This document shows, piece after piece, positions 1-64,000 of a stretch of 64,000 bases of DNA. The stretch spans positions 212,252 to 276,251 of the forward strand of contig JACKLX010000004.1 of NCBI GenBank assembly GCA_024235695.1, in the 5' to 3' direction. Position numbers and translations under genes: made by a program. The first letter of the stretch is position 1; every line of letters begins with the position of its first letter. Below the pieces are notes generated by a model. That model saw nothing but the letters and a program-made list of their open reading frames with translations. It had not been told where the DNA came from and ran no database searches. The DNA is from Accumulibacter sp. (lineage in GTDB: Bacteria > Pseudomonadota > Gammaproteobacteria > Burkholderiales > Rhodocyclaceae).

Positions 1-430
1 GTTGGCGGTTTGGTGGGGTACAACGGCCGGACCATCAGCAACAGCTACGCCACGGGAAGTGTGCTTGGCCTGGAGAGCGTCGGCGGCTTGGTGGGAATCA
101 ACAGCGGTAGCGTCAGCACGAGCTACGCCACGGGGAATGTAACCGAAACCGGTGGTCAGCAAGCGCAAAGCGCAGGTGGGTTGGTGGGAGACAACTTCGG
201 CACAATCAGCAACAGCTACGCTGCCGGCAGTGTGAGTAGCATGAACTCCGTCGGTGGTCTGGTCGGCTACAACAGCGGCACGATCAGCAACAGTTACGCT
301 ACGGGCAGTGTCAGCGGTCTGAGCCTCGTCGGTGGGCTGGTTGGCTACAACACTGGCACGATCAGCAACAGCTACGCCGTGGGCAGTGTGAGCGGTACGA
401 ACTACGTCGGCGGGTTGGTCGGCTACACCC
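1..430 (+). repeat. GLUG-type coding repeats
   Basis: Inside the first gene, a degenerate unit recurs about every 60-110 bases. It encodes a VGGLVGYNSGTISNSYATGSVSG-like stretch, of which each copy keeps the GGLVG core and a SNSY-A-GSV tail. About five to six copies are visible. This is the GLUG motif seen in surface-exposed or secreted bacterial proteins. The DNA copies are similar but not identical, so this is a protein repeat and not a CRISPR or a satellite array. The array continues upstream of the window. Confidence 0.85.
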
Positions 431-1536
431 CTTATACGGTCACCAGCAGCTTCTGGGACATCGAGACCTCCGGCCAGACGAACTCGACCGGCGGCACAGG
501 GATGAGCACCGCGCAGATGCAGCAACAGGGCAATTTCACCTCGGCCACTAGTGCCAACGGCCACGTGAATCCGGCCTGGGACTTCGGTGACACCTGGGTG
601 ATGTACGACACGCACACCTACCCGCTCCTGCGCGCCTTCATGTCGCCGCTGACGGTGAGCGCGAACTTCAGCAAGACCTATGACGGGCTGCCTTACGCGG
701 TGGCCAGCGGCGTGAGCTATTCGACGCCGCCCAATCTCGCAAACGTGCTGGGCACCGTCAGCTATGACGGCACAGCGCAGGGCGCAAGGAACGTCGGCAG
801 TTACACGATCACACCCGGCGGGCTGTACTCCAACCAGCAGGGCTACATCATCAGCTATGCAGACAGCGCGCTGACCATCGCCCCGGCAACGCTGACCTAC
901 GTCGCCACGCCGGCCAGTTTTGCCGCCGGGCAAACGCCGTCCGCCCTGTCCGGAACGGTGGAGGGCTTCGTCGCCGGCGACGGCCTGGCCAGTTCGACCA
1001 GCGGGACGCTGGCCTGGCTGACGGCCGCCAGCGCTTCCAGTCCGGCCGGACTGTATGCCATCAACGGTAGCGGGCTCACCGCCACCAACTACATCTTCGC
1101 CCAGGCGGCAGGCAACGCCACGGCGCTGACGCTGAATCCCGTCACACCGCTCGATCCGACAGCCAAGCCACCCTCATCGAACGCCGCGAACTCCGCTACC
1201 CCGACCACCACGACTAGCAACGTCACCACCAACACCGCCACGACCAACGCCACGAACGTTCCGCCGCCGACCCAAGCAGCATCAAATCTGCTGGCGACCA
1301 CACAACTGCTGACGAACGTTCTGGCGTCGCTGCAGAGCATCGAACCTGAACCGCCCGACCCGTCATCGACGCTCACGGTGAACGAGGTTTCCGGCGCACC
1401 GCCGGCAGGGGAAACGGCCTCGCCGCCCGCCGGCGACAGAATCGACGTCCTGTCGAACATTGGCGGCATCGGGCCGACTCTGTACATCGTGAACGGCGGC
1501 ACGCGCCTGCCAGCCAATCAACTTACCGGGAACTGA
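1..1536 (+). CDS. GLUG/MBG-repeat secreted protein, TpsA-like (3' part)
   Basis: This is the C-terminal 511 residues of a large secreted protein; the reading frame is open at base 1, so the start lies outside. Residues 1-145 hold GLUG repeats. Residues about 210-360 look like MBG-type beta domains (PLTVSANFSKTYDG, then a second unit from TLTYVATPASF). A Thr/Asn/Pro-rich linker and a short tail follow. The stop is 10 bases before a TpsB transporter gene, so it is most likely the exported partner of a two-partner secretion (type Vb) system: a filamentous-haemagglutinin-like exoprotein made with its own outer-membrane pore. The TPS secretion domain expected at the N-terminus is not in the window. 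Its binding target cannot be told from this part. Confidence 0.8.
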   Translation, partial: VGGLVGYNGRTISNSYATGSVLGLESVGGLVGINSGSVSTSYATGNVTETGGQQAQSAGGLVGDNFGTISNSYAAGSVSSMNSVGGLVGYNSGTISNSYATGSVSGLSLVGGLVGYNTGTISNSYAVGSVSGTNYVGGLVGYTPYTVTSSFWDIETSGQTNSTGGTGMSTAQMQQQGNFTSATSANGHVNPAWDFGDTWVMYDTHTYPLLRAFMSPLTVSANFSKTYDGLPYAVASGVSYSTPPNLANVLGTVSYDGTAQGARNVGSYTITPGGLYSNQQGYIISYADSALTIAPATLTYVATPASFAAGQTPSALSGTVEGFVAGDGLASSTSGTLAWLTAASASSPAGLYAINGSGLTATNYIFAQAAGNATALTLNPVTPLDPTAKPPSSNAANSATPTTTTSNVTTNTATTNATNVPPPTQAASNLLATTQLLTNVLASLQSIEPEPPDPSSTLTVNEVSGAPPAGETASPPAGDRIDVLSNIGGIGPTLYIVNGGTRLPANQLTGN

Positions 1537-1546
1537 GAGAAAAAAC

Positions 1547-3253
1547 ATGCGCTTCGCGACTGCCTCGCAACGAGCCCACAACGCTCTTCTTGCCGCGCTA
1601 CTGCTGGCTTCTTCGCCACTGGCCGGGGCTGCCGGCCCGGTCGTGCCGGTGATCCCGAATGCTGGCTCGATTCTGCAGCAGATCACGCCGGTCGCGCCGC
1701 CGGAACCGTCTTCGACCGACACCGGGCTGAAGATCGCACCGCAAGGCGACGTGACCGGTGCTGCGGGCGCGGCTTTCATGGTCAAGACCATCAGCCTTGG
1801 CGGCAACACGCTCTTCGACGCCGCGACGCTGCACGCGCTGGTGGCCGACGCGGAAGGGCAACGCCTCACCCTTTCGCAACTCGATCAACTGGCAGCACGG
1901 ATCACCGACTTCTACCACCGCCAGGGCTACCCACTGGCGCGGGCGATCATTCCGGCACAGACGATCAGCGACGGGATACTGAAGATCGAGGTCATCGAGG
2001 CGCGCTACGGCCAGATCAATCTCGACAACAGCAGCCGCGTCGATGAGCCGCTGCTCGCGGCAACACTCTCGCCGCTGCAAGGCGGCCAGGTCGTCGAGCA
2101 GGACCGACTGGACCGCGCCCTGCTGCTGCTCTCGGACATACCGGGCGTCATCGTACGCGCGACCCTGCAGCCCGGCGAGGCCGTGGGAACCTCGGATCTT
2201 CGGGTCGAGACGCTGCCCGGTGCGACCGTCAGCGGCAACGTCACGCTGAGCAATTACGGCAGCAGCTATACCGGCTACACGCGGATCGGCGGCACGGTCA
2301 ATCTGATCAACCCGCTGCACCACGGCGACGTGCTGACGCTGAGCGGCCTCAGCTCGGGAAGCGATCTGACCAACTATGCTCGTGCGGCCTACGAATCCCT
2401 GCTGAATGGCCAGGGAACACGCGCGGGTGGCGCGTATTCGGCGCTGCGCTACGTTCTCGGCGGCTCGCTTTCGTCGCTGGATGGGCACGGGAACGCTGAA
2501 GTGGGCAGCCTGTGGATTAAGCATCCTTTCCTGCGCAGCCGCCAGAGCAACCTCTATGGCCAGCTCGCCTACGACTACCTCAAGCTGCGCGATGAGTATG
2601 ATGTCGGCAACATCCGTATCGATCGGCATCTCAGTAACTGGACGGCGACCCTGTCTGGCGATGTCCGCGACGACTTCGTGTCCGGTGCCGTCGCCGCCTG
2701 GAGCCTCGGCTGGACTGCCGGGCAGCTCACCTTCGACGACCAGGTCGCCGAACGCGTCGACGCGGCGACGGCGAGAACGGCCGGCGGCTTCTCGCGATGG
2801 AATGTCAACCTGACGCGCCTGCAAATGCTTAGTGAGCAGAACTCGCTGTATCTCGCATTCTTCGGGCAGTGGGCAAGTACCAATCTGGACTCATCGCAGA
2901 AGATGGTCGTCGGCGGCCCGTACACGGTACGCGCTTATGCTCTCGGCGCTGTCTCGGGCGATACCGGCTACCTCGGCACCTTGGAATTCCGGCGTGCGCT
3001 GGGCCGGGCCCTGGCCGGGGATTGGGAGGGCACGCTGTTCGTGGACGGCGCGCATGTGACGGTGAATCAGGACCCGTGGGTGGCGCGGACCAATAGCGCC
3101 ACCTTGAGCGGCGCCGGCGTTGGGCTCAACTGGGCGGGGCCAGATCAGTGGTCGGCCAGGCTCTTTGTCGCGGCGCCCATCGGCGCCATCCCGTCGCTGG
3201 TCGGAAACACCTCGTCTGCCCGCGCCTGGGTGCAGGTCGGCAAGACGTTCTGA
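1547..3253 (+). CDS. ShlB/FhaC/HecB-family TpsB outer-membrane transporter
   Basis: This 568-residue protein fits the TpsB (Omp85-like) family: a signal peptide (residues 1 to about 29, ending LAGAAG), a Pro-rich linker, a POTRA domain (about residues 75-150, ISLGGNTLFDAATLHALV onward, with the YHRQGYPLARAIIPAQ segment) and a 16-strand barrel with a C-terminal aromatic (KTF). It would export the upstream GLUG protein across the outer membrane. The ATG is preceded by GAGAG. Order exoprotein then transporter, 10 bases apart, indicates co-transcription. The family is clear; the substrate is inferred from position. Confidence 0.9.
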   Translation: MRFATASQRAHNALLAALLLASSPLAGAAGPVVPVIPNAGSILQQITPVAPPEPSSTDTGLKIAPQGDVTGAAGAAFMVKTISLGGNTLFDAATLHALVADAEGQRLTLSQLDQLAARITDFYHRQGYPLARAIIPAQTISDGILKIEVIEARYGQINLDNSSRVDEPLLAATLSPLQGGQVVEQDRLDRALLLLSDIPGVIVRATLQPGEAVGTSDLRVETLPGATVSGNVTLSNYGSSYTGYTRIGGTVNLINPLHHGDVLTLSGLSSGSDLTNYARAAYESLLNGQGTRAGGAYSALRYVLGGSLSSLDGHGNAEVGSLWIKHPFLRSRQSNLYGQLAYDYLKLRDEYDVGNIRIDRHLSNWTATLSGDVRDDFVSGAVAAWSLGWTAGQLTFDDQVAERVDAATARTAGGFSRWNVNLTRLQMLSEQNSLYLAFFGQWASTNLDSSQKMVVGGPYTVRAYALGAVSGDTGYLGTLEFRRALGRALAGDWEGTLFVDGAHVTVNQDPWVARTNSATLSGAGVGLNWAGPDQWSARLFVAAPIGAIPSLVGNTSSARAWVQVGKTF

Positions 3254-3714
3254 GACGTTGGCCCCGCCACTTGGAAGCCGGCGACAAGCCTCCCGGACCA
3301 CCTCGCCGGCAGTTCGCGAGCCGGTCTTGACGGGCTATCGGCGCATCTGACGGAGAAGCCCCGCGCTGCTGCTGCCGGCAAACGAGGCAAGATCGTCTCT
3401 GGCCGCGTGCACGGTTTTCGTTCGCTGCCGCGGCAGCCGCTACGGCACCCCCGCCGCACGACACCCGCAGCACGCCTACCGGATCCAGGGCCAGCGGCTC
3501 CTGGCAGCGGTGCCAACGCGGAGCGTGCCAGGCTCCGGAAAATGGCCGCGACCTGATGCGATGGGCGCCGCCTGTTCCGCTGATCATTCGTGGTCATTCG
3601 CGACCAAGATCGCGTTTTTATCACTTCTGATACAATCCGCCGCTTGCCGCAACAGCGCCGGGACCCGCGGCAAGGTCCCACCGCAGCGCTTGAACGATAC
3701 GTCGAGGTAACCGA
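3254..3714. other. Intergenic region upstream of sulP
   Basis: This 461-base stretch contains no reading frame that looks like a gene; short overlapping frames have no recognisable family and atypical Arg/Pro-rich composition. The first 300 bases are GC-rich. The composition becomes AT-richer at 3590-3640, where the probable sulP promoter sits. No clear terminator for the secretion operon was found. Confidence 0.6.
3628..3636 (+). promoter_or_regulatory. Probable extended -10 promoter of sulP
   Basis: TGATACAAT is an extended -10 (TGn plus TACAAT) in an AT-rich patch 80 bases before the sulP start. The matching -35 position is poor, which is tolerated with an extended -10. It is the best promoter candidate in this gap. 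Confidence 0.4.
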
Positions 3715-5487
3715 ATGCAAGCTCTTGCTCATCTCAATCGCCTGCTGCCCGGGCTGCAGCCCTTGCTAAAGTACCGTGCCGCAGACTGGCCGTACGACCT
3801 GCGGGCAGGCCTCTCGGTGGCGGCGGTCGCCATTCCGATCGCCATCGCCTACGCCCAGCTCGCTGGCTTCAGCCCGTCGACCGGCTTGTATGCGTCGATC
3901 CTGCCGATGGTGGTCTACGCCTTCGCCGGCACTTCACGCCAACTGATCATCGGTCCCGACGCCGCCACCTGCGCGATGCTCGCCGCGGTGATCGCACCGC
4001 TGGCCGCCGGCAATAGTGGCCTCTACCTGACCTACGGCATCGCGCTGACGCTGCTGACCGGCGCCTTCTGCCTGGCGGCGAGCTTCCTTCGCCTCGGTGG
4101 CCTGGCGGATTTCCTCGCCAAACCGATCATCATCGGTCTGCTCAACGGCGTATCGCTGACGATCCTGATCGGCCAGGTTGGCAAGGTGCTCGGTAGCAAA
4201 CCCGAGGCCACGCGCTTCTTCAAACAGCTGCTGGAGATTCCCGACCTCGTGCTGCGGGCGCATTGGCAAACGGTGATCATGTCCATCGGCTGCGCTGCGG
4301 TGATGTTCTTCCTTCCACGGTACACCAAGCGCATACCGGCATCGCTGGTGACGATGATCATCGCCGGCCTCGCGGCTTTTCTGTTCGGGCTGGACAAGCA
4401 CGGCGTGGCGCTGATCGGCCCGGTGGCCGGCGGCCTGCCCGATCTGGAATGGCCGGAACTGCACGTCGATGTCGTCGGCGAGATCGCCGCTTCGGCAGCC
4501 GGTCTGGCGCTGGTGCTATTCACCAGCGGCATGCTCACCGCCCGCAGCTTCGCCGAACGCAACGGCTACGATATCGACGTGGACCGCGAGTTCGCGGCCT
4601 TTGGCCTGGCCAATATCGTCTCGGCGCTGTCGCAGGGGTTCGCCGTCACCGGCGCCGATTCGCGAACGGCGGTCAGCGACGCCAATGGTGGCCGCACGCA
4701 GATGGTCAGTATCATCGCCGCGCTGACGATTTCGGTGCTGCTGTTGATCGGCACCGGCTCGCTGGCCTGGTTGCCGATTCCGGCGCTCGGCGTCGTGCTG
4801 ATGTTCGCCTCGTCGTCGCTGCTCGACTTTCAGGTGTTCCGGCGCTATCACCAGATCGAACGCTCGGCGCTCGTGCTGGGGGTGATCACCATGTTGGGTG
4901 TCCTCGCCTTCGGCGCGATCAAGGCGATCATGCTCGCCGTATCGCTGGCCTTGCTGATGTTCATCCGCCGGGTGGCTAGACCCGAGTGCGAAGAACTGGT
5001 CAACATCCCCGGCCGAGCCGGGCTGTACAACCACAAGCTGTTTCCCGATGCAGCGATCATCGATGGCCTGCTGCTGCTGCGTTTCTGTGGCCCCCTGGTG
5101 TTCTTCAATGCCAACCACTTCCGCGCCGAGGTGCAACGGGCAATCGCCCGACAACCCGTTGCGGTCGAACGTGTGGTGCTCGACATGATCGCCATGACCG
5201 ATGTCGATATCACCGGTATCGATACTCTGGAACGACTGGACGCGGAACTTGCGGCGAGGAACATCACGCTGATTCTGGCGGGACGGCAGATCGAGTTCGA
5301 GAAATGGCTGGTGGCGACCAAACACCCCGACGAGGCGCTGCGGCAGCGCGCCTTCCCGACCATGCGGCAGGCGATCCGCCATTGGCGGGTACGCGGCGAC
5401 CTGGAAACGGCGGCTGACGAAAGCGACGGTTCGGCGGCCGCCGATGAGGCCGCTACGCCGGCAGCGCCAGCGCCCGGCCCGGCATAG
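3715..5487 (+). CDS. SulP-family anion transporter with STAS domain
   Basis: This 590-residue inner-membrane protein has a multi-span transport domain (residues about 20-430, with the family-typical GLYASILPMVVYAFAGTSRQL near residue 60 and a conserved GADSRTAVSDANGGRTQ segment near 320) and a C-terminal STAS domain (about 440-560). SulP proteins carry sulfate, bicarbonate or other anions by symport or exchange; the substrate cannot be deduced here. The ATG has GAGG seven bases upstream. The C-terminal 30 residues are an Ala/Pro-rich tail. It stands alone, with its own promoter region. A gene for carbonic anhydrase, which would suggest bicarbonate, is not adjacent. Confidence 0.9.
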   Translation: MQALAHLNRLLPGLQPLLKYRAADWPYDLRAGLSVAAVAIPIAIAYAQLAGFSPSTGLYASILPMVVYAFAGTSRQLIIGPDAATCAMLAAVIAPLAAGNSGLYLTYGIALTLLTGAFCLAASFLRLGGLADFLAKPIIIGLLNGVSLTILIGQVGKVLGSKPEATRFFKQLLEIPDLVLRAHWQTVIMSIGCAAVMFFLPRYTKRIPASLVTMIIAGLAAFLFGLDKHGVALIGPVAGGLPDLEWPELHVDVVGEIAASAAGLALVLFTSGMLTARSFAERNGYDIDVDREFAAFGLANIVSALSQGFAVTGADSRTAVSDANGGRTQMVSIIAALTISVLLLIGTGSLAWLPIPALGVVLMFASSSLLDFQVFRRYHQIERSALVLGVITMLGVLAFGAIKAIMLAVSLALLMFIRRVARPECEELVNIPGRAGLYNHKLFPDAAIIDGLLLLRFCGPLVFFNANHFRAEVQRAIARQPVAVERVVLDMIAMTDVDITGIDTLERLDAELAARNITLILAGRQIEFEKWLVATKHPDEALRQRAFPTMRQAIRHWRVRGDLETAADESDGSAAADEAATPAAPAPGPA

Positions 5488-5523
5488 AAGCCGCGGCGTG
5501 GCGGCGGTGGCCGAGCCTGCGCT

Positions 5524-5802
5524 TCAGCGTGCCTGCTCGTTCGCCAGCGCCTTGGCGGTGATCTGTTCGTAGAGGTCGATCACCCGCGCCGAAAGCTCGG
5601 CGTATTCGGGATGCCGGGCGACCAGCGGCTTGACGTCCTCGATGTCGGCGAAAACCCGCTCGAGAAAGGCGATGTCCATGTCGTCGAGCCGCTCGCCGGC
5701 ATCAACCTTTGCCTTGAGGTCGAAGGCACGCGGCAGCCGCTCTTTTTCCATTCGCTCCAGCAACACGCTGGCCACTCCCAAGTCGTTCGACTGCTGATCC
5801 AT
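5524..5802 (-). CDS. Small hypothetical protein (92 aa)
   Basis: This is a charged, mostly helical 92-residue protein without a signal peptide or membrane segment. It starts [17 protein letters not shown] and includes a [25 protein letters not shown] region. A good ribosome site (GGAGAGAA) ends three bases before the ATG, and the frame ends in TGA at 5524. I do not recognise the family. A longer frame that runs upstream on the same strand has Arg/Gly-rich noise before this ATG and overlaps the M16 gene; only the downstream part is credible. The divergent neighbour is the M16 peptidase. Confidence 0.6.
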
Positions 5803-6180
5803 GGTTCTCTCCTTCGCTGATTGCTGCGCCAACGCGGCGGCTTGAGTCGAGGATGGTCCACCTTTTCCGGCGACAAGGCAATAGCGTCGGTAGCCATTGA
5901 CACGGGATGCCGGCGGCGACAAATCACACGCCGTTACACAACCGGGACAGAGAGGCAACAGACCATGATCGGCCGATTCGATACTCTGCGTCCTGTCGCT
6001 GCCGCGCCCCCTCCTCCCCCTCCCCGCGCGGCATTGACCGCAGTACCCGGCCCGCCCAGACTCTCCCTCTGCGCGGGCCGTTCCTCTTCTGGAACGTGGC
6101 AGTCCCAGCTTGATGCCCGTTCCGTAGCGCGAACAGCGGCGCGGCGTCGCCCGACGCGAGCGCTTTATTGGAGTGATGTG
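5803..6180. other. Divergent intergenic region, small gene / M16 peptidase
   Basis: This 378-base region separates divergent starts. A TTGACA -35-like hexamer lies at 5897-5902, but the corresponding -10 is weak (ACAAAT). A C-rich tract occurs at 6006-6032. The upstream frame continuing from the M16 gene reads as Arg/Pro-rich sequence and is not part of the protein. No other gene is seen. Confidence 0.5.
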
Positions 6181-8925
6181 ATGAACCGATGGATGAAGAC
6201 CTTCGCCTGCCTGCTGTCCTCGCTGATCCTTGCGTTCGCGCCGCATGCCGCGGGCGCCACCAGACCGATCCAGGCGACGCAGCTGCCAGCCGGCGTCGAA
6301 AAGCTCGGCACCGTTGAAGGAATCAGCGAGTATCGCCTTGCCAACGGCCTGCGCTTCATCCTCTTCCCCGACGCCGCCAAGCCGACGGTCACCGTCAACC
6401 TCACCTATCTGGTCGGCTCGCGTCACGAGAACTATGGCGAGACCGGCATGGCGCACCTGCTCGAGCATCTGATGTTCAAGGGCTCGAAGAACTTCCCGGA
6501 CCCGACCCGCGAGTTCAAGACGCGCGGTTTCCAGATCAACGGCAGCACCTGGCTCGATCGCACCAACTACTACCTCACTTTTCCCGCCAGCGACGACAAC
6601 CTCCAATGGGCGCTGGCCTGGAATGCCGACGCAATGGTCAACTCGCACATCGCCCGGAAAGACCTCGACAGCGAGATGAGCGTCGTCCGCAACGAGTTCG
6701 AGATGGGCGAAAACAGTCCGTCAAGCGTGATGCTGAAACGCACCCAGTCGCTGCTCTTCGACTGGCACAACTACGGCAACAGCACGATCGGCGCCCGCAG
6801 CGACATCGAGAACGTCAAGATCGAAAACCTGCAGGCCTTCTATCGACGGTACTACCAGCCCGACAACGCTGTCCTGACAGTCGCCGGCAAGTTCGACGAG
6901 CAGCAGGCCGTCAGGTGGATCGCCGGCGATTTCGGCAAACTGCCCAGGCCGACGCGCGCGCTGCCCGAAAACTGGACAGTCGAGCCGACGGCCGATGGCG
7001 AGCGTCAATTCACCATTCGCCGCAAGGGCGAGGTGCAACTGATTACCCTCGCCTACCGTACGCCATCGGGCCTGCACGCCGACGCCGACGCCGTCGCCAT
7101 GGCCAGCGAGATACTCGGCGACACGCCCAACGGTCGTCTCTACAAGGCCCTGGTGCAAGCCGGACTGGCGGCGCAGGTCTTCGCCTTCAACGTTGACGCG
7201 CGACAACCGGGTTTCGTCGTCTTTGGCGCGATGGTGCGCAAGGGCGAGTCGCTTGATCGCGTTCGCGACAAGATGATCGAGGTGATCGAGGGCGGCTTTG
7301 CCCGCGACGCGGCGACCGCCGCCGAACTCGGTCGCACGGTCGCGCAGGCCCAGACCGCCTACGAGCGGGCGCTGGCCGACCCGGAGGTATTCGCGGTGAG
7401 CTTGTCCGAGTACATCGCACTGGGCGACTGGCGGCTTTTCTTCCTGGATCGCAATAAACTTGACCAGCTCAAGCCGGACGAGATCGACGCTGCCGCCAGC
7501 AGGTACTTCGTACGTGACAACCGCGTCCTCGGCACCTTCGTTCCCGAGGATTCGCCGCAGCGCGCGGTGATCACCGCGGCGCCAAGCGCCAGCGAGCTGC
7601 TGGCCAACTTCAAGGCGCCTGCCAAGGGCGACGCCGGCGAGGTCTTCGACACCTCACACGACAACCTCAACCGGCGCACCCGGCGGTTGAACTTTGGCGA
7701 CCTGAAGGTCGCGCTGCTGCCCAAGAAGAACCGCGGCCAGACGGTCAACGTCGCCATGAGCTTCCACTGGGGCGACCTCGATGCGCTCAGCAAACGCGAC
7801 ATGGCCGGCAGCCTGGCAATGGCGATGCTGGCACGCGGCACCGAGCAGCTGAACCGTCAGGAGATCGACGACGAACTCACCCGCCTGAAGATTCGCGGTG
7901 GCCTGAGTCACTTTGAAACGACCCGTGACAAGCTGCCCGAAGCGCTGCGACTGGTCGCGACCCTGCTGCGCGACGCCAGTTTCCCGGCGGCCGAGTTCGC
8001 GGAGCTCAAGCGCCAGACACTGACCGCACTGCAGGCGCAACTGGACAATCCTCAGGAGCTTTCGCGCGATGCCCTGGCGGCGCACTTCAACACCTATCCG
8101 CCCGGCGACCCACGCTATCACGCGCCGCTGGCCGAACGCATCGAACAGCTGCGCGAGGCGACGCTGGAGCAGGTGGTCGACTATCACCGCGATCTGATTG
8201 GCACGGCGCGCGGTGAGATCGCGATCGTCGGCGACTTCGACGAAAAGGCCGTCGAGCAGGAACTTGGCCGGCTCTTCCCCGGCTACGTCTCGCGCTCACC
8301 GTACGCCCGCGTCGACCGCGAGTTCCGCGCCGTGTCGCCACAGCGCATCGTGATCGACACTCCCGACAAGGAAAACGCTTTCGTCCGCGCACGCCTCGAC
8401 CTTCGGCTGCGCCAAGACGATGCCGACGCCCCCGCCCTGTACGTCGCGAACGACATTTTCGGCGGCACCGCCGGCCTGTCGAGCCGCTTGATCGATCGCC
8501 TGCGCCAGCAGGACGGGATCAGCTACAGCGTCGGCTCGTCGCTGTCGATCGGCAACCGTGAGCGGCTATCGACCTGGGTCTTTGCGGCGATGGCCGCGCC
8601 GCAGAACGTCAGCCGCGCCGAGCAGGCTTTCCTCGACGAACTCGCCCGGGCGCGCCGCGACGGTTTCACCGCGGCCGAAGTGTCCGAGGCCAAGAAGGGG
8701 ATTCTCGAGGCGCGCGCCGTAGCCCGCTCGCAGGACAGCGCCGTCGCCGGCAACTGGCTATCGTTTCTCGACCTCGACCGCGACTGGCAGTTCTCGAAGG
8801 ACTTCGAGGAGAAGGTGATGGCGCTCACCCCGGAACAGGTCAACGCCGCTTTCCGCAAGTACATCGACCCGGAACAACTGACGCTGGTCGTCGCCGCCGA
8901 CGCCAGCAAGGCAAGACCGGACTGA
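6181..8925 (+). CDS. M16-family zinc peptidase, two-domain, exported
   Basis: This 914-residue protein has a signal peptide ([20 protein letters not shown], cleavage after about residue 25) and two M16 halves. The first half has the inverted zinc motif HLLEH at residues 92-96 and the downstream glutamate in [10 protein letters not shown], so it should be catalytic. The second half (from about residue 520) lacks HxxEH and is the structural lobe, with a conserved [22 protein letters not shown] region. It is likely a periplasmic or envelope-associated metallopeptidase of the pitrilysin/PqqL type. The ATG at 6181, after GGAG, gives the signal peptide; an open frame extends 360 bases further upstream but is non-coding in character. 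Confidence 0.9.
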
Positions 8926-8957
8926 CGTTCGAAACGGCGTGCCGGCGACAGCGCCAC

Positions 8958-9392
8958 CTACTTCTTCAGGCTGTCGCGAATCTCGCGCAAGAGCACGACC
9001 TCTTCAGCCAACTGGGGCGGCTCTGCCGGCGCCGCCTGCGGCTCGCTCTTCCGGAGACGGTTCACCTGCTTGACCATCAAGAAGATGATGAAGGCGAGAA
9101 TGATGAAATTGACCAGGATGGTCAGGAAGTGGCCATAGGCGAGAACCGGGACCTGCGCCTTCCTGAGCGCGTCGAGCGTCGTCGCCGTTCCTTCCGGCAC
9201 GTTGCCGAGCACCACGAACATCCCGGAGAAGTCCAGCTTGCCGCCCATGATCAACGCCACCACCGGCATGATCAGATCGCCGACCACGGCTTCGACAATC
9301 TTGCCAAAAGCGCCACCAATGATCACGCCAACCGCGAGATCCATGACGTTGCCTTTCATCGCGAACTCTTTGAACTCCTGCAGCATGCTCAT
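8958..9392 (-). CDS. mscL: Large-conductance mechanosensitive channel MscL
   Basis: This 144-residue MscL has the amphipathic N-terminal helix ([21 protein letters not shown]), the pore-lining TM1 ([23 protein letters not shown]), a periplasmic loop, TM2 ([19 protein letters not shown]) and a charged C-terminal bundle helix ([15 protein letters not shown]). It opens under membrane tension during hypo-osmotic shock. A GGGGGAG ribosome site precedes the ATG. It is a single gene, convergent with the M16 peptidase gene and downstream of the aminotransferase on the same strand. Confidence 0.97.
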
Positions 9393-9522
9393 GATCTCCC
9401 CCTTGCTGTTGAATACGAGATGTACACCCTGGACGTTCCAATGATGCCTGTCTGAAAGCCTGCCTTCGTTCTCGGCGTCGGCCGGCAGCCATCGTCACGG
9501 CGCTCGCAAGCACCGTCGCCGC

Positions 9523-10680
9523 TCACACTCGACGCAGCTTGTCGCCGGCAGCGGCCAGCGTCGCCTCCTGCTTGGCGAAGCAGAAACGCACCACGCGGTC
9601 GTCGTGTCCGTCGTGATTGAACGCCGATACCGGAATCACCGCCACCCCCACCTCGCGCGTCAGCCAGCACGCAAATTCGCGGTCGGGCAGGTCGGAAATG
9701 GCGCCGTAGCGTGCCAATTGGAAGTAGCTGCCGCGACAGGGCAACAATTCGAAGCGCGAGCCACGCATTTGAGCGCGGAAAAAATCGCGTTTCTGCTGGT
9801 AGAACCCAGCCAGGCCGAGGTGGCGCGAGGCGTCGCGCATATACTCAGCAACGCCGATCTGGCACGGGGTGTTGACCGTGAATACGTTGAACTGGTGGAC
9901 CTTGCGAAACTCGTTCATCAGTTCCTGCGCGCCGAGCACGTAGCCGATCTTCCAGCCGGTAATGTGATAGGTCTTGCCGAACGACGAGACGACGAGGCTG
10001 CGCGCAGCGAGTTCCGGATGGCCGGCGAGGCTGTGGTGTCGCGCTCCGTCGAAGACGATATGTTCGTAGACCTCGTCGGAAAGCACGACGATGTCGGTGC
10101 CACGCGTCAGCTCTGCCAGTTGTTCAAGGTCGCTGGCGTCGAGCAGGCTGCCGCTGGGATTATGCGGTGAATTGACGATGATCATCCGGGTGCGCGGGCC
10201 GAGCAGCGAACGCAGCTGCTGCCAGTCTGGCCGGTAATCCGGCAACGAGAGCTGCGCGTACACCGCCGTGCCGCCGACGCATTCGATCGCCGGCACGTAG
10301 CTGTCGTAGACCGGCTCGAAGACGATCACTTCGTCGCCGCCGCGTACCAGCGCCGCGATGGCGGTGAAGATCGCCTGCGTGGCACCGGCGGTGACGGTGA
10401 TTTCGTGGTCAAGGTCGCACGACACGCCGTAGAGCGCGGCGACTTTCTCGGCGATCGCCGCCCGCAGCTCGGGGACGCCGGCCATCGGTGGGTACTGGTT
10501 GCGGCCCTCGCGCATCGCCCGCAGGGTCGCATCGAACAGGGCGGTGTCCGCCTGGAAATCGGGAAAACCCTGCGACAGGTTGATCGCGCCACAGTCGGCA
10601 GCGAGTCTCGACATCACGGTAAAGATGGTGGTCCCGACCTTGGGCAGTTTCGAGTCGATGGCGACAGACGATGGGCGCAT
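9523..10680 (-). CDS. Class I/II PLP aminotransferase (methionine-aminotransferase-like)
   Basis: This is a fold-type I PLP enzyme of 385 residues. It has the start of the family's core (SKLPKVGTTIFTVMSRLA, then NLSQGFPDF), NSPHNPSGS, and the Schiff-base lysine in SSFGKTYHITGWKIGY. The C-terminus contains RVVRFCFAKQEATL. It closely resembles the YbdL / kynurenine-oxoglutarate transaminase group, which uses methionine or aromatic amino acids; the exact substrate is uncertain. I chose the ATG at 10680 because it gives the usual length of about 386. A TTG at 10722 would add 14 residues without a better ribosome site. Confidence 0.85.
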   Translation of the reverse strand: MRPSSVAIDSKLPKVGTTIFTVMSRLAADCGAINLSQGFPDFQADTALFDATLRAMREGRNQYPPMAGVPELRAAIAEKVAALYGVSCDLDHEITVTAGATQAIFTAIAALVRGGDEVIVFEPVYDSYVPAIECVGGTAVYAQLSLPDYRPDWQQLRSLLGPRTRMIIVNSPHNPSGSLLDASDLEQLAELTRGTDIVVLSDEVYEHIVFDGARHHSLAGHPELAARSLVVSSFGKTYHITGWKIGYVLGAQELMNEFRKVHQFNVFTVNTPCQIGVAEYMRDASRHLGLAGFYQQKRDFFRAQMRGSRFELLPCRGSYFQLARYGAISDLPDREFACWLTREVGVAVIPVSAFNHDGHDDRVVRFCFAKQEATLAAAGDKLRRV

Positions 10681-10729
10681 GGCAATCCGCGCCGGGCGCG
10701 GTGAACTGTGATCGAGCGCCAAGTGTAGG

Positions 10730-10756
10730 GCTGGCTTGTCGAGGAGACAAGCCAGC
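10730..10756. repeat. Perfect 11-bp inverted repeat between divergent genes
   Basis: GCTGGCTTGTC, a five-base loop GAGGA, and GACAAGCCAGC form a perfect 11-bp stem. It lies between the divergent aminotransferase and PHA depolymerase genes. There is no T tract on either strand, so it is not a simple terminator. It could be an operator or an mRNA leader hairpin for the aminotransferase. Confidence 0.7.
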
Positions 10757-10890
10757 TGGTGAGCACCGCCGACAACGCCGCCGCCAGCCGGGCGAAGGCC
10801 TCGCCGCCTATCGCAGCGCCGAGGCGTTCTGATAGCATTGACCGGTCAGCCGCTCTCCCGAGCTTGTTCACTGCTCGTCTTGCGAGGCCC

Positions 10891-11967
10891 ATGATGACCA
10901 CCATCACCGCGACCACCACCGCCCGGCGCTGCCTTTCGGCCGCCATCCTCAGCCTCTTGCTGCCGATCGCGAGCGTCAGCGCGGCGCCGCCACTGCCCGC
11001 ACTCGGCGCCGAGCTGCACCAGTTGACGGTTTCCGGCGTCTCGTCGGGCGCCTACATGGCGGTGCAGTTCCAGGTCGCGCACTCAAAGCTGGTACGTGGC
11101 GCCGGCGTCGTCGCCGGCGGGCCATACTACTGCGCCGAGGGTTCGACCCGGCTGGCGCTGAGTCGCTGCATGTCGCCCACCTCGTGGGCACCGCTGCCGT
11201 CGGTCGCCGAACTGCGCGCCAACGCCGAAGCGCTGTCCGCCGCAGGCCGCATCGATCCGCTCGACAACCTGCGCGACGACCGGGTTTGGCTGTTCTCGGG
11301 TGGTCGCGACACGATTGTCGCGACGGCAGTAATGGACCGGCTGGCGGCCTTCTATGGCCAGTGGATGACGCCGGAGGCGATTCGCTTCGTCAAGTTGCCC
11401 GACGCCGGGCACGCCATGATCTCGGTCGCCGACCCCGGAGCCAATGCCTGCAGCAGCGAGGAATCGCCGTTCATCAACCGCTGTGGCGATCTCGATGCCG
11501 CCGGCGAGATGCTTTCACATCTGCTTGGCCCGCTACAACCGGCGGCGGCGACGCCACACGGCGAACTGCTCAGCTTCGACCAGAAGCCCTTCGTCGAAGG
11601 TCGGGCGGTTGACGCCGGGATGGCCGACGAGGCCTACGTCTACGTACCGCAGACCTGTCGCCGGGCCGTCTGCCGGGTTCACGTTGTTTTCCACGGTTGC
11701 CGCCAGAGCGCGGCACAGATCGGCCGCCTGTTCGTGGAAAGCGCCGGCTACAACGCCTGGGCGGACAGCAACCGGCTGATCGTTCTTTACCCGCAGACGG
11801 TTCCTCGCTACGGCGCAGCAATGGGCTCGTGGACCTGGCTCAACAACCCCTTTGCCTGCTGGGACTGGTGGGGCTACTCGGGGAACGACTATCACACCCG
11901 CGAAGGACCGCAGATCAAGGCCGTGTACCGCATGATCGAGCGGCTGACCGCTGCGCGGCAGCCGTGA
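10891..11967 (+). CDS. Extracellular-type short-chain PHA depolymerase, catalytic domain type 2
   Basis: This 358-residue protein has a signal peptide (to about residue 31, ending SVSA) and an alpha/beta-hydrolase domain. The lipase box GVSSG (residues 49-53, Ser51) is near the N-terminus. The oxyanion-hole histidine in VFHGCRQSAAQIG is downstream; this order defines type 2 depolymerases. Aspartate in SGGRDTIVA and histidine in PDAGHAM are candidate triad members. Many cysteines suggest a periplasmic or secreted enzyme. It would hydrolyse poly(3-hydroxybutyrate) or its oligomers. The start at 10891 yields the signal peptide; ATG 10894 is an alternative. No linker or substrate-binding domain is present, so activity on oligomers or in the periplasm is possible. 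Confidence 0.85.
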   Translation: MMTTITATTTARRCLSAAILSLLLPIASVSAAPPLPALGAELHQLTVSGVSSGAYMAVQFQVAHSKLVRGAGVVAGGPYYCAEGSTRLALSRCMSPTSWAPLPSVAELRANAEALSAAGRIDPLDNLRDDRVWLFSGGRDTIVATAVMDRLAAFYGQWMTPEAIRFVKLPDAGHAMISVADPGANACSSEESPFINRCGDLDAAGEMLSHLLGPLQPAAATPHGELLSFDQKPFVEGRAVDAGMADEAYVYVPQTCRRAVCRVHVVFHGCRQSAAQIGRLFVESAGYNAWADSNRLIVLYPQTVPRYGAAMGSWTWLNNPFACWDWWGYSGNDYHTREGPQIKAVYRMIERLTAARQP

Positions 11968-12016
11968 ACGCAGCGCCGCGCGGAGCGCTAGGCGCCGGCT
12001 TGCGCCAGCGCAAGGC

Positions 12017-12259
12017 TCAACGGCGCAGCTTGCCGTAGATCACCAGGATGATCACCGACATGATCACCGAGGCGATGAAACCGGCACCCTCGCCGGCCCG
12101 ATACCAGCCAAGGAACTGGCCGATCACGCCGGCGGCAAACGAACCGGCGATACCGAGCACGACGGTCACCACGAAACCCATGTTCTCCCTGCCGGGATGA
12201 ATCAGCTTGGCGATCACGCCAATGACGAAACCGAGGACGATCGTCCAGACAATTCCCAT
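12017..12259 (-). CDS. GlsB/YeaQ/YmgE-family stress-response membrane protein
   Basis: This 80-residue protein has three hydrophobic segments: MGIVWTIVLGFVIGVIAKLI, then GFVVTVVLGIAGSFAAGVIG, then FIASVIMSVIILVIYGKLRR. HPG after the first segment and GxxGSFxxG in the second are typical of the transglycosylase-associated (GlsB) family. These are small inner-membrane proteins induced by stress, and their biochemical role is unknown. The ATG at 12259 has GGGAG upstream. It precedes the PHA depolymerase end by a short convergent gap and sits downstream of the LysM gene on the same strand. Confidence 0.9.
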   Translation of the reverse strand: MGIVWTIVLGFVIGVIAKLIHPGRENMGFVVTVVLGIAGSFAAGVIGQFLGWYRAGEGAGFIASVIMSVIILVIYGKLRR

Positions 12260-12342
12260 CGCCAACTCCCAGTCAGTCTATCGACACGGCAGGCAAACCG
12301 CCGCTGCCGAACTGTCGCGTCGCCGGCGCCCCGCGAGGCGCA

Positions 12343-12855
12343 TCACAAGGGCGGAATACGCAGCATCTGGCCAGGATAGATCTTGTCCGGGTGCGTCAAC
12401 ATCGGCTTGTTCGCCTCGAAGATCACCATGTACTTGTTGGGATTGTCATAATGCAGTTTGGCGATCCGCGACAGGTTGTCACCGGCAACAACGGTGTAGA
12501 ACATCCCTTCCGGTGCGCCCTGATCAACCGACATCATGTCGTTCACCCGGGCAACGCCGGCGACGTTGCCACAGCAGAGCAGGATCTTTTCCTTGCTCGC
12601 CTGGTCACCGGCGACGCCGAACACGGTCGCCGTGCCGGTGGCGCCGTCAAATGTGACGGTCAGCCCGGTCACCGGCAAGCTCTGAGTAGCGATGTACGCC
12701 TCGATCGCCTCGCCAGCGCTGCGATTCATCTCGCTCAACCGCGCCCTGGCGTCGCCGTCGTCAGGCTGGCTGGCCGCGGCCTCTGACGCGGCTTCCGCGT
12801 CCTGGGAGCGAAAAAGCTTCTCGCCCGCCTCTTTGACAAAATCGAACAAGCCCAT
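12343..12855 (-). CDS. BON-LysM protein, Kbp/YgaU-like
   Basis: This 170-residue protein starts MGLFDFVKEAGEKLF, the hallmark of the YgaU/Kbp family. It has a BON domain (about residues 45-105, with ATVFGVAGDQASKEKILLCCGN) and a C-terminal LysM domain (about 117-168, YTVVAGDNLSRIAKLHY to YPGQMLRIPPL). In E. coli Kbp binds potassium in the cytoplasm and is induced by osmotic stress. There is no signal peptide. A GGAGGAG site precedes the ATG. Its neighbours MscL and GlsB are also linked to osmotic or envelope stress. Confidence 0.9.
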   Translation of the reverse strand: MGLFDFVKEAGEKLFRSQDAEAASEAAASQPDDGDARARLSEMNRSAGEAIEAYIATQSLPVTGLTVTFDGATGTATVFGVAGDQASKEKILLCCGNVAGVARVNDMMSVDQGAPEGMFYTVVAGDNLSRIAKLHYDNPNKYMVIFEANKPMLTHPDKIYPGQMLRIPPL

Positions 12856-13178
12856 GCTGTCTCCTCCGGTTGGGCGGCGCCGCCCTGCGCCGCAATGCTG
12901 TCAACGGTGTCACGATCGTCGGTAAAGCGCAGCGAGTCTAGCAGTTCCATGACCATTGGCAAGCGTCGCAGCGGACGCTGCCAGTCGCGCCGGCAACCTG
13001 ACAGCGGAGGCCCGGGCTCTGCCCGGAGGCCACGCGCCACTGGCCGTTCGGCAGCGATGGACACGGCTCGTTTGCTCGCTATACTGGCGCCCAACGGTGT
13101 CGCGCCGGTCGCCGACCAGGACGTAGCCGACACCATCGCCGCCGACCGTCGTCCATCCACTGCTCTGGAGAAAAGCTC
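12856..13178. other. Divergent intergenic region, LysM gene / CoA-transferase
   Basis: This 323-base gap lies between divergent genes. Apart from the promoter candidate at 13058-13085 I see no gene or repeat. Short frames in it have no recognisable product. Confidence 0.5.
13058..13085 (+). promoter_or_regulatory. Probable sigma-70 promoter of the CoA-transferase gene
   Basis: TGGACA (13058-13063, five of six to consensus) is followed after 16 bases by TATACT (13080-13085). Transcription would start near 13092, about 87 bases before the ATG at 13179. Confidence 0.5.
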
Positions 13179-15182
13179 ATGCCACTTGCCACCCATCCCA
13201 TGACCTCGTCGCTGCGTGCATCGGATAGCGGAAAAGTCGTCTCGGCGCAAGATGCTGTCGGTCTCATCGAAGACGGCGACACCATCGCCACCGGCGGCTT
13301 CGTCGGCATCGGTTTCGCCGAGAACATCGCGATCGCACTGGAAAAGCGCTTCCTCGATGCGGCGAGCGAAGACGTGAACGGCCTCGGCAGTCCGCGCGAC
13401 CTGACGCTGGTCTACGCCGCCGGCCAGGGCGATGGCAAGCAACGCGGGCTCAATCACCTTGGCCACAGCGGCCTGGTCAGCCGGGTAATCGGCGGCCACT
13501 GGGGGCTGGTGCCGACGCTGCAGCAACTGGCGGTCGCCAATCGCATCCAGGCGTACAACCTGCCGCAAGGAATCATCGCCCACCTGTTCCGGGACATTGC
13601 CGCCGGCAAACCTGGGACGATCAGCCGGGTCGGCCTGGGAACCTTCGTCGACCCGCGCTTCGGTGGCGGCAAGCTGAACGAGATGACCAGCGACGATATC
13701 GTTCGGCTGATGGAGATCGACGGCGAGGAGTACCTGTTCTACAAGGCCTTTCCAATCGACGTCGGCATCATTCGCGGCACCACCGCCGACCCGGACGGCA
13801 ACGTGACCATGGAAAAGGAGGCGCTGACACTGGAGGCACAGGCGATCGCCATGGCTGCCCGCAATTCGGGCGGCATCGTCATCGTCCAGGTCGAGCGGAT
13901 TGCCGAGCGCGGCACGCTCAACCCCCGGCAGGTGAAAATCCCCGGCATCCTGGTCGATTGCGTGGTGGTCGCCGAAAAGCCCGAGTACCACATGCAGACC
14001 TTCTCGGAGCAGTACAGCGCCGCTTTCGCCGGCGAAATCAAGGTGCCGATGTCGGCCATCCCGGCAATGGCGATGAGCGAGCGCAAGATCATCGTCCGCC
14101 GGGCGGCCTTCGAGTTGAAGCCCAATGCGGTGGTCAACCTCGGCATCGGCATGCCGGAAGGCGTCGCCAGCATCGCCGCCGAGGAGCAGATTGCCGACCT
14201 GATGACGATGACCGCCGAACCCGGCGTGATCGGCGGCATCCCGGCCGGCGGCATGAGCTTCGGTGCGGCGACCAACGCCCAGGCGATCATCGACCAGCCG
14301 AGCCAGTTCGACTTCTACGATGGCGGCGGTCTCGATATCGCTTTCCTCGGGCTGGCGCAGGCCGACCAGCACGGCAACCTCAACGTCTCGAAGTTCGGCC
14401 CGCGCCTGGCGGGTGCCGGCGGCTTCATCAACATCTCGCAGAATGCCAAGAAAGTCGTTTTCGTCGGCACGTTTACCGCCGGTGCGCTGGAGGTCGCGCT
14501 GGCCGACGGCAAACTGCGTATCGTCCAGGACGGCCAGGCGCGCAAGTTCGTCGCCGAAGTCGAGCACCGGACCTTCAGCGGCGCCCAGGCGCGCAAGAGC
14601 GGTCTGACCGTCCTCTATGTCACCGAACGATGCGTTTTCAAGCTCTGCCCGGAGGGTCTGGAACTGATCGAGATCGCGCCGGGCATCGACCTGCAGAAGG
14701 ACATTCTCGACAGGATGGATTTTGTTCCCGTCATGCATTCGCAACCGACGCTGATGGACAGCCGGATCTTCCGCGAAGAGCCGATGAAGCTGCGGCCCGA
14801 GATGCTCGAGATGCCGATGGCCGATCGCCTTAGCTATGACGCCGGCAAGAACGTCTTCTTCCTCAACTTCGAAGGCCTGAGCGTCCGCACGCCGGCTGAC
14901 ATCGAGCGCATCCGGCAAGCAGTCGACGAGAAGCTCGCACCGGTCGGCCACAAGGTCTACGCGGTCGTCAACTACGACCGCTTTTCGATCGTCCCCGAGC
15001 TGGTCGACGATTACATCGAGATGGTCAAGGCCGTGGTCGACACCTACTACCGCAATGTCACCCGGTACACCTCCAACACCTTCCTGCGCGCCAAGCTCGG
15101 CGAGGCTTTCGAGAAGCGCAAGGTTGCCGGCAAGAGTTACGAGACGGCCGCCGAAGCCGAAGCGCACCTGCGACGGAAATGA
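13179..15182 (+). CDS. Acyl-CoA:acetate/3-ketoacid CoA-transferase, fused subunits
   Basis: This 667-residue protein combines both CoA-transferase halves, as in propionate or acetate CoA-transferases. The N-half has the [25 protein letters not shown] glycine-rich segment (near residue 30). The C-half has [18 protein letters not shown] and [14 protein letters not shown], in which the glutamate is the expected catalytic residue that carries the acyl-glutamyl and CoA-thioester intermediate. The last about 150 residues are an extra domain beyond the usual length of about 520. It would swap CoA between short-chain acids such as propionate and acetyl-CoA, which fits a PHA-cycling organism. GGAGAAAA lies just before the ATG. 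Confidence 0.85.
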
Positions 15183-15275
15183 CCTGGGCAAGGCCGGTGA
15201 TGGTGCGCGGCCGGCGCGGCTGCCGCTGTGCCGGGCAAGCCGGTCAACCCGGGGCGCCGAGTGCCGACCAGCGGC

Positions 15276-16082
15276 TCAGCCGTAGCGGCCTTCGATGTAG
15301 TCGGCGGTTTCCCTGTGGATCGGCGTGACGAACATTTCCGCGGTCAGTGCGTGCTCGACGACCTTGCCCATCAGCATGAAGACGCATTCCTCGCTGGCGC
15401 GACGCGCCTGCGCCATGTTGTGAGTGACGATCAGGATCGTGTACTGGCCGCGTAGCTCCCAGAGCAGTTCTTCGACCGCCTCGGTGCCCTTGGGGTCGAG
15501 CGCCGAGCACGGTTCGTCCATCAGCAGCACCTTTGGCTTCACCGGCAGCAGTCGGGCGATACAGAGCTTCTGCTGCTCCTCCAGAGACAACTCGGTGGCC
15601 TTGCGCTTGAGGCGGTCCTTGACCTTGTCCCAGAGCAGGACGGTCCGCAGCGACTCCTCGACAATCTCGTCCGGCGTTCCTGGATGCACATCGCCGCCGC
15701 CCTTGGCGTGCAGGCGATGGCTGAAGAGGATATTGTCGCGGATCGAAATCGGCAGGGGATTGGGACGCTGAAAGACCATCCCGACCTGCTTGCGAACCTG
15801 AATCAGCTCGACGCCCGGGTCGTAGATGTTCTGACCCATGACGTCGATGCGCCCTTCGATGCGCACGTAGCCGAGGCGTTCGTTGATGCGGTTGACGCTG
15901 CGCAGGTAGGTGCTCTTGCCGCAGCCCGAAGGGCCGATCATCGAGGTGATCATGCCCTGGCGGATGCGCAGGTCCACGTCGTACAGAGCCTGAAAGGTCC
16001 CGTACCAGAGGTTCAGTTTCTTGGTGTCGATCGCGTAATCTGGAGCTGGCTGCAGCAGCGCTGCGGCTTGGGCGACGGTCAT
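15276..16082 (-). CDS. pstB: PstB-family ATPase 1 (pstB1), signature motif degenerate
   Basis: This 268-residue phosphate-ABC-transporter ATPase has a canonical Walker A (GPSGCGKST, residues 50-58), a Q-loop (GMVFQRPNP), Walker B (VLLMDEP, 185-191), D-loop (SALDP) and switch histidine (VTHN, His221). Its ABC signature, normally LSGGQ, reads LSLEEQ (165-170). It should therefore bind ATP well but cannot offer a normal signature to a partner. It is the last gene of the pst operon, 195 bases after pstB2. The partner PstB2 shows the reverse pattern, so the two probably form a heterodimer under PstC/PstA. AAGGA lies 9-10 bases before the ATG. Confidence 0.9.
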   Translation of the reverse strand: MTVAQAAALLQPAPDYAIDTKKLNLWYGTFQALYDVDLRIRQGMITSMIGPSGCGKSTYLRSVNRINERLGYVRIEGRIDVMGQNIYDPGVELIQVRKQVGMVFQRPNPLPISIRDNILFSHRLHAKGGGDVHPGTPDEIVEESLRTVLLWDKVKDRLKRKATELSLEEQQKLCIARLLPVKPKVLLMDEPCSALDPKGTEAVEELLWELRGQYTILIVTHNMAQARRASEECVFMLMGKVVEHALTAEMFVTPIHRETADYIEGRYG

Positions 16083-16237
16083 CTCGGTGTGTCCTTCTTA
16101 GACTTTGTTTGAATCCGGCGAAAGCCGTGGCCTGCTCCACCGCAGCTCTCTCAGACATGAGGCGAGCGCTGGCATCGTCGCAAGACCGGTCAGCTTCCGC
16201 AGTTCGGCAAACTGGTGGAGCGGTGGCCCGGAGGCAC

Positions 16238-16261
16238 CTCTGCTGCAACAACACAGCAGAG
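16238..16261 (-). repeat. Hairpin between pstB2 and pstB1
   Basis: CTCTGCTG and CAGCAGAG form a perfect 8-bp stem with an 8-base loop in the 195-base spacer between the two pstB genes. No T tract follows on the minus strand, so it is not an obvious terminator. It could set the relative amounts of the two ATPases through mRNA processing or attenuation. Confidence 0.55.
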
Positions 16262-16277
16262 ATCCCCTCAGCCAGGG

Positions 16278-17099
16278 TCAGCCGAATCGTCCCTCCACGT
16301 AGTCGCGGGTGCGCTGATCCTTCACTTCACCGGTGAACAGATCCTCGGTGACGCCAATCTCGACGCACTCGCTGTCCAGAAAGAACGCTGTCCGGTCGGC
16401 GAGCCGCCGGGCCTGCTGCACGAGGTTCGTGACCAGGATGATGGTCACTTCCTGGCGCAACTCCTTGAGCACATCCTCAATGCGCATGGTGGTAACCGGA
16501 TCGACGGCGATCGAGAACTCGTCCAGCATCAACAGGTCGGGCTCCTGCGACAGCGCCCTGGCAATCGTCAGCCGTTGCTGCTGGCCGCCCGAGAGCAGGC
16601 TGCCGAGCGCATTGAGGCGATCCTTGACCTCGTCCCAGAGCGCCGCGCGGGTCAGACAGCGCTGGACGATCACGTCCAGTTCGGCCTTGCTCTTGATGCC
16701 GCGCAAGCGGGGTGACAAGGCGACGTTGTCGTACACCGTCATCGGCAGGCCGACCGGCAGCGGGAAAACGACGCCGATGCGGCTGCGCAAAGCGTACACA
16801 TTGTTCAGGCGGCGGGTATCCCGGCCGTTGAAGTCGATGTCGCCACTGACCCGCATCCCTGGTGTGAACACGTCCATGCGGTTGATCGCCTTGAGGAACG
16901 AGGTCTTGCCGGCATTGGCCGGACCGATGATGCCGAAGATTTCATGCTCGTGAATCTCCAGGTTGACGCCGTGCAAGGCGACCACCTTGCCGTAGCGGAT
17001 GCTCAGGTCCTTGACCGCGAGTTTGATGCGCGGCTCGGTTCGCCCGGTCTTTGCGTCGGCAACACCAGCCGGCCGCTCGATAGTGCTTTGACTTACCAT
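16278..17099 (-). CDS. pstB: PstB-family ATPase 2 (pstB2), degenerate ATP site but intact signature
   Basis: This is a 273-residue ATPase. Walker A is unusual (GPANAGKTS, residues 59-67). The Q-loop glutamine is replaced by proline (VVFPLPVG). Walker B reads LLMLDEF, and the switch histidine is asparagine (VTN, residue 225). The signature LSGGQ (169-173) is intact. In an ABC dimer each site pairs one subunit's Walker motifs with the other's signature, so with PstB1 this gives one good and one degenerate site. I chose the ATG at 17099 (GGGGGA upstream, 7-base overlap with the pstA stop) over 17120. It is expected at the cytoplasmic face of the PstCA permease. Confidence 0.9.
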   Translation of the reverse strand: MVSQSTIERPAGVADAKTGRTEPRIKLAVKDLSIRYGKVVALHGVNLEIHEHEIFGIIGPANAGKTSFLKAINRMDVFTPGMRVSGDIDFNGRDTRRLNNVYALRSRIGVVFPLPVGLPMTVYDNVALSPRLRGIKSKAELDVIVQRCLTRAALWDEVKDRLNALGSLLSGGQQQRLTIARALSQEPDLLMLDEFSIAVDPVTTMRIEDVLKELRQEVTIILVTNLVQQARRLADRTAFFLDSECVEIGVTEDLFTGEVKDQRTRDYVEGRFG

Positions 17100-17983
17100 T
17101 TCTTCTTCCCCCTGAGCCACATGCGGAAGGCGATCGAGGCACTGTTCATGGTCAGCACCAGCCCGATCAGGACCAGCGCGATGCCGTAGGGGACATCTTC
17201 GGCAATGCCGGGTACCTGGGTGGCAGCGACGAACAGGTGCAACGACAGCGCCATGGTCTGGTCGAAGACGCTTTGCGGCAGGAATGGCGTGAAGAACACG
17301 GCGCCGGTAAACATGATTGGCGCCGTTTCACCAGCGGTGCGCGACACCTCCAGGATGACACCGGTCAGGATGCCGGTCACCGAGTTCGGCAAGACCACGC
17401 GGCGGATGGTCTGCCAGCGCGTCGCGCCCATGTTCCAGCAGGCTTCGCGAAACGCTTGCGGCACCGCCTGCAGCGATTCGCGGGTGGCGACGATCACCAC
17501 CGGCATGGTCATCACCGCCAGCGTCAGGCTCGCCGCCAGGATGCTGGTGCCGAAGCCGAAGAAGAGTACGAAGGCGCCCAGGCCGAACAAGGCGTGCACG
17601 ATCGAGGGGACGCCCGCCAGGTTGATGATCGCCAGGTTGATGGTCCGTGTGAACCAGTTGTCGCCGGCATATTCACTGAGATAGATCGCAGCAAATATGC
17701 CGATTGGCACCGACAGCAGGAGCGCCGTCATCACCAACCAGATAGTACCGATCAACGCCGGCAGGACGCCGCCAGTGCGCATGCCGTCGGTCGGCGGGGT
17801 GAACAGGAACTCCCAGGAGATAACGCCGCCGCCCTTGACCACCAGTGTTCCGAGAATCAGCAGCACGGGCGTGATCAGCATCAGGGTCATGATTCCGAAA
17901 AGTATTCGGTAGAGAACCTGCACCTTCTCGTTGCGCTGGTTCAGGCGGCTCGCCTGAAACATTGCGGTGTTGGCTGTTGTCAT
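17093..17983 (-). CDS. pstA: Phosphate ABC transporter permease PstA
   Basis: This is a 296-residue inner-membrane permease. The first membrane segment is at about residues 25-50 (ILFGIMTLMLITPVLLILGTL). The BPD_transp_1 core has the coupling segment EACWNMGATRWQTIRRVVLPNSVTGILTG near residues 180-210. It forms the phosphate channel together with PstC. It starts 4 bases after the pstC stop and ends overlapping pstB2, so it is in the same operon. An AAGGGA site lies inside the pstC end. Confidence 0.95.
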   Translation of the reverse strand: MTTANTAMFQASRLNQRNEKVQVLYRILFGIMTLMLITPVLLILGTLVVKGGGVISWEFLFTPPTDGMRTGGVLPALIGTIWLVMTALLLSVPIGIFAAIYLSEYAGDNWFTRTINLAIINLAGVPSIVHALFGLGAFVLFFGFGTSILAASLTLAVMTMPVVIVATRESLQAVPQAFREACWNMGATRWQTIRRVVLPNSVTGILTGVILEVSRTAGETAPIMFTGAVFFTPFLPQSVFDQTMALSLHLFVAATQVPGIAEDVPYGIALVLIGLVLTMNSASIAFRMWLRGKKKW

Positions 17984-17987
17984 TTTG

Positions 17988-18938
17988 CTATCCCTTGCGG
18001 ATGCCGCGCACGATCAGGTCGGCGCTCAGGTTGACGATAAAGGTGACCAGGAACAGCAGGATGCCGATGGTGAACAGCACCTGATAGTGCTCGCCACCGA
18101 CGACCGTCTCACCCAATTCGGCGGCAATCGTCGCAGTCAGCGCACGTACCGAGTCGAAAATGCTGTCCGGGATGTTGACCGCGTGCCCGGTAGCCATCAG
18201 CACCGCCATGGTCTCACCGAAGCCGCGACCAACACCGAGCAGGACGCCACCGAGCAGACCATTCTTGGCGGCCGGCAGCACCACCTTGTAGGTCACCTGC
18301 CAGCGCGTGGCGCCCATCGCCTCGGCCGCTTCGCGGTAACGGTCGGGAACTGCCTTCAGCGCGTCTTCGGCGATCGAGGTCATGATCGGAGCGGCCATCA
18401 GGCCGAGGATGATGCCGGCGTTGAGCACGCAAAGACCCACCGGCACGTCGAACCACTTGATGATCAAGGGATTCATGATCACCAGACCGATGAAGCCCCA
18501 GACCACCGAAGGAATCGCGGCCAGCAATTCGACCAGCACCTTCAGCGCTTCACGCGTCTTGCCGGTAGCGAACTCGGCGATATAGATCGCCGCACCCAGC
18601 GAAAACGGGATCGCCACCAGCATCGCCAGCCCGGTGACGCTGGCGGTACCGGCCATCAACGCCAGAATGCCGTATTCGGGATCGTCGGCATCGCTCGGAA
18701 ACCAGTAAGGGGTGAGAAAGAACTCCTTGAAATCGAGGTGTTGGAAAACGAAGCCGATGCCTTCCTTGGTGACGAAGACAAAGATGCCGAGGACGAAGAT
18801 GATCGCCGAGATACCGCAGACGAAGACGAGAACCTGGACGGCCTTATCCACGTACCAGTCGGCATTGCGACGATCGAAGCTGTCCGCGCCGCCAACGGCG
18901 GCGATGGTGGCGCGCGACGCAGTCGTGCTGATGGCCAT
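17988..18938 (-). CDS. pstC: Phosphate ABC transporter permease PstC
   Basis: This 316-residue permease has an N-terminal membrane segment (VLVFVCGISAIIFVLGIFVFV) and a core with AAEAMGATRWQVTYKVVLPAAKNGLLGG, the EAA-type loop that contacts the ATPases. The ATG at 18938 lies directly after the phoU stop and has GAGGAGG nine bases before it; an in-frame start at 18959 would overlap phoU and has no better site. Together with PstA it makes the transmembrane path for phosphate. Confidence 0.95.
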   Translation of the reverse strand: MAISTTASRATIAAVGGADSFDRRNADWYVDKAVQVLVFVCGISAIIFVLGIFVFVTKEGIGFVFQHLDFKEFFLTPYWFPSDADDPEYGILALMAGTASVTGLAMLVAIPFSLGAAIYIAEFATGKTREALKVLVELLAAIPSVVWGFIGLVIMNPLIIKWFDVPVGLCVLNAGIILGLMAAPIMTSIAEDALKAVPDRYREAAEAMGATRWQVTYKVVLPAAKNGLLGGVLLGVGRGFGETMAVLMATGHAVNIPDSIFDSVRALTATIAAELGETVVGGEHYQVLFTIGILLFLVTFIVNLSADLIVRGIRKG

Positions 18939-18939
18939 C

Positions 18940-20025
18940 TCAGTCCGCCTCCTCGCCACGCAGGGTGATCATCAGGTTGCTCACCTGTACCGCGATGTCG
19001 CGAATCAGGGCTGCGTAGTGCTCGCGCCGCTGATCGTCAGGAAGGTCGGCCGCAACGGCGCCGCCGAAGCGCCACTCGAGTGCCGACGAGTGGAAGGGAA
19101 CGCTGTCTACGTACGACCTGACCGGACCCTGCAGGCTGACGATGACGTGGAAATCGACCAGATCGTGATGACCGGTTTCGAGCGCCTTCGGCTGGTGGCG
19201 GGCAAGATCGATGCCCGTCTCCTGAAGCAAGCTGACCACCTCCGGCGCCATCGCCCCAGCCTGTCTGCCCAGGCTTCGGTATTCGCCGCTCTCCGGGAAA
19301 TTCTTGCGGGCGACGGCCTCGGCGATCGGCCCGAGAAGGGTGTTGTCATCGTCCAGGAAGAGGATGCGAAAGACCTTGGCCGCCTTGGTCTGGCCGGTGA
19401 CCGCGAACACCGTTTCCTCGCAGATGTTCTTGGCCTGGTCGGAAACGCGCTCCAGCGAGTTGAATACCCCGAGATAGGCGAAGAGATCCTCGATGCTGAA
19501 CTTCTCGCCTTCGTTGACCAGGTCGGCGAAGACCGCGTCGAAGGTCCGCTCGACCTGATCGGCCATGATCATCGTTGCCTTGGCCTTCTCGGCGTTGCCA
19601 TCGATGAAAGCACAGACCGCCTGCTTGAACATCTGGCGCGACTCGCCGGCGAGCAGCTCGACCTCGCGCTTGATCACCGCGTCGGGACGTTTGGCCAGGT
19701 GCACCGACTCGCGGGCGATGGTCACCGCGTAGTCGCCGACGCGCTCCAGCGCCACGTTGGCGTGAATCATCGCCGTCATCAGGCGCAGGTGCCCGGCACT
19801 CGGTAGATGCACACCGATGAAAGCGTGGCACATGCGGTCAAGTTTGCGGTTTTCGGCGTTGATCCGCTGGTCGCCGAGAATGGTGGCATAGGCGAGCTTG
19901 TCGTCGCCACTCAGCAAGGCCCGCACTGCTGCACTGAGGGCTTCGTCGACGCGCTTGGCAAGCATCGTCGCCTGTTGTTTGATCTGAGACAGGTCCCTCT
20001 CGAGACGTTCTTCGTAATGACTCAT
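18940..20025 (-). CDS. phoU: PhoU fused to a pseudo-LMW-phosphatase domain
   Basis: This 361-residue protein has two parts. Residues 1 to about 212 are a normal PhoU with both metal-binding ExxxD motifs (ERVGD near 94 and ERVSD near 192). Residues about 217-355 resemble an ArsC/low-molecular-weight tyrosine phosphatase (RILFLDDDNTLLGPIAEA, then GIDLARHQPKAL, then DFHVIVSLQGPVR). The catalytic CX5R loop is gone: the cysteine position is Asp and the arginine is Leu. The altered loop reads DDDNT (225-229), the DxDxT pattern of HAD phosphatases. PhoU normally couples the Pst complex to PhoR and restrains phosphate uptake. Usual PhoU length is about 240, so the extra domain is a true addition. The ATG at 20025 has GGGGAG upstream. 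Confidence 0.85.
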   Translation of the reverse strand: MSHYEERLERDLSQIKQQATMLAKRVDEALSAAVRALLSGDDKLAYATILGDQRINAENRKLDRMCHAFIGVHLPSAGHLRLMTAMIHANVALERVGDYAVTIARESVHLAKRPDAVIKREVELLAGESRQMFKQAVCAFIDGNAEKAKATMIMADQVERTFDAVFADLVNEGEKFSIEDLFAYLGVFNSLERVSDQAKNICEETVFAVTGQTKAAKVFRILFLDDDNTLLGPIAEAVARKNFPESGEYRSLGRQAGAMAPEVVSLLQETGIDLARHQPKALETGHHDLVDFHVIVSLQGPVRSYVDSVPFHSSALEWRFGGAVAADLPDDQRREHYAALIRDIAVQVSNLMITLRGEEAD

Positions 20026-20115
20026 CGCTAGCGGCTCCCCACAGCACTGACGGACGGACAACAATCAAAAACGGGCACGAGACGCAAGGGTCTCGCACCC
20101 GCAGAGATCAAGGCC

Positions 20116-20988
20116 TTACTTGCAGTTGACCTTCTTGATCGGCGCGTAACCTTCCTTGGCGACGATGCACTGACCGACGTCGCTCTTGATCCAGTCCATG
20201 TACTTCTTGGTATCTGCCTTCGGTTGACCATCGGTGTACATGAATAGCGGCCGGGCGATCGGATAGGTGCCATCGAAAGCGGTATCCTCGGTCGGCTTGA
20301 CGCAGGGCTTGCCCTTCTCGGGCGAGATGCACAGCGCCTTGAGGTGATCGGTGGCGTAGGCCAGACCGCTGTAGCCGATCGCGCAGGGCGTTTTCTCGAC
20401 CAGGTCGGCGACGTCCTTCGAACCGTGCATGTCGAGCGTACCCTGGCGGAATTTGCCCTTCTCGCCCAGCACGGCCTCCTGGAAGTAGGCATAGGTCCCC
20501 GAGTTGTTCTGCCGGCTGACCACGACGATCTCGTCCTTGCAACCGGGAATGGTGATCCCCAGTTCGCTCCACTTGGTCGCGCCGCCACGCCCGTAGATCT
20601 TCGCCAGTTCGGGAATGCTCAGTGAGTCGAGCGGAAAGTTCTTGTGCACGAAGATCGCCAGAGCATCGTAGCCGACGACGTGCTCGACGGGATCGTGACC
20701 TTTGGCCTTGGCCTCGGCAATCTCCTTATCCTTCATCTTGCGGCTGGAGTTGGCGATATCGACGGTGCCGTTGATCATCGCCGCGATGCCGGTACCCGAA
20801 CCGCCGCCCGAGACGGCCACGGCGACGTTGGGGTTGATCTTGCCGTACTGCTCGGCCCACGACTGGGCGACGTTGACCAGAGTGTCCGAGCCCTTGTTCT
20901 GGATTTCGGTCCGTGCGGAAGCCGCACCGGACGCCAGGGCAGCGGCGACGGCAAGGCTGATGCTCAACAACAACGATTTTGAAGTCAT
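20116..20988 (-). CDS. pstS: Phosphate-binding periplasmic protein PstS
   Basis: This 290-residue exported binding protein has a signal peptide (MTSKSLLLSISLAVAAALAS, cleavage near ASA-RT at residue 25) and the phosphate-binding core: NKGSDTLVNVAQSW, the SGGGSGTGIAAMINGTVDIANSSRK segment and RQNNSGTYAYFQEAVLG. It delivers phosphate to PstCA. It is the first gene of the operon, 90 bases before phoU. The ATG at 20988 is preceded by GGAG; an open frame extends 90 bases further but adds no export signal. It is of the short PBP type and not the classical E. coli PstS type. Confidence 0.92.
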   Translation of the reverse strand: MTSKSLLLSISLAVAAALASGAASARTEIQNKGSDTLVNVAQSWAEQYGKINPNVAVAVSGGGSGTGIAAMINGTVDIANSSRKMKDKEIAEAKAKGHDPVEHVVGYDALAIFVHKNFPLDSLSIPELAKIYGRGGATKWSELGITIPGCKDEIVVVSRQNNSGTYAYFQEAVLGEKGKFRQGTLDMHGSKDVADLVEKTPCAIGYSGLAYATDHLKALCISPEKGKPCVKPTEDTAFDGTYPIARPLFMYTDGQPKADTKKYMDWIKSDVGQCIVAKEGYAPIKKVNCK

Positions 20989-21939
20989 GACGTGTTCTCC
21001 AGGGAGGGTTGATTTTTTTTGAAGCCTTTGGATGTAGATCAAAGACTTCAGGGGTGACGCAGGGCAGACGAGCGGCAAAGATTATCAGAAATAATCGCCA
21101 TGGCAAGCCCCATTGACACCTAAAACACGAATAAAAATTGGCCTGACCACTGCCCGCGAACCATTTTCAGCCGGCACTTCAAACACCATGACAAAGTCCT
21201 GTGAAATCCCTGAGATGCGACACGGATTGGCACATTTTCATACGTACCGTATTGTTTTACTGTCGTTTCTATGATTTGACAAGACATGCCTTTGCACTAC
21301 TTGTTGAACAATTACAGAGATCATCATTGATTATCAATGGACTTGGCACATAATCGCTAGCCATGCCAATACCAACAGACCATGGATCTCGGTGTTTGGC
21401 CATCGCGAGCACCGTCGAAGTCGCAGAAACGGTGCGATCTAATCGTCACTACGGATAAGTAATCCTTTTATCTCATGGAGTTGTCGGGCCGATTCGAGAA
21501 ATTGCCCAGTCGCGGTATTTTCTCTGCGGTTCGCGATCTGTCATGAAGATGACATACGGCGACAAGGGCCGGAAAAGGTGGTGCCGGCAGCCCCTCGCCC
21601 TTGCCTCTGGTTGGCGCCGCATCACGCGATAGTCATTGCCCCGGGGATGCTCACGCGATGGCTCGCGGTACGCCCGGGACAAGCGCTCGGCAGTCTTGTC
21701 GGCGCCACGACGAGGCGCCGGGGCCTGGCGGTCGACCGTGACAGCAGGCGCGGAGATGGCCGCAAGCGGCCCCCGCAGTCCGGCCGGCTAAGCGACGAAG
21801 AGAGCGAGCCAGCACCCACCGGCATCGACCCGTGCAGCTGATCGACGGCGTCAACCGTTGGCCAAGGCCGACGCGGCAGGACCGGCCAACCGGCCGATCA
21901 ACGGCTGGGCGCCGGTACGCGAAACCGCGCCGCGCCGGA
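20989..21939. other. Long AT-rich intergenic region upstream of pstS
   Basis: This 951-base non-coding region is clearly AT-richer than its surroundings from about 21060 to 21540 and must hold the pst promoter. Dyads seen are GATTAT-n5-ATAATC (21080-21096) and ATTGAT-t-ATCAAT (21326-21338). Three 11-base-spaced TGA/TGT steps occur at 21189-21221, recalling Pho-box spacing, but they do not match the PhoB consensus well. Short frames at 21578-21841 have no family resemblance. No small RNA could be identified by eye. Confidence 0.6.
21539..21554. repeat. Perfect dyad TGTCAT-n4-ATGACA
   Basis: TGTCAT, GAAG, ATGACA is a perfect inverted repeat in the gap upstream of pstS. The half-site TGTCAT is the core of Pho-box repeats but here is inverted, not direct. 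It could be a binding site for a dimeric regulator. Confidence 0.45.
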
Positions 21940-23109
21940 TTACTTGCTGAGCAGCCGCATGCCGCGTTCGAGGCCGTCGAGCGTCAGCGGAAACATCCGT
22001 CCAGCCATCAGGTTGTGGATCAGCGCCGTCGATTGGCGGTACTGCCAGGCGTGCTCCGACTCGGGGTTGAGCCAGATCGCGTGCGGCCAGGTGTCGGTCA
22101 GCCGGCGCAGCCAGGTGGCGCCGGCTTCGGCGTTGTTGTATTCGACGCTGCCCCACGGCTGCAGGATCTCGTAGGGGCTCATCGCCGCGTCGCCGACCAA
22201 GATCAGCTTGTAGTCGTTGCCGTACTTGTGCAGCACGTCGTAGGTGTCGATCCGCTCGCTGTGGCGGCGACGGTTGTCCTGCCAGAGAAATTCGTAGACG
22301 CAGTTGTGGAAGTAGTAGTACTCGAGATGCTTGAACTCGCTGTGACAGGCCGAGAACAATTCCTCGCAGGCACGGACGTGGTCGTCCATCGAACCGCCGA
22401 TGTCGAGGAACAGCAGCACCTTGACGGCGTTGTGGCGCTCGGGCCGCAGGTGCAGGTCGAGCCAGCCGGCGTTGCGCGCCGTGCCGGCGATGGTTCCTTC
22501 GAGGTCGAGTTCCTCGGCCGCGCCCTGGCGGGCAAAGCGGCGCAGGCGACGCAGCGCGATCTTGATGTTGCGCGTGCCCAATTCGACGCTGTCGTCGAGG
22601 TTGCGGAATTCGCGTCGCTCCCAGACCTTGACCGCCGAGCGGTTCTCGCTCTTGCCGCCGACACGGATTCCCTCGGGATGCGTGCCACCGTGTCCGAAGG
22701 GCGAACTACCACCGGTCCCGATCCACTTGCTGCCGCGCGAGTGGCGTGCTTTCTGCTCGGCGAGGCGCTGCCTGAAGGTCTCCATCAGCTTGTCCCAGCC
22801 GAGTTTTTCGAGCTTCGCGCGTTCGGCATCGCTCAGGTGTTTCTTCACAGCCTGCCGCAGCCACTCTTCGGGAATCAGCACGTCCATCCCGGGCAGCGCC
22901 TCGACGCCCTTGAAGTATTCGCCGAAAGCCCGGTCGAACTTGTCGAAGTGGGTCTCGTCCTTGACCAGGATGGCCCGCGAAAGGAGGTAGAAATCGTCCA
23001 GACTGTGCTCGATGACGTGTTTCTGCAGCGCTTCGACCAGTGCCAGGAACTCCTTGATCGACACCGGTAGCCGGCTCGCCTTGAGATGGAGAAAGAAGTC
23101 GATCAGCAT
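21940..23109 (-). CDS. VWA-domain protein, CoxE-like
   Basis: This 389-residue cytoplasmic protein has a charged helical N-terminal region, then a VWA domain (about residues 200-380) beginning KVLLFLDIGGSMDDHVRACEE. The metal-site motif is DIGGS instead of DxSxS. Such CoxE/YehP-like proteins act with MoxR AAA+ ATPases to insert cofactors or remodel targets; the MoxR partner is directly upstream (55 bases). No target operon such as an oxidoreductase is adjacent, so the client is unknown. The ATG at 23109 is preferred over a GTG at 23115. Confidence 0.85.
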   Translation of the reverse strand: MLIDFFLHLKASRLPVSIKEFLALVEALQKHVIEHSLDDFYLLSRAILVKDETHFDKFDRAFGEYFKGVEALPGMDVLIPEEWLRQAVKKHLSDAERAKLEKLGWDKLMETFRQRLAEQKARHSRGSKWIGTGGSSPFGHGGTHPEGIRVGGKSENRSAVKVWERREFRNLDDSVELGTRNIKIALRRLRRFARQGAAEELDLEGTIAGTARNAGWLDLHLRPERHNAVKVLLFLDIGGSMDDHVRACEELFSACHSEFKHLEYYYFHNCVYEFLWQDNRRRHSERIDTYDVLHKYGNDYKLILVGDAAMSPYEILQPWGSVEYNNAEAGATWLRRLTDTWPHAIWLNPESEHAWQYRQSTALIHNLMAGRMFPLTLDGLERGMRLLSK

Positions 23110-23164
23110 CGTCACTCTCGCTCGTATCGTTGGCTGTCGTTCAGTCGCGGCGGACGGTCACCGC

Positions 23165-24007
23165 TCAGCGATTCTGGCGGGCCATGAAGATCAGACGTTC
23201 GAAGAGATGCACGTCCTGCTCGTTCTTCAGCAGCGCGCCGTGCAGCGGCGGGATGGCGCTCTTCTGATCCTTGCTGCGCAGCACTTCAGGCGGGATGTCC
23301 TCGGCCAGCAGCAGCTTCAACCAGTCGAGCAACTCCGAGGTCGAGGGCTTCTTCTTCAAGCCCGGAATTTCCCGTAGTTCGAAGAACACCTCGAGCGCTT
23401 CGCGCAACAGGGCCGGCTTGAGCCCGGGGAAGTGAACGTCGACGATCCGCGTCATCGTCTCCTTGTCGGGAAACTTGATGTAATGGAAGAAGCAGCGGCG
23501 CAGGAACGCGTCGGGCAACTCCTTCTCGTTGTTGGAGGTGATGAACACCACCGGACGGTGACGGGCACGAACGTTCTGGCGCGTCTCGTAGACGAAGAAT
23601 TCCATCCGGTCGAGTTCGCGCAGCAGGTCGTTGGGAAACTCGATATCGGCCTTGTCGATCTCGTCGATCAGCACTACCGATGGCGTCTCGCACTCGAAAG
23701 CCTGCCACAGCACGCCCTTGACGATGTAGCTGCCGATGTCGGCGACCCGCGCCTCGCCGAGTTGCGAGTCGCGCAGGCGCGAGACCGCGTCGTACTCGTA
23801 CAAGCCCTGCTGCGCCTTGGTCGTGGACTTGATGTGCCACTGGAAGAGCGGCAGGCCGAGCGACGCGGCCACTTCCTCGGCGAGCATGGTCTTGCCGGTA
23901 CCCGGTTCGCCCTTGATCAGCAACGGCCGCTGCAGGGTGACCGCGGCGTTGACCGCCAGCGTCAGGTCAGCGGTGGTAACGTAGGTTTGGGAACCGGCAA
24001 AGCGCAT
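23165..24007 (-). CDS. MoxR-family AAA+ ATPase
   Basis: This 280-residue ATPase has Walker A GEPGTGKT (near residue 37), Walker B VVLIDEIDKAD, sensor 1 in VFITSNNEKELPDAF and the arginine finger region LRRCFF. The C-terminal lid contains STSELLDWLKLLL. MoxR proteins work as chaperone-like hexamers with a VWA partner, here the next gene. A GAGAGGAAA site precedes the ATG at 24007; the open frame upstream of it is not conserved in character. Confidence 0.93.
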   Translation of the reverse strand: MRFAGSQTYVTTADLTLAVNAAVTLQRPLLIKGEPGTGKTMLAEEVAASLGLPLFQWHIKSTTKAQQGLYEYDAVSRLRDSQLGEARVADIGSYIVKGVLWQAFECETPSVVLIDEIDKADIEFPNDLLRELDRMEFFVYETRQNVRARHRPVVFITSNNEKELPDAFLRRCFFHYIKFPDKETMTRIVDVHFPGLKPALLREALEVFFELREIPGLKKKPSTSELLDWLKLLLAEDIPPEVLRSKDQKSAIPPLHGALLKNEQDVHLFERLIFMARQNR

Positions 24008-24275
24008 CGGTGTTTCCTCTCGAACGGCGTGACGAGCACGACAGATCTCAGCGGGCGTTTGCTCGCCGTGCGCTCGCTGCGACGCGCTCGCCGCATGACC
24101 GGCTGCACCACCCGAAGATTGGGATTCTACGCCCAAGAGCCCGTGTCTGCCTCTGCCCGGTAGCAGGCGAATGCAAGCCACCGGGCCGCGTTCGTCGTCG
24201 GTGCGAATGGCCAGGCAGCCTGCAAGCGGCGCCGCATCGTCAGCGAGCCCGAAGCACTCCGAGAGCCGGCCAAAC

Positions 24276-24292
24276 TGTCGAAATTCTTTACA
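24276..24292 (+). promoter_or_regulatory. 17-bp upstream element shared by both PEP-CTERM genes
   Basis: TGTCGAAATTCTTTACA differs at only two positions from TGTCGGAATACTTTACA at 40380-40396, upstream of the other PEP-CTERM gene. It has partial dyad symmetry (TGT...ACA ends). It ends 52 bases before the -24 element, a position typical of activator sites for sigma-54 promoters. Confidence 0.7.
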
Positions 24293-24344
24293 GTGGCCGT
24301 GTTCACTGCCAGTACTTTCTCCTTAAACCAATAAATTATCAAAC

Positions 24345-24361
24345 TGGCACGTCTCATGCTT
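24345..24361 (+). promoter_or_regulatory. Sigma-54 (RpoN) promoter of PEP-CTERM gene 1
   Basis: TGGCACGTCTCATGCTT has the invariant GG and GC exactly ten bases apart, with a perfect TGGCACG -24 block. Transcription would start near 24371, giving a leader of about 190 bases. The GGAGG ribosome site is at 24550-24554. Confidence 0.75.
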
Positions 24362-24562
24362 CGCACTGACCGAGGGCCGCTATTTCGTGTCACCTCCGGT
24401 GGGCGCGTCCGACACCGTGCAGCAGTCGGCGTTCTTCGCTCCGACCACGGCCGAGACTGCCCCGACCGGGACGCGCCGGCTGGCACGAGGATAGCGCAGG
24501 TACGGAATCAGCTCGCCACGTTTCGGGGTTCCCTGTTGTACTCGTTTATGGAGGATGAAAAC

Positions 24563-25234
24563 ATGATCAGCAAACTTCGCAATGCACTTGTACCGGCACT
24601 GCTGTTGTCTTCGTCGCTGGCTGTCGCCGCGCCGATCTCATGGACCGACTGGACAAGCGCTCCCACGTCGAGCAGCGTCCTCGGGTCTCTGGCGGTCGGC
24701 GCGACTACCGTCGGTGTGAGCTACAGCGGGACTTACAGTTTTGCCCAGACCAGCGGCGGCACCAACTACTGGACTGAAGGTGTCCCCGCACCGTATACCG
24801 GTTCGGCGCTCGTCGACAACGCCCCGCCCGCTTCCGACATCATCGCTCTTAACGCCGGTGGCCTCAAGACGATCAGCTTCTCGCAGCCGATCGTCGATCC
24901 CTTGATCGCTCTGGTGAGCTGGAATGGCAACACCGTGGACTTTGGTGAGCCCATCGAGATCCTGAGCTTCGGACCCGGCTTCTGGGGCAGCGGAACACCG
25001 ATTCTCAACGCCGCTGGCACCGGCTTCTTCGGCAGTGGCGAAGTCCATGGCGTGATCCGTCTGCCTGGTGCGCATTCGTCGATAGCCTTTACCGACACGT
25101 CCGAAAACTGGCACGGCATCACCGTCGGCGTCGTTGGTCTGGCAAACGGCACCGTACCCGAACCTGCTTCCCTCGCGCTGTTCGGCTTCGGGCTGGCTGG
25201 TCTGGGTGCACTGCGCAGGCGCAGGCAAGCCTGA
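24563..25234 (+). CDS. PEP-CTERM sorting-domain protein 1
   Basis: This 223-residue exported protein has a signal peptide (MISKLRNALVPALLLSSSLAVA) and a C-terminal PEP-CTERM signal: VPEPASLALFGFGLAGLGALRRRRQA, that is, the PEP box, a hydrophobic span and a basic tail. Between them is a Gly/Ser/Thr-rich beta domain of unknown function. Such proteins are processed by exosortase and end up in the extracellular polymer matrix. A sigma-54 promoter lies upstream and a strong terminator follows, so it is a single-gene unit. No exosortase gene is in the window. Confidence 0.92.
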   Translation: MISKLRNALVPALLLSSSLAVAAPISWTDWTSAPTSSSVLGSLAVGATTVGVSYSGTYSFAQTSGGTNYWTEGVPAPYTGSALVDNAPPASDIIALNAGGLKTISFSQPIVDPLIALVSWNGNTVDFGEPIEILSFGPGFWGSGTPILNAAGTGFFGSGEVHGVIRLPGAHSSIAFTDTSENWHGITVGVVGLANGTVPEPASLALFGFGLAGLGALRRRRQA

Positions 25235-25253
25235 GCCCAACCAGGCGGTAGCG

Positions 25254-25282
25254 AAAACCGGCCCGAGGGCCGGTTTTCTTTT
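25254..25282 (+). terminator. Rho-independent terminator of PEP-CTERM gene 1
   Basis: AAAACCGGCCC, loop GA, and GGGCCGGTTTT form a perfect stem at 25254-25277, followed by CTTTT. It lies 20 bases after the stop codon. Confidence 0.9.
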
Positions 25283-25376
25283 CGTGCATCCGGCGTCGGC
25301 CGGAACCCCGGCAGCGCTCTGCGTTGGCAGTGGCCGGCGGCGATCGCGGCGAACTCGCCGAAATTCCGTGGCGCCC

Positions 25377-25805
25377 TCAGCTTCCGGCAGCGCGCCGCAC
25401 GCAATCGAGGTAAGCGACGCCGTCGATCGCGCCACCGTCGCGTTGCGCGCGCCAGAGCGCTTCGCCAAGGCACTCGAGGATCGCGTGTTCCGCGTCATGA
25501 ACGTCCAGCCGTGCCCGCAGCGCCTGGTAGGCGGCGCGAATTCCGGGCGGCTGGTCGATGCTGATCTGCTCGGCGACGGCAAGGTGCAGCGAAAGGTGAA
25601 GAAACGGGTTCATCTGCCCGCTCTCGGGCGTGAACTCCTGCGCCAGCGCCAGCGCGGAGTTCTCCAGCAGCGCGTGGTATTCGGGATGTTCGACGATCAG
25701 ATCGGCGGCAACGACTTCGGCGCCTTCCAGGAACAGGCGCTGACGATGCTTGCGCCAGGCGTCGCAGAAGAACTGCCGAACCTGCTCACGGCTGGGGTTG
25801 AACAT
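25377..25805 (-). CDS. DUF1841 family protein
   Basis: This 142-residue soluble protein matches the DUF1841 pattern: MFNPSREQVRQFFCDAW at the start, then HPEYHALLEN and NPFLHLSLHLAVAEQISIDQPPGI near the middle. The function is unknown. It is common in betaproteobacteria. Its start overlaps the end of the FIST gene by 20 bases, so it is the last gene of the nth-FIST-DUF1841 set. Confidence 0.88.
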   Translation of the reverse strand: MFNPSREQVRQFFCDAWRKHRQRLFLEGAEVVAADLIVEHPEYHALLENSALALAQEFTPESGQMNPFLHLSLHLAVAEQISIDQPPGIRAAYQALRARLDVHDAEHAILECLGEALWRAQRDGGAIDGVAYLDCVRRAAGS

Positions 25806-26937
25806 CGGCCCTCCGGGTGGCCTCGCTGATCAAGGCGGTGACAACGGCGTTTTGCAACAGGCGACTGCCACCGGCCGCAGCCGGGGCGATCTGTCCGGTG
25901 CCATAGCTGCCGACCAGCGGCAGCCCGGGAAAGCGCTCGCGCAGGCACTCCAGCTCGCGGTCGCGGCCGTCGTGGAAACAGGGTCCGCGGCCGATGCACG
26001 AGAAAACCACGGCGGCCAGCGGCCTGGCGACGACGCCGGCCAGGCGGCCAAGCAGCTGGCGCATGTCGTCCACCGCCGCTTGCGGTTGGCGAATCGCCCA
26101 CGCCAGATTCTGCCCTGGCGTGATTCGCTCGGCCAGGGTCAGCGACTTGTCGGCGTTGGCCGAGAGAATCGCCACCGTATGCCAGCCTCGGTCGGTCGCC
26201 GTGCCGCCGGCCGCGCCGCTGTCGGTCGCCACCGCGCACAGTGAAGCCAGCGGCAGCCGGGTCTGCTGGCGCTGTTCTGCCGGCAGGACACGGGTCAGAC
26301 TGTCGAGCGCACTCCGGCCACCGACACTGAACAACTCGTGACCGCGGCTGCTGTCAACCGGCGTCGGGCTGCCGAGCAGGCGCCAGCCGCTCGACACGCC
26401 GACGTCGATTTGCGCACCGCCAAGCCGCAGGCTGCATTGCGCGGCCAGGCGACTGTGCTGCCAGGCGACCGACTCGCTGCGGCCAAGGTCGCCGACGAAG
26501 CTGCCACCGAACCGCGGTGTCGCCGATTCGCCCCACTCAGCGGGAAAGCGGCTGCCGGCGTAGCTCAACAAGGCACCGCCGAGCGCGTCGCCAGGATCGC
26601 GGTCACCGGCCAGATCGACGATCGACTCGCCGGCTGGCCGATGATCGAGCCACAGACCGCCGGCAAAAACCATCACCGCCGCCGCCGGACGATCGATCAC
26701 CCAGCCATCGTCGGTGAACACGCCGGCGGCGAGACCGCCGGCGACCTCGGTGCACTGTGCCGTGCGCGCCACGGCGGTTACCGTCTGTTGCGTGCAACGC
26801 GAAAACTCCTGCGTCAGCAGCAGCAGCACACCCCTGGCGTGGCTGGCACCCGAATTCCCCAGCGCCAGTTGAAACGCCTCTTCGGCCAGCCCCGGCAGCG
26901 CCTCGTTTCCCGAAACCAGTGCGCTGCCGACGCTCAT
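25786..26937 (-). CDS. FIST-domain sensory protein
   Basis: This 383-residue protein has a FIST N domain (about residues 25-210) and a FIST C domain (about 215-365, ending FVGSYG-like PLVGSYGTGQIAPA). FIST domains are predicted small-ligand (amino acid) sensors. There is no fused kinase or cyclase domain and no membrane segment, so it would be a free cytosolic sensor. Its ATG overlaps the nth stop as ATGA. Open frame upstream of 26937 belongs to nth in another frame. Confidence 0.85.
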   Translation of the reverse strand: MSVGSALVSGNEALPGLAEEAFQLALGNSGASHARGVLLLLTQEFSRCTQQTVTAVARTAQCTEVAGGLAAGVFTDDGWVIDRPAAAVMVFAGGLWLDHRPAGESIVDLAGDRDPGDALGGALLSYAGSRFPAEWGESATPRFGGSFVGDLGRSESVAWQHSRLAAQCSLRLGGAQIDVGVSSGWRLLGSPTPVDSSRGHELFSVGGRSALDSLTRVLPAEQRQQTRLPLASLCAVATDSGAAGGTATDRGWHTVAILSANADKSLTLAERITPGQNLAWAIRQPQAAVDDMRQLLGRLAGVVARPLAAVVFSCIGRGPCFHDGRDRELECLRERFPGLPLVGSYGTGQIAPAAAGGSRLLQNAVVTALISEATRRADVQPQP

Positions 26938-27587
26938 CCGGGCATCACGTCGAAAGGCACGAGCTTGTCGGGATACGCGCAGAGGTCGGCGATGGCGCAT
27001 CGCCAGCACGCGGGCTGCCGAGCGCTGCAAACGTAGCGCCCGTGCAGGATCAGCCAGTGATGTGCCGATTGCCGGAATTCGTCGGGAACCACTTTCAGCA
27101 GCTCGAGTTCGACGGCCAGCGGCGTCTTGCCGACGGCCAGACCGGTTCGATTGGCAACCCGGAAGATATGCGTATCGACGGCAATCGTGGCCTCGCCGAA
27201 GGCGGTGTTGAGCACCACGTTGGCCGTCTTGCGGCCGACACCGGGCAAGGCTTCGAGTGCACGGCGCGAACACGGCACTTCGCCACCATGCAGTTCGAGC
27301 AGCTGTCGGCAGGTGGCGATGACGTTCCTGGCCTTGTTGCGGTACAGGCCAATCCGGTTGATGTAGCCGGACAGGCGCTCTTCGCCCAGGGCCAGCATGG
27401 CCTGCGGCGTCGGCGCGTCGGTGAACAGCTTTCGGGTCGCCAGGTTGACGCTCCTGTCGGTGCCCTGTGCCGACAGGATGACGGCGATCAACAACTGGAA
27501 GTTGCTGGCGTATTCAAGCTCGGTCGTCGGTCGCGGATTGGCCGCCCGCAAGCGCGCGAACAGCTCGTGGGTCTGCCTGGCGTCCAT
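26934..27587 (-). CDS. nth: Endonuclease III
   Basis: This 217-residue DNA glycosylase/AP lyase for oxidised pyrimidines has the helix-hairpin-helix LPGVGRKTANVV (catalytic lysine in GRKTA), the catalytic aspartate in VDTHIFR and the C-terminal 4Fe-4S ligands C-x6-C-x2-C-x5-C (CSARQPACWRCAIADLC). The length is near the family's 211. The ATG at 27587 was chosen; the frame open upstream runs into rnfE. nth next to the rnf genes mirrors the gammaproteobacterial rsx-nth arrangement. Confidence 0.97.
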   Translation of the reverse strand: MDARQTHELFARLRAANPRPTTELEYASNFQLLIAVILSAQGTDRSVNLATRKLFTDAPTPQAMLALGEERLSGYINRIGLYRNKARNVIATCRQLLELHGGEVPCSRRALEALPGVGRKTANVVLNTAFGEATIAVDTHIFRVANRTGLAVGKTPLAVELELLKVVPDEFRQSAHHWLILHGRYVCSARQPACWRCAIADLCAYPDKLVPFDVMPG

Positions 27588-27607
27588 CGTCGGGGCCTGC
27601 TCTGCGC

Positions 27608-28306
27608 TCAGGCGCCGTCGGCCAGCGCCACCGGCGCCGCCTGACCCGCTCCCGGATCGGGGCGGTGCGCCGCGGCGCGGGCTTCCACCCAGTTCTTCCA
27701 GGCAATCAGGCAGCCGAGCAGGATGAAGGCGCCGGGCGGCAGGATGGCGAGCAGCAGCCCGGGATAATCGGCCGGCAGCAGCTGCAGTCCCTGCAGCGCC
27801 GGAAAGACCATGTCGATCCCCGAGAACAGCGTGCCGGCACCGATCAGTTCGCGCAAGCCGCCGAGCAAGGCGAGCGTCCACAGCAGGCCAATACCCATGA
27901 AGACGCCGTCGAGCAGGGACTGCAGGGGTGGATTCTTGTTGGCGAAGGCCTCGACGCGCGCCAGCACGATACAGTTGGTGACGATCAGCGGGATGAAGAT
28001 GCCGAGCACCAGGTACAGCTCGTGGAAGTAGGCGTTGAAGATCAGATCGACGATGGTCACCAGCGCGGCGACGATCAGGATGAAGACCGGGATGCGAATC
28101 TCGTGCGGAATCAGGTTGCGCAGTGACGCGACGGCGACGTTGGCCACCGCCATGACGATGATCGTTGCCAGCGACAGCATCACGCCATTGACCAGCGTCG
28201 TGGTCACCGCCAGCAACGGGCAGAGCCCGAGGATCTGGATCAGGCTGGAGTTCTGGTGCCAGAGACCGTTGTCCCTGATTTCGCGGAGTTGGTCGCGACT
28301 GATCAC
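27608..28306 (-). CDS. rnfE: Electron transport complex subunit RnfE
   Basis: This 232-residue integral membrane subunit has about six membrane segments (NSSLIQILGLCPLLAVTTTLVNG, then a conserved NCIVLARVEAFA segment). In Rnf it faces RnfA as an antiporter-like half across the membrane. It starts with GTG, overlapping the rnfG stop as GTGA. It is the last Rnf gene before nth. Its C-terminal 30 residues are an Ala/Pro-rich tail. Confidence 0.95.
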   Translation of the reverse strand: MISRDQLREIRDNGLWHQNSSLIQILGLCPLLAVTTTLVNGVMLSLATIIVMAVANVAVASLRNLIPHEIRIPVFILIVAALVTIVDLIFNAYFHELYLVLGIFIPLIVTNCIVLARVEAFANKNPPLQSLLDGVFMGIGLLWTLALLGGLRELIGAGTLFSGIDMVFPALQGLQLLPADYPGLLLAILPPGAFILLGCLIAWKNWVEARAAAHRPDPGAGQAAPVALADGA

Positions 28307-28974
28307 TTGTTTTCTCCCGGACTGGATGAGAAAAGCTGCCGGCGGTGTTGGTCGACGTAGCGCAGTGCCTTATGCACTGCCTTGATCACCGCGCGCGGGC
28401 TGACGGTTGCGCCGGCGACCGAGTCGAAGCGGCCCTGATCCTTCCTGACCCGCCATTCGCGGTCCGCGACGCTCGCCAGCGACAGGCCGTCGAACTGGCT
28501 GATCCACGGCCGTTCCCTGTGCTTGTCCTTGCGCGGGTCGATGTAGTCGCCCAAACCCGGCGTCTCCTTGTGCTGCGTCACGCGTACCCCGAGCAGGGTA
28601 CCGTCGGCAGCGACCGCGATCAATAGCCTGATCTCGCCGGAATAGCCGTCGGGCGCGATGGCTTCGAAGACCAGCGCACTGACCGCCCCCCCCTGGCGCG
28701 CCAGATAGGCGGTCGACGGCTCGTCGAGTCCCAGCGCGGCGCTCGCCGGCAGTTGAAGGCGGTCGTTCAACAGATCGTTGTCGTACAGACGTTGCGGCAG
28801 TACCTCGCTGATCAGTTTCATCTTTTCGGCTGCCGCCGCCTCGGCGATCGCCGGCTCGGTCCACTGATGGGCCGCCGCCAGCAGCGCGGTGAACGCGACC
28901 ACGAAGACGAACAGCACGATCGCCGTGCGCACCGCCATGCTGGCCGCGCTGATCGGTTTGAGCGGCGGCGTCAT
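28303..28974 (-). CDS. rnfG: Electron transport complex subunit RnfG
   Basis: This 223-residue protein has an N-terminal membrane anchor (TAIVLFVFVVAFTALLAAAH) and a periplasmic FMN-binding domain. The covalent FMN threonine is in SVAGATVSPRAVIKAV; GETPG is seen as KETPGLGDYI. It starts at ATG 28974, overlapping the rnfD stop (ATGA). The open frame further upstream is an out-of-frame reading of rnfD. Confidence 0.94.
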   Translation of the reverse strand: MTPPLKPISAASMAVRTAIVLFVFVVAFTALLAAAHQWTEPAIAEAAAAEKMKLISEVLPQRLYDNDLLNDRLQLPASAALGLDEPSTAYLARQGGAVSALVFEAIAPDGYSGEIRLLIAVAADGTLLGVRVTQHKETPGLGDYIDPRKDKHRERPWISQFDGLSLASVADREWRVRKDQGRFDSVAGATVSPRAVIKAVHKALRYVDQHRRQLFSSSPGENK

Positions 28975-29993
28975 GGCTCGTTCTTCAGGCCGAAGATCGG
29001 TGGCTGTGAATACATGTCGATCAGCGGCACGCAGAGATTCATCAGCAGGACGGCGAAAGCGACACCGTCGGGGAAGCCGCCGAAGACGCGTATGGTGTAG
29101 GCCAGCACACCGGCCAGCAAACCGAAGATCAGCTTGCCACGCGGCGTCGTGCACCCCGACACCGGGTCGGTGACGATGAAGAAGGCGCCGAGCATCGCCC
29201 CACCCGAGAACAGGTGGAACAGCGGATCGGCGAACTGCTGCGGATTCCAGGCCCACAGCGCGCCAGCCAGGACAACCAGGCCGGCAATGAAGCCAAGCGG
29301 CGCGTGCCAGCTGATCAGCTTGCGCTGCCACATCCACAGGCCACCCAACAGGTAGGCGCCGGCGACCCATTCCCAGCCGCGGCCGGCAAAATTGCCGAAA
29401 ACGTCCTGCGTCGCCAGCAGCGTCGGCACGTCGACCTCGCCCTCGCCGAGTTTCAGCGCGGTTTTCAGGGCATCCAGCGGCGTCGCACCGCTGATCGCGT
29501 CGAGCCGCGGCAGAAGCCCGGCGATGACCTGCATCTGCTCGACGAAGCCCAGCTTCAGTCCGAGCGCCGGCCACTGCGACATCAGTGCCGGAAAGGAGAC
29601 GATGCACGCGGCAAAAGCGACCATCGCCGGATTGAAGGGGTTCTGACCGAGGCCGCCGTAGAGGTGCTTGGCGACGACGATGGCGAACGAGGTGCCAACG
29701 ACGATCAGCCACCACGGCGCCAGCGGTGGAAAGCTCAAGGCGATCAGCCAGGCCGAGACGATCGCGCTGCCGTCGCCGAGGAACAGCGCCAGCGGCTTGC
29801 GCCGCAGCGCCAGCATCAGCGCCTCGCTGGCCAGCGCCGCCAGCGTCGCGATCGCCAGCTGGACGACGATTGCCGGTCCGATCAGCCAGACGTAGGCGGC
29901 CACACCGGGCAGCAGCGCCAGCAACACCTGCAGCATGACGCGCCGCACGCTGCTGCGTTCGATGAGCAGATAGGGAGGCGTACTGAAATCCAT
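28971..29993 (-). CDS. rnfD: Electron transport complex subunit RnfD
   Basis: This 340-residue membrane subunit has about eight to ten spans. The covalent FMN site threonine is in DAISGATPLDALK (near residue 160). Conserved blocks are GGLGQNPFNPAMV, GGAMLGAFFIVTDPVSG and FGGFPDGVAFAVLLMN. It starts within one base of the rnfC stop, indicating translational coupling. Confidence 0.96.
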   Translation of the reverse strand: MDFSTPPYLLIERSSVRRVMLQVLLALLPGVAAYVWLIGPAIVVQLAIATLAALASEALMLALRRKPLALFLGDGSAIVSAWLIALSFPPLAPWWLIVVGTSFAIVVAKHLYGGLGQNPFNPAMVAFAACIVSFPALMSQWPALGLKLGFVEQMQVIAGLLPRLDAISGATPLDALKTALKLGEGEVDVPTLLATQDVFGNFAGRGWEWVAGAYLLGGLWMWQRKLISWHAPLGFIAGLVVLAGALWAWNPQQFADPLFHLFSGGAMLGAFFIVTDPVSGCTTPRGKLIFGLLAGVLAYTIRVFGGFPDGVAFAVLLMNLCVPLIDMYSQPPIFGLKNEP

Positions 29994-31825
29994 CAGTCGC
30001 CTGTCCGATCCGGTGTCTCGGGCAGCGACGATCCGGCGGCCGCCGCCGACGTCGCCTGCGCTTCCGCCCGCGCCGGCGGCGCCGCCCTCCTGGCCTCGAC
30101 CGCGGCAATCTGGCGCTTCTGCTCGGAGCTCAGCTGCTCGGTGTTTTTCGGCTGCACCGCCTCGCGCTGGGCACGCGCACGTTCCATCGCCGCGACGATG
30201 GTCGCCTTCTTGATCGCTTCGGCGTCACCGGCGGTCGCTGGCGTTGCCGGTCGTGGCGCGTTGGCCGGCGCTGAAATGGGCGACCCGGCGGCGGCAGTGG
30301 GCCCTGTAGCGGCAACCGCAGTGGCTGGCGCGCCAGACTCCGCCGCCGCAGCGGCCGCCACTGCGGCCGTGGCCGCCGCTTTCTTGTCGGCCGCCCGGGC
30401 AGCGGCGGCGCGGGCCAGGCGCTCGGCTTTCTCCGCCTGCTCGCGCTCTTCGCGGGCATTGCGCAGTTCGAAGCGCGCCTTGGCCGCGTCGGCGGCGTTC
30501 TTGTCGCGCTCGCGCGACCAGATTTCACTCTTGGCGAAGCGGAAATACTGCACCAGCGGGATGTGCGAAGGGCAAACGTAGCTGCAGCAGCCGCACTCGA
30601 TGCAGTCGAAGATATGGTATTCCTGCGTCTTGCCGAAGTTGCGCGCGCGCGCAAACCAGTACAACTCGAACGGTTGCAGCTCGTGCGGGCAGACCTCGGC
30701 ACAGGCGCCGCAGCGGATGCACGGCATCTCGGGTGGATTCGGCGGAAACATCGTCGGCGACGCGGCGATGACGCAGTTGGTCGCCTTGACCACCGGCGCG
30801 TCGAGGCTCGGCAGCTCGAAACCCATCATCGGCCCGCCCATCAGGTAGCGGTTGGTGTCGGCTTTCGGCTTGCCGAGCGCGACCAGCTCGCGCAGCGGCG
30901 TGCCGAGCCGCACTTCCCAGTTGCGCGGCTGCTCGAGATTGCCGGTCAGGGTGACGATGCGCGAAATCACCGGCTCGCCGCAGGCCAGCGCCCGCCAGGC
31001 GGTGTACACCGTGGCGACGTTGAAGCACTGCACGCCGAGGTCGGTCGAGCGCTTGCTGGCCGGCACCTCCTTGCCGGTCAGCACCCGGATCAGCTGCTTG
31101 GCACCGCCGGCCGGGTAGCGGGTGGGAACGGCGACCACCTGGTAATCCTCGCCGAGCTGCGCGACCGCCTGCTGCATCGCCAGGACGGCTTCCGGCTTGT
31201 TGTCCTCGATACCGATCAGCACCCGCCGGGCGGCCAGCAGATCGCGGAAAATGGCGATCCCGCGGACGATTTCGTCGCTGCGCTCGCGCATCAGCAGATC
31301 GTCGCAGCTCATGTACGGCTCGCATTCGGCGCCGTTGATGACCAGTTCGTCCACCGGCACCGTCTCGGCAGCGGTGAGCTTGGCATGGCTCGGAAAGACG
31401 GCGCCACCGAGGCCGACGACGCCGGCGTCGCGCAGCAGTTCGCGCACCCGCTCGGGCGCCAGACGGCGATGATCCACCGGCGTGCGCTCGACCCACTCGT
31501 CGCGACCGTCCGGCTCGAGGACCACGGTCAGCGTCGGCAAGCCTGACGGATGGGCGGCGAGATGGTCCTCGACGGCAAGTACGGTACCCGACGTCGGCGC
31601 ATGCACGGCGGCCGACATCCAGCCATCGGCACCACCGATCAGCTGTCCTTTGCCAACCCGATCGCCGGCCTCGACCAGTGGATTGGGCTGGCCGCCGATG
31701 CTCTGGTGCAGCGGCACGTACAGCCGCGCCGGCAGCGGCGCCTGGCCGATCGGCAATTGCACCGACGACGCCTTGTGGGTCTGCGGCTTGACGCCGCCCT
31801 TGAAGCTGAACAGTCGCGGCAGCAT
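29993..31825 (-). CDS. rnfC: Electron transport complex subunit RnfC
   Basis: This 610-residue peripheral subunit has an N-terminal barrel (FSFKGGVKPQTHK), an NADH/FMN-binding Nqo1-like fold (NGAECEPYMSCDD, near residue 145) and two 4Fe-4S clusters (CIRCGACAEVCP near 373 and CIECGCCSYVCP near 410). It passes electrons between NADH and RnfB. The last about 170 residues are an Ala-rich, charged tail, seen in proteobacterial RnfC and variable in length. The ATG at 31825 with GAGG upstream fits better than a GTG at 31846. Confidence 0.95.
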   Translation of the reverse strand: MLPRLFSFKGGVKPQTHKASSVQLPIGQAPLPARLYVPLHQSIGGQPNPLVEAGDRVGKGQLIGGADGWMSAAVHAPTSGTVLAVEDHLAAHPSGLPTLTVVLEPDGRDEWVERTPVDHRRLAPERVRELLRDAGVVGLGGAVFPSHAKLTAAETVPVDELVINGAECEPYMSCDDLLMRERSDEIVRGIAIFRDLLAARRVLIGIEDNKPEAVLAMQQAVAQLGEDYQVVAVPTRYPAGGAKQLIRVLTGKEVPASKRSTDLGVQCFNVATVYTAWRALACGEPVISRIVTLTGNLEQPRNWEVRLGTPLRELVALGKPKADTNRYLMGGPMMGFELPSLDAPVVKATNCVIAASPTMFPPNPPEMPCIRCGACAEVCPHELQPFELYWFARARNFGKTQEYHIFDCIECGCCSYVCPSHIPLVQYFRFAKSEIWSRERDKNAADAAKARFELRNAREEREQAEKAERLARAAAARAADKKAAATAAVAAAAAAESGAPATAVAATGPTAAAGSPISAPANAPRPATPATAGDAEAIKKATIVAAMERARAQREAVQPKNTEQLSSEQKRQIAAVEARRAAPPARAEAQATSAAAAGSSLPETPDRTGD

Positions 31826-31835
31826 CCCGCTCGCC

Positions 31836-32378
31836 TCAGGCGGCACGCTTGATTTCGATTACCGGGTATTTCCACTTCCAGTTATCGAGTTTCTCGGCGA
31901 TCGGCTGCATGCTGATACATTCCACCGGACACGGCTTGACACACAGCTCGCAACCGGTACACAGCGGTTCGATGATGGTATGCATCTGCTTGGCGGCGCC
32001 AACGATGGCGTCGACCGGGCACGCCTGGATGCACAGTGTGCAGCCAATGCACGTCTGCTCGTCGATGATCGCGACTTGCCTGGGCTTCTCTTCGGCTTCC
32101 AGCGGCTTGACTTCGCGGCCGAGCAGGTCGGCCAGCTTGCGTACGCCGTCCATGCCACCCGGCGGACACAGGTTGATCTCGGCCTCGCCAGCCGAAATTG
32201 CCGTCGCGTAGGGCTTGCAGCCCGGATAGCCGCACTGGCCGCACTGCGTCTGCGGCAGGATCGCTTCGATCTTCTCGACCAGGGGGTCGCCCTCGACCCT
32301 GAACTTGATCGACGCATAGCCGAGCGCCGCGCCAAGGACGACGGCGCCAAGCGCCATGATCGCCAGGGTGATGATCAT
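31836..32378 (-). CDS. rnfB: Electron transport complex subunit RnfB
   Basis: This 180-residue ferredoxin-like subunit has an N-terminal membrane helix ([21 protein letters not shown]), the CGQCGYPGC cluster motif (near residues 49-57) and two 4Fe-4S ferredoxin motifs ([12 protein letters not shown] and [12 protein letters not shown]). It is the ferredoxin-facing subunit of Rnf. It follows rnfA by 13 bases. Confidence 0.96.
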
Positions 32379-32391
32379 CGCGTGCCACCGC

Positions 32392-32976
32392 TCACTGGTA
32401 GCGGTCCAGTCCGGCGAAGCCCATGAAAGCCAGGCTCATCAGACCGGCGGTGACCATCGCGATCGCCGCACCGCGGAAATGGACCGGCACGTCGGCGCCC
32501 TCGACACGCTCGCGAATGCCGGCAAAAAGCACCAGCACCAGCGAAAAGCCGACCGCGCTGCCGGCGCCGAACAGCAGCGATTCGACGAAGTCGTGCCGGT
32601 TGGCGATGTTCAGCAGCGGCACGCCGAGGACGGCGCAATTGGTGGTGATCAGCGGCAGGTAAATGCCCAGCACCTGATGCAGCAGCGGACTGGTCTTCTG
32701 GATCACCATCTCGGTCAGCTGGACGATGGCGGCGATGGTGACGATGAACGACAGCGTGCGCAGGTATTCGAGCCCGAAGGGCATCAACAGGTAATGGTCG
32801 ATGATGTAGCTGGCACCGGTGGCGACGGTGAGCACGAAAGTGGTCGCCGCGCCCATCCCGAAGGCCGTGTCGAGTTTCTTCGAAACGCCCATGAACGGGC
32901 ACAGTCCGAGGATCTTGACCAGCACGACGTTGTTGACGAGGACCGCCCCGACGATGATGAACAGGTAGTGGGTCAT
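32392..32976 (-). CDS. rnfA: Electron transport complex subunit RnfA
   Basis: This 194-residue membrane subunit with six spans starts [34 protein letters not shown]. The conserved cysteine in GLCPFMG and the one in [10 protein letters not shown] belong to the membrane 2Fe-2S site shared with RnfE. It is the first gene of rnfABCDGE. The complex couples electron flow between NADH and ferredoxin to ion movement, or supplies low-potential electrons. Confidence 0.96.
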
Positions 32977-33099
32977 GGTTTGCTTAAGCGGCGGGCCGCC
33001 CGTTGCGAGGCGCAGCGATTATCCCGTGTCGGCTGCGAGCATTCAACCACGTTGTCAATGACGCCTTCCGGCCTGGCCTGGCCTGCCACGCCATCGCGA

Positions 33100-34137
33100 T
33101 CAGCCGGCACGCCGTCCGGCGATCGCCGCAGCGGCCTCGGCAACGAGTTCCGGTCCGCGGTAGATGAAACCGGTATAGAACTGAACCAGACTGGCGCCCG
33201 CGGCGATCTTTGCCGCCGCGTCGGCACCTTTGATGATCCCGCCGACGCCGATGATCGGCACTTCGCCGGCCAGCGCCGTAGCCAGCTTGCCGACCACCGC
33301 CGTGGACATCGCCAGCAGCGGTGCGCCAGACAGTCCGCCCGCCTCGTCGGCATGCCGCTGTCCCTCGACACCGGCACGCGAAAGCGTCGTGTTGGTGGCG
33401 ATGACGCCGTCCATGCGGTGCTGCCGGAGAAGGTCGGCTATCGCCTGGATCTGCTGGTCTTCGAGGTCGGGAGCGATCTTCAGCGCCAGCGGCACGTACT
33501 TGCCGTGCTGGTCGGCAAGCCGCGCCTGCGCTTCCTTGAGACTGCCGAGCAGGGCGTCGAGCGCATCGTCGCGCTGCAGCTCGCGCAGGTTGGTGGTGTT
33601 CGGGCTGGAGATATTGACCGCGACGTAGCTCGCCGCCGAATAGACGCGGTCGAGACAGAACAGGTAGTCGTCGGCCGCCCTGGCGATCGGCGTATCGAAG
33701 TTCTTGCCGATATTGATCCCCAGAACGCCACCCCAGCGGGCGAACTTGGCGGCGGACACGTTGGCCAGCAGTTTCTCGACACCGTCGTTGTTGAAGCCCA
33801 TGCGATTGATGATCGCCTGCCGGTCGGTAAGGCGGAACAGCCGTGGCCTGGGATTCCCCGGTTGCGGACGCGGCGTCACCGTGCCGACCTCGATGAACCC
33901 GAAACCCAGAGCAGCCAGTGCATCGACGTGTTCGCCATTCTTGTCGAGACCGGCCGCCAGCCCGACCGGGTTGGGAAAGTCGAGCCCCATCACCCGCACC
34001 GGGTCCGCCGGCAGCGAACGGGCCAGCAGGCAGGACACGCCGGCGGCATTGACGAAGTCAACGCCGGCCATGCCGATGCCATGAGCTGTCTCGGCGTCGA
34101 GGGCAAAAAAGAACTTGCGCAGCAGCGGATAGATCAT
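33100..34137 (-). CDS. pyrD: Dihydroorotate dehydrogenase (quinone), class 2
   Basis: This 345-residue enzyme of pyrimidine synthesis oxidises dihydroorotate with quinone. The N-terminal helix ([19 protein letters not shown]) is the membrane-associated class 2 extension. FMN-site and catalytic segments are seen: [28 protein letters not shown] (catalytic Ser region), [11 protein letters not shown] and [17 protein letters not shown]. It is a single gene, 123 bases upstream of rnfA on the same strand. Confidence 0.96.
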
Positions 34138-34241
34138 CGGCGCATTTTACCGCATCGCAGCATGCGGCGCTCGGCGCAGCCGCCGAGCGGGGTCGATTCC
34201 CGGGCCAGCGGCCGGCGCCGGCAGATGCCGGCCGCGGCCAG

Positions 34242-36731
34242 TCACTGGTTGGTGCGCACCAGCAGATCGGCGAACTCCGCCGCCGGCAGCGGCCGGCTGA
34301 AGTAGTAGCCCTGCATCTCCTCGCAACCGGCGTCGCGCAGGAATTCCATTTGTGCCGCCGTTTCAACGCCCTCGGCGATCACCGACAGGCCGAGGTTCTT
34401 GGCCATGCTGATGATCGTCCGGGCGATCGCCGAGTCGTCCTTGTCGCCGGGAACGCCGCGCACGAAGGACTGGTCGATCTTGAGGTTGTCGATCGGGAAA
34501 CGCTTGAGGTAGGACAGACTGGAGTAGCCGGTGCCGAAGTCGTCCAGCGTCATCAGCACGCCGGCCTCGCCGAATTCACGCATCATCGCCACCACCGAGT
34601 CGGCACTGTGCATCAGCATGCTCTCGGTGATCTCGAGTTCGAGGAAGCTGCGGGGGATGGCGTGGCGAGCGAGCAGGCCGACCACCTTTCTCGGCAGCGA
34701 AGCGCTGAACTGGCGGGCGGACAGGTTGACGGCGACGTGGACGCACGGCAAGCCACGGTCGATCCACTCGCGGATCTGGCTGCACGCGGCGTTGATCACC
34801 CATTCGCCGATCGGGTTGATCAGGCCGGTTTCCTCGGCCACCGGAATGAACTGTGCCGGCGGAATCAGGCCATCTTCCGGATGCTGCCAGCGCAGCAGGG
34901 CTTCGGCGCCGGTGATCCTTCCGCTGCGCAGATCGACTTGCGGCTGGTAGACCAGATGGAACTCGCCACGCGCGATCGCCCGGCGCAGGCCACCTTCCAG
35001 CTTGAGTTGCTCGAAGGAGCGCAGGTTCATTTCCTGCGAATAGAAGAGGTGCGAGCTGCTGCCGCGCTTCTTGGCACGCACCATGGCGACGTCGGCATTC
35101 TTCAGCAGCGTTTCGACGTTGCGGCCATCGGCGGGAAAGATGCTGATGCCGATACTCGCCGACAGCAGGATTTCGTGCCCCTCGAGGAAGAAGGGTTCAG
35201 CCAGCGAGGCCAGAACCTTCTTGGCGACGTGGCCGGCGTGTTCGCGGCGACTGATTTCGGGCAAGGCAACGACGAACTCGTCGCCGCCGAGTCTGGCGAC
35301 GATATCCTCCTCGCGCAGCGCCACCGACAGCCGCCGGGCCACCTCCTTGAGGATCGAGTCGGCCTGGGTATGGCCAAAGGAGTCGTTGATGTGCTTGAAG
35401 CGGTTCAGGTCGACAAACAGCAGCGCGCCATGGCTCCGTTTGCGCAGGGCAGCGCTCAGCGCCTGTTCGAGCAGCGAGTGGAAAAGGCTGCGATTGGCAA
35501 GTCCGGTCAACGCGTCGTAGTAGGCCAGATGGTGGATCGTCCGCTCGGCCTTCTTGCGCTCGCTGAGGTCGGAAAAAACGAAAAAGTGGTTGCGCAGCTT
35601 GCCGCCGGCGTCCCTGACAGATCCGATCGCCGTCGAGCCGGGGAACGTCTCGCCATTCTTGCGCCGGAACTGCAGCTCGCCACGCCACTCGCCGCCGCGC
35701 GCAATTTCATCGCAGATCAGCGGCCGCAGCCAGGCTTCGCCTGGCTGCCTGAAGAGCATCGCCGGTGACTGGCCGAGCACTTCATCTGCCTCGTAACCGG
35801 TGATGCTCGAGAACGCCAGATTGCTGGAAATGATTTTCTCTTCGGCGTCGGTGACCAGCACCGCCTCGTTGTTGCGTTCGAAAATCCTCGCGTCCAGTCG
35901 CAATCTCTCTTCCGCCGCGAGCTGATTCGACAGGTCGATGACGCTGCCGACGTAGCCGTCGCAGACACCGTTCTGGTCGACCGTTGCCAGCAGGGTGACG
36001 CTGGCCGAGAAGATTTCTCCCGACTTCTTCTTGCGGCGCACGGTGATCGCCCGCTCCTTGCCTTCAGCGCAATGACCGAACAATTCCTCATCATCCTCGG
36101 CATGCAACAGGCGGACGTGCCGGCCGATGACTTCGGCAGCGGCATAGCCGAACACCGCCTCGGCGCCCGGATTCCAGCCGGTGATGTGGCCGTCGAGGTC
36201 GATGGTGATCAGGGCATCGCGGACGAGATCGAGCAAACGCGCCTGTCGACCGATTTGCGCGGCGCTGGCAGTCAACGCTGCGGCACTCAGCTGTTGTCGG
36301 CGACGCGCCTGCAGCAGGCTGGTCAACAGCGCACCGAGGTCGGTGAAACGCCCCACCCCCTGCTCTTCGAAAGCCCCTTCGCTGGCCGCGGCACCCATGA
36401 AGCCCAGCGCTTGCCCGTCGCCAAGCAGCGGCAGCGCCAGATGCTCCAGACTCCTGCCGCCGACCACCGAGCGGCGGCGCACCACAGCGCCTCGCCTTGC
36501 CGCCTCGGCAAACAGCTCGCGCCAGATGCCACCGACGCCGGCCGCCTGCTCGGCCAGCACGAAGCGCGCGTGATCGCTGGCCAGCGCCTGCGCGATGACC
36601 GCCGCGACGGCGTCGCCGGAACTCTCGTCCTGGTGGTCCAGCAGTGCCGCATGAAGCTGCACCGCCAATTCGAAATCGGAAGGGACAAGGCCGTCGCGAG
36701 AACTGTCGGGGATCGCTTGCAGGGAATTCAT
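34242..36731 (-). CDS. PAS-GGDEF-EAL cyclic-di-GMP signalling protein
   Basis: This 829-residue protein has a GAF-like N-terminal region (about 20-150), two PAS domains (about 165-275 and 285-395), a GGDEF domain (about 400-565) and an EAL domain (about 575-825). GGDEF is intact (RLGGDEFVVAL), with an inhibitory RxxD five residues before it (REED). EAL is intact too (GAEALLRWQ, NLSARQF, DDFGTGYSSL). It could make or break c-di-GMP. No membrane segment is seen, so it probably senses a cytosolic or redox cue. It follows the HDOD gene by 11 bases, so the two are co-transcribed. Confidence 0.93.
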   Translation of the reverse strand: MNSLQAIPDSSRDGLVPSDFELAVQLHAALLDHQDESSGDAVAAVIAQALASDHARFVLAEQAAGVGGIWRELFAEAARRGAVVRRRSVVGGRSLEHLALPLLGDGQALGFMGAAASEGAFEEQGVGRFTDLGALLTSLLQARRRQQLSAAALTASAAQIGRQARLLDLVRDALITIDLDGHITGWNPGAEAVFGYAAAEVIGRHVRLLHAEDDEELFGHCAEGKERAITVRRKKKSGEIFSASVTLLATVDQNGVCDGYVGSVIDLSNQLAAEERLRLDARIFERNNEAVLVTDAEEKIISSNLAFSSITGYEADEVLGQSPAMLFRQPGEAWLRPLICDEIARGGEWRGELQFRRKNGETFPGSTAIGSVRDAGGKLRNHFFVFSDLSERKKAERTIHHLAYYDALTGLANRSLFHSLLEQALSAALRKRSHGALLFVDLNRFKHINDSFGHTQADSILKEVARRLSVALREEDIVARLGGDEFVVALPEISRREHAGHVAKKVLASLAEPFFLEGHEILLSASIGISIFPADGRNVETLLKNADVAMVRAKKRGSSSHLFYSQEMNLRSFEQLKLEGGLRRAIARGEFHLVYQPQVDLRSGRITGAEALLRWQHPEDGLIPPAQFIPVAEETGLINPIGEWVINAACSQIREWIDRGLPCVHVAVNLSARQFSASLPRKVVGLLARHAIPRSFLELEITESMLMHSADSVVAMMREFGEAGVLMTLDDFGTGYSSLSYLKRFPIDNLKIDQSFVRGVPGDKDDSAIARTIISMAKNLGLSVIAEGVETAAQMEFLRDAGCEEMQGYYFSRPLPAAEFADLLVRTNQ

Positions 36732-36742
36732 CGACGCAGGAG

Positions 36743-37948
36743 CTACCTTTCCGAGTTGATCCTGCTGGCCCAGTAAAAAGCAGCAATCTGCGCCCTGGCG
36801 TGAGCCGCCGGGCCGATCTCGAGACTGGCCAGCAGCGCCTGCGCCTGCGTGAAATCACTCGCCTCCCCGGCGAGGACCGCGGCCAGCAGCGTGCCAAGCG
36901 TGCCCTGACGCAAGGCCAGGGCCGCGGCGACATCCGGCGGCAGGGGCAGATCCGCGAGGATTTCGCTCATCGGCATCTTGAGCAGCGTGTCGAGCAGCGA
37001 AAAGATGCCGGTCATGAACGCCGCATCGCCGGTCTCCGCGGCATCGGCCGGCGACGCCAGGTTACCGGCCAGCAATTCCATCTGGCGACCGCGTTCGGCG
37101 GCCAGTTGCATCAGTGGATTCGGCTTGCTGGCGTGCGCCAGCTGGTCGGCATAGATCAGCAGCTGCAGCCAGCGCTGCAACTGCCTTCGTCCGAGCAGCG
37201 CGATCGCCTGATGAAAGCTGCTGATCCGCGTCTTGGCACCAACCGCGACCGAGTTGACCAGGCGCAACAGGTTATACGACAGCCGCGCCTCCTGGCGAAA
37301 GACCTCCTCGATCTGGCAACTGTCGGCATCCTGCAGGACCAGGCTCAACAGCTTGAGAACCTTCAGTCGCGGCAGGTCCGGCTCGCCAGCAGAGGTCGGG
37401 TCGATGATCGTGACGAAGCCGCTGTCAGTGAAATCAAAGTGCCTGGCGGCCAGCCACTCGAACAGGCCAAGCGATCCGACGCCGGTGGCGATCCTGCGGA
37501 AGCCGCCGCGATCCAACGCGCTCAGGTCGTCCGCCGAGAGCTCGTAGCGGGCCAGGGTCGCATCGACCTGCAGGTGGTCGAAAGCGGCGCGCGGGACGTC
37601 CTTGATGCGTCCGCCGTGGGCAAGCTGCAAGGCCAGATGGCGTCCCTTCCGGCGCCAGCCGGCGCACTCTTCGATCACCCGACCGTCGTCGAGAGCGGCT
37701 GCCGGCAGCACGAATATGGCTTGGTCGGTCTCGAATTTCTCGATAAACTCGCCTTCCGTCAGCCAGTTCGGTTCGATCGGCACGACCAGCGGCATCACGC
37801 TGGCGAGCGGCGCGGCACCGGCATCGACAAAGCAGCGAACCAGATCGTCGGCCTCGGCCGATTGCCGACCGGCGGTGCGCCAGTCCAGCGCAGCCCAGCT
37901 CTTGTCGGCGGCAAGAAGCGGGCGAAAGAAGGAATGGGGATCCGGCAT
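36743..37948 (-). CDS. EAL(degenerate)-HDOD signalling protein
   Basis: This 401-residue protein is of the YuxH type. The N-terminal about 190 residues are EAL-like in fold but lack the EAL motif (ALQLAHGGRIKD in its place), so no phosphodiesterase activity is expected. The HDOD domain spans about 195-390 (LKLLSLVLQDADSCQIEEVFRQEARLSYNLLRLVNS). Such proteins act as non-catalytic c-di-GMP or protein-interaction adaptors. It pairs with the adjacent full GGDEF-EAL protein, in the same operon. Confidence 0.85.
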   Translation of the reverse strand: MPDPHSFFRPLLAADKSWAALDWRTAGRQSAEADDLVRCFVDAGAAPLASVMPLVVPIEPNWLTEGEFIEKFETDQAIFVLPAAALDDGRVIEECAGWRRKGRHLALQLAHGGRIKDVPRAAFDHLQVDATLARYELSADDLSALDRGGFRRIATGVGSLGLFEWLAARHFDFTDSGFVTIIDPTSAGEPDLPRLKVLKLLSLVLQDADSCQIEEVFRQEARLSYNLLRLVNSVAVGAKTRISSFHQAIALLGRRQLQRWLQLLIYADQLAHASKPNPLMQLAAERGRQMELLAGNLASPADAAETGDAAFMTGIFSLLDTLLKMPMSEILADLPLPPDVAAALALRQGTLGTLLAAVLAGEASDFTQAQALLASLEIGPAAHARAQIAAFYWASRINSER

Positions 37949-38084
37949 GGTCGTGGTTTTCTCTTGCGGGTCGAGGTCCTGTCATGCGGACCTGGCCGGC
38001 GCTGTTCGCAGTCAAGTGTCCATGTTAATACGACAATCCCGGCACCCGGACCGCGAATCATCACTTTCGAGGAAAGATAACGGC

Positions 38085-38918
38085 ATGGCACGCGCTTTCT
38101 TTAGCTGGCAGCGTCTGGCAACGACGCTGCTAATGCTGCTGGCACTGTTTTCGTCATCGATCGAGGCGCGCGACTTGCGCCTGGCGACCACCACCAGTAC
38201 CGACAACTCCGGCCTGCTGCGCGCCATCCTGCCGCAATTCGAGCAGGCGCGAGGGATCAAGGTGCAGGTGATCTCGGTCGGCACCGGCAAGGCGCTGAAA
38301 CTCGCCGAGAACGGCGATGTCGATGTCGTCCTGGTCCATGCCCGCAGCGCGGAGGATGCGTTCGTCACCGCCGGGCACGGCATCAACCGCCGCGACGTGA
38401 TGTACAACGACTTCGTGCTGGTCGGTCCGCCGAGCGACCCGGCGGCGATCCGCGGCGGCAGCGACGTACTGCAGGCGATGCGGCGGATTGCCGGCAGCGG
38501 CACGCGCTTCGTCTCGCGCGGCGACGATTCGGGAACCGAACAGATGGAAAGGAGCTACTGGCGCCAGCTGGGGATTACCACTGCCGGTGAACCGTGGCAC
38601 GTTGCCGCCGGCCTCGGGATGGGTGAGGTACTGACCATGGCCGGCGAAATGCAGGCGTACACGCTCGCGGATCGTGCGACTTTCGCCACCTACCGGGCCA
38701 GGACAGGTCTGGAAATCCTGCTCCAGGGCGACCGCCGGATGTTCAATCCGTACGGCGTCATCGCCGTCAACCCGAAAAAATACCCGGAGATCAATTTTTC
38801 CGACGCCATGGCACTGATCGAGTGGTTGACCAGCCCGGACGGACGCGCGGCGATCAAGGCCTTCCGGCCCCAGGGTGAGCAGTTGTTCTTCGTCGCCGCC
38901 GACCGCCGCGGCAGCTAG
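38085..38918 (+). CDS. tupA: Tungstate ABC transporter binding protein TupA
   Basis: This 277-residue exported protein has a signal peptide (ATTLLMLLALFSSSIEA) and the TupA start LRLATTTSTDNSGLL (TTTSTDNSG oxyanion-binding loop), then SVGTGKALKLAENGDVDVVLVHA and RGDDSGTEQME. TupA binds tungstate with high affinity for tungsten-dependent enzymes. GAGGAAAG precedes the ATG. The first of three genes, with tupB 11 bases later. Confidence 0.9.
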   Translation: MARAFFSWQRLATTLLMLLALFSSSIEARDLRLATTTSTDNSGLLRAILPQFEQARGIKVQVISVGTGKALKLAENGDVDVVLVHARSAEDAFVTAGHGINRRDVMYNDFVLVGPPSDPAAIRGGSDVLQAMRRIAGSGTRFVSRGDDSGTEQMERSYWRQLGITTAGEPWHVAAGLGMGEVLTMAGEMQAYTLADRATFATYRARTGLEILLQGDRRMFNPYGVIAVNPKKYPEINFSDAMALIEWLTSPDGRAAIKAFRPQGEQLFFVAADRRGS

Positions 38919-38929
38919 CGGACGCCCCT

Positions 38930-39622
38930 TTGAGCCTGCTCGACGCCACGCAAGCGGCGCTACGGCTCCTGCTGTCCGGTGATCCGGACCTCTGGGGCAT
39001 CGTCGGGGTATCGCTGTCGGTAACGCTGCGCGCCATGCTGATCGCCATGCCGGTCGGAATCTCGCTCGGCTACCTGCTGGCGACACTGCGTTTCCCCGGT
39101 CGGCGGCCACTGATCGTCATCGTCCAGGGCCTGCTGGCGTCGCCGACGGTGGTCGTCGGGCTGCTGCTCTATCTGCTGCTCTCCCGCCAGGGCGTCTTCG
39201 GCCAGTTGCAGCTGCTGTTCAGCCAGACGGCGATGGTCATCGGCCAGGTGGTGATTGCCCTGCCGGTACTGATCGCCTTCTCGCTCTCGGCGATCCAGGG
39301 TGCCGACCCGCGCGCGCGCGAGACCGCCGTGGCGCTTGGCGCGTCGCCGCCGCGCGTCGCCTGGACGATGCTCGTCGAAGTGCGCTTCGCGCTGATGGCG
39401 GCGGTCTGCAACGCCTTCGGGCGCGTCGTCTCGGAAATCGGTTGCTCGCTGATGGTCGGCGGCAACATAGCCGGCGTGACGCGCAACATCCCGACGGCGA
39501 TCGCTCTGGAAACGAGCAAGGGCGACTTCGCGCAGGGCATCGCCCTGGGGATCGTGCTGATGGTCGTCGCACTCGGCATCAATACCGCTTTCGCCTTCTT
39601 TCAGGGGGAATCACAGCGTTGA
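38930..39622 (+). CDS. tupB: Tungstate ABC transporter permease TupB
   Basis: This 230-residue permease has about five membrane spans. The EAA loop is in RETAVALGASPPRVAWTMLVEVRFALMAAV (near residues 125-155). It starts with TTG, 11 bases after tupA, and ends overlapping tupC by four bases (TTGA). Family and position fit TupB. Confidence 0.9.
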   Translation: MSLLDATQAALRLLLSGDPDLWGIVGVSLSVTLRAMLIAMPVGISLGYLLATLRFPGRRPLIVIVQGLLASPTVVVGLLLYLLLSRQGVFGQLQLLFSQTAMVIGQVVIALPVLIAFSLSAIQGADPRARETAVALGASPPRVAWTMLVEVRFALMAAVCNAFGRVVSEIGCSLMVGGNIAGVTRNIPTAIALETSKGDFAQGIALGIVLMVVALGINTAFAFFQGESQR

Positions 39623-40284
39623 GCACGCTGACGGTAAACACCTTGCGCAAGTCGTTCGGACAACGGCGCCTGCTGTCTATCGAGACGCTGAGCCTGGTCG
39701 CCGGCAAGAGCTACGCGTTGACCGGCGAGAACGGCAGCGGCAAGTCCACGCTGTTGCGCATCCTGGCCGGCATCGAAGCGCCGGATAGCGGTCGCGGCCA
39801 CTACGGCGCCGCAAGCTTCGACTGGCAGCCCTACCCCGACAGCCTGCGCCGCGAGGTGATCTACGTCCACCAACAGCCCTACCTGTTTCATACCAGCGTC
39901 GCCGACAACATCGCCTACGGACTGCGCGCCCGCGGCGTCGGCCCTGGTCAGCGCGAACGCCTGATCGCCGCCGCCATCGCCTGGGCGCGCCTCGAGCGTC
40001 TGCTGACGACACCGCCGCAGAAGCTGTCCGGCGGTGAGCGCCAGCGCGTCGCACTGGCGCGCGCCTGGGTGCTGTCGCCGAAGGTGCTGCTGCTCGACGA
40101 GCCGACGGCCAACCTCGACGCCGAATCGCGGCAGCAGACGATCGACCTGCTGCAGGGCCTGTGTGCGCCGCAATGCACGACCGTCGTCGCCTGTCATGAT
40201 CGCGACCTCATCGCCATGCCGGGAATGCAGCGCCTGCACCTGGTCGGTGGCCGAATCGAGCAGCCGAGCACGGCTGCCGAGTGA
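39619..40284 (+). CDS. tupC: Tungstate ABC transporter ATPase TupC
   Basis: This 221-residue ATPase has Walker A GENGSGKST, Q-loop VHQQPYLF, signature LSGGERQRV, Walker B VLLLDEPTANLD and switch histidine in VACHDRD. Start TTG overlaps the tupB stop (TTGA) with GGGGGA upstream; the longer open frame upstream is inside tupB. Lacks the C-terminal regulatory domain of molybdate ATPases (ModC), in line with TupC. Confidence 0.9.
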   Translation: MSTLTVNTLRKSFGQRRLLSIETLSLVAGKSYALTGENGSGKSTLLRILAGIEAPDSGRGHYGAASFDWQPYPDSLRREVIYVHQQPYLFHTSVADNIAYGLRARGVGPGQRERLIAAAIAWARLERLLTTPPQKLSGGERQRVALARAWVLSPKVLLLDEPTANLDAESRQQTIDLLQGLCAPQCTTVVACHDRDLIAMPGMQRLHLVGGRIEQPSTAAE

Positions 40285-40379
40285 AGCAAGCGGCCGCTCG
40301 CGGGGCGCGACGCCTTGCCCGCGCCGGTCCGGCAAACCCTGACCCGCGCCACCGCATGCCCAGGCGCGATCGACGGTCC

Positions 40380-40396
40380 TGTCGGAATACTTTACA
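40380..40396 (+). promoter_or_regulatory. 17-bp upstream element, copy 2
   Basis: TGTCGGAATACTTTACA matches 15 of 17 bases with the element at 24276-24292. It ends 86 bases before the -24 element, 34 bases further than in copy 1. Confidence 0.7.
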
Positions 40397-40482
40397 CAGG
40401 CGCCCTGAGAGGCCGCCGGACAAGGCCAGAGCTTGCCCCCAAGGCACTGCTTTAACGCCGCTCCGAGCGGCCCTCAAGAAAA

Positions 40483-40498
40483 TGGCACAGTTCGTGCT
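40483..40498 (+). promoter_or_regulatory. Sigma-54 promoter of PEP-CTERM gene 2
   Basis: TGGCACAGTTCGTGCT has GG and GC exactly ten bases apart, with the TGGCAC -24 block. Start of transcription is expected near 40509. Confidence 0.7.
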
Positions 40499-40603
40499 CC
40501 AATGCTCCTCCGAAGCCTGGACGTGAATGGACAGTGGCAAGCGCCCGCTTCTCCCCCGACGAATGTCGGCCGATGTGAAAAACACTTGTAGGAGAAAGCC
40601 GCC

Positions 40604-41608
40604 ATGAAGACATTCACCAGAACGCAACTGGCATCTTGCCTGAGCGCCGCTGCCCTGTTCGCGGGCGTGCACGGAAATGCGCAGGCCTTGACCCTGGGGG
40701 TCGATTTTGCGGCCAGCTACACCGCTGCCAGCCTCGGCTCGATCGCCGGGCTGCCGACTCCCTATGGCGGGCTGACGCTGAAAGCCGGTGCGCCGAATAC
40801 GCTGCTCATCGGTGGCGCGGCGAACACTGATCCGGGCCTGATTTACGAGCTTGGCGTCACCCGCGACGCCGGCAATCACATCACCGGCTTCAGCAGCGCC
40901 CCGACGCCGTTGGGCACCGTCGGCACGTATAACGACGGTGGCGTTACCTATGGTCCGGCCGGCGTCCTGTTCACTTCGCAATGGCCGGTCAACAAGCTGG
41001 GGCAAACCAAACCGGGCAGTACCGCCGAGGACAAGGTGATTGATCTCGCCGCGCTGGGCGTCGCCGACTCGCACTCGGCAGTCAACTTCGTCCCCGCCGG
41101 CTTCGCCGGTGCTGGCCGGATGAAACTGGTGTCGTGGGCCGGTGGTGAATGGTACGACGCGACCTTCAGCCCCGATGGTTTCGGCACTTTCGACATCAGC
41201 GCCGTCACCCAGATCGATCTCGATCCGGTGGCCGGTGGCGTTCAGTCGCTACCGGGTGGTCCCGAAGGCTTCGTCTATATCGCCGCCGGCAACGCCGGCT
41301 TCACGGTCAACAGCCTGCTGGTTTCCGAGTACAGCGCCGGCAACGTCGCCGCGTACGATCTCGACGCGAATGGCGATCCCCTGCTCGGCACACGCCGGGA
41401 CTTCATCACCGGGCTTGTCGGCGCCGAGGGCGCGGCGATCGATCCACTCACCGGTGACTTCCTCTTTTCGACCTTCGGCGGCGCCAATGAGCTTGTCGTC
41501 GTAAAAGGCTTCAAGGTCCCGGTCGGAGTAGCCGAGCCAACCACCCTGGCGCTGCTCGGTCTTGCGCTGGCCGGACTCGGTTTCGGCCGCCGCCAGCGCA
41601 GCAGCTGA
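40604..41608 (+). CDS. PEP-CTERM sorting-domain protein 2
   Basis: This 334-residue exported protein has a signal peptide (RTQLASCLSAAALFAGVHGNAQA) and a C-terminal PEP-CTERM signal (VAEPTTLALLGLALAGLGFGRRQRSS; the box is A-E-P here). The middle is a beta-rich domain with propeller-like blocks (GGPEGFVYIAAGNAGF, EGAAIDPLTGDFLFSTFGG). Function unknown; probably a matrix or surface protein processed by exosortase. GGAGAAAG lies before the ATG, and it has a sigma-54 promoter with the same upstream element as the other PEP-CTERM gene. Confidence 0.9.
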   Translation: MKTFTRTQLASCLSAAALFAGVHGNAQALTLGVDFAASYTAASLGSIAGLPTPYGGLTLKAGAPNTLLIGGAANTDPGLIYELGVTRDAGNHITGFSSAPTPLGTVGTYNDGGVTYGPAGVLFTSQWPVNKLGQTKPGSTAEDKVIDLAALGVADSHSAVNFVPAGFAGAGRMKLVSWAGGEWYDATFSPDGFGTFDISAVTQIDLDPVAGGVQSLPGGPEGFVYIAAGNAGFTVNSLLVSEYSAGNVAAYDLDANGDPLLGTRRDFITGLVGAEGAAIDPLTGDFLFSTFGGANELVVVKGFKVPVGVAEPTTLALLGLALAGLGFGRRQRSS

Positions 41609-41630
41609 ATCGACCGCTCGAGGTGGACCC

Positions 41631-41658
41631 AGACCCCGCCCCTGCGGGGTCTTTCCTT
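41631..41658 (+). terminator. Rho-independent terminator of PEP-CTERM gene 2
   Basis: AGACCCCGC, loop CCCT, GCGGGGTCT form a perfect 9-bp stem, then TTCCTT. It is 22 bases after the stop codon. Confidence 0.75.
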
Positions 41659-41744
41659 GCTCGCCCGCCCCTGCGGGGTCTTTCCTTGCTCGCCCGCTGC
41701 CGCTGCGGGGTCTTTCCTTGCTCGCCCGCTGCCGCTGCGGTAGT
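41642..41744. repeat. Tandem repeat of the terminator 3' arm
   Basis: CTGCGGGGTCTTTCCTTGCT plus CGCCCG recurs at 41642, 41671 and 41703, with a partial fourth copy at 41735. The spacing is 29, 32 and 32 bases. Only one matching 5' arm exists, so alternative pairings with the single 5' arm are possible. It sits between convergent genes (PEP-CTERM gene 2 and truB). Confidence 0.85.
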
Positions 41745-41827
41745 GTCGAATCGTCTTGACTTCGCCCGAAGCGCCTGGCAGGGCTGCGCTGGTCAGCCGG
41801 CGCGATTGCCGCTGACCAGCGGAAGGC

Positions 41828-42721
41828 TCAAAGCAAAGCGACGACGCGGCGCGGCCGCAGACTGCCCTGATCGTCGCGCTCGCCGACCCCCAGCAGGCGG
41901 GCCCCACCGTAAACGCGGCATTTCCCCGGCAGCCCGCTGCTGCTCACCGGATTGCCGTGCACAAAGCGCAGCGCCTCGACGGCCTCCAGATGGACCGCCG
42001 GCATGCTCTGCAGCAAGCTGTCGGGGGCCAGCAGCCAGCGCTCGCGATCGTCGTCGGCGAGCGCTGCCAACTGCTCCAGGGTCGCCGCATCGGCGATTCG
42101 CAGGGCACCGACGCCGAGGCGTCGCAGCGCACTCAGATGCGCCCCGCAACCGAGCGCGGCGCCCAGATCCTCGGCCAGACTGCGGACGTAGGTGCCCTTG
42201 CTGCAGGTCACCCGCAAGCGGCAGCGATCGGCCGAGAAATCGAGCAGACACAACTCATGGATGGTCACCTCGCGCGCTGCGCGCTCGACTTCGAGGCCCT
42301 CGCGAGCCAGCTCGTAGAGCGGCCGGCCGTCCCTTTTCAAAGCCGAGTACATCGGTGGCGTCTGGCGGATGGCGCCGCGAAAGCGCGCCAGCGCCGCCTC
42401 GAGTTCCAGCCGCCCGAAGGCGACCGGGCGCCGCTCGACGACAACGCCGTCGGCATCACCGCTAGCGGTACGAATACCGAACTGCAGTTCCGTCTCGTAG
42501 GTCTTGTCGGCGGCCAGCAGATCGGCGGCAAACTTGGTCGCCTCGCCGAAGCAGAGTGGCAGGAGGCCGCTGGCCAGTGGATCGAGGGTGCCCGTGTGGC
42601 CCGCCTTGGCGGCCGAGAAAAGGCGGCGCGCCGCCTGCAGCGCCGAATTGGACGTCATCCCGGTCGGTTTGTCGAGGAGCAGGACGCCGTCGACCCGCCG
42701 CCATGCCTTCCTGACGCTCAA
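41828..42721 (-). CDS. truB: tRNA pseudouridine(55) synthase TruB
   Basis: This 297-residue enzyme makes pseudouridine 55 in the T-loop of tRNA. Motifs are GVLLLDKPTGMTSN, the catalytic aspartate in GHTGTLDPLASG and CSKGTYVRSLAEDLG. The TTG at 42721 overlaps the rbfA stop (TTGA) and gives the usual length; an ATG at 42704 is in another frame. Last gene of the rimP-nusA-infB-rbfA-truB operon. Confidence 0.95.
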   Translation of the reverse strand: MSVRKAWRRVDGVLLLDKPTGMTSNSALQAARRLFSAAKAGHTGTLDPLASGLLPLCFGEATKFAADLLAADKTYETELQFGIRTASGDADGVVVERRPVAFGRLELEAALARFRGAIRQTPPMYSALKRDGRPLYELAREGLEVERAAREVTIHELCLLDFSADRCRLRVTCSKGTYVRSLAEDLGAALGCGAHLSALRRLGVGALRIADAATLEQLAALADDDRERWLLAPDSLLQSMPAVHLEAVEALRFVHGNPVSSSGLPGKCRVYGGARLLGVGERDDQGSLRPRRVVALL

Positions 42722-43104
42722 GCCTGCTCGGGTGGATCGGTCCGATCCGAGATCGCCACCGCTTCGCCGATCAGCTTCGACAGCTGTGCGCCACGCTCCA
42801 GCGACTGGTCGAAGATGAAATGCAGTTGTGGCGTGGTGTGGATGCTGATCCGCTTGCCTAGCTCGCTGCGCAGGAAACCCGACGCCTTGTGCAGACCCGC
42901 CTGGATCACTTCCAGGCTCTCGCTGCCGGCCAGGCTGCTGAAGTAGATCTTGGCGTGCGCGTAGTCGGCGCTGATCTGCACGTCGGTCAGGCTGATCATG
43001 CCGACGCGCGGGTCGCGCAGCTCGCACCGGATCACTTCGGCGAGTTCACGGCGGATCTGCTCGCAGATCCGGTCGCGGCGAAAAACTCCCTTGCTGGCAG
43101 GCAC
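42718..43104 (-). CDS. rbfA: Ribosome-binding factor A
   Basis: This 128-residue KH-fold protein for 16S rRNA 5'-end maturation of the 30S subunit contains DRICEQIRRELAEVIRCELRDPRVGMISLTDVQISADYAHAKIYFS and IHTTPQLHFIFDQSLERG, both typical. It begins immediately after infB ends (no gap). C-terminus is short. Confidence 0.96.
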   Translation of the reverse strand: MPASKGVFRRDRICEQIRRELAEVIRCELRDPRVGMISLTDVQISADYAHAKIYFSSLAGSESLEVIQAGLHKASGFLRSELGKRISIHTTPQLHFIFDQSLERGAQLSKLIGEAVAISDRTDPPEQA

Positions 43105-45885
43105 TTACAGCAGCTTCCGGGCGACTTCCGTGACGTCGTAGGCTTCCAGCTGGTCGCCTTCTTCGTAGGCATTGAAGTTCTTCAGCGACAGACCGCATTC
43201 GAAGCCGCCGCGAACCTCCTTGACGTCGTCCTTGAAGCGCTTCAGTCCGTCCAGCTCGCCGTCCCAGACAACGATGTGATTGCGCAGCAGGCGCACGCGC
43301 GAGTGGCGTTTGATGACGCCTTCGAGCACATAGCAGCCGGCGATGGTACCGATCCGCGTCGCCCGGAAGACCTGCCTGATTTCGACCAGGCCGGTGATGT
43401 CTTCGCGCTTCTCCGGCGCCAGCATCCCCGACAGCGCCGCTTTCACTTCGTCCACCGCATCGTAGATGATGTTGTAGTAGCGGATGTCGACCCCGGCGTT
43501 CTCCGCTGCCTTGCGGGCACCGGCGTCGGCGCGCGCATTGAAGCCGATGATCACCGCCTTCGAGGCGTGCGCCAGGTGTACGTCGGACTCGCTGATCGCT
43601 CCCACCGCGGCGTGTATCACGTTGACCTTGACCTCGCCGGTAGACAGTTTGACCAGCGACTGCACCAGCGCTTCCTGCGAACCCTGGACGTCGGCCTTGA
43701 TGATCAGCGGCAGGATCCGGGCCTCGGCCTCGGTCATCTGATCGAGGATCGTCTCGAGATTGGCCGCCTGCTTGGTCGCCAGCTTGACGTCGCGGTACTT
43801 GCCCTGACGGAACAGCGCGATCTCGCGCGCCTTGCGCTCGTCGGCCAGCACCACGGCCTCCTGCCCGGCAGCCGGTACGTCCGAGAGACCGAGGATCTCG
43901 ACCGGAATCGATGGCCCGGCCTCCTTGATCACCTTGCCGTTCTCGTCGAGCATCGCCCGCACCCGGCCGAAGACCTCCCCGGCCAGCACCACGTCACCCT
44001 GGCGAAGCGTTCCCGACAGTACCAGCATCGTCGCCACCGGGCCGCGCCCCTTGTCGAGACGCGCCTCGATGATCAGGCCCTTGGCGGGCGCGTCCCGCGG
44101 CGCCGACAGTTCGAGCATGTCGGCCTGCAGCAGAACGTTCTCGAGCAACTCGTCGATGCCGACGCCGGTCTTCGCCGAAACGCTGACGAACGCGGCATCG
44201 CCGCCGTACTCTTCCGGCACGACGTTTTCCGCCACCAGTTCCTGCTTGACCCGTTCGGGTTGTGCCGCCGGCTTGTCGATCTTGTTCACTGCCACCACCA
44301 GCGGCACGCCAGCCGCCTTGGCATGGTGGATGGCCTCGCGCGTCTGCGGCATCACGCCGTCGTCGGCGGCGACGACCAGGATCACCAGGTCGGTCGCCTT
44401 GGCGCCGCGGGCGCGCATGGCGGTAAACGCCTCATGACCCGGCGTGTCGAGGAAGGTCACCATGCCACGCTCGGTCTCGACGTGATAGGCACCGATGTGC
44501 TGGGTGATGCCGCCGGCCTCGCCAACGGCGACGCGGGTACGACGGATGTGGTCGAGCAGCGAGGTCTTGCCGTGGTCGACGTGGCCCATCACGGTGACGA
44601 TCGGCGCCCGCGGCAGGAGCGGTGCATCCTTGTGGTCGGCAGCGTCGTCGAGGAAGGCGTCGGGGTCGTCGAGCTTGGCGGCAAATGCCTTGTGGCCCAT
44701 TTCCTCGACGATGATCATCGCCGTCTCCTGGTCCAGCACCTGGTTGATGGTCACCATCGAACCCATCTTCATCAGCGCCTTGATCACCTCGGTGGCCTTG
44801 ACCGCCATCTTGTGGGCAAGGTCGGCGACCGAAATGGTTTCTGGGACGTGCACCTCGTGAATCACCGGATCGATCGGCGGCTGGAAGGAATGCTGCTCGT
44901 CGTCACCCGCACTGCCGCGACCCGGCCGCTTGCCGTGCTTGTTGTCCCGCCAACCGGCGCCGCCGGTCGCACCACGCGTTCTCAACCCGGCGCGCTTGTT
45001 GGCGCCTTCGTTCTTCCACTGCCCCTTCTTGTCGGTCGTCTTCTTGTCCGCTGCCGAGGGTTTGCCGGCCGGCTTGTGCAGCGTCTTGTCTTCGGCCGGC
45101 CGCTCGCTGGCGGTCTGCGCGGCAGCCTGCTTGGCGGCACCGGCCGCCTTGGCAGCGACCGCCTTGTCTTCGGCGTCCTGCTTCAGGCGCGCGAGGTCGG
45201 CGACGCGCTGTTGCTTGTTCTTGAATTCGGCCTCCTGCAGAGCGCGCAGTTCGGCGTTGCGGCGCTCTTCCTCGGCGCGAAGGCGCTGCTGCTCCTCGCC
45301 GATGATCGAAGCGCGGGTCACCACCTTCTTGACGCCCGCCCTGGACTCGACCGGCAGCTCGGCCTTTTCCTCGACGGTCGGCTCGGCCGGTGGCTCGACG
45401 ACCGGCTCGGCAGGCGCCTCGACGGCCACTTCGACGACCGCTTCGACGGCTGCTGCCTCCACCGGCGCCGGCAGCACCGGTTCGGGCGCCACCTCGACGA
45501 CCGGCTCGGCGCCAAGCTCCTCGAGCGGCGCCAGTTTTTCCTCGACCAGCGGTTCGGCGGGCAGTGGCCCTTGCCGTGCTTCTACCGGGTCGCGTTTGAC
45601 GAGAACGCGCTTCTTGCGCACCTCGACCTGCACCGTCCGCGACTTGCCGTGTGAATCCTGCGCGCGGATTTCGCTGGTTTCCTTGCGCATCAGGGTGATC
45701 TTCGTCTTGGCATCCGCGCTGCCGTGCGAACGGCGCAGGTACTCGAGCAGCTTGGACTTGTCCTGCTCGGACAACAGATCGTCGGCCAGCCTCTTGCCAA
45801 CGCCCGCTTTCTGCAACTGCTCGAGCAGGGTTCCGGCGGGCATCTTCAGTTGGGTGGCAAATTGGGCAACACTCGTTTGCGCCAT
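43105..45885 (-). CDS. infB: Translation initiation factor IF-2
   Basis: This 926-residue GTPase delivers fMet-tRNA to the 30S subunit. An IF2_N domain ([24 protein letters not shown]) is followed by a long Ala/Glu/Pro/Val-rich linker (about 90-300), a second IF2_N near 345, then the G domain with [12 protein letters not shown] (G1), DTPGHEAF (G3) and NKIDKPAA (G4). C1 and C2 domains follow. The ATG at 45885 was chosen by family; upstream frame is nusA spacer. It follows nusA by 19 bases. Confidence 0.98.
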
Positions 45886-45904
45886 ATGAATTCCTTTTTC
45901 CTGC

Positions 45905-47377
45905 TTACTCGAACCAGTGCGCACGCGCCGTGGTGATCAGTTGTTTGGCTGTCGGGGTATCCATGCCGGTCATCTCGATCAGTTCGTCCACGGCCAGGTC
46001 GGCGAGATCATCTCGCGTCTTGATGCCGTTGCCAGCCAGTTTTCCGGCCAGCGCCTTGTCCATCCCCTCGAGGTTCAGCATATCGTCGGCAACGTCCTCG
46101 ATCTTCTCTTCGGTGACAATGGCTTCGGTGAGCAGAACGTTGCGTGCGCGCTCGCGCAATTCCTGGACGGTCGCTTCGTCGAAGGCCTCGATTTCCAGCA
46201 TCTCGTGGACCGGCACATAGGCAACTTCCTCGAGCGTCGAGAATCCCTCCTCGATCAGGATGTTGGCCACTTCCTCGTCGACGTCCAGTTTCTCCATGAA
46301 CAGTACCCGGATCGCCGCTGCCTCGGCCTCGACCAGCGTCTTGGATTCCTCTTCGGTCATCAGGTTGATCGTCCAGCCGGTCATTTCCGAAGCGAGACGA
46401 ACGTTCTGGCCGCCGCGCCCGATGGCGATCGCCAGATTCTGCTCATCGACCACCACGTCCATGCAATGCTTGTCTTCGTCGACGATGATCGAACTGACTT
46501 CGGCCGGCGCCAGCGCGCCGACGACGAACTGCGCCGGATCAGCCGACCAGAGAACGATATCGACGCGTTCGCCGGCCAGTTCGTTGGTCACCGCGGTAAC
46601 GCGCATGCCGCGCATGCCGACGCAGGTACCGATCGGATCGATGCGCTGGTCATTGGACTTGACGGCGATCTTGGCGCGCATGCCGGGGTCGCGGGCAGCC
46701 GCCTTGATCTCCAGCAGGCCGTCATCGACCTCGGGAACTTCGAGCGCGAACAGCTTGACGATGAACTCCGGAGCGGTGCGCGAAAGGATCAGTTGCGGCC
46801 CGCGGGCGGCACGGTCGATGCGCAGCAGGTAGGCCTTGACGCGATCGCCGACGCGCAGGTTTTCACGCGGAATCATCTGATCGCGCGGCAGCAGGGCCTC
46901 GATCTTGCCGGTCTCGATGATCGCATTGCCACGCTCCATGCGCTTGATGGTGCCGGTAACCAGATGCTCCTTGCGGCCGAGAAAATCATTGAGAATCTGT
47001 TCCCGCTCGGCGTCCCGGATCTTCTGCAGAATCACCTGCTTGGCGGCCTGTGCGCCGATGCGACCGAAATCGACCGGCTCCAGCGCCTCTTCCAGAAAAT
47101 CGCCGATCTCGACCTCGGGGTCCTGCTGCTGGGCTTCCGACAGGGGAATCTGTTGCTCCTCGTCGAGGAAGTCCTCGTCGGCCACCACCTCCCACCTCCG
47201 GAAGGTCTCGAAATCGCCGCTTTCGCGATCAACCACGACGCGCACGTTGGCGTCGTCGTGAACGCGCTTCTTGGTCGCCGACGCCAACGCCAGTTCAAGC
47301 GCGCCGAAAACGATGTCCCTGGTGACGTTCTTTTCACGCGCCAGAACATCTACCAGCAGCAAGATTTCGCGGCTCAT
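45905..47377 (-). CDS. nusA: Transcription termination/antitermination protein NusA
   Basis: This 490-residue protein has the RNA-polymerase-binding N-domain ([18 protein letters not shown]), S1 (about 135-200, [18 protein letters not shown]), two KH domains (about 200-345) and two C-terminal acidic repeats as in E. coli ([17 protein letters not shown] at the end). AGGAGG lies 12 bases before the ATG at 47377. It modulates pausing, intrinsic termination and antitermination; the hairpins in its own operon leader are candidate targets. Confidence 0.97.
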
Positions 47378-47391
47378 TTGCTCATTACCTC

Positions 47392-47859
47392 CTAAACCAG
47401 CCTGTCGCCCGACTTGGCGAGATCGAAATCCGGAACCAGGCGTGCCTTGTCCACATTGGTCAGATCGAACTCCAGGTCGCCCGAATCGATCCGCAGGCGC
47501 AGCTTGCCTTCGCCTGCACCCTGCAGGACGCCGCTGAAGTTCCGTCGACCGTTCACCGCCAAGCGCAGCTTGAGGGCGATCTGCGAACCCGCGAAGCGCT
47601 CGAAATCCGACGCTTTCCGCAGCACCCGGTCGATTCCCGGCGACGACACCTCGAGACGGTCGTAGTCGATGTTCTCGACCATCAACACGCGCGACAGTTG
47701 ATTGCTGACCAGCGCACAATCGTCGACGTCGACACCGCGAGGCTTTTCCGGCTTGTCGATGAAGACGCGCAGCACCCGTCCACGCGGGCTGCGCTCGACA
47801 TCGACCAGCTCGTAGCCGAGGCCAGTCACCGTCTTTTCAAGAACTTCGTGCACATCCAT
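47392..47859 (-). CDS. rimP: Ribosome maturation factor RimP
   Basis: This 155-residue protein for 30S subunit maturation starts [36 protein letters not shown] and has the [21 protein letters not shown] motif. No ribosome site precedes the ATG at 47859; instead the T-rich tail of a hairpin ends six bases before it. An open frame upstream of the ATG is the hairpin leader and is not protein. It is the first gene of the operon, with nusA 14 bases later. Confidence 0.95.
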
Positions 47860-47869
47860 GGCTGCAAAT

Positions 47870-47891
47870 AAAAAATGGGCGAAACGCCCAT
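47870..47891 (-). terminator. Terminator-like hairpin 2 in the rimP leader
   Basis: On the minus strand ATGGGCG, loop TTT, CGCCCAT form a perfect 7-bp stem, followed by TTTTT. It lies between the promoter and the rimP start and its T tract ends six bases before the ATG region. It could act as an attenuator or block the ribosome site. Confidence 0.65.
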
Positions 47892-47895
47892 CCCC

Positions 47896-47918
47896 GAAAA
47901 AATTGCCCCGTGCGGGGC
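47896..47918 (-). terminator. Terminator-like hairpin 1 in the rimP leader
   Basis: On the minus strand GCCCC, loop GCAC, GGGGC is followed by AATTTTTTC. It begins about 10 bases after the predicted transcription start of the operon, so it would be an early attenuator. CGGGG just downstream could pair with the 5' CCCCG arm as an alternative fold. Confidence 0.65.
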
Positions 47919-47935
47919 GACCGGAAAACCGCTGG

Positions 47936-47964
47936 ATTATAACCAAACTATCAGCCGCCGTAAA
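47936..47964 (-). promoter_or_regulatory. Sigma-70 promoter of rimP-nusA-infB-rbfA-truB
   Basis: On the minus strand TTTACG (47959-47964), a 17-base spacer and a perfect TATAAT (47936-47941). Transcription is expected to begin near 47929, giving a 70-base leader that contains both hairpins. Confidence 0.7.
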
Positions 47965-47989
47965 TCGGCCTGCGCGTCGAAGACGGTAT

Positions 47990-48991
47990 TCAGCGCTCGC
48001 GCGGACGTCTCGGCGGACGGTCGGCCTCGGGATCCTCCATCCCGAAGCCGGCCAGCAGACGCTTCACCTCGGCCTCGCTCAACTCGAGGACCTGCCCCCG
48101 CTTCAAGCTGGCGGGGAGCGAAATGGGGCCGTAACGAACCCGCATCAGCCGGCTGACGACGACGCCAACGGCTTCGAACATGCGCCGCACCTCACGATTC
48201 CTGCCCTCGAAGAGCGACACGCGGTACCAGCGGTTGGCGCCTTCGCCACCGGCTTCCTGAAAGCTCGCGAACTTCGCCGGCCCGTCGTCGAGATCGATCC
48301 CGTCGAGCAAACGCTGGCGCGACTCCTCGGGCAATTCGCCGAGGATCCGCACGGCGTATTCGCGCACCAGTTGGTAGCGCGGATGCATCAGCCGGTTGGC
48401 CAGTTCGCCCGAGGTGGTCAGCAACAGCAGGCCGCTGGTGTTGAAATCGAGCCGACCGACGGCAACCCAGCGGCCGGCCGAGATGCGCGGCATCGAGGTA
48501 AAGACGTTGGGCCGATGATCGGGGTCGTTGCGCGAGACGATCTCGCCGTCGGGCTTGTGATAGATGATCACCCGCGGCAGACGGTTCGAGAAGCGCAGAT
48601 TGACCAGCTTGCCGTTGACCTTCACCCGGTCGCCCGGACTGACCGTCTGGCCGACGTGCGCCGGCTCGCCGTTGACGTTGATGCGACCGGCGACGATCAG
48701 CTCTTCCATTTCCCGACGCGAGCCGATGCCGCTTTGCGCGAGCAGCTTGTGCAGGCGCTCCGGCTTGCTCGTGGCGTCCGCCTGGCGGCCGCGTGCCGAG
48801 CGATCGGCGGCGTTGCTCCGCGTCGGCGGGCGACGCGCGCCGCCGCTTTCGCTCGCGGACACCACCGGCGGCTCCTCGGAGCGCCGCGACCTTGGCGTTA
48901 CGGCCGCGGCCGAAAGGGGTCGCCGGGGTGGCCGGGGTGGCCGGGACGAGCGGGAAGGGTCGGCCGGCGGGCGGCGCTTGCTATTGGCCAT
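47990..48991 (-). CDS. rluB: 23S rRNA pseudouridine synthase RluB-like
   Basis: This 333-residue enzyme has an Arg/Pro/Ser-rich N-terminal extension (residues 1-75), an S4 domain ([21 protein letters not shown]) and a RsuA-type catalytic domain with the aspartate in [15 protein letters not shown] and the [12 protein letters not shown] motif. RluB makes pseudouridine 2605 in 23S rRNA; sibling RluE/RsuA is less likely. The ATG at 48991 overlaps the scpB stop by 11 bases. Confidence 0.93.
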
Positions 48992-49577
48992 CAGCGAGGT
49001 CCAGGGTTGAATTGATCTGTTCGAGAGGCGGCAACTCGGTGAGACTGCGCAAGCCGAGGTCGTCGAGAAACTTGCGGGTGGTCGCCAGCAAGCCGGGGCG
49101 CCCGGGCGTATCGCGATGGCCGACGACGTCGACCCAGCCACGCTCCTCGAGCACCCGGATCACCTGCGTAGCGACCGTAACGCCGCGGATATCCTCGATA
49201 TCGCCGCGCGTCACCGGCTGGCGATAAGCAATGATGGCCAGCGTTTCGAGCACCGCGCGCGAGTAGCGCGGCGGCTTTTCGGGGTTCAGCCGCTCCAGAT
49301 AGGGCATGAACTCGGCACGCGTCCGGAAACGCCAACCGCTCGCCACCTGCAGCAATTCCAGCGGGCGCTCGGCCCACTCGGCGCGCAACTCGTCGAGCAG
49401 GACGCGCAACAGGTCGGCGGCGATGCGGTCGTCGAAGACCTTGCGCAACTCGAGCAGCGACAGCGGTTCGCGGGCGCTCAGCAGCACCGCCTCGAGCACC
49501 CTCTTGAGCTCGGCGGGCACCGCCGGCAAGGCCGGCAGCGAAGGGTTATCGGGAATCGCCGCGGTTTCCGGAATCAT
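48981..49577 (-). CDS. scpB: SMC-Scp complex subunit ScpB
   Basis: This 198-residue winged-helix protein of the condensin-like SMC-ScpAB complex contains [25 protein letters not shown] and the conserved [30 protein letters not shown] motif. It overlaps scpA by 32 bases and rluB by 11. SMC itself is not in the window. Confidence 0.95.
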
Positions 49578-50394
49578 CAGTCAACCTCAGGTAAATCGGC
49601 GCAAACTCTTCCACCTGCGTCATTTCGAGCAGATGCTCGCGCGCCAGTTCGAGCAGCGCCAGGAAGTGCACGACCAACACCGGCGCGCCTTGCGTCGGAT
49701 CGAACAGCTCGCCGAATTCGACGAAGCCACCGGCGTCGCGGAGGTGGCGCAGGATCTGTCCCATGTGCTCGCGCACCGACAACTCCTCGCGCTGCACCAG
49801 GTGGTGCGTGTGCAGCCGCGCCTGCCGGAGGATGCCGCGCCAGGCGTTCTGCAGGTCCTGCGGATGGACGTCGGGCAAACGCCTGAGCAGCGCCTTCTCG
49901 ACCCACGCCTCGACCCACTCGAAGTCGCGTTCGGCCTGCGGCAAGTCGTTGACCGCGTGCGCCGCGAGCTTCATCTGTTCGTATTCGATCAGGCGTCGGA
50001 CCAGCTCGGCGCGCGGATCCTCGGCCTCGTCACCCACCACCTCCTTCGGCCGGGGCAACAGCATCCGCGACTTGATCTCGATCAGCATCGCCGCCATCAC
50101 CAGGTAGTCGGCCGCCAGTTCAAGGTTCTGCGAACGCATGGCATCCACGTAGACCAGGTACTGCTCGGTCAGCGGCGCCATCGGGATGTCGAGGACATTG
50201 ACGTTGGCCCGGCGAATCAGGTATAGCAACAGGTCGAGCGGACCCTCGAAGGCATCGAGCATTACCGCCATCGCGTCCGGCGGAATGTAGAGGTCGAGCG
50301 GCAGCTGCGTCAGCGGCTGACCGTAGATCCGGGCCAGCGGGCTGGCGGCGGCTGGCGGTGGCGTGGCTTCGTCGGTGCTGGCGATAGCGTTCAT
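49546..50394 (-). CDS. scpA: Segregation and condensation protein ScpA
   Basis: This 282-residue kleisin has the N-terminal [31 protein letters not shown] motif that binds the SMC neck and [21 protein letters not shown]. The ATG at 50394 gives the expected start; the upstream frame runs into trpS. It is translationally coupled to scpB. Confidence 0.95.
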
Positions 50395-50416
50395 TCTGAC
50401 CGGTGCGGAGCAGCGC

Positions 50417-51619
50417 TCAGCTGTAGTCCAGCCCCATCGCCGCGCGCACGTCGCGCATCGTTTCGCGCGCCAGCTGGCGCGCCTTGCGGTTGCCGTCGGC
50501 GATGATCTCACGGACCAGGCGCGGATCGTCGAGGTAGGGCTGCGCGCGTTCGCGCATCGGCGCCTGCTCGGCGAGGATGCCGTCGATCACCGGCTGCTTG
50601 CACTCCAGACAGCCAATACCGGCGCTGCGACAACCCTGCTGCACCCATGCCTGGCAGGCCTCGTCCGAATAGACCTGATGCAGTTGCCAGACCGGACAGA
50701 CGTCGGGGTTGCCCGGGTCGTCGCGGTGAACACGCGCCGGGTCGGTCGGCATGCGCCGGAGCTTGCGGGTGACCGAGGCGGCATCCTCGCGCAGGGTGAT
50801 CGTATTGCCGTAGGATTTCGACATCTTCTGGCCATCGAGACCCGGCATTCGCGACGCTTCGGTCAACAGGGCGCCCGGCTCGACGAGAATCATCTTGCCG
50901 GTGCCTTCGAGATGGCCGCAGAGGCGCTCGCGGTCGGCGTGGGCGAGCCCCGGGACCTCGTCGAGCAGGGCGTGGGCGCGCGCGATGGCAGCCTGGTCGC
51001 CATTCTGCTGAAAATGCGTGCGCAGCTGGGTGAACGAACGGGCGCGTTTCGAACCCAGCCGCCTGACCGCCTCGCGGGCCTTCTCCTCGAAGCCCGGCTC
51101 GCGTCCATAGAGGTGATTGAAGCGGCGTGCCACTTCGCGCGAGAACTCGATGTGCGGCACCTGGTCCTCACCAACCGGCACCTTGTCGGCGCGATAGATC
51201 AGGATGTCCGCCGACTGCAGCAGTGGATAGCCGAGGAAGCCGTAGGTCGACAGATCCTTGCTCTCGAGCTTCTCCTGCTGGTCCTTGTAGGTCGGCACGC
51301 GCTCCAGCCAGCCGAGTGGCGCCATCATCGACAGCAGCAAATGCAGCTCGGCGTGCTCGGGCACCTGCGACTGGATGAACAGGGTGGCACGGGCAGGATC
51401 GACGCCGGCCGCCAGCCAGTCGATGATCATGTCCCACGAAGCGCCGACAATGCCCTGCGGCTCATCGTACTGGGTGGTCAGCGCGTGCCAGTCGGCGACA
51501 AAGAACAGGCACGGATGCTGGTGCTGGAGCCGCAGCCAGTTCTTCAGGACGCCGTGGTAATGGCCAAGATGCAGGCTGCCGGTCGGGCGCATGCCGGAGA
51601 GGACTCGTTCTGCGTACAT
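50417..51619 (-). CDS. trpS: Tryptophanyl-tRNA synthetase
   Basis: This 400-residue class I synthetase charges tRNA-Trp. It has the HIGH-like HLGHYHG (near residue 17), SMMAPLGWLERVPTYKDQ, GEDQVPHIEFSREVARRFN and the KMSKS loop (GQKMSKSYGNTI). It is longer than the about 334 of E. coli by an extra C-terminal segment, as in betaproteobacteria. GGAGAG precedes the ATG at 51619. Confidence 0.97.
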   Translation of the reverse strand: MYAERVLSGMRPTGSLHLGHYHGVLKNWLRLQHQHPCLFFVADWHALTTQYDEPQGIVGASWDMIIDWLAAGVDPARATLFIQSQVPEHAELHLLLSMMAPLGWLERVPTYKDQQEKLESKDLSTYGFLGYPLLQSADILIYRADKVPVGEDQVPHIEFSREVARRFNHLYGREPGFEEKAREAVRRLGSKRARSFTQLRTHFQQNGDQAAIARAHALLDEVPGLAHADRERLCGHLEGTGKMILVEPGALLTEASRMPGLDGQKMSKSYGNTITLREDAASVTRKLRRMPTDPARVHRDDPGNPDVCPVWQLHQVYSDEACQAWVQQGCRSAGIGCLECKQPVIDGILAEQAPMRERAQPYLDDPRLVREIIADGNRKARQLARETMRDVRAAMGLDYS

Positions 51620-51636
51620 GTTCGCTCTCCGAGCGC

Positions 51637-52290
51637 TCAGACGGGGAATTGGAAGATGAAGTAAACCAGGCCCATGACGGTGCCCATCACGGGCATCAAG
51701 AGCGCACCGAGAACGCCGGTAAACAGCAGCAGCAGGAGGATCGGAAAGCCGAAACGCTCGAGCTTGGCAAAACGCCAGGCGGCTTGCGACGGCAGCAGGC
51801 TGACGGCGATGCGGCCGCCGTCCAGCGGCGGCAGCGGAAAGAGATTGAGCACCATCAACGCCAGGTTCACCAGCATGCCGACCCTGGCCATTTCGGCCAT
51901 CGGCAGCGTGAAGAAATTTTCCGGCAGCAGCAGCGCCAGTTTCATCACCGTCGCCCAGAACAGCAACATCGCCAGATTGGCAGCCGGGCCGGCGGCGGCG
52001 ACCCACAACATGTCGCGCTTGGGATTGCGCAGGCGACCGAAATTGACCGGCACCGGTTTGGCCCAACCGAACAGGATGCCGCCGGTAGACAGCAGGAGGA
52101 TGGTGATCGGCACCAGGATGGTCCCGATCGGGTCGATGTGCTTCAGCGGATTGGCCGTGATCCGGCCCTCCTGCCAGGCCGTCGGATCGCCGAAATGGCG
52201 CGCCGCATAACCATGCGCGGCCTCGTGCAGGGTGATCGCCAGGATCACCGGCAGGGCGGCGATGGCGATGGTCTGAATCAGTGACTCCAT
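51637..52290 (-). CDS. Site-2 protease-type M50 membrane metallopeptidase
   Basis: This 217-residue protein has about six hydrophobic segments. The zinc motif is HEAAHGYAARHFGD (near residue 22) and the second ligand site is NLFPLPPLDGGRI. It cleaves substrates in the membrane; it lacks a PDZ domain, unlike RseP. The natural substrate is unknown. Between trpS and a YciO-like gene in a compact operon. Confidence 0.92.
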   Translation of the reverse strand: MESLIQTIAIAALPVILAITLHEAAHGYAARHFGDPTAWQEGRITANPLKHIDPIGTILVPITILLLSTGGILFGWAKPVPVNFGRLRNPKRDMLWVAAAGPAANLAMLLFWATVMKLALLLPENFFTLPMAEMARVGMLVNLALMVLNLFPLPPLDGGRIAVSLLPSQAAWRFAKLERFGFPILLLLLFTGVLGALLMPVMGTVMGLVYFIFQFPV

Positions 52291-52299
52291 GCGGCGTTC

Positions 52300-52926
52300 C
52301 TACTCCAGTCCAAGAGGCGCCAGCGCGCCCAGCCCGGCGCGCACCAGCAGCGGCACGGCGCCGGTCAGATCGACAACGGTGGTCGGCTCGATGCCGCAGT
52401 TGCCGCTGTCGAGGATCAGTTCGAGCTGGCTTCCGAGGCGATCCTGAATTTCCCAGCCCTCGGTCAGCGGCCCCTCGTCACCGGCGACGATCAATGTCGA
52501 GGTCAGCAGCGGTTCGCCAAGCGCCTCGAGCAGCGCCAGGGTGACCGCATGCGCCGGCACGCGCAGGCCGATCGTCTTGCGCTTGGGATGCAGGACGCGC
52601 CGCGGCAGCTCGCGCGTTCCTTCGAGGATGAAGGTGTAGCTGCCCGGCGTCGTCGCCTTGAGCAGACGGTAGCGAGCGTTGTCGACCCGCGCGAACTGGC
52701 CGATCTGCGACAGGTCGCGGCACATCAAGGTCAGCAGGTGCCGCTCATCGACGCCGCGGATGCTGCGGATGCGCTCGACCGCCGCCTTGTCGCCGAGGTG
52801 GCAACCGAGCGCGTAGCTGGAATCGGTCGGCAAGGCGATGACGCCACCCTGGCGAACGATCTCGGCGGCCCTGTTCAGCAGCCTCGGCTGCGGATTGTCG
52901 GGATGAATCGAGACGAACTGCGCCAT
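52300..52926 (-). CDS. YciO/Sua5-family threonylcarbamoyl-AMP synthase-like protein
   Basis: This 208-residue protein of the SUA5/YciO/YrdC family contains the nucleotide- and threonine-binding block GGVIALPTDSSYALGCHLGDKAAVERIRSIRG and a LTLMCRDLSQIGQFA segment. The lysine of the KxR motif is replaced here (SIRGVDERHLL), which fits YciO, whose activity is lower than TsaC. Role in tRNA t6A is therefore uncertain. Confidence 0.88.
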   Translation of the reverse strand: MAQFVSIHPDNPQPRLLNRAAEIVRQGGVIALPTDSSYALGCHLGDKAAVERIRSIRGVDERHLLTLMCRDLSQIGQFARVDNARYRLLKATTPGSYTFILEGTRELPRRVLHPKRKTIGLRVPAHAVTLALLEALGEPLLTSTLIVAGDEGPLTEGWEIQDRLGSQLELILDSGNCGIEPTTVVDLTGAVPLLVRAGLGALAPLGLE

Positions 52927-52941
52927 GGCCCTCCCCCGGAA

Positions 52942-53772
52942 TCAGAACGCTTCCCAGACGGGCTTCAGCCCGTCCGGCAACGGTGCCAGCTGACCGAGAT
53001 CGAAATAACTCTCGCCCGGCCCGTGGAAATCGGATCCGCGCGACGCCAGAAAGCCGTACTCCCTGGCCAGGCGGCCGAAGGTATCGACGTGTTCCTGGGT
53101 GTGGCTGCCCGATACGACTTCGATCGCCTGCCCGCCCAGTTCCTTGTACTCGGCGAGAAAGCGGCGCATGTCGGCACGCGACAGCTTGTAGCGCCCCGGG
53201 TGCGCCACCGCCGCGATGCCGCCGGCACCCAGGATCCAGCTAAGCGAATCGGCCAGCGTCGCCCAGCGGTGATCGACGTAGCCCGGCCGGCCGGGCACCA
53301 GATACGATTCGAAGACGCTGCGCAGATCCTTCGCGACGCCGGTCTCGACCAGGAAGCGCCCGAAATGCGCGCGACTGATCAGGCTGGGGTTGGCCGCGTA
53401 GCGCATCGCCCCCTCGAAAGCGCCGCCGATGCCGACCTTGGCAAGCTCGGCGGACATCCGCCGCGCGCGCTCGATGCGACCCGAGCGAATCGACGTCAGA
53501 CCGGCGTTCAGCGCCGGGTCGGCGGCGTCGAAAGCGTAGCCGAGGATATGGATCTGCAGCGACTCCCATTCGATCGAGATCTCGACGCCATTGACGAACG
53601 CCATGCCGGCCACCGCCGCCGCCGCGCGCGCCGATGGCAGCCCTTCGAGATCGTCGTGATCGGTCAGCGCCAGCATGTCGACGCCGTTCGACGCCGCTCG
53701 GCGGGCGACATCAGCCGCCGGCAGGAGGCCGTCCGAACAGGTCGAGTGACAGTGAAGATCGCAGTTGAACAC
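52942..53772 (-). CDS. PHP-domain phosphoesterase, RNase AM (YciV) type
   Basis: This 276-residue metal-dependent protein has PHP metal-binding motifs: DLHCHSTCSDG at the start, LTDHDDLEG, GVEIS and a late SRGSDFHGPGE. In E. coli this family (YciV/RNase AM) degrades short 5'-phosphorylated RNA ends and 5S/23S/16S 5' ends. I chose GTG at 53772, a few residues before the first motif, since the promoter-like TATCAT is at 53815; TTG at 53799 would leave almost no leader. Confidence 0.88.
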   Translation of the reverse strand: MFNCDLHCHSTCSDGLLPAADVARRAASNGVDMLALTDHDDLEGLPSARAAAAVAGMAFVNGVEISIEWESLQIHILGYAFDAADPALNAGLTSIRSGRIERARRMSAELAKVGIGGAFEGAMRYAANPSLISRAHFGRFLVETGVAKDLRSVFESYLVPGRPGYVDHRWATLADSLSWILGAGGIAAVAHPGRYKLSRADMRRFLAEYKELGGQAIEVVSGSHTQEHVDTFGRLAREYGFLASRGSDFHGPGESYFDLGQLAPLPDGLKPVWEAF

Positions 53773-53814
53773 GGCAGAAGACCCGGATGGGCAGCGCAAA
53801 ATCGTAAACTGCGC

Positions 53815-53823
53815 ATGATAGCA
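53815..53823 (-). promoter_or_regulatory. Extended -10 upstream of the PHP operon
   Basis: On the minus strand TGCTATCAT (TGn plus TATCAT), 43 bases before the GTG start. It likely drives PHP, yciO-like, M50, trpS, scpAB and rluB, which follow with gaps of under 25 bases or overlaps. Confidence 0.45.
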
Positions 53824-53937
53824 CAGCCGCCGAAGGGCACTCCGGCGCGGACGACAATCCTGGAATCGGGGCCAAGACCGCCCGCTCTTCGATCCGGATC
53901 GACCGCGATGGGCACGCGGAAAGCGACGATTCGGATC

Positions 53938-53943
53938 TATAAT
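53938..53943 (+). promoter_or_regulatory. TATAAT -10 upstream of rdgC
   Basis: A perfect TATAAT lies 23 bases before the rdgC ATG. There is no clear -35 at the standard distance. Confidence 0.4.
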
Positions 53944-53966
53944 CGCCGACTTTTTCGAGTCTGCCC

Positions 53967-54866
53967 ATGTGGTTCAAGAACCTCTACCTCTACCGCCTGC
54001 CCGGCAACTGGGCCGTCGACGCCGGCCAGCTTGAGGAACAACTCGCCCGGCTGACGCTGCAAGCGTGCAGCGCGACCGATCCACGAAGCATCGGCTGGGT
54101 GGCGCCGCGCGACGCTGGCGCGCTGATTCATTCGGTCAACCAGCAGTGGCTGCTGGCGTTGGGTGTCGAGGAGAAGCTGCTGCCGGCGTCGATCGTCAAG
54201 CGCTTCGCCAGCGACAAGGCGAAAGACATCGAGGAGGCCGAAGGACGTCGCATCGGCCGCAAGGAAATGCGCGAGATCCAGGAGCAGATGACCCTCGAAC
54301 TCCTGCCGCGTGCCTTCATCCGCAGCCGCCGGACCCATGCCTGGATCGACCGCGGCAATGGCTGGCTGGTGATCGACTCCAGTTCGCCGGCGAAAGCCGA
54401 GGAGTTCCTCGAACAGCTGCACAAATCGGTCGACGACGTACCGACGAAAGCGCTCAAGGTCGCGCAATCGCCATCCGCGGCAATGACCGGCTGGGTCGCC
54501 GCCGGCGAGCCGCCGGCAGGCTTCACGCTCGACCAGGATCTTGAACTGCGCTCGGCCGAGAAGGCCACCGTGCGCTACGTCAAGCACACGCTGGAGGGCG
54601 AAGAAATCCGTCAACACATCGCCGCCGGCAAGGTCGTCACCCGCCTGGCAATGACCTGGAACGACCGCATCTCCTTCGTCCTCGACGACCAGCTGCAGGT
54701 CAAGCGGCTGGCTTTCCTCGACATCCTCAAGGAGCAGGCCGACGGTCAGGGCGAGAATGAAGACGAGCGCTTCGATAGCGACTTCACGCTGATGAGCGGC
54801 GAGCTGGCGCGACTGCTCGACGACCTGGTCGCGGCACTGGGCGGCGAACCGGCGGCCGCCGCGTAG
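53967..54866 (+). CDS. rdgC: Recombination-associated protein RdgC
   Basis: This 299-residue DNA-binding ring protein starts MWFKNLYLYRLPG and contains the typical GWVAPRDAGAL, INQQWLLALGVEEKLLPASIV-like and GRKEMREIQEQMTLELLPRAF segments. RdgC is a dimeric toroid that binds duplex DNA and restrains RecA. Its start lies 194 bases from the divergent PHP gene. Confidence 0.96.
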   Translation: MWFKNLYLYRLPGNWAVDAGQLEEQLARLTLQACSATDPRSIGWVAPRDAGALIHSVNQQWLLALGVEEKLLPASIVKRFASDKAKDIEEAEGRRIGRKEMREIQEQMTLELLPRAFIRSRRTHAWIDRGNGWLVIDSSSPAKAEEFLEQLHKSVDDVPTKALKVAQSPSAAMTGWVAAGEPPAGFTLDQDLELRSAEKATVRYVKHTLEGEEIRQHIAAGKVVTRLAMTWNDRISFVLDDQLQVKRLAFLDILKEQADGQGENEDERFDSDFTLMSGELARLLDDLVAALGGEPAAAA

Positions 54867-55043
54867 GCTGTCGCTGGTCGCACGGCGCCAGCCTGCGCAG
54901 TCTGGCGCGATGGGGGTCGCGCGCCACCTTCAGCGGACCCTCGGCGCGGGCGGGTTGGTCCACTGCGGAGAACGGTGGCAAGCGCAGCGTCGTGGTGCAC
55001 CGGCGACCGTCACGAACCGGCGGCTGACCGGTTCGTCGCGCGG

Positions 55044-56138
55044 TCAGCGCCCGCGATCCGCCAGCGCCAGGGCGCGCATCACGGCGGCCGTGCGGGTCTC
55101 GACGCCAAGCTTGGCGAAAACGTGTTCGAGATGCTTCTCGATGGTGCGAACCGACGCACCGAGTATGGCCGCGATGTCGCCATTGGTCTTGCCGGCGGCG
55201 ACCCAGCCAAGCACCTCACCTTCGCGCGGCGTGAGGGTGACGTTCTGGAACTGATCGCCTGAGGGCACGGCGCCGCTTTCGCGGACGAAGATCATTCTTG
55301 CGTCTGGCGAGTTGGGGTCGGGGCACCAGCGCAGGGTCAGCCTGCGCCCGGCACGGGTGAGCACCAGAGGACTGATTGCCGACCCGCCCGCCGCGCCTGG
55401 CGACCGGTCTGCACGGCGCAGCCAGGCATCGATCGGCGGCGGCAGCACGGCTCCCGCAAGCAGCGACGCAGCCGGCCACCACGACGCCAGAAGCGCAGTT
55501 GCACGCGGCGCCAGACCGGCCAGTCGTCGCTGCGCGTCCACCGCAATCGCCGCCCAGCCGTGGCTTTCCAATCCGGCGCGAAGTTCGCCAAGCGCCACCA
55601 GCGCGTCGGCGAGTTGCAGCGAGTGGCGATACATCGCGGCCAGTGGGCGCCGAATGACGTCGAGCAGCGCCCGGTCGCGCGCACTGAAGTCGCGTCGCTT
55701 GCGATTCAGCACCAGGCTGACGAGGCGCCGGTTGTCGACGTAGAGCGGAACGGCGATCACGCTGTCGATGCCGAGATGGCGGTAGTAGTCGTTGAACAGC
55801 GCGCTGTGACGAAATTCGTGGCCCGAAAGCGCGTCGGAAATTCGCTGTGCCCCACCGTCCGGGTGGGCACTGTGATAACGAACCAGCGGGTGGGTGTGGA
55901 AATGGCGATTGAAGCACGCGGCATCGGCGGCGGAAATCGCGTCCGGCGGGTCACTGACCACGGTTCGGCGGCCGTTGGTGAGGTCGCAAGAGCTCAACGT
56001 CGTCAGTTCCGAGGCGACCAGTCGTGGTATCTCGGCCAGGCTGCGCCGCACGAATGCTGCCGGCTCGACGCTTCCCGAAGCGATCGCGGCGAGCGTTCGC
56101 ACGGCCGCCATGGCGTCGCGCTGCGTGATCTCTCCCAT
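55044..56138 (-). CDS. LuxR-type transcriptional regulator with GAF-like domain
   Basis: This 364-residue regulator has an N-terminal GAF-like sensor (about 20-190, IDSVIAVPLYVDNRRLVSLVLNRKRRDF) and a C-terminal HTH (about 300-360, LTPREGEVLGWVAAGKTNGDIAAILGASVRTIEKHLEHVFAKLGV). No receiver domain is present, so a small molecule or partner probably controls it. The ATG at 56138 has GAGGAG nine bases upstream. It is divergent from the DUF1059 gene, its possible target. Confidence 0.9.
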   Translation of the reverse strand: MGEITQRDAMAAVRTLAAIASGSVEPAAFVRRSLAEIPRLVASELTTLSSCDLTNGRRTVVSDPPDAISAADAACFNRHFHTHPLVRYHSAHPDGGAQRISDALSGHEFRHSALFNDYYRHLGIDSVIAVPLYVDNRRLVSLVLNRKRRDFSARDRALLDVIRRPLAAMYRHSLQLADALVALGELRAGLESHGWAAIAVDAQRRLAGLAPRATALLASWWPAASLLAGAVLPPPIDAWLRRADRSPGAAGGSAISPLVLTRAGRRLTLRWCPDPNSPDARMIFVRESGAVPSGDQFQNVTLTPREGEVLGWVAAGKTNGDIAAILGASVRTIEKHLEHVFAKLGVETRTAAVMRALALADRGR

Positions 56139-56303
56139 GGTGCGCACTCCTCAGGCCGACGTTGCCCGAAGCCCGACATGCCGCTACCGGCAAGTACGTG
56201 GAGTTACGTATTTGCCGCTCGCTCCAGCAGATCTAAAAATAGTCAACGGCAACGGCATTGCAAGGCCGCTGGCCGCCACCACGAGAAGACCAAGGAGACC
56301 ACC

Positions 56304-56498
56304 ATGACTCGCAAATACATCGACTGTCGCGAATACCCGAGTGAATTGAAGTGCACCGTCGCCATCGGGGCGGACTCGGAAGAAGAACTGCTCGAAGCCG
56401 CTGTGCAACACGCGGTCGCCGTTCACGGACACCAGGACAGCCAGGAACTGCGCGATACCTTGAGCACGCTGTTCAAGGAAGGCGAGCCGCGACCCTGA
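56304..56498 (+). CDS. DUF1059 small protein
   Basis: This 64-residue protein starts MTRKYIDCREYPSELKCTVAI and ends with a VHGHQDSQELRDTL helix, matching DUF1059 (YIDCREYPSE with conserved Cys). Function unknown. AAGGAG lies six bases before the ATG. Located at the edge of the accessory island; a shared intergenic region with the LuxR gene suggests co-regulation. Confidence 0.88.
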   Translation: MTRKYIDCREYPSELKCTVAIGADSEEELLEAAVQHAVAVHGHQDSQELRDTLSTLFKEGEPRP

Positions 56499-56846
56499 TC
56501 GCGGTGTAGGCGGCAAGCAGACCGCAACGGCCATCAACGAGGACAAGCGCAACGATTTTCTCGGCCGCTTGGTCAACGATCTCGACGCAACCTTGCACGC
56601 CGCCAGGCCGATCATCTCCACTCGGTTTGACGTGTCGGCTGCAAGCAGCGCAGCGTCATCCGAATCTTCATCCTGGTGTGGTGTCGGGTGCTTGTGCCGC
56701 CTGAGCCAAGCAAAGGTGTTGACCTGAAAAGCGCGTCGCTAGAAGCGTGAACCTGACGGCAGTTCCTTGGTTTTCCGCAAGTCCATAGGCGTCACTGTCT
56801 TACCCCACATTCACCGGCACGAGCGGTCTCGTGTCGTTGCCAGCGA
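56499..56846. other. Intergenic region at the left edge of the accessory island
   Basis: This 348-base region between the DUF1059 gene and the hsdR end contains a short fragment of a methyltransferase-like gene (56521-56628) and otherwise nothing recognisable. It is likely the left junction of the restriction island. Confidence 0.5.
56521..56628 (+). pseudogene. Fragment resembling the N-terminus of a SAM-methyltransferase
   Basis: This frame reads AINEDKRNDFLGRLVNDLDATLHAARPIISTRF, recalling the N-terminal helices of class I methyltransferases (typically NExKLNxFLGxxVxDLGAxxxAxxVxIGxxLGLY). There is no start codon near and the similarity stops after about 35 residues. I take it as a truncated gene cut by insertion of the island or by deletion. 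The resemblance is from memory and not from alignment. Confidence 0.35.
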
Positions 56847-59800
56847 TCATGATGCATATACCCCCGCATTCCGCTCCGGGTAGCTCTCATACACATGCTC
56901 GAACACCGCCGAGCATTTCTGGTTGTAGAGTTCGGGCGTATAGGCACGCGGTAGCCCCGCATCGAGCGTGTCTTCGATGGTCAGCTTGAGCTGCGAGCGC
57001 GCGGTCGATTTCTTCCGCCAGTTGAGCACCAGCAGTTCCTTGAGCCGCGCCAAGAGGTCTTGCGCCACCTTCTTCACCTCGGCCCGTTCCTCGGCGCTGA
57101 GTTCAGGGGCCGATCGCGTGAGGATGTCGAAGACAACCAGCTCTTCCTCACTCATGTTCTCGCGCACATGCCGTTTCTGCTCGTCATTCAAGCGGTTGCT
57201 CAAGGCAAGCAATTCGGCATACAGCGCCTCGATGGAGGCGCTGCCGACGTTGTAGCTTTCGATCAGCGCTTCGAACTTCTCGGCGAAGTCTGCCCTTGTG
57301 CGATTGAGCTGGATCATCTTCTCCAGTTGGGCGCGGATGGCCGCCTTGAGGGCTTCCAGCTCGGTATTCTTGTGCTTGGACTGCTTGAAGCGCTGCGCCA
57401 GTGCCTCGAAGTTGATCTGCGAGAGGTCAAGTGCCGGTGGCCCCTCTTGGCGGATTTCGTGGCCGATGATCGATTCATCGAGCAGGCCGTTGATCTGCCG
57501 CATGACCTGCGAGATGTCGGGCGGGTCCGGGTTCAGCTTGGCGCGGATGGCCTCGGCCAGGGTCGTCAGGCAGGCGACGCGGCTGGCGAATTCCGCTACC
57601 GCCGGGTTGGGCTTCACGGCGCCGTAGAGCATGCTCACCAGTCGCTCATGGGCAAAGAAGTCGCGGCGCAGCGGATCGGGAGAGATCAGCGCGTTCATGC
57701 CGTCCTGGATGCGCGACAGGCGCTCGATGCTGCCGGCTGCCGCCGCCTCGATTTCGCCCAGCATCACGCCGTGCATGGCGCAAAAGGCCGTGGCATCGAC
57801 CACCGCCTTGCGCAGCTCCTCGACCAGTTGCTGCTTGTCCTTGACCGGGCTCTTGCCGTCCTTGCCGGCGCCGTAGATCGCCAACGCCTTTTCCAGAGAG
57901 ACGAAGACGTTGGCGTAATCGACGATGATGCCGCTGTGCTTGCCGGGGAACACGCGGTTGGCGCGGGCGATGCTCTGCATCAGCGTGTGATTGCGCATCG
58001 GCTTGTCGAGATACACCGTCGAGCAGCTCGGCGCGTCGAAACCGGTCAGCCACATGGCGCAGACAAACACCAGGCGCAGCGGGTCGTCGCTATCCTTGAA
58101 TTTCTCATCCAGCCCAGGCTGCGACTCGTTCATGCGCTTGCGGTGCGGCTCGATGTCGAGACCAAGATTCTGCATCTGCTGGATTTCGTTCTGCCCCGCC
58201 GAGACGATCACCGCCATGTCGGTGCTGGTCAGCGCCTTCAGTCGCTGTTTGAGCTCGGCCAGGCGCAGATCGTGTCCTGCCTGTTCTGGCGTCATCTCGC
58301 CACCACGCGACAGATACGCCAGCTCGCCCACTTCCTGCTGCACCCGTTCTGTTTCCGCCGCCCAGTGCCGCTTCACCTTGTCGTGCATGCGCAGTGCCGT
58401 GGCCTTGTCGATTGACACCACCATCGCCTTGCCGACCGCATTTGCCAGCATTCCCCGGCCGAGGAAATGCCGCACGATGTCCTGTGCCACGGTTTCCAGC
58501 CGGTCGTCGCGCGTAATCAGGTGGTATTGCCGCCCCAGCACACGCTCCAGCTTGGCCTCTTGATCCGCGTCGAGTTCGGCCTCCTCGATCACGCGGTAGA
58601 TGTCTTCGTTCAGGTCGGGATTGACGAGCTGCAACTCCGGCGTGCGGTTCTCGTAGAACAGCGGCACGGTGGCGCCGTCCTCGATCGACTGCTGAAAATC
58701 GTAGATCGAGACGTAGTCGCCGAAGACTTCCTTGGTGCGCTCCTCGCCGGCGATCAGCGGCGTGCCGGTGAAGGCCAGGAACATCGCCTTGGGCAAAGCG
58801 GCGCGCATGTTGAGCGCCAGAGTGTCGTACTGGCTGCGGTGCGCCTCGTCGGTCAGCACTATCACGTCGGAGCGGTCGCAGAGCAATTCCGGCGTCTGGA
58901 ACTTGTGCACCAGCGTAAACACGTAGCGATGATTACCGCGCAGCAGTTCGCGCAGATGTGCGCCGCTGGCAGCGTGGCAGGTATCGCCCTCGGCCTCGGA
59001 CACCGCAGCCGTGGCCTTGAAGGTCTTGGCGATCTGCTCGTCGAGCTCGAGGCGGTCGGTGACGACGACAAACGTCCAGTTACCAGCCAGCTTGCGCAGC
59101 ACCTTCTGGGCAAAAAACACCATCGAGAAGCTCTTGCCGCTGCCCTGTGTCTGCCAGAACACGCCGCCGCGCCCGTGGCCCAGCTTGCGCGCTTCGAGCA
59201 TCTTGCGAACAGCGTTATTGACGCCGAGGAACTGGTGGTTCTGGCTCAGAATCTTGATCAGCCCGGCCTTGTGCTCGGAAAACAGCGTGAAGTTCTCGAC
59301 CAGGTCGAGCAGACGGGTGGGGTCGCAGGTGCCGCGCAGCATCACTTCCAGCGATACGCGGCGCGGTTCGTCCTCGCGCGCGATGCGCTTCCACTCGAAG
59401 AAGCGATCCCACTCCGCCGTGAGCGAGCCGACACGGCTGTCGGTGCCGTTGGAGGCGATCAGCAGGGCATTGCTCCACAACAGCGCCGGAATCTGTTGCT
59501 TGTAGTGCGTGAGGTTCTCGTCGAAGGCGGCCCGTGCCCGCACGCCTGGTTTTTTCAGTTCAATCACCACCCAGGGCAGGCCATTGACGAAGCCGACCAG
59601 GTCGGGCCGGCAGGTGTACAGCGCGCCGGTGACGCTGAACTGGCTGACCAGCAGGAAGTCGTTGTTCTCCGGGTTCTCCCAATCGACCACGCGCAGGCGT
59701 TCGGTGCATTGGCCACCACTCTGGCCGCCGTGCTCCCGGTCGGGGACGGATACCGTGATGCCTTCCTTGAGCAGCCGATAGACCTCGCGGTTGGCGGCTT

Positions 59801-60062
59801 CCAGACTCATCGCCCCGCGGTCGCGGGTCAGTTCATCGACCGCGTTGCTGATGGCCGCTGGCGGCAACGTGGGGTTGAATTTGCGCAGCGCGGCGCGCAA
59901 ACGTTTCACCAGTACCGCCTCGCCCCTGGTCTCGCGCCCCAGCGTACCACCGGCGCCGAAGGTTTCTTCCACCGCCGACACCGTCTGCCAGCCAAGCGCG
60001 GCAAACAGGCCAATGGCTGGTCGTTCGACGAGCTGGTCTTCGCTGTAGGCGTGTTGGCTCAT
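56847..60062 (-). CDS. hsdR: Type I restriction endonuclease subunit HsdR
   Basis: This 1071-residue subunit cleaves and translocates DNA. The nuclease domain has a PD-(D/E)xK core (RPDLVGFVNGLPWVVIELKKPG, near residue 158). The motor has Walker A QGSGKSFSMVFF (near 310), the Walker B/DEAD box VLTDEAHRSQYD (near 405) and TGTPL. It is intact and of usual length. Its ATG overlaps the DUF1016-chimera stop (ATGA). In isolation, without working HsdM and HsdS, restriction would not be expected. Confidence 0.95.
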   Translation of the reverse strand: MSQHAYSEDQLVERPAIGLFAALGWQTVSAVEETFGAGGTLGRETRGEAVLVKRLRAALRKFNPTLPPAAISNAVDELTRDRGAMSLEAANREVYRLLKEGITVSVPDREHGGQSGGQCTERLRVVDWENPENNDFLLVSQFSVTGALYTCRPDLVGFVNGLPWVVIELKKPGVRARAAFDENLTHYKQQIPALLWSNALLIASNGTDSRVGSLTAEWDRFFEWKRIAREDEPRRVSLEVMLRGTCDPTRLLDLVENFTLFSEHKAGLIKILSQNHQFLGVNNAVRKMLEARKLGHGRGGVFWQTQGSGKSFSMVFFAQKVLRKLAGNWTFVVVTDRLELDEQIAKTFKATAAVSEAEGDTCHAASGAHLRELLRGNHRYVFTLVHKFQTPELLCDRSDVIVLTDEAHRSQYDTLALNMRAALPKAMFLAFTGTPLIAGEERTKEVFGDYVSIYDFQQSIEDGATVPLFYENRTPELQLVNPDLNEDIYRVIEEAELDADQEAKLERVLGRQYHLITRDDRLETVAQDIVRHFLGRGMLANAVGKAMVVSIDKATALRMHDKVKRHWAAETERVQQEVGELAYLSRGGEMTPEQAGHDLRLAELKQRLKALTSTDMAVIVSAGQNEIQQMQNLGLDIEPHRKRMNESQPGLDEKFKDSDDPLRLVFVCAMWLTGFDAPSCSTVYLDKPMRNHTLMQSIARANRVFPGKHSGIIVDYANVFVSLEKALAIYGAGKDGKSPVKDKQQLVEELRKAVVDATAFCAMHGVMLGEIEAAAAGSIERLSRIQDGMNALISPDPLRRDFFAHERLVSMLYGAVKPNPAVAEFASRVACLTTLAEAIRAKLNPDPPDISQVMRQINGLLDESIIGHEIRQEGPPALDLSQINFEALAQRFKQSKHKNTELEALKAAIRAQLEKMIQLNRTRADFAEKFEALIESYNVGSASIEALYAELLALSNRLNDEQKRHVRENMSEEELVVFDILTRSAPELSAEERAEVKKVAQDLLARLKELLVLNWRKKSTARSQLKLTIEDTLDAGLPRAYTPELYNQKCSAVFEHVYESYPERNAGVYAS

Positions 60063-60505
60063 TCCCCGTCGTCCGCTTCGCTGTCACCGATCAGCGCCTG
60101 CTCGATGCCTTCGTCGCCGACCCCGAGAAAATCGAACAGATAGGGATCCTTGAGCGATTCGCGAGCCAGGTCGGATTGAGGCTTGGCCAACTGCAAGCCG
60201 AAGTTGGTGATGGCCTGCCCCGGTCGTTCCAGCAGGCGCCGCTCGATATGAATCGCCAGCACATTGCGTGACCAGCCGTGTTCGATCGCACCGTGGGCAT
60301 AGGCCAGGCGCTGCTCCGGGGCCTTCAGCTTGCTGAGCAGCACGAGGTTGTGGCCCCAGGGCAATTGTCCAACAGCCTGTTGGACAATTGCCGCATCCGG
60401 CCAGGCCTCGGCAAAGGCACGCATGTACATCAGGTTGGCGCCGGCAACGCGCCCAATGGCGGGCTGCTCGACGAATTGGTCTTCGCTGCAGGCATGGGCG
60501 CTCAT
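60059..60505 (-). CDS. Chimeric DUF1016 (YhcG) fragment with hsdR-like start
   Basis: This 148-residue frame has two origins. Residues 1-19 (MSAHACSEDQFVEQPAIGR) mirror the first 19 residues of HsdR (MSQHAYSEDQLVERPAIGL). Residues about 24-135 match the middle of DUF1016 proteins (RAFAEAWPDAAIVQQAVGQLPWGHN, then ESLKDPYLFDFLG). The PDDEXK nuclease part expected at the DUF1016 C-terminus is missing. It overlaps hsdS and hsdR by ATGA. It probably arose by a deletion that joined a duplicated hsdR 5' end to DUF1016. Function doubtful. Confidence 0.7.
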   Translation of the reverse strand: MSAHACSEDQFVEQPAIGRVAGANLMYMRAFAEAWPDAAIVQQAVGQLPWGHNLVLLSKLKAPEQRLAYAHGAIEHGWSRNVLAIHIERRLLERPGQAITNFGLQLAKPQSDLARESLKDPYLFDFLGVGDEGIEQALIGDSEADDGE

Positions 60506-61676
60506 GGCTCAGGCGGCCTCGCCTCGATCTGACCGGAGAGCAGGCGCGGCAGCAGCAGGTCGCGGGTGCGGCGGAGGTTCCGGATCGCTTTTCTGTGAGT
60601 CTCCTGCGTTACCAGCATTGGTCGAATCAGTGAGGAAAATCGCTTTGCGGTCATTCGGTCAGCGACAACCACCTCTTTGGCAGAGAGTGGAATCCAATGA
60701 CGTTTGTATTCCTGCGTATGCACAAGACTGTTCACTGCGTAGAAGACGTACGCAGTCGGCATATCTTGGCTTGCCACGAAGGGGACGACGTTTGGTCCGA
60801 CAGAAAACGGCTCGATTAGAAGCTGCATCTTGCATGTGTGGTCTCCAAAGATCGCTATTGGCAACGCTGAAGATGCACTATGGTCGGGTGCATTGTCATG
60901 GAAGCCCAGAAGCTCACTTGTTGATTGGTCGATGACTGGAATAGCGCCCTCCGGCTTTACATCGGCCTCGCGGTAGACCGAGCCAGCGGGTCGCCTAGCG
61001 AGAATATTTTTGGCCGTATTCACCTTCCACCCATGCGGAATCTCGCCAAGTGTCGAAGCGACGCGCGGGTGGTGTTCGTGGCCGGGGAAACGAAGTGGAC
61101 AAACCACTCGCGGTAGAGGGCGCTGGCCATCGACTCCAGAATCCTGATGCGCTGCTGGTTGTTCTCGATGAGTTCGTCGTAGGCCGACAGGATGCCCGCG
61201 ATGCGTTGCTGGGCGGGCCGCGGCGGGAGCGGGACGTCGACTCCCTCAATTTGGCTTCCACTCATGTTTGGTTGAGCTGCACCATCAGCCAAGTAGAAGA
61301 ACTTCTCTTGATACTCTTGGCTGCTGACGACTGCCCAAATGAAGTCCGGATCAGCGTCGACCGCGACAATCTTGGCGACGCGCTGGTTCAGTAGAAGTAT
61401 CCGATTGGTGCGAACCCTTCCAACCTTTCCGGCAGTAGCCCCGGTCATAGCGACAAGAATGTCCCCGTCTTTGATGACGAACTTCTGAAGTCGTTGTGTG
61501 AGCAGGCTTTCGGGGACACAGTCAGTTGTTGCAAGGTCAACGGAGTTGTTGCCGGTGATGTTCTTGATTTTGACGACAGGGATTCCGGCTGTTCGCCAAT
61601 CACTGCTCTTGAAGGCGTAGCCCGGAACAACGCGACAAACGTCACCAAGTCGCCCTCGATACCACACCGTACTCAT
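60502..61676 (-). pseudogene. hsdS: Type I specificity subunit HsdS, 1-nt frameshift
   Basis: The gene encodes two target-recognition domains. The first is residues 1 to about 200 ([22 protein letters not shown] to LYREWFVHF) and the second is in another frame (RFPGHEHHPRVASTLGEIPHGWKVNTAKN to the end). The frame changes around 61091: after WFVHF the DNA reads TTCGTTTCCCC, and one extra C would restore WFVHFRFPGHE. So a 1-base deletion or a sequencing error breaks it. If real, only a half-HsdS is made. Half-HsdS can dimerise in some systems. It starts overlapping the hsdM stop. Confidence 0.8.
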
Positions 61677-62191
61677 GCGCTGAGAATCCCCGCCACATTC
61701 GCGGCGATGGTCTGCTCCAGTTCCCGCGCCTGGGCGTTCAGCGATTCCAACTCCTCGTTCAGGGTTTCGAGCTGTTCCTTGAAGTCCTCGTCGCTCACAT
61801 CCTCGCCCGGCGCGACGCCGACGTAGCGGCCGGGGTTGAGCGACCAGCCCTGGGCTGCGATCTCGGCCAGCGTTGCGGCCTTGCACAGGCCGGGCACGTC
61901 GGCATAAGCGGGGGTGTCACCAAAGACTTCCTTGAGCTTGGCCATTGTCTCGCCATCACCGACCCTTGTGTCGAGCGCCTCGCCGCGATAGAGGCGAACG
62001 AGGTTGGCGATGAAGCCTATCTGCGCCGGCGTCCATTCGCGATGGGCGCGGTCCACCTGTCGGTAGATGTGGCGGGCGTCGATGAAGAGCACCGTGTCGG
62101 CGCGTGCTGTCCTGGCTTTGCCCTTGTCGAAGAACCACAGCGTGCAGGGCAGCGTGACCGTGTAGAACATGTTGGGGCCGACGGCGACCAT
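61673..62191 (-). pseudogene. hsdM: HsdM, 3' third only
   Basis: This 172-residue frame begins [26 protein letters not shown] and continues to the C-terminus of type I modification subunits ([36 protein letters not shown]). A full HsdM has about 500 residues; the N-terminal domain and the SAM and NPPY motifs are absent. It directly follows an XRE-like remnant, so a deletion joined them. No methyltransferase activity is expected from this piece. Confidence 0.8.
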
Positions 62192-62195
62192 GACG

Positions 62196-62412
62196 TCAGG
62201 CGACCACGTCCAGGCCGCGTTTCTCCACCACACGCAGCCGCTTGAGGGCGGTGCCCGCCGGTCGCTTCTGGCCGATTTTCCACTTCTGCACAGTCGACAC
62301 ACGGGGGTTCAACAGGTGCGCGAAGACCGCCTGGCTGACCCGCGCCGTGCAGCCCTTTCGCCGTGTCGTGGACGGCTTCAAGAATCGCTGATTTCGTTTT
62401 CCGCATCGCCAT
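62196..62412 (-). pseudogene. XRE/HigA-like antitoxin remnant
   Basis: Two frames show pieces of a small HTH antitoxin: an N-terminal KTKSAILEAVHDTAKGLH in one frame (from 62412) and [33 protein letters not shown] to a TGA at 62196 in another. The middle part normally between them is missing. It is therefore an internally deleted gene. The toxin partner is not present. Confidence 0.65.
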
Positions 62413-62438
62413 TCACCGCCATCAATTCACCGGCACGA

Positions 62439-62543
62439 TCAGCCGAACGGCCAAGACAGCATCCTCTCCCCCGCCACGCCTCGAATGCCAACAGGCGCCA
62501 CCAAGTCGTGCCGCGCCGCCGCGCGCCTGGTGACCAGTGGCAT
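62439..62543 (-). pseudogene. Stub of a ParE-like toxin
   Basis: Directly overlapping the parD stop (TGATG), a 34-codon frame reads MPLVTRRAAARHDLV and then loses similarity. The start recalls ParE/RelE toxins (a VTRRAxxDL helix). The expected about 90 residues are not there. Weak call; it could be chance. Confidence 0.3.
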
Positions 62544-62803
62544 CAGCGCGTTTTCTTTCGCGCTTCGACCTTGGCCAAGGCTTCCCTGCGGATCGCGCTC
62601 CAGTCCGCCGGGGTCAGTTCACTCTCAGCGCCACTCAGCCCTTCCAGCAGCTTCGCTTCGAGCTGTTCGTCGGCTTTGCGTTTCTCGTCGGCGCGGATCA
62701 GCTCGCGTACATATTCGCTCACGCTGCTGTAGCGGCCTTGGGCGATCTGTCCATCCACGAACTGCTTCAAGGGGTCGGGCAGCGAAATATTCATGCTTTG
62801 CAT
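62543..62803 (-). CDS. ParD-type antitoxin
   Basis: This 86-residue ribbon-helix-helix protein starts MQSMNISLPDPLKQFVDGQIAQGRYSSVSEYVRELIRADEKRK, typical of ParD/CopG antitoxins. AAGGAGG lies six bases before the ATG. The normally overlapping parE toxin is reduced to a stub, so this is an orphan antitoxin. Upstream GCAC-CTAAA-GTGC (62820-62832) could be its operator. Confidence 0.85.
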   Translation of the reverse strand: MQSMNISLPDPLKQFVDGQIAQGRYSSVSEYVRELIRADEKRKADEQLEAKLLEGLSGAESELTPADWSAIRREALAKVEARKKTR

Positions 62804-62867
62804 GGCACACCTCCTTATCGCACCTAAAGTGCCACAAGCGGCAGGAAATGGCAAAACCTGCCAATCG

Positions 62868-63075
62868 ATGGCGTTCCCGCTCGTGCACGCGCCAGCGGGC
62901 CAGGCTCCATGCGCGGCGCGTAACAGGCAAGGTCGTGGGGCAAGTCGGCCCGGGGCACAGCGTCGAGGAAATCCTGACCGATTATCCTTACCTTGAACGC
63001 GAGGACGTCATGCAAGCCATTCGCTATGCCGCGTGGCGTGCCGAAGAACGCGAGGTAATGCTGGGCAACGCATGA
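62868..63075 (+). pseudogene. DUF433 antitoxin with damaged 5' half
   Basis: The C-terminal 46 residues (from GTG 62935: GQVGPGHSVEEILTDYPYLEREDVMQAIRYAAWRAEEREVMLGNA) match DUF433 proteins well. The 5' half, beginning near ATG 62868 (MAFPLVHAPAGQ in one frame), does not stay in frame with this part and lacks the expected KPCIRG segment. Small deletions are the likely cause. It ends overlapping the DUF5615 start (ATGA), the usual pair arrangement. Confidence 0.6.
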
Positions 63076-63446
63076 AACTGCTCGTCGATATGAACCTGTC
63101 GCCGCGCGGGGTCGGAATGCTGGCCGATGCCGGGTTCGCAGCGGCGCACTGGTCAGCGTGCGGGGCGACGAATGCGCCAGACTCGGAAATCATGGCCTAC
63201 GCCAAAGTTAACGATTACGTGGTGCTGACCCACGACCTCGATTTCGGCGCGATTCTCGCCGCTACGCACGGCGAAAGACCCAGTGTGGTGCAAATCCGCG
63301 CCGACGATGTCAGCCCGGATGTCATCGGCACGCAGGTCGTGGCCGCTTTGCGGCAGATGGCGTCTGAGTTGGAAGAAGGTGCGTTGCTCACCGTTGATCC
63401 GAATCGTACGCGCTTGCGGGTGTTGCCCTTGCAGCCGAGAGGCTGA
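63072..63446 (+). CDS. DUF5615 PIN-like toxin candidate
   Basis: This 124-residue PIN-like protein begins MKLLVDMNLSPRGVGMLADAGF and contains ACGATNAPDSEIMAYAKVNDYVVLTHDLDFGAIL, with the acidic residues typical of the fold. DUF5615 is found with DUF433 as a toxin-antitoxin-like pair. The gene is intact although its DUF433 partner is damaged. Start overlaps the DUF433 stop. Confidence 0.85.
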   Translation: MKLLVDMNLSPRGVGMLADAGFAAAHWSACGATNAPDSEIMAYAKVNDYVVLTHDLDFGAILAATHGERPSVVQIRADDVSPDVIGTQVVAALRQMASELEEGALLTVDPNRTRLRVLPLQPRG

Positions 63447-63447
63447 T

Positions 63448-64000
63448 ATGCCGGTCGGCTACGCCCGTGTCTCGACCCGGGATCAAGACCTCGATCTTCA
63501 AGTCGAAGCCTCGACCCAGGCGGGTTGCGAGAGGCTTTTCAAAGACAAGGTCAGCGGCAGCCACGCCGAGCGGCCAGGACTGGCCAAAGCGCTGGAAATG
63601 CTGCGTGAGGGCGACACCCTCGTCATCGGGAAGCTCGATCGACTTGGCCGCAGCGTCAGGAACCTGGTCGATCTGGTTGGCAGCTTGCACAAGCAAAGTA
63701 TTCAGTTCAAGAGTCTTGGCGACGGCATCGACACCGGTACTCCTTCAGGTCGCCACTTCTTCGACGTGATCGCCAGCCTGGCAGAAATGGAACATGACCT
63801 GACGATGGAGCGCACCCGTGCAGGCTTGGAAGTCGCTCGCCAGCTTGCCCGCAAGGGCGGCCGCAAACGACAGATGACCGACAGCAAGATTGACTCGGCC
63901 AAGAAACTGCTCGCCACCGGCATGCCGCCTCGCGATGTGGCCAAGAAGCTTGGCGTGTCCGCGCCAACACGGTATCGATGGCTTTCGGCCTCAACGCGGA
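63448..64000 (+). CDS. Serine recombinase, resolvase/invertase family (3' cut by window end)
   Basis: At least 184 residues. The catalytic serine is Ser9 in MPVGYARVSTRDQDLDLQ, with conserved KLDRLGRSVRNLVDLV and EMEHDLTMERTRAGLEVAR. A C-terminal Hin-type HTH (about 140-184, TDSKIDSAKKLLATGMPPRDVAKKLGVSAPTRYRWLSAS) is almost complete. Small serine recombinases of this size resolve transposon cointegrates or invert DNA. Its stop codon lies beyond the window. It suggests a mobile element continues to the right. Confidence 0.93.
   Translation, partial: MPVGYARVSTRDQDLDLQVEASTQAGCERLFKDKVSGSHAERPGLAKALEMLREGDTLVIGKLDRLGRSVRNLVDLVGSLHKQSIQFKSLGDGIDTGTPSGRHFFDVIASLAEMEHDLTMERTRAGLEVARQLARKGGRKRQMTDSKIDSAKKLLATGMPPRDVAKKLGVSAPTRYRWLSASTR

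Follow-up and report, generated by a model that had tools for sequence, protein, structure and literature searches.

We describe here a pst operon, encoded within a 64,000-nucleotide stretch of Accumulibacter DNA (the window), that contains genes for two PstB-type ATPases. The operon lies on the minus strand in the order pstS, phoU-fusion, pstC, pstA, pstB2 and pstB1. The phosphate-binding protein gene pstS (20116-21078 for the open reading frame as listed, with the true start probably at an internal ATG near 20990) scores above the TIGR02136 cut-off, and the permease genes pstC (17988-18959) and pstA (17093-17983) likewise pass the cut-offs of NCBIfam PstC and PstA, with 273 and 256 bits against 196 and 193 bits respectively. 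The phoU product (18943-20025) falls 0.25 bits below its own cut-off and has at its C-terminus an ArsC/LMW-phosphatase-like domain with no catalytic Cys (FLDDDN). Of the two ATPase genes, pstB2 (16278-17099) encodes 273 residues from an ATG that overlaps the pstA stop codon (ATGGTAA), and pstB1 (15276-16082) encodes 268 residues from an ATG situated 195 bp beyond pstB2. TIGR00972, the NCBIfam PstB model, is the best family for both proteins, although PstB1 with 312.4 bits and PstB2 with 275.2 bits are each below the curated cut-off of 343.2 bits. Both are accompanied by genes for PstS, PstC, PstA and PhoU, and the family membership of PstS, PstA and PstC suggests that the transported substrate is phosphate. 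A Pho-box-like site upstream was considered and dropped, as the window contains two matches where 3.27 are expected. Elsewhere in the window, a 402-residue open reading frame at 10759-11967 on the plus strand has no Pfam match at E<=0.001.

The motifs of the two ATPases depart from the canonical set in complementary ways. PstB1 has an intact Walker A (GPSGCGKST), Q-loop (FQRP), Walker B and D-loop (DEPCSALD) and switch His (VTH221), and has lost the LSGGQ signature, which reads LSLEEQ at residues 165-170. PstB2 retains LSGGQ, and has an altered Walker A (GPANAGKTS), a Q-loop in which Gln is replaced by Pro (FPLP, P113), DEFSIAVD with F195 in place of Pro, and Asn at the switch (VTN225). These readings, made in a preliminary description of the same DNA, are borne out for both proteins by the open reading frames. 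Not stressed in that description is that the Lys of Walker A, the Asp of Walker B and the catalytic Glu are all still present in PstB2; a site built on its degenerate Walker side could therefore still bind Mg-ATP. Neither polypeptide contains the full ABC ATPase motif set, and each is without motifs that the other has kept. In each ABC site the signature of one subunit meets the Walker motifs, Q-loop and H-loop of the other (PMC7756269). A PstB1 homodimer would therefore be without both signatures and a PstB2 homodimer without the Q-loop Gln and switch His, such that a canonical site is expected only in the heterodimer. We note that the signature change Q160K in E. coli PstB abolished transport (PMC5775613), which argues that a PstB1 homodimer should not work.

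Within Accumulibacter the two forms are neighbouring genes. A PstB2 of the same type is present in 20 of 28 same-genus genomes (the window's own included, and one of them, G003, partial), and in all 20 it is adjoined by PstB1, which in two (G023 and G026) is interrupted by N or by a contig end; outside the genus, no such PstB2 was found in nine genomes from the rest of the family or in 24 more from the order. The diagnostic residues are identical wherever readable in 19 same-genus loci (L010-L028), and among the matches listed the PstB2s of the nearest Accumulibacter MAGs are 86-90% identical. Both genes are under purifying selection within the genus, with a median dN/dS of 0.072 for PstB1 (17 of the 19 loci, the two broken by N or a contig end being left out) and 0.096 for PstB2 (all 19). 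The window comes from an assembly rated 84% complete, which gives some room for the view that the motif changes are sequencing errors or the mark of a decaying duplicate. That outcome, named in the preliminary description as one that would count against it, is excluded by the low dN/dS values and by the recurrence of the same motif sets throughout the genus and in other phyla, and its probability is next to nothing.

The window's genome (G000) also contains a canonical-like pstB, a 152-residue open reading frame on another contig (C7, locus L009, 7172-7630, minus strand), in which the stretch from behind the Q-loop to near the C-terminus is gone, leaving no signature, Walker B or switch; it is a remnant. 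A genome-wide profile search found no gene in this genome above the PstB model cut-off, and if the same is true of other carriers, phosphate uptake capacity would be missed or miscounted in surveys of phosphorus cycling. In another carrier genome (G001), rated 100% complete, no PstB-type gene beyond the pair was listed.

The pair extends well beyond the genus and occurs in two forms. In class I, the 116 distinct PstB2s have GP[A/S]xxGK[T/S], [F/A/L/S]PLP, LSGGQ, DEFSIA[V/I]D and VTN[L/V], with Pro at the Q position, Asn at the switch and the LSGGQ signature in all of them. The 108 distinct class I PstB1s have GPSGCGK, FQ[R/K]P (SQRP in one), DEPCSALD and VTH; the Q-loop Gln is present in every one, the switch His is replaced in a single protein (VTY), and none has LSGGQ, the signature being LSLEEQ, LSLEQQ, LQLEQQ, LSLEEM and so on, with both glycines replaced (by Leu in about 100% and Glu in 98%). 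In class II, ten distinct PstB2s have GP[A/S]xxGKT, FA[V/L]P, LSGGQ, DEPCSGLD and VTNN, and ten distinct PstB1s have GPSGCGK (one GSSGCGK), FQRP and VTHNMQQ with LSAEQQ, LSLEQK, LPMDQQ, LSGEAQ or LSLEEK as signatures; two further class II pairs were found in addition. Class II is predicted to have the same division of labour as class I, achieved with other letters. The classes were set by motif, and class I was checked by best-query homology: every readable row whose best query was PstB2 belongs to the PstB2 class (129 of 129, with three more cut or broken by N), and every one whose best query was the class I PstB1 belongs to the PstB1 class (120 of 120, with eight more cut or broken), repeat loci being included in both counts.

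In a scan of GTDB species genomes, with the best 80 of at least 586 relatives kept, the carriers include Chromatiaceae, Planctomycetota, Nitrospirales, Rhodothermales, Holophagales, Thermoanaerobaculia, Verrucomicrobia, Acidobacteria, Poribacteria, Magnetococcales, Bacteriovoracaceae and a 'Deltaproteobacteria' (Myxococcota) MAG. The order PstC-PstA-PstB2-PstB1 recurs across these genomes, most of which also have PstS and PhoU close by; a few of the loci are truncated at a contig end. Even draws of genomes from single phyla gave class I PstB2 in Planctomycetota (22 of 294, with a cut-off of 296 bits), Acidobacteriota (28 of 247), Pseudomonadota (24 of 398, the window's own included) and Verrucomicrobiota (6 of 240); the Planctomycetota, Acidobacteriota and Verrucomicrobiota draws are centred on known carriers, which are counted, and one genome (G065) appears again in the Acidobacteriota draw. 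These figures are lower bounds on prevalence, because class II pairs escape a PstB2 search at E<=1e-75: two of them (G134 and G504) were recovered with the PstB1 query alone. Planctomycetota, Acidobacteriota and Verrucomicrobiota are not generally known as polyphosphate accumulators, and the tie to a phosphate-cycling organism suggested in the preliminary description is thus not specific, since the pair is present in all three phyla. Five genomes (G751, G727, G676, G692 and G607) have two copies of the asymmetric pair, some of them cut by contig ends. Separately, one Poribacteria and two Acidobacteriota genomes have a third, more degenerate PstB-like gene behind PstB1 (L056:9555-10304, L063:7774-8496 and L176:4-681), with ATN at the switch, the Q-loop Gln lost, and the signature absent in two of the three.

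The two partners are closely tied to one another. Of 139 PstB2-class rows, counting repeat loci (129 class I and ten class II), 118 class I rows and all ten of class II have a whole PstB1-class gene as the PstB-like gene that comes next on the strand; in eight of the others PstB1 is cut by a contig end or N run, two lie at contig ends, and one is separate. A canonical PstB was never found as the tandem partner of a PstB1- or PstB2-class gene in this set, so the defects always lie in trans and fall on one composite site. All 114 distinct complete pairs have Walker-side defects in one partner and the signature defect in the other, and the complementarity is, on these sequences, beyond chance. 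When the most upstream possible PstB1 start is taken, the two genes overlap or stand no more than 10 bp apart in 79 of 105 class I pairs and in nine of ten class II pairs. The distances within PstB1 and within PstB2 correlate at 0.93 for pairs chosen by motif class, and such co-inheritance is expected of any operon neighbours; the pairing checks that are not circular in this way are the identity of the next PstB-like gene and the best-query homology.

Neither form appears to occur alone. In Planctomycetota (n=294), separate searches with PstB2 and PstB1 chose the same 22 genomes for class I, and in Acidobacteriota (n=247) the PstB1 search recovered 27 of the 28 PstB2 genomes, the last (G482, L174) having its PstB2 at a contig end. 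Several candidate orphan PstB1s were considered and rejected: of three extra Planctomycetota matches, two (G217 and G150) are canonical PstBs and the third (G134) belongs to a class II pair, as do the additional Acidobacteriota matches in G387 and G504, and the second PstB1 of G607 is accompanied by its own PstB2. The one split case seen is a fragmented MAG (G755; 730 contigs, 6% contamination), with PstB2, followed by an unrelated open reading frame, and PstB1 on separate contigs (L189 and L220). Homologues with either form alone, which the preliminary description had named as evidence against its reading, thus do not seem to be present in the Planctomycetota and Acidobacteriota searches. A further PstB-type gene is present in 24 of 68 pair carriers, a part of those known, and none was detected in the other 44 with matches considered down to about 1e-43; none was found in eight of 13 genomes of a second carrier set, nor, among the 68, in any of the 12 Pseudomonadota carriers that are at least 90% complete, nine of which have contamination of 5% or less. 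MAG incompleteness could account for the lack of another PstB-type gene, and other phosphate importers may supply phosphate in carriers.

In a quick tree of 204 rows the PstB1s (67) form one clade with SH-aLRT support of 98 and the PstB2s (76) another with 97, and in a more careful tree of 81 rows, with five motif stretches removed, the support is 98/95 for the PstB1 clade and 100/97 for the PstB2 clade. Because each partner is a single clade even without the motif columns, the altered state of each most simply arose once, with the partners apparently kept together since. That the two classes arose convergently is rejected, each partner being one clade across both of them; the class II PstB2s form one clade (86) in the quick tree and do not in the motif-stripped tree. 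PstB1 and PstB2 are not sisters in the latter, in which canonical PstBs lie between them, and the pair may have started with one duplication or with the union of two PstB lineages.

We propose that PstB1 and PstB2 are the two unlike ATPase subunits of one Pst importer (PstS-PstC-PstA-PstB1-PstB2) and would act as an obligate heterodimer in which one site is canonical and the other degenerate, a reading to which we assign a probability of about 0.82. The canonical site would be composed of the PstB1 Walker A and B motifs, Q-loop and switch His with the PstB2 LSGGQ, and would hydrolyse ATP; the degenerate site would combine the altered Walker A, Pro113 and Asn225 of PstB2 with LSLEEQ of PstB1, and probably binds ATP with slow or no hydrolysis. 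We infer that a physical PstB1:PstB2 heterodimer is very likely and that hydrolysis at one site is likely; the asymmetry may also have an effect on uptake or Pho signalling. The complementary motifs, the pairing, the clades and the purifying selection all speak for the asymmetric heterodimer predicted in the preliminary description.

Two other arrangements were considered. A PstB1 homodimer could be the transport motor, with PstB2 serving as a regulatory ATPase outside transport, for example as a docking partner of PhoU or PhoR. The operon does contain an unusual PhoU fusion, and by alignment with canonical PstBs, a group defined by motifs and for which motif conservation is circular, PstB2 strays from the consensus at 15 conserved columns compared with ten in PstB1. 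However, the homodimer would have no canonical signature, LSGGQ being present in none of 118 distinct PstB1-class proteins (108 class I and ten class II), whereas it is kept in 126 of 126 distinct PstB2-class proteins and is the one motif that a partner needs. We consider this arrangement quite improbable, and judge about as poor the chances that the proteins form a heterodimer in which both sites hydrolyse ATP, with LSLEEQ and the switch Asn tolerated as lineage drift. The residues that PstB2 retains in Walker A (Lys) and Walker B (Asp), together with its catalytic Glu, are compatible with two active sites, and MRP1 is reported to keep transport when the switch of its active site is Asn (PMC7756269), so the His to Asn change in PstB2 need not kill hydrolysis. 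Nonetheless, drift fits poorly with the replacement of both signature glycines in class I PstB1s and with a Q-loop Gln that both PstB2 classes have lost, one to Pro and the other to Ala, each time at one and the same composite site. The heterodimer with a single canonical site is thus the reading that we favor.

Structure prediction speaks to the subunits and not to their interface. PstB2 and PstB1 share a reading frame, and the stretch was read through, with stops as Gly, for AlphaFold2, using an alignment with 13 of the 14 relatives in which the two genes likewise share a frame; a deeper alignment with single rows, in which most PstB1 rows fell on the PstB2 half (~36% identity), was kept out of the folding. 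The PstB2-linker-PstB1 model contains two well-formed domains with no defined interface (pTM 0.47), and one domain superposes on 9k3x with an rmsd of 1.3 over 245 columns. The top Foldseek alignments spanning both domains have rmsds of 22-27 A, which together with the pTM means that no sandwich dimer is predicted for the fused reading. The model counts neither for nor against a dimer.

By sequence, the solved structures closest to both proteins are those of E. coli PstSCAB (9k3s and 9k3x, the latter matched with E values of 9e-68 for PstB1 and 3e-62 for PstB2), and the operon partners are the same. However, E. coli has one PstB with all of the motifs that acts as a homodimer, whereas here there are two genes, each below the curated PstB cut-off. 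The heterodimeric exporters TAP, TM287/288 and BmrCD have Walker-side changes in one half and signature changes in the other at one site, and these systems and Pdr5 thus resemble the pair in confining the changes to a single composite site. In heterodimeric exporters the ATPase and membrane domains lie on one chain, whereas the present system is an importer of phosphate that depends on a binding protein, has separate ATPase genes and retains the catalytic Glu. Yeast Pdr5 has a degenerate signature, LNVEQ, that resembles LSLEEQ and LQLEQQ, and a changed H-loop (PMC7756269). RbsA and NupO have two unlike ATPase domains with one degenerate site, as described in PMC11466899, and two different ATPase domains are also a feature of DppDF/OppDF and the mycobacterial OppD/DppD fusions, whose chains are the top whole-length Foldseek matches of the fused model. 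RbsA, NupO and DppDF/OppDF nonetheless belong to other substrate families, and RbsA and NupO are single fused chains.

Two neighbouring pstB genes within one pst operon are seen in E. faecalis (PstB1/PstB2; PMC12096839) and B. subtilis (PstBA/PstBB; PMC11466899). In E. faecalis, however, the Walker A, Walker B, LSGGQ and H-loop motifs are reported in both copies (PMC12096839), and the window pair is not such a Firmicutes-type tandem with all ATPase motifs in both. Overexpressed E. faecalis PstB2 compensates for loss of PstB1, as stated in the same text, such that a tandem pair need not mean dependence, although both copies there have the full motifs. Among our loci, the only canonical tandem pair is that of an Ammoniphilus (L075), with all motifs in both copies. 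No PstB heterodimer with a degenerate site, and no PhoU-ArsC fusion, was recognisable in the literature searched, which included few subscription papers, and two Accumulibacter papers (PMC11131965 and PMC12604563) mention pst genes, in the portions accessible, without note of an asymmetric pair.

This is a real and widespread Pst variant with a two-gene asymmetric motor, and many unrelated bacteria appear to drive high-affinity phosphate import with two complementarily damaged ATPases instead of two identical subunits. Work on degenerate ATP sites has centred on exporters; a binding-protein-dependent importer with the same asymmetry seems to exist in two sequence solutions and in several phyla. 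Pst is moreover the best-studied nutrient-sensing transporter, in which transport and signalling can be read separately.

The PhoU proteins of class I operons appear often to be fused to a domain of the ArsC/LMW-phosphatase family. By tblastn, the C-terminal part of the window protein is matched behind PhoU in 19 of 28 class I loci, and several of the other nine have no PhoU at all. In a profile built from 21 fusions, the region from roughly 222 to 358 matches arsenate reductase structures (1jl3, E 4e-17), and 14 of the 21 members match LMWPc at E<=0.01, the window's own protein doing so weakly and below the cut-off. Among the aligned members that have the domain, all but L059, which retains a CX5R-like loop, show another residue in place of the catalytic Cys. 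It is conceivable, if rather unlikely, that the asymmetry serves as a signalling device in which ATP bound on the degenerate PstB2 side and the PhoU-pseudophosphatase fusion form a latch that informs the Pho response of phosphate or arsenate status, with the PstB1 side alone powering transport; such an arrangement would spend one ATP per phosphate and separate transport from sensing. The fusion protein of the window is predicted to fold with a pTM of 0.80, and PhoU-ArsC/LMW-phosphatase-like fusions are present in the window and at L040-L051, L057-L059, L062, L064, L066 and L096.
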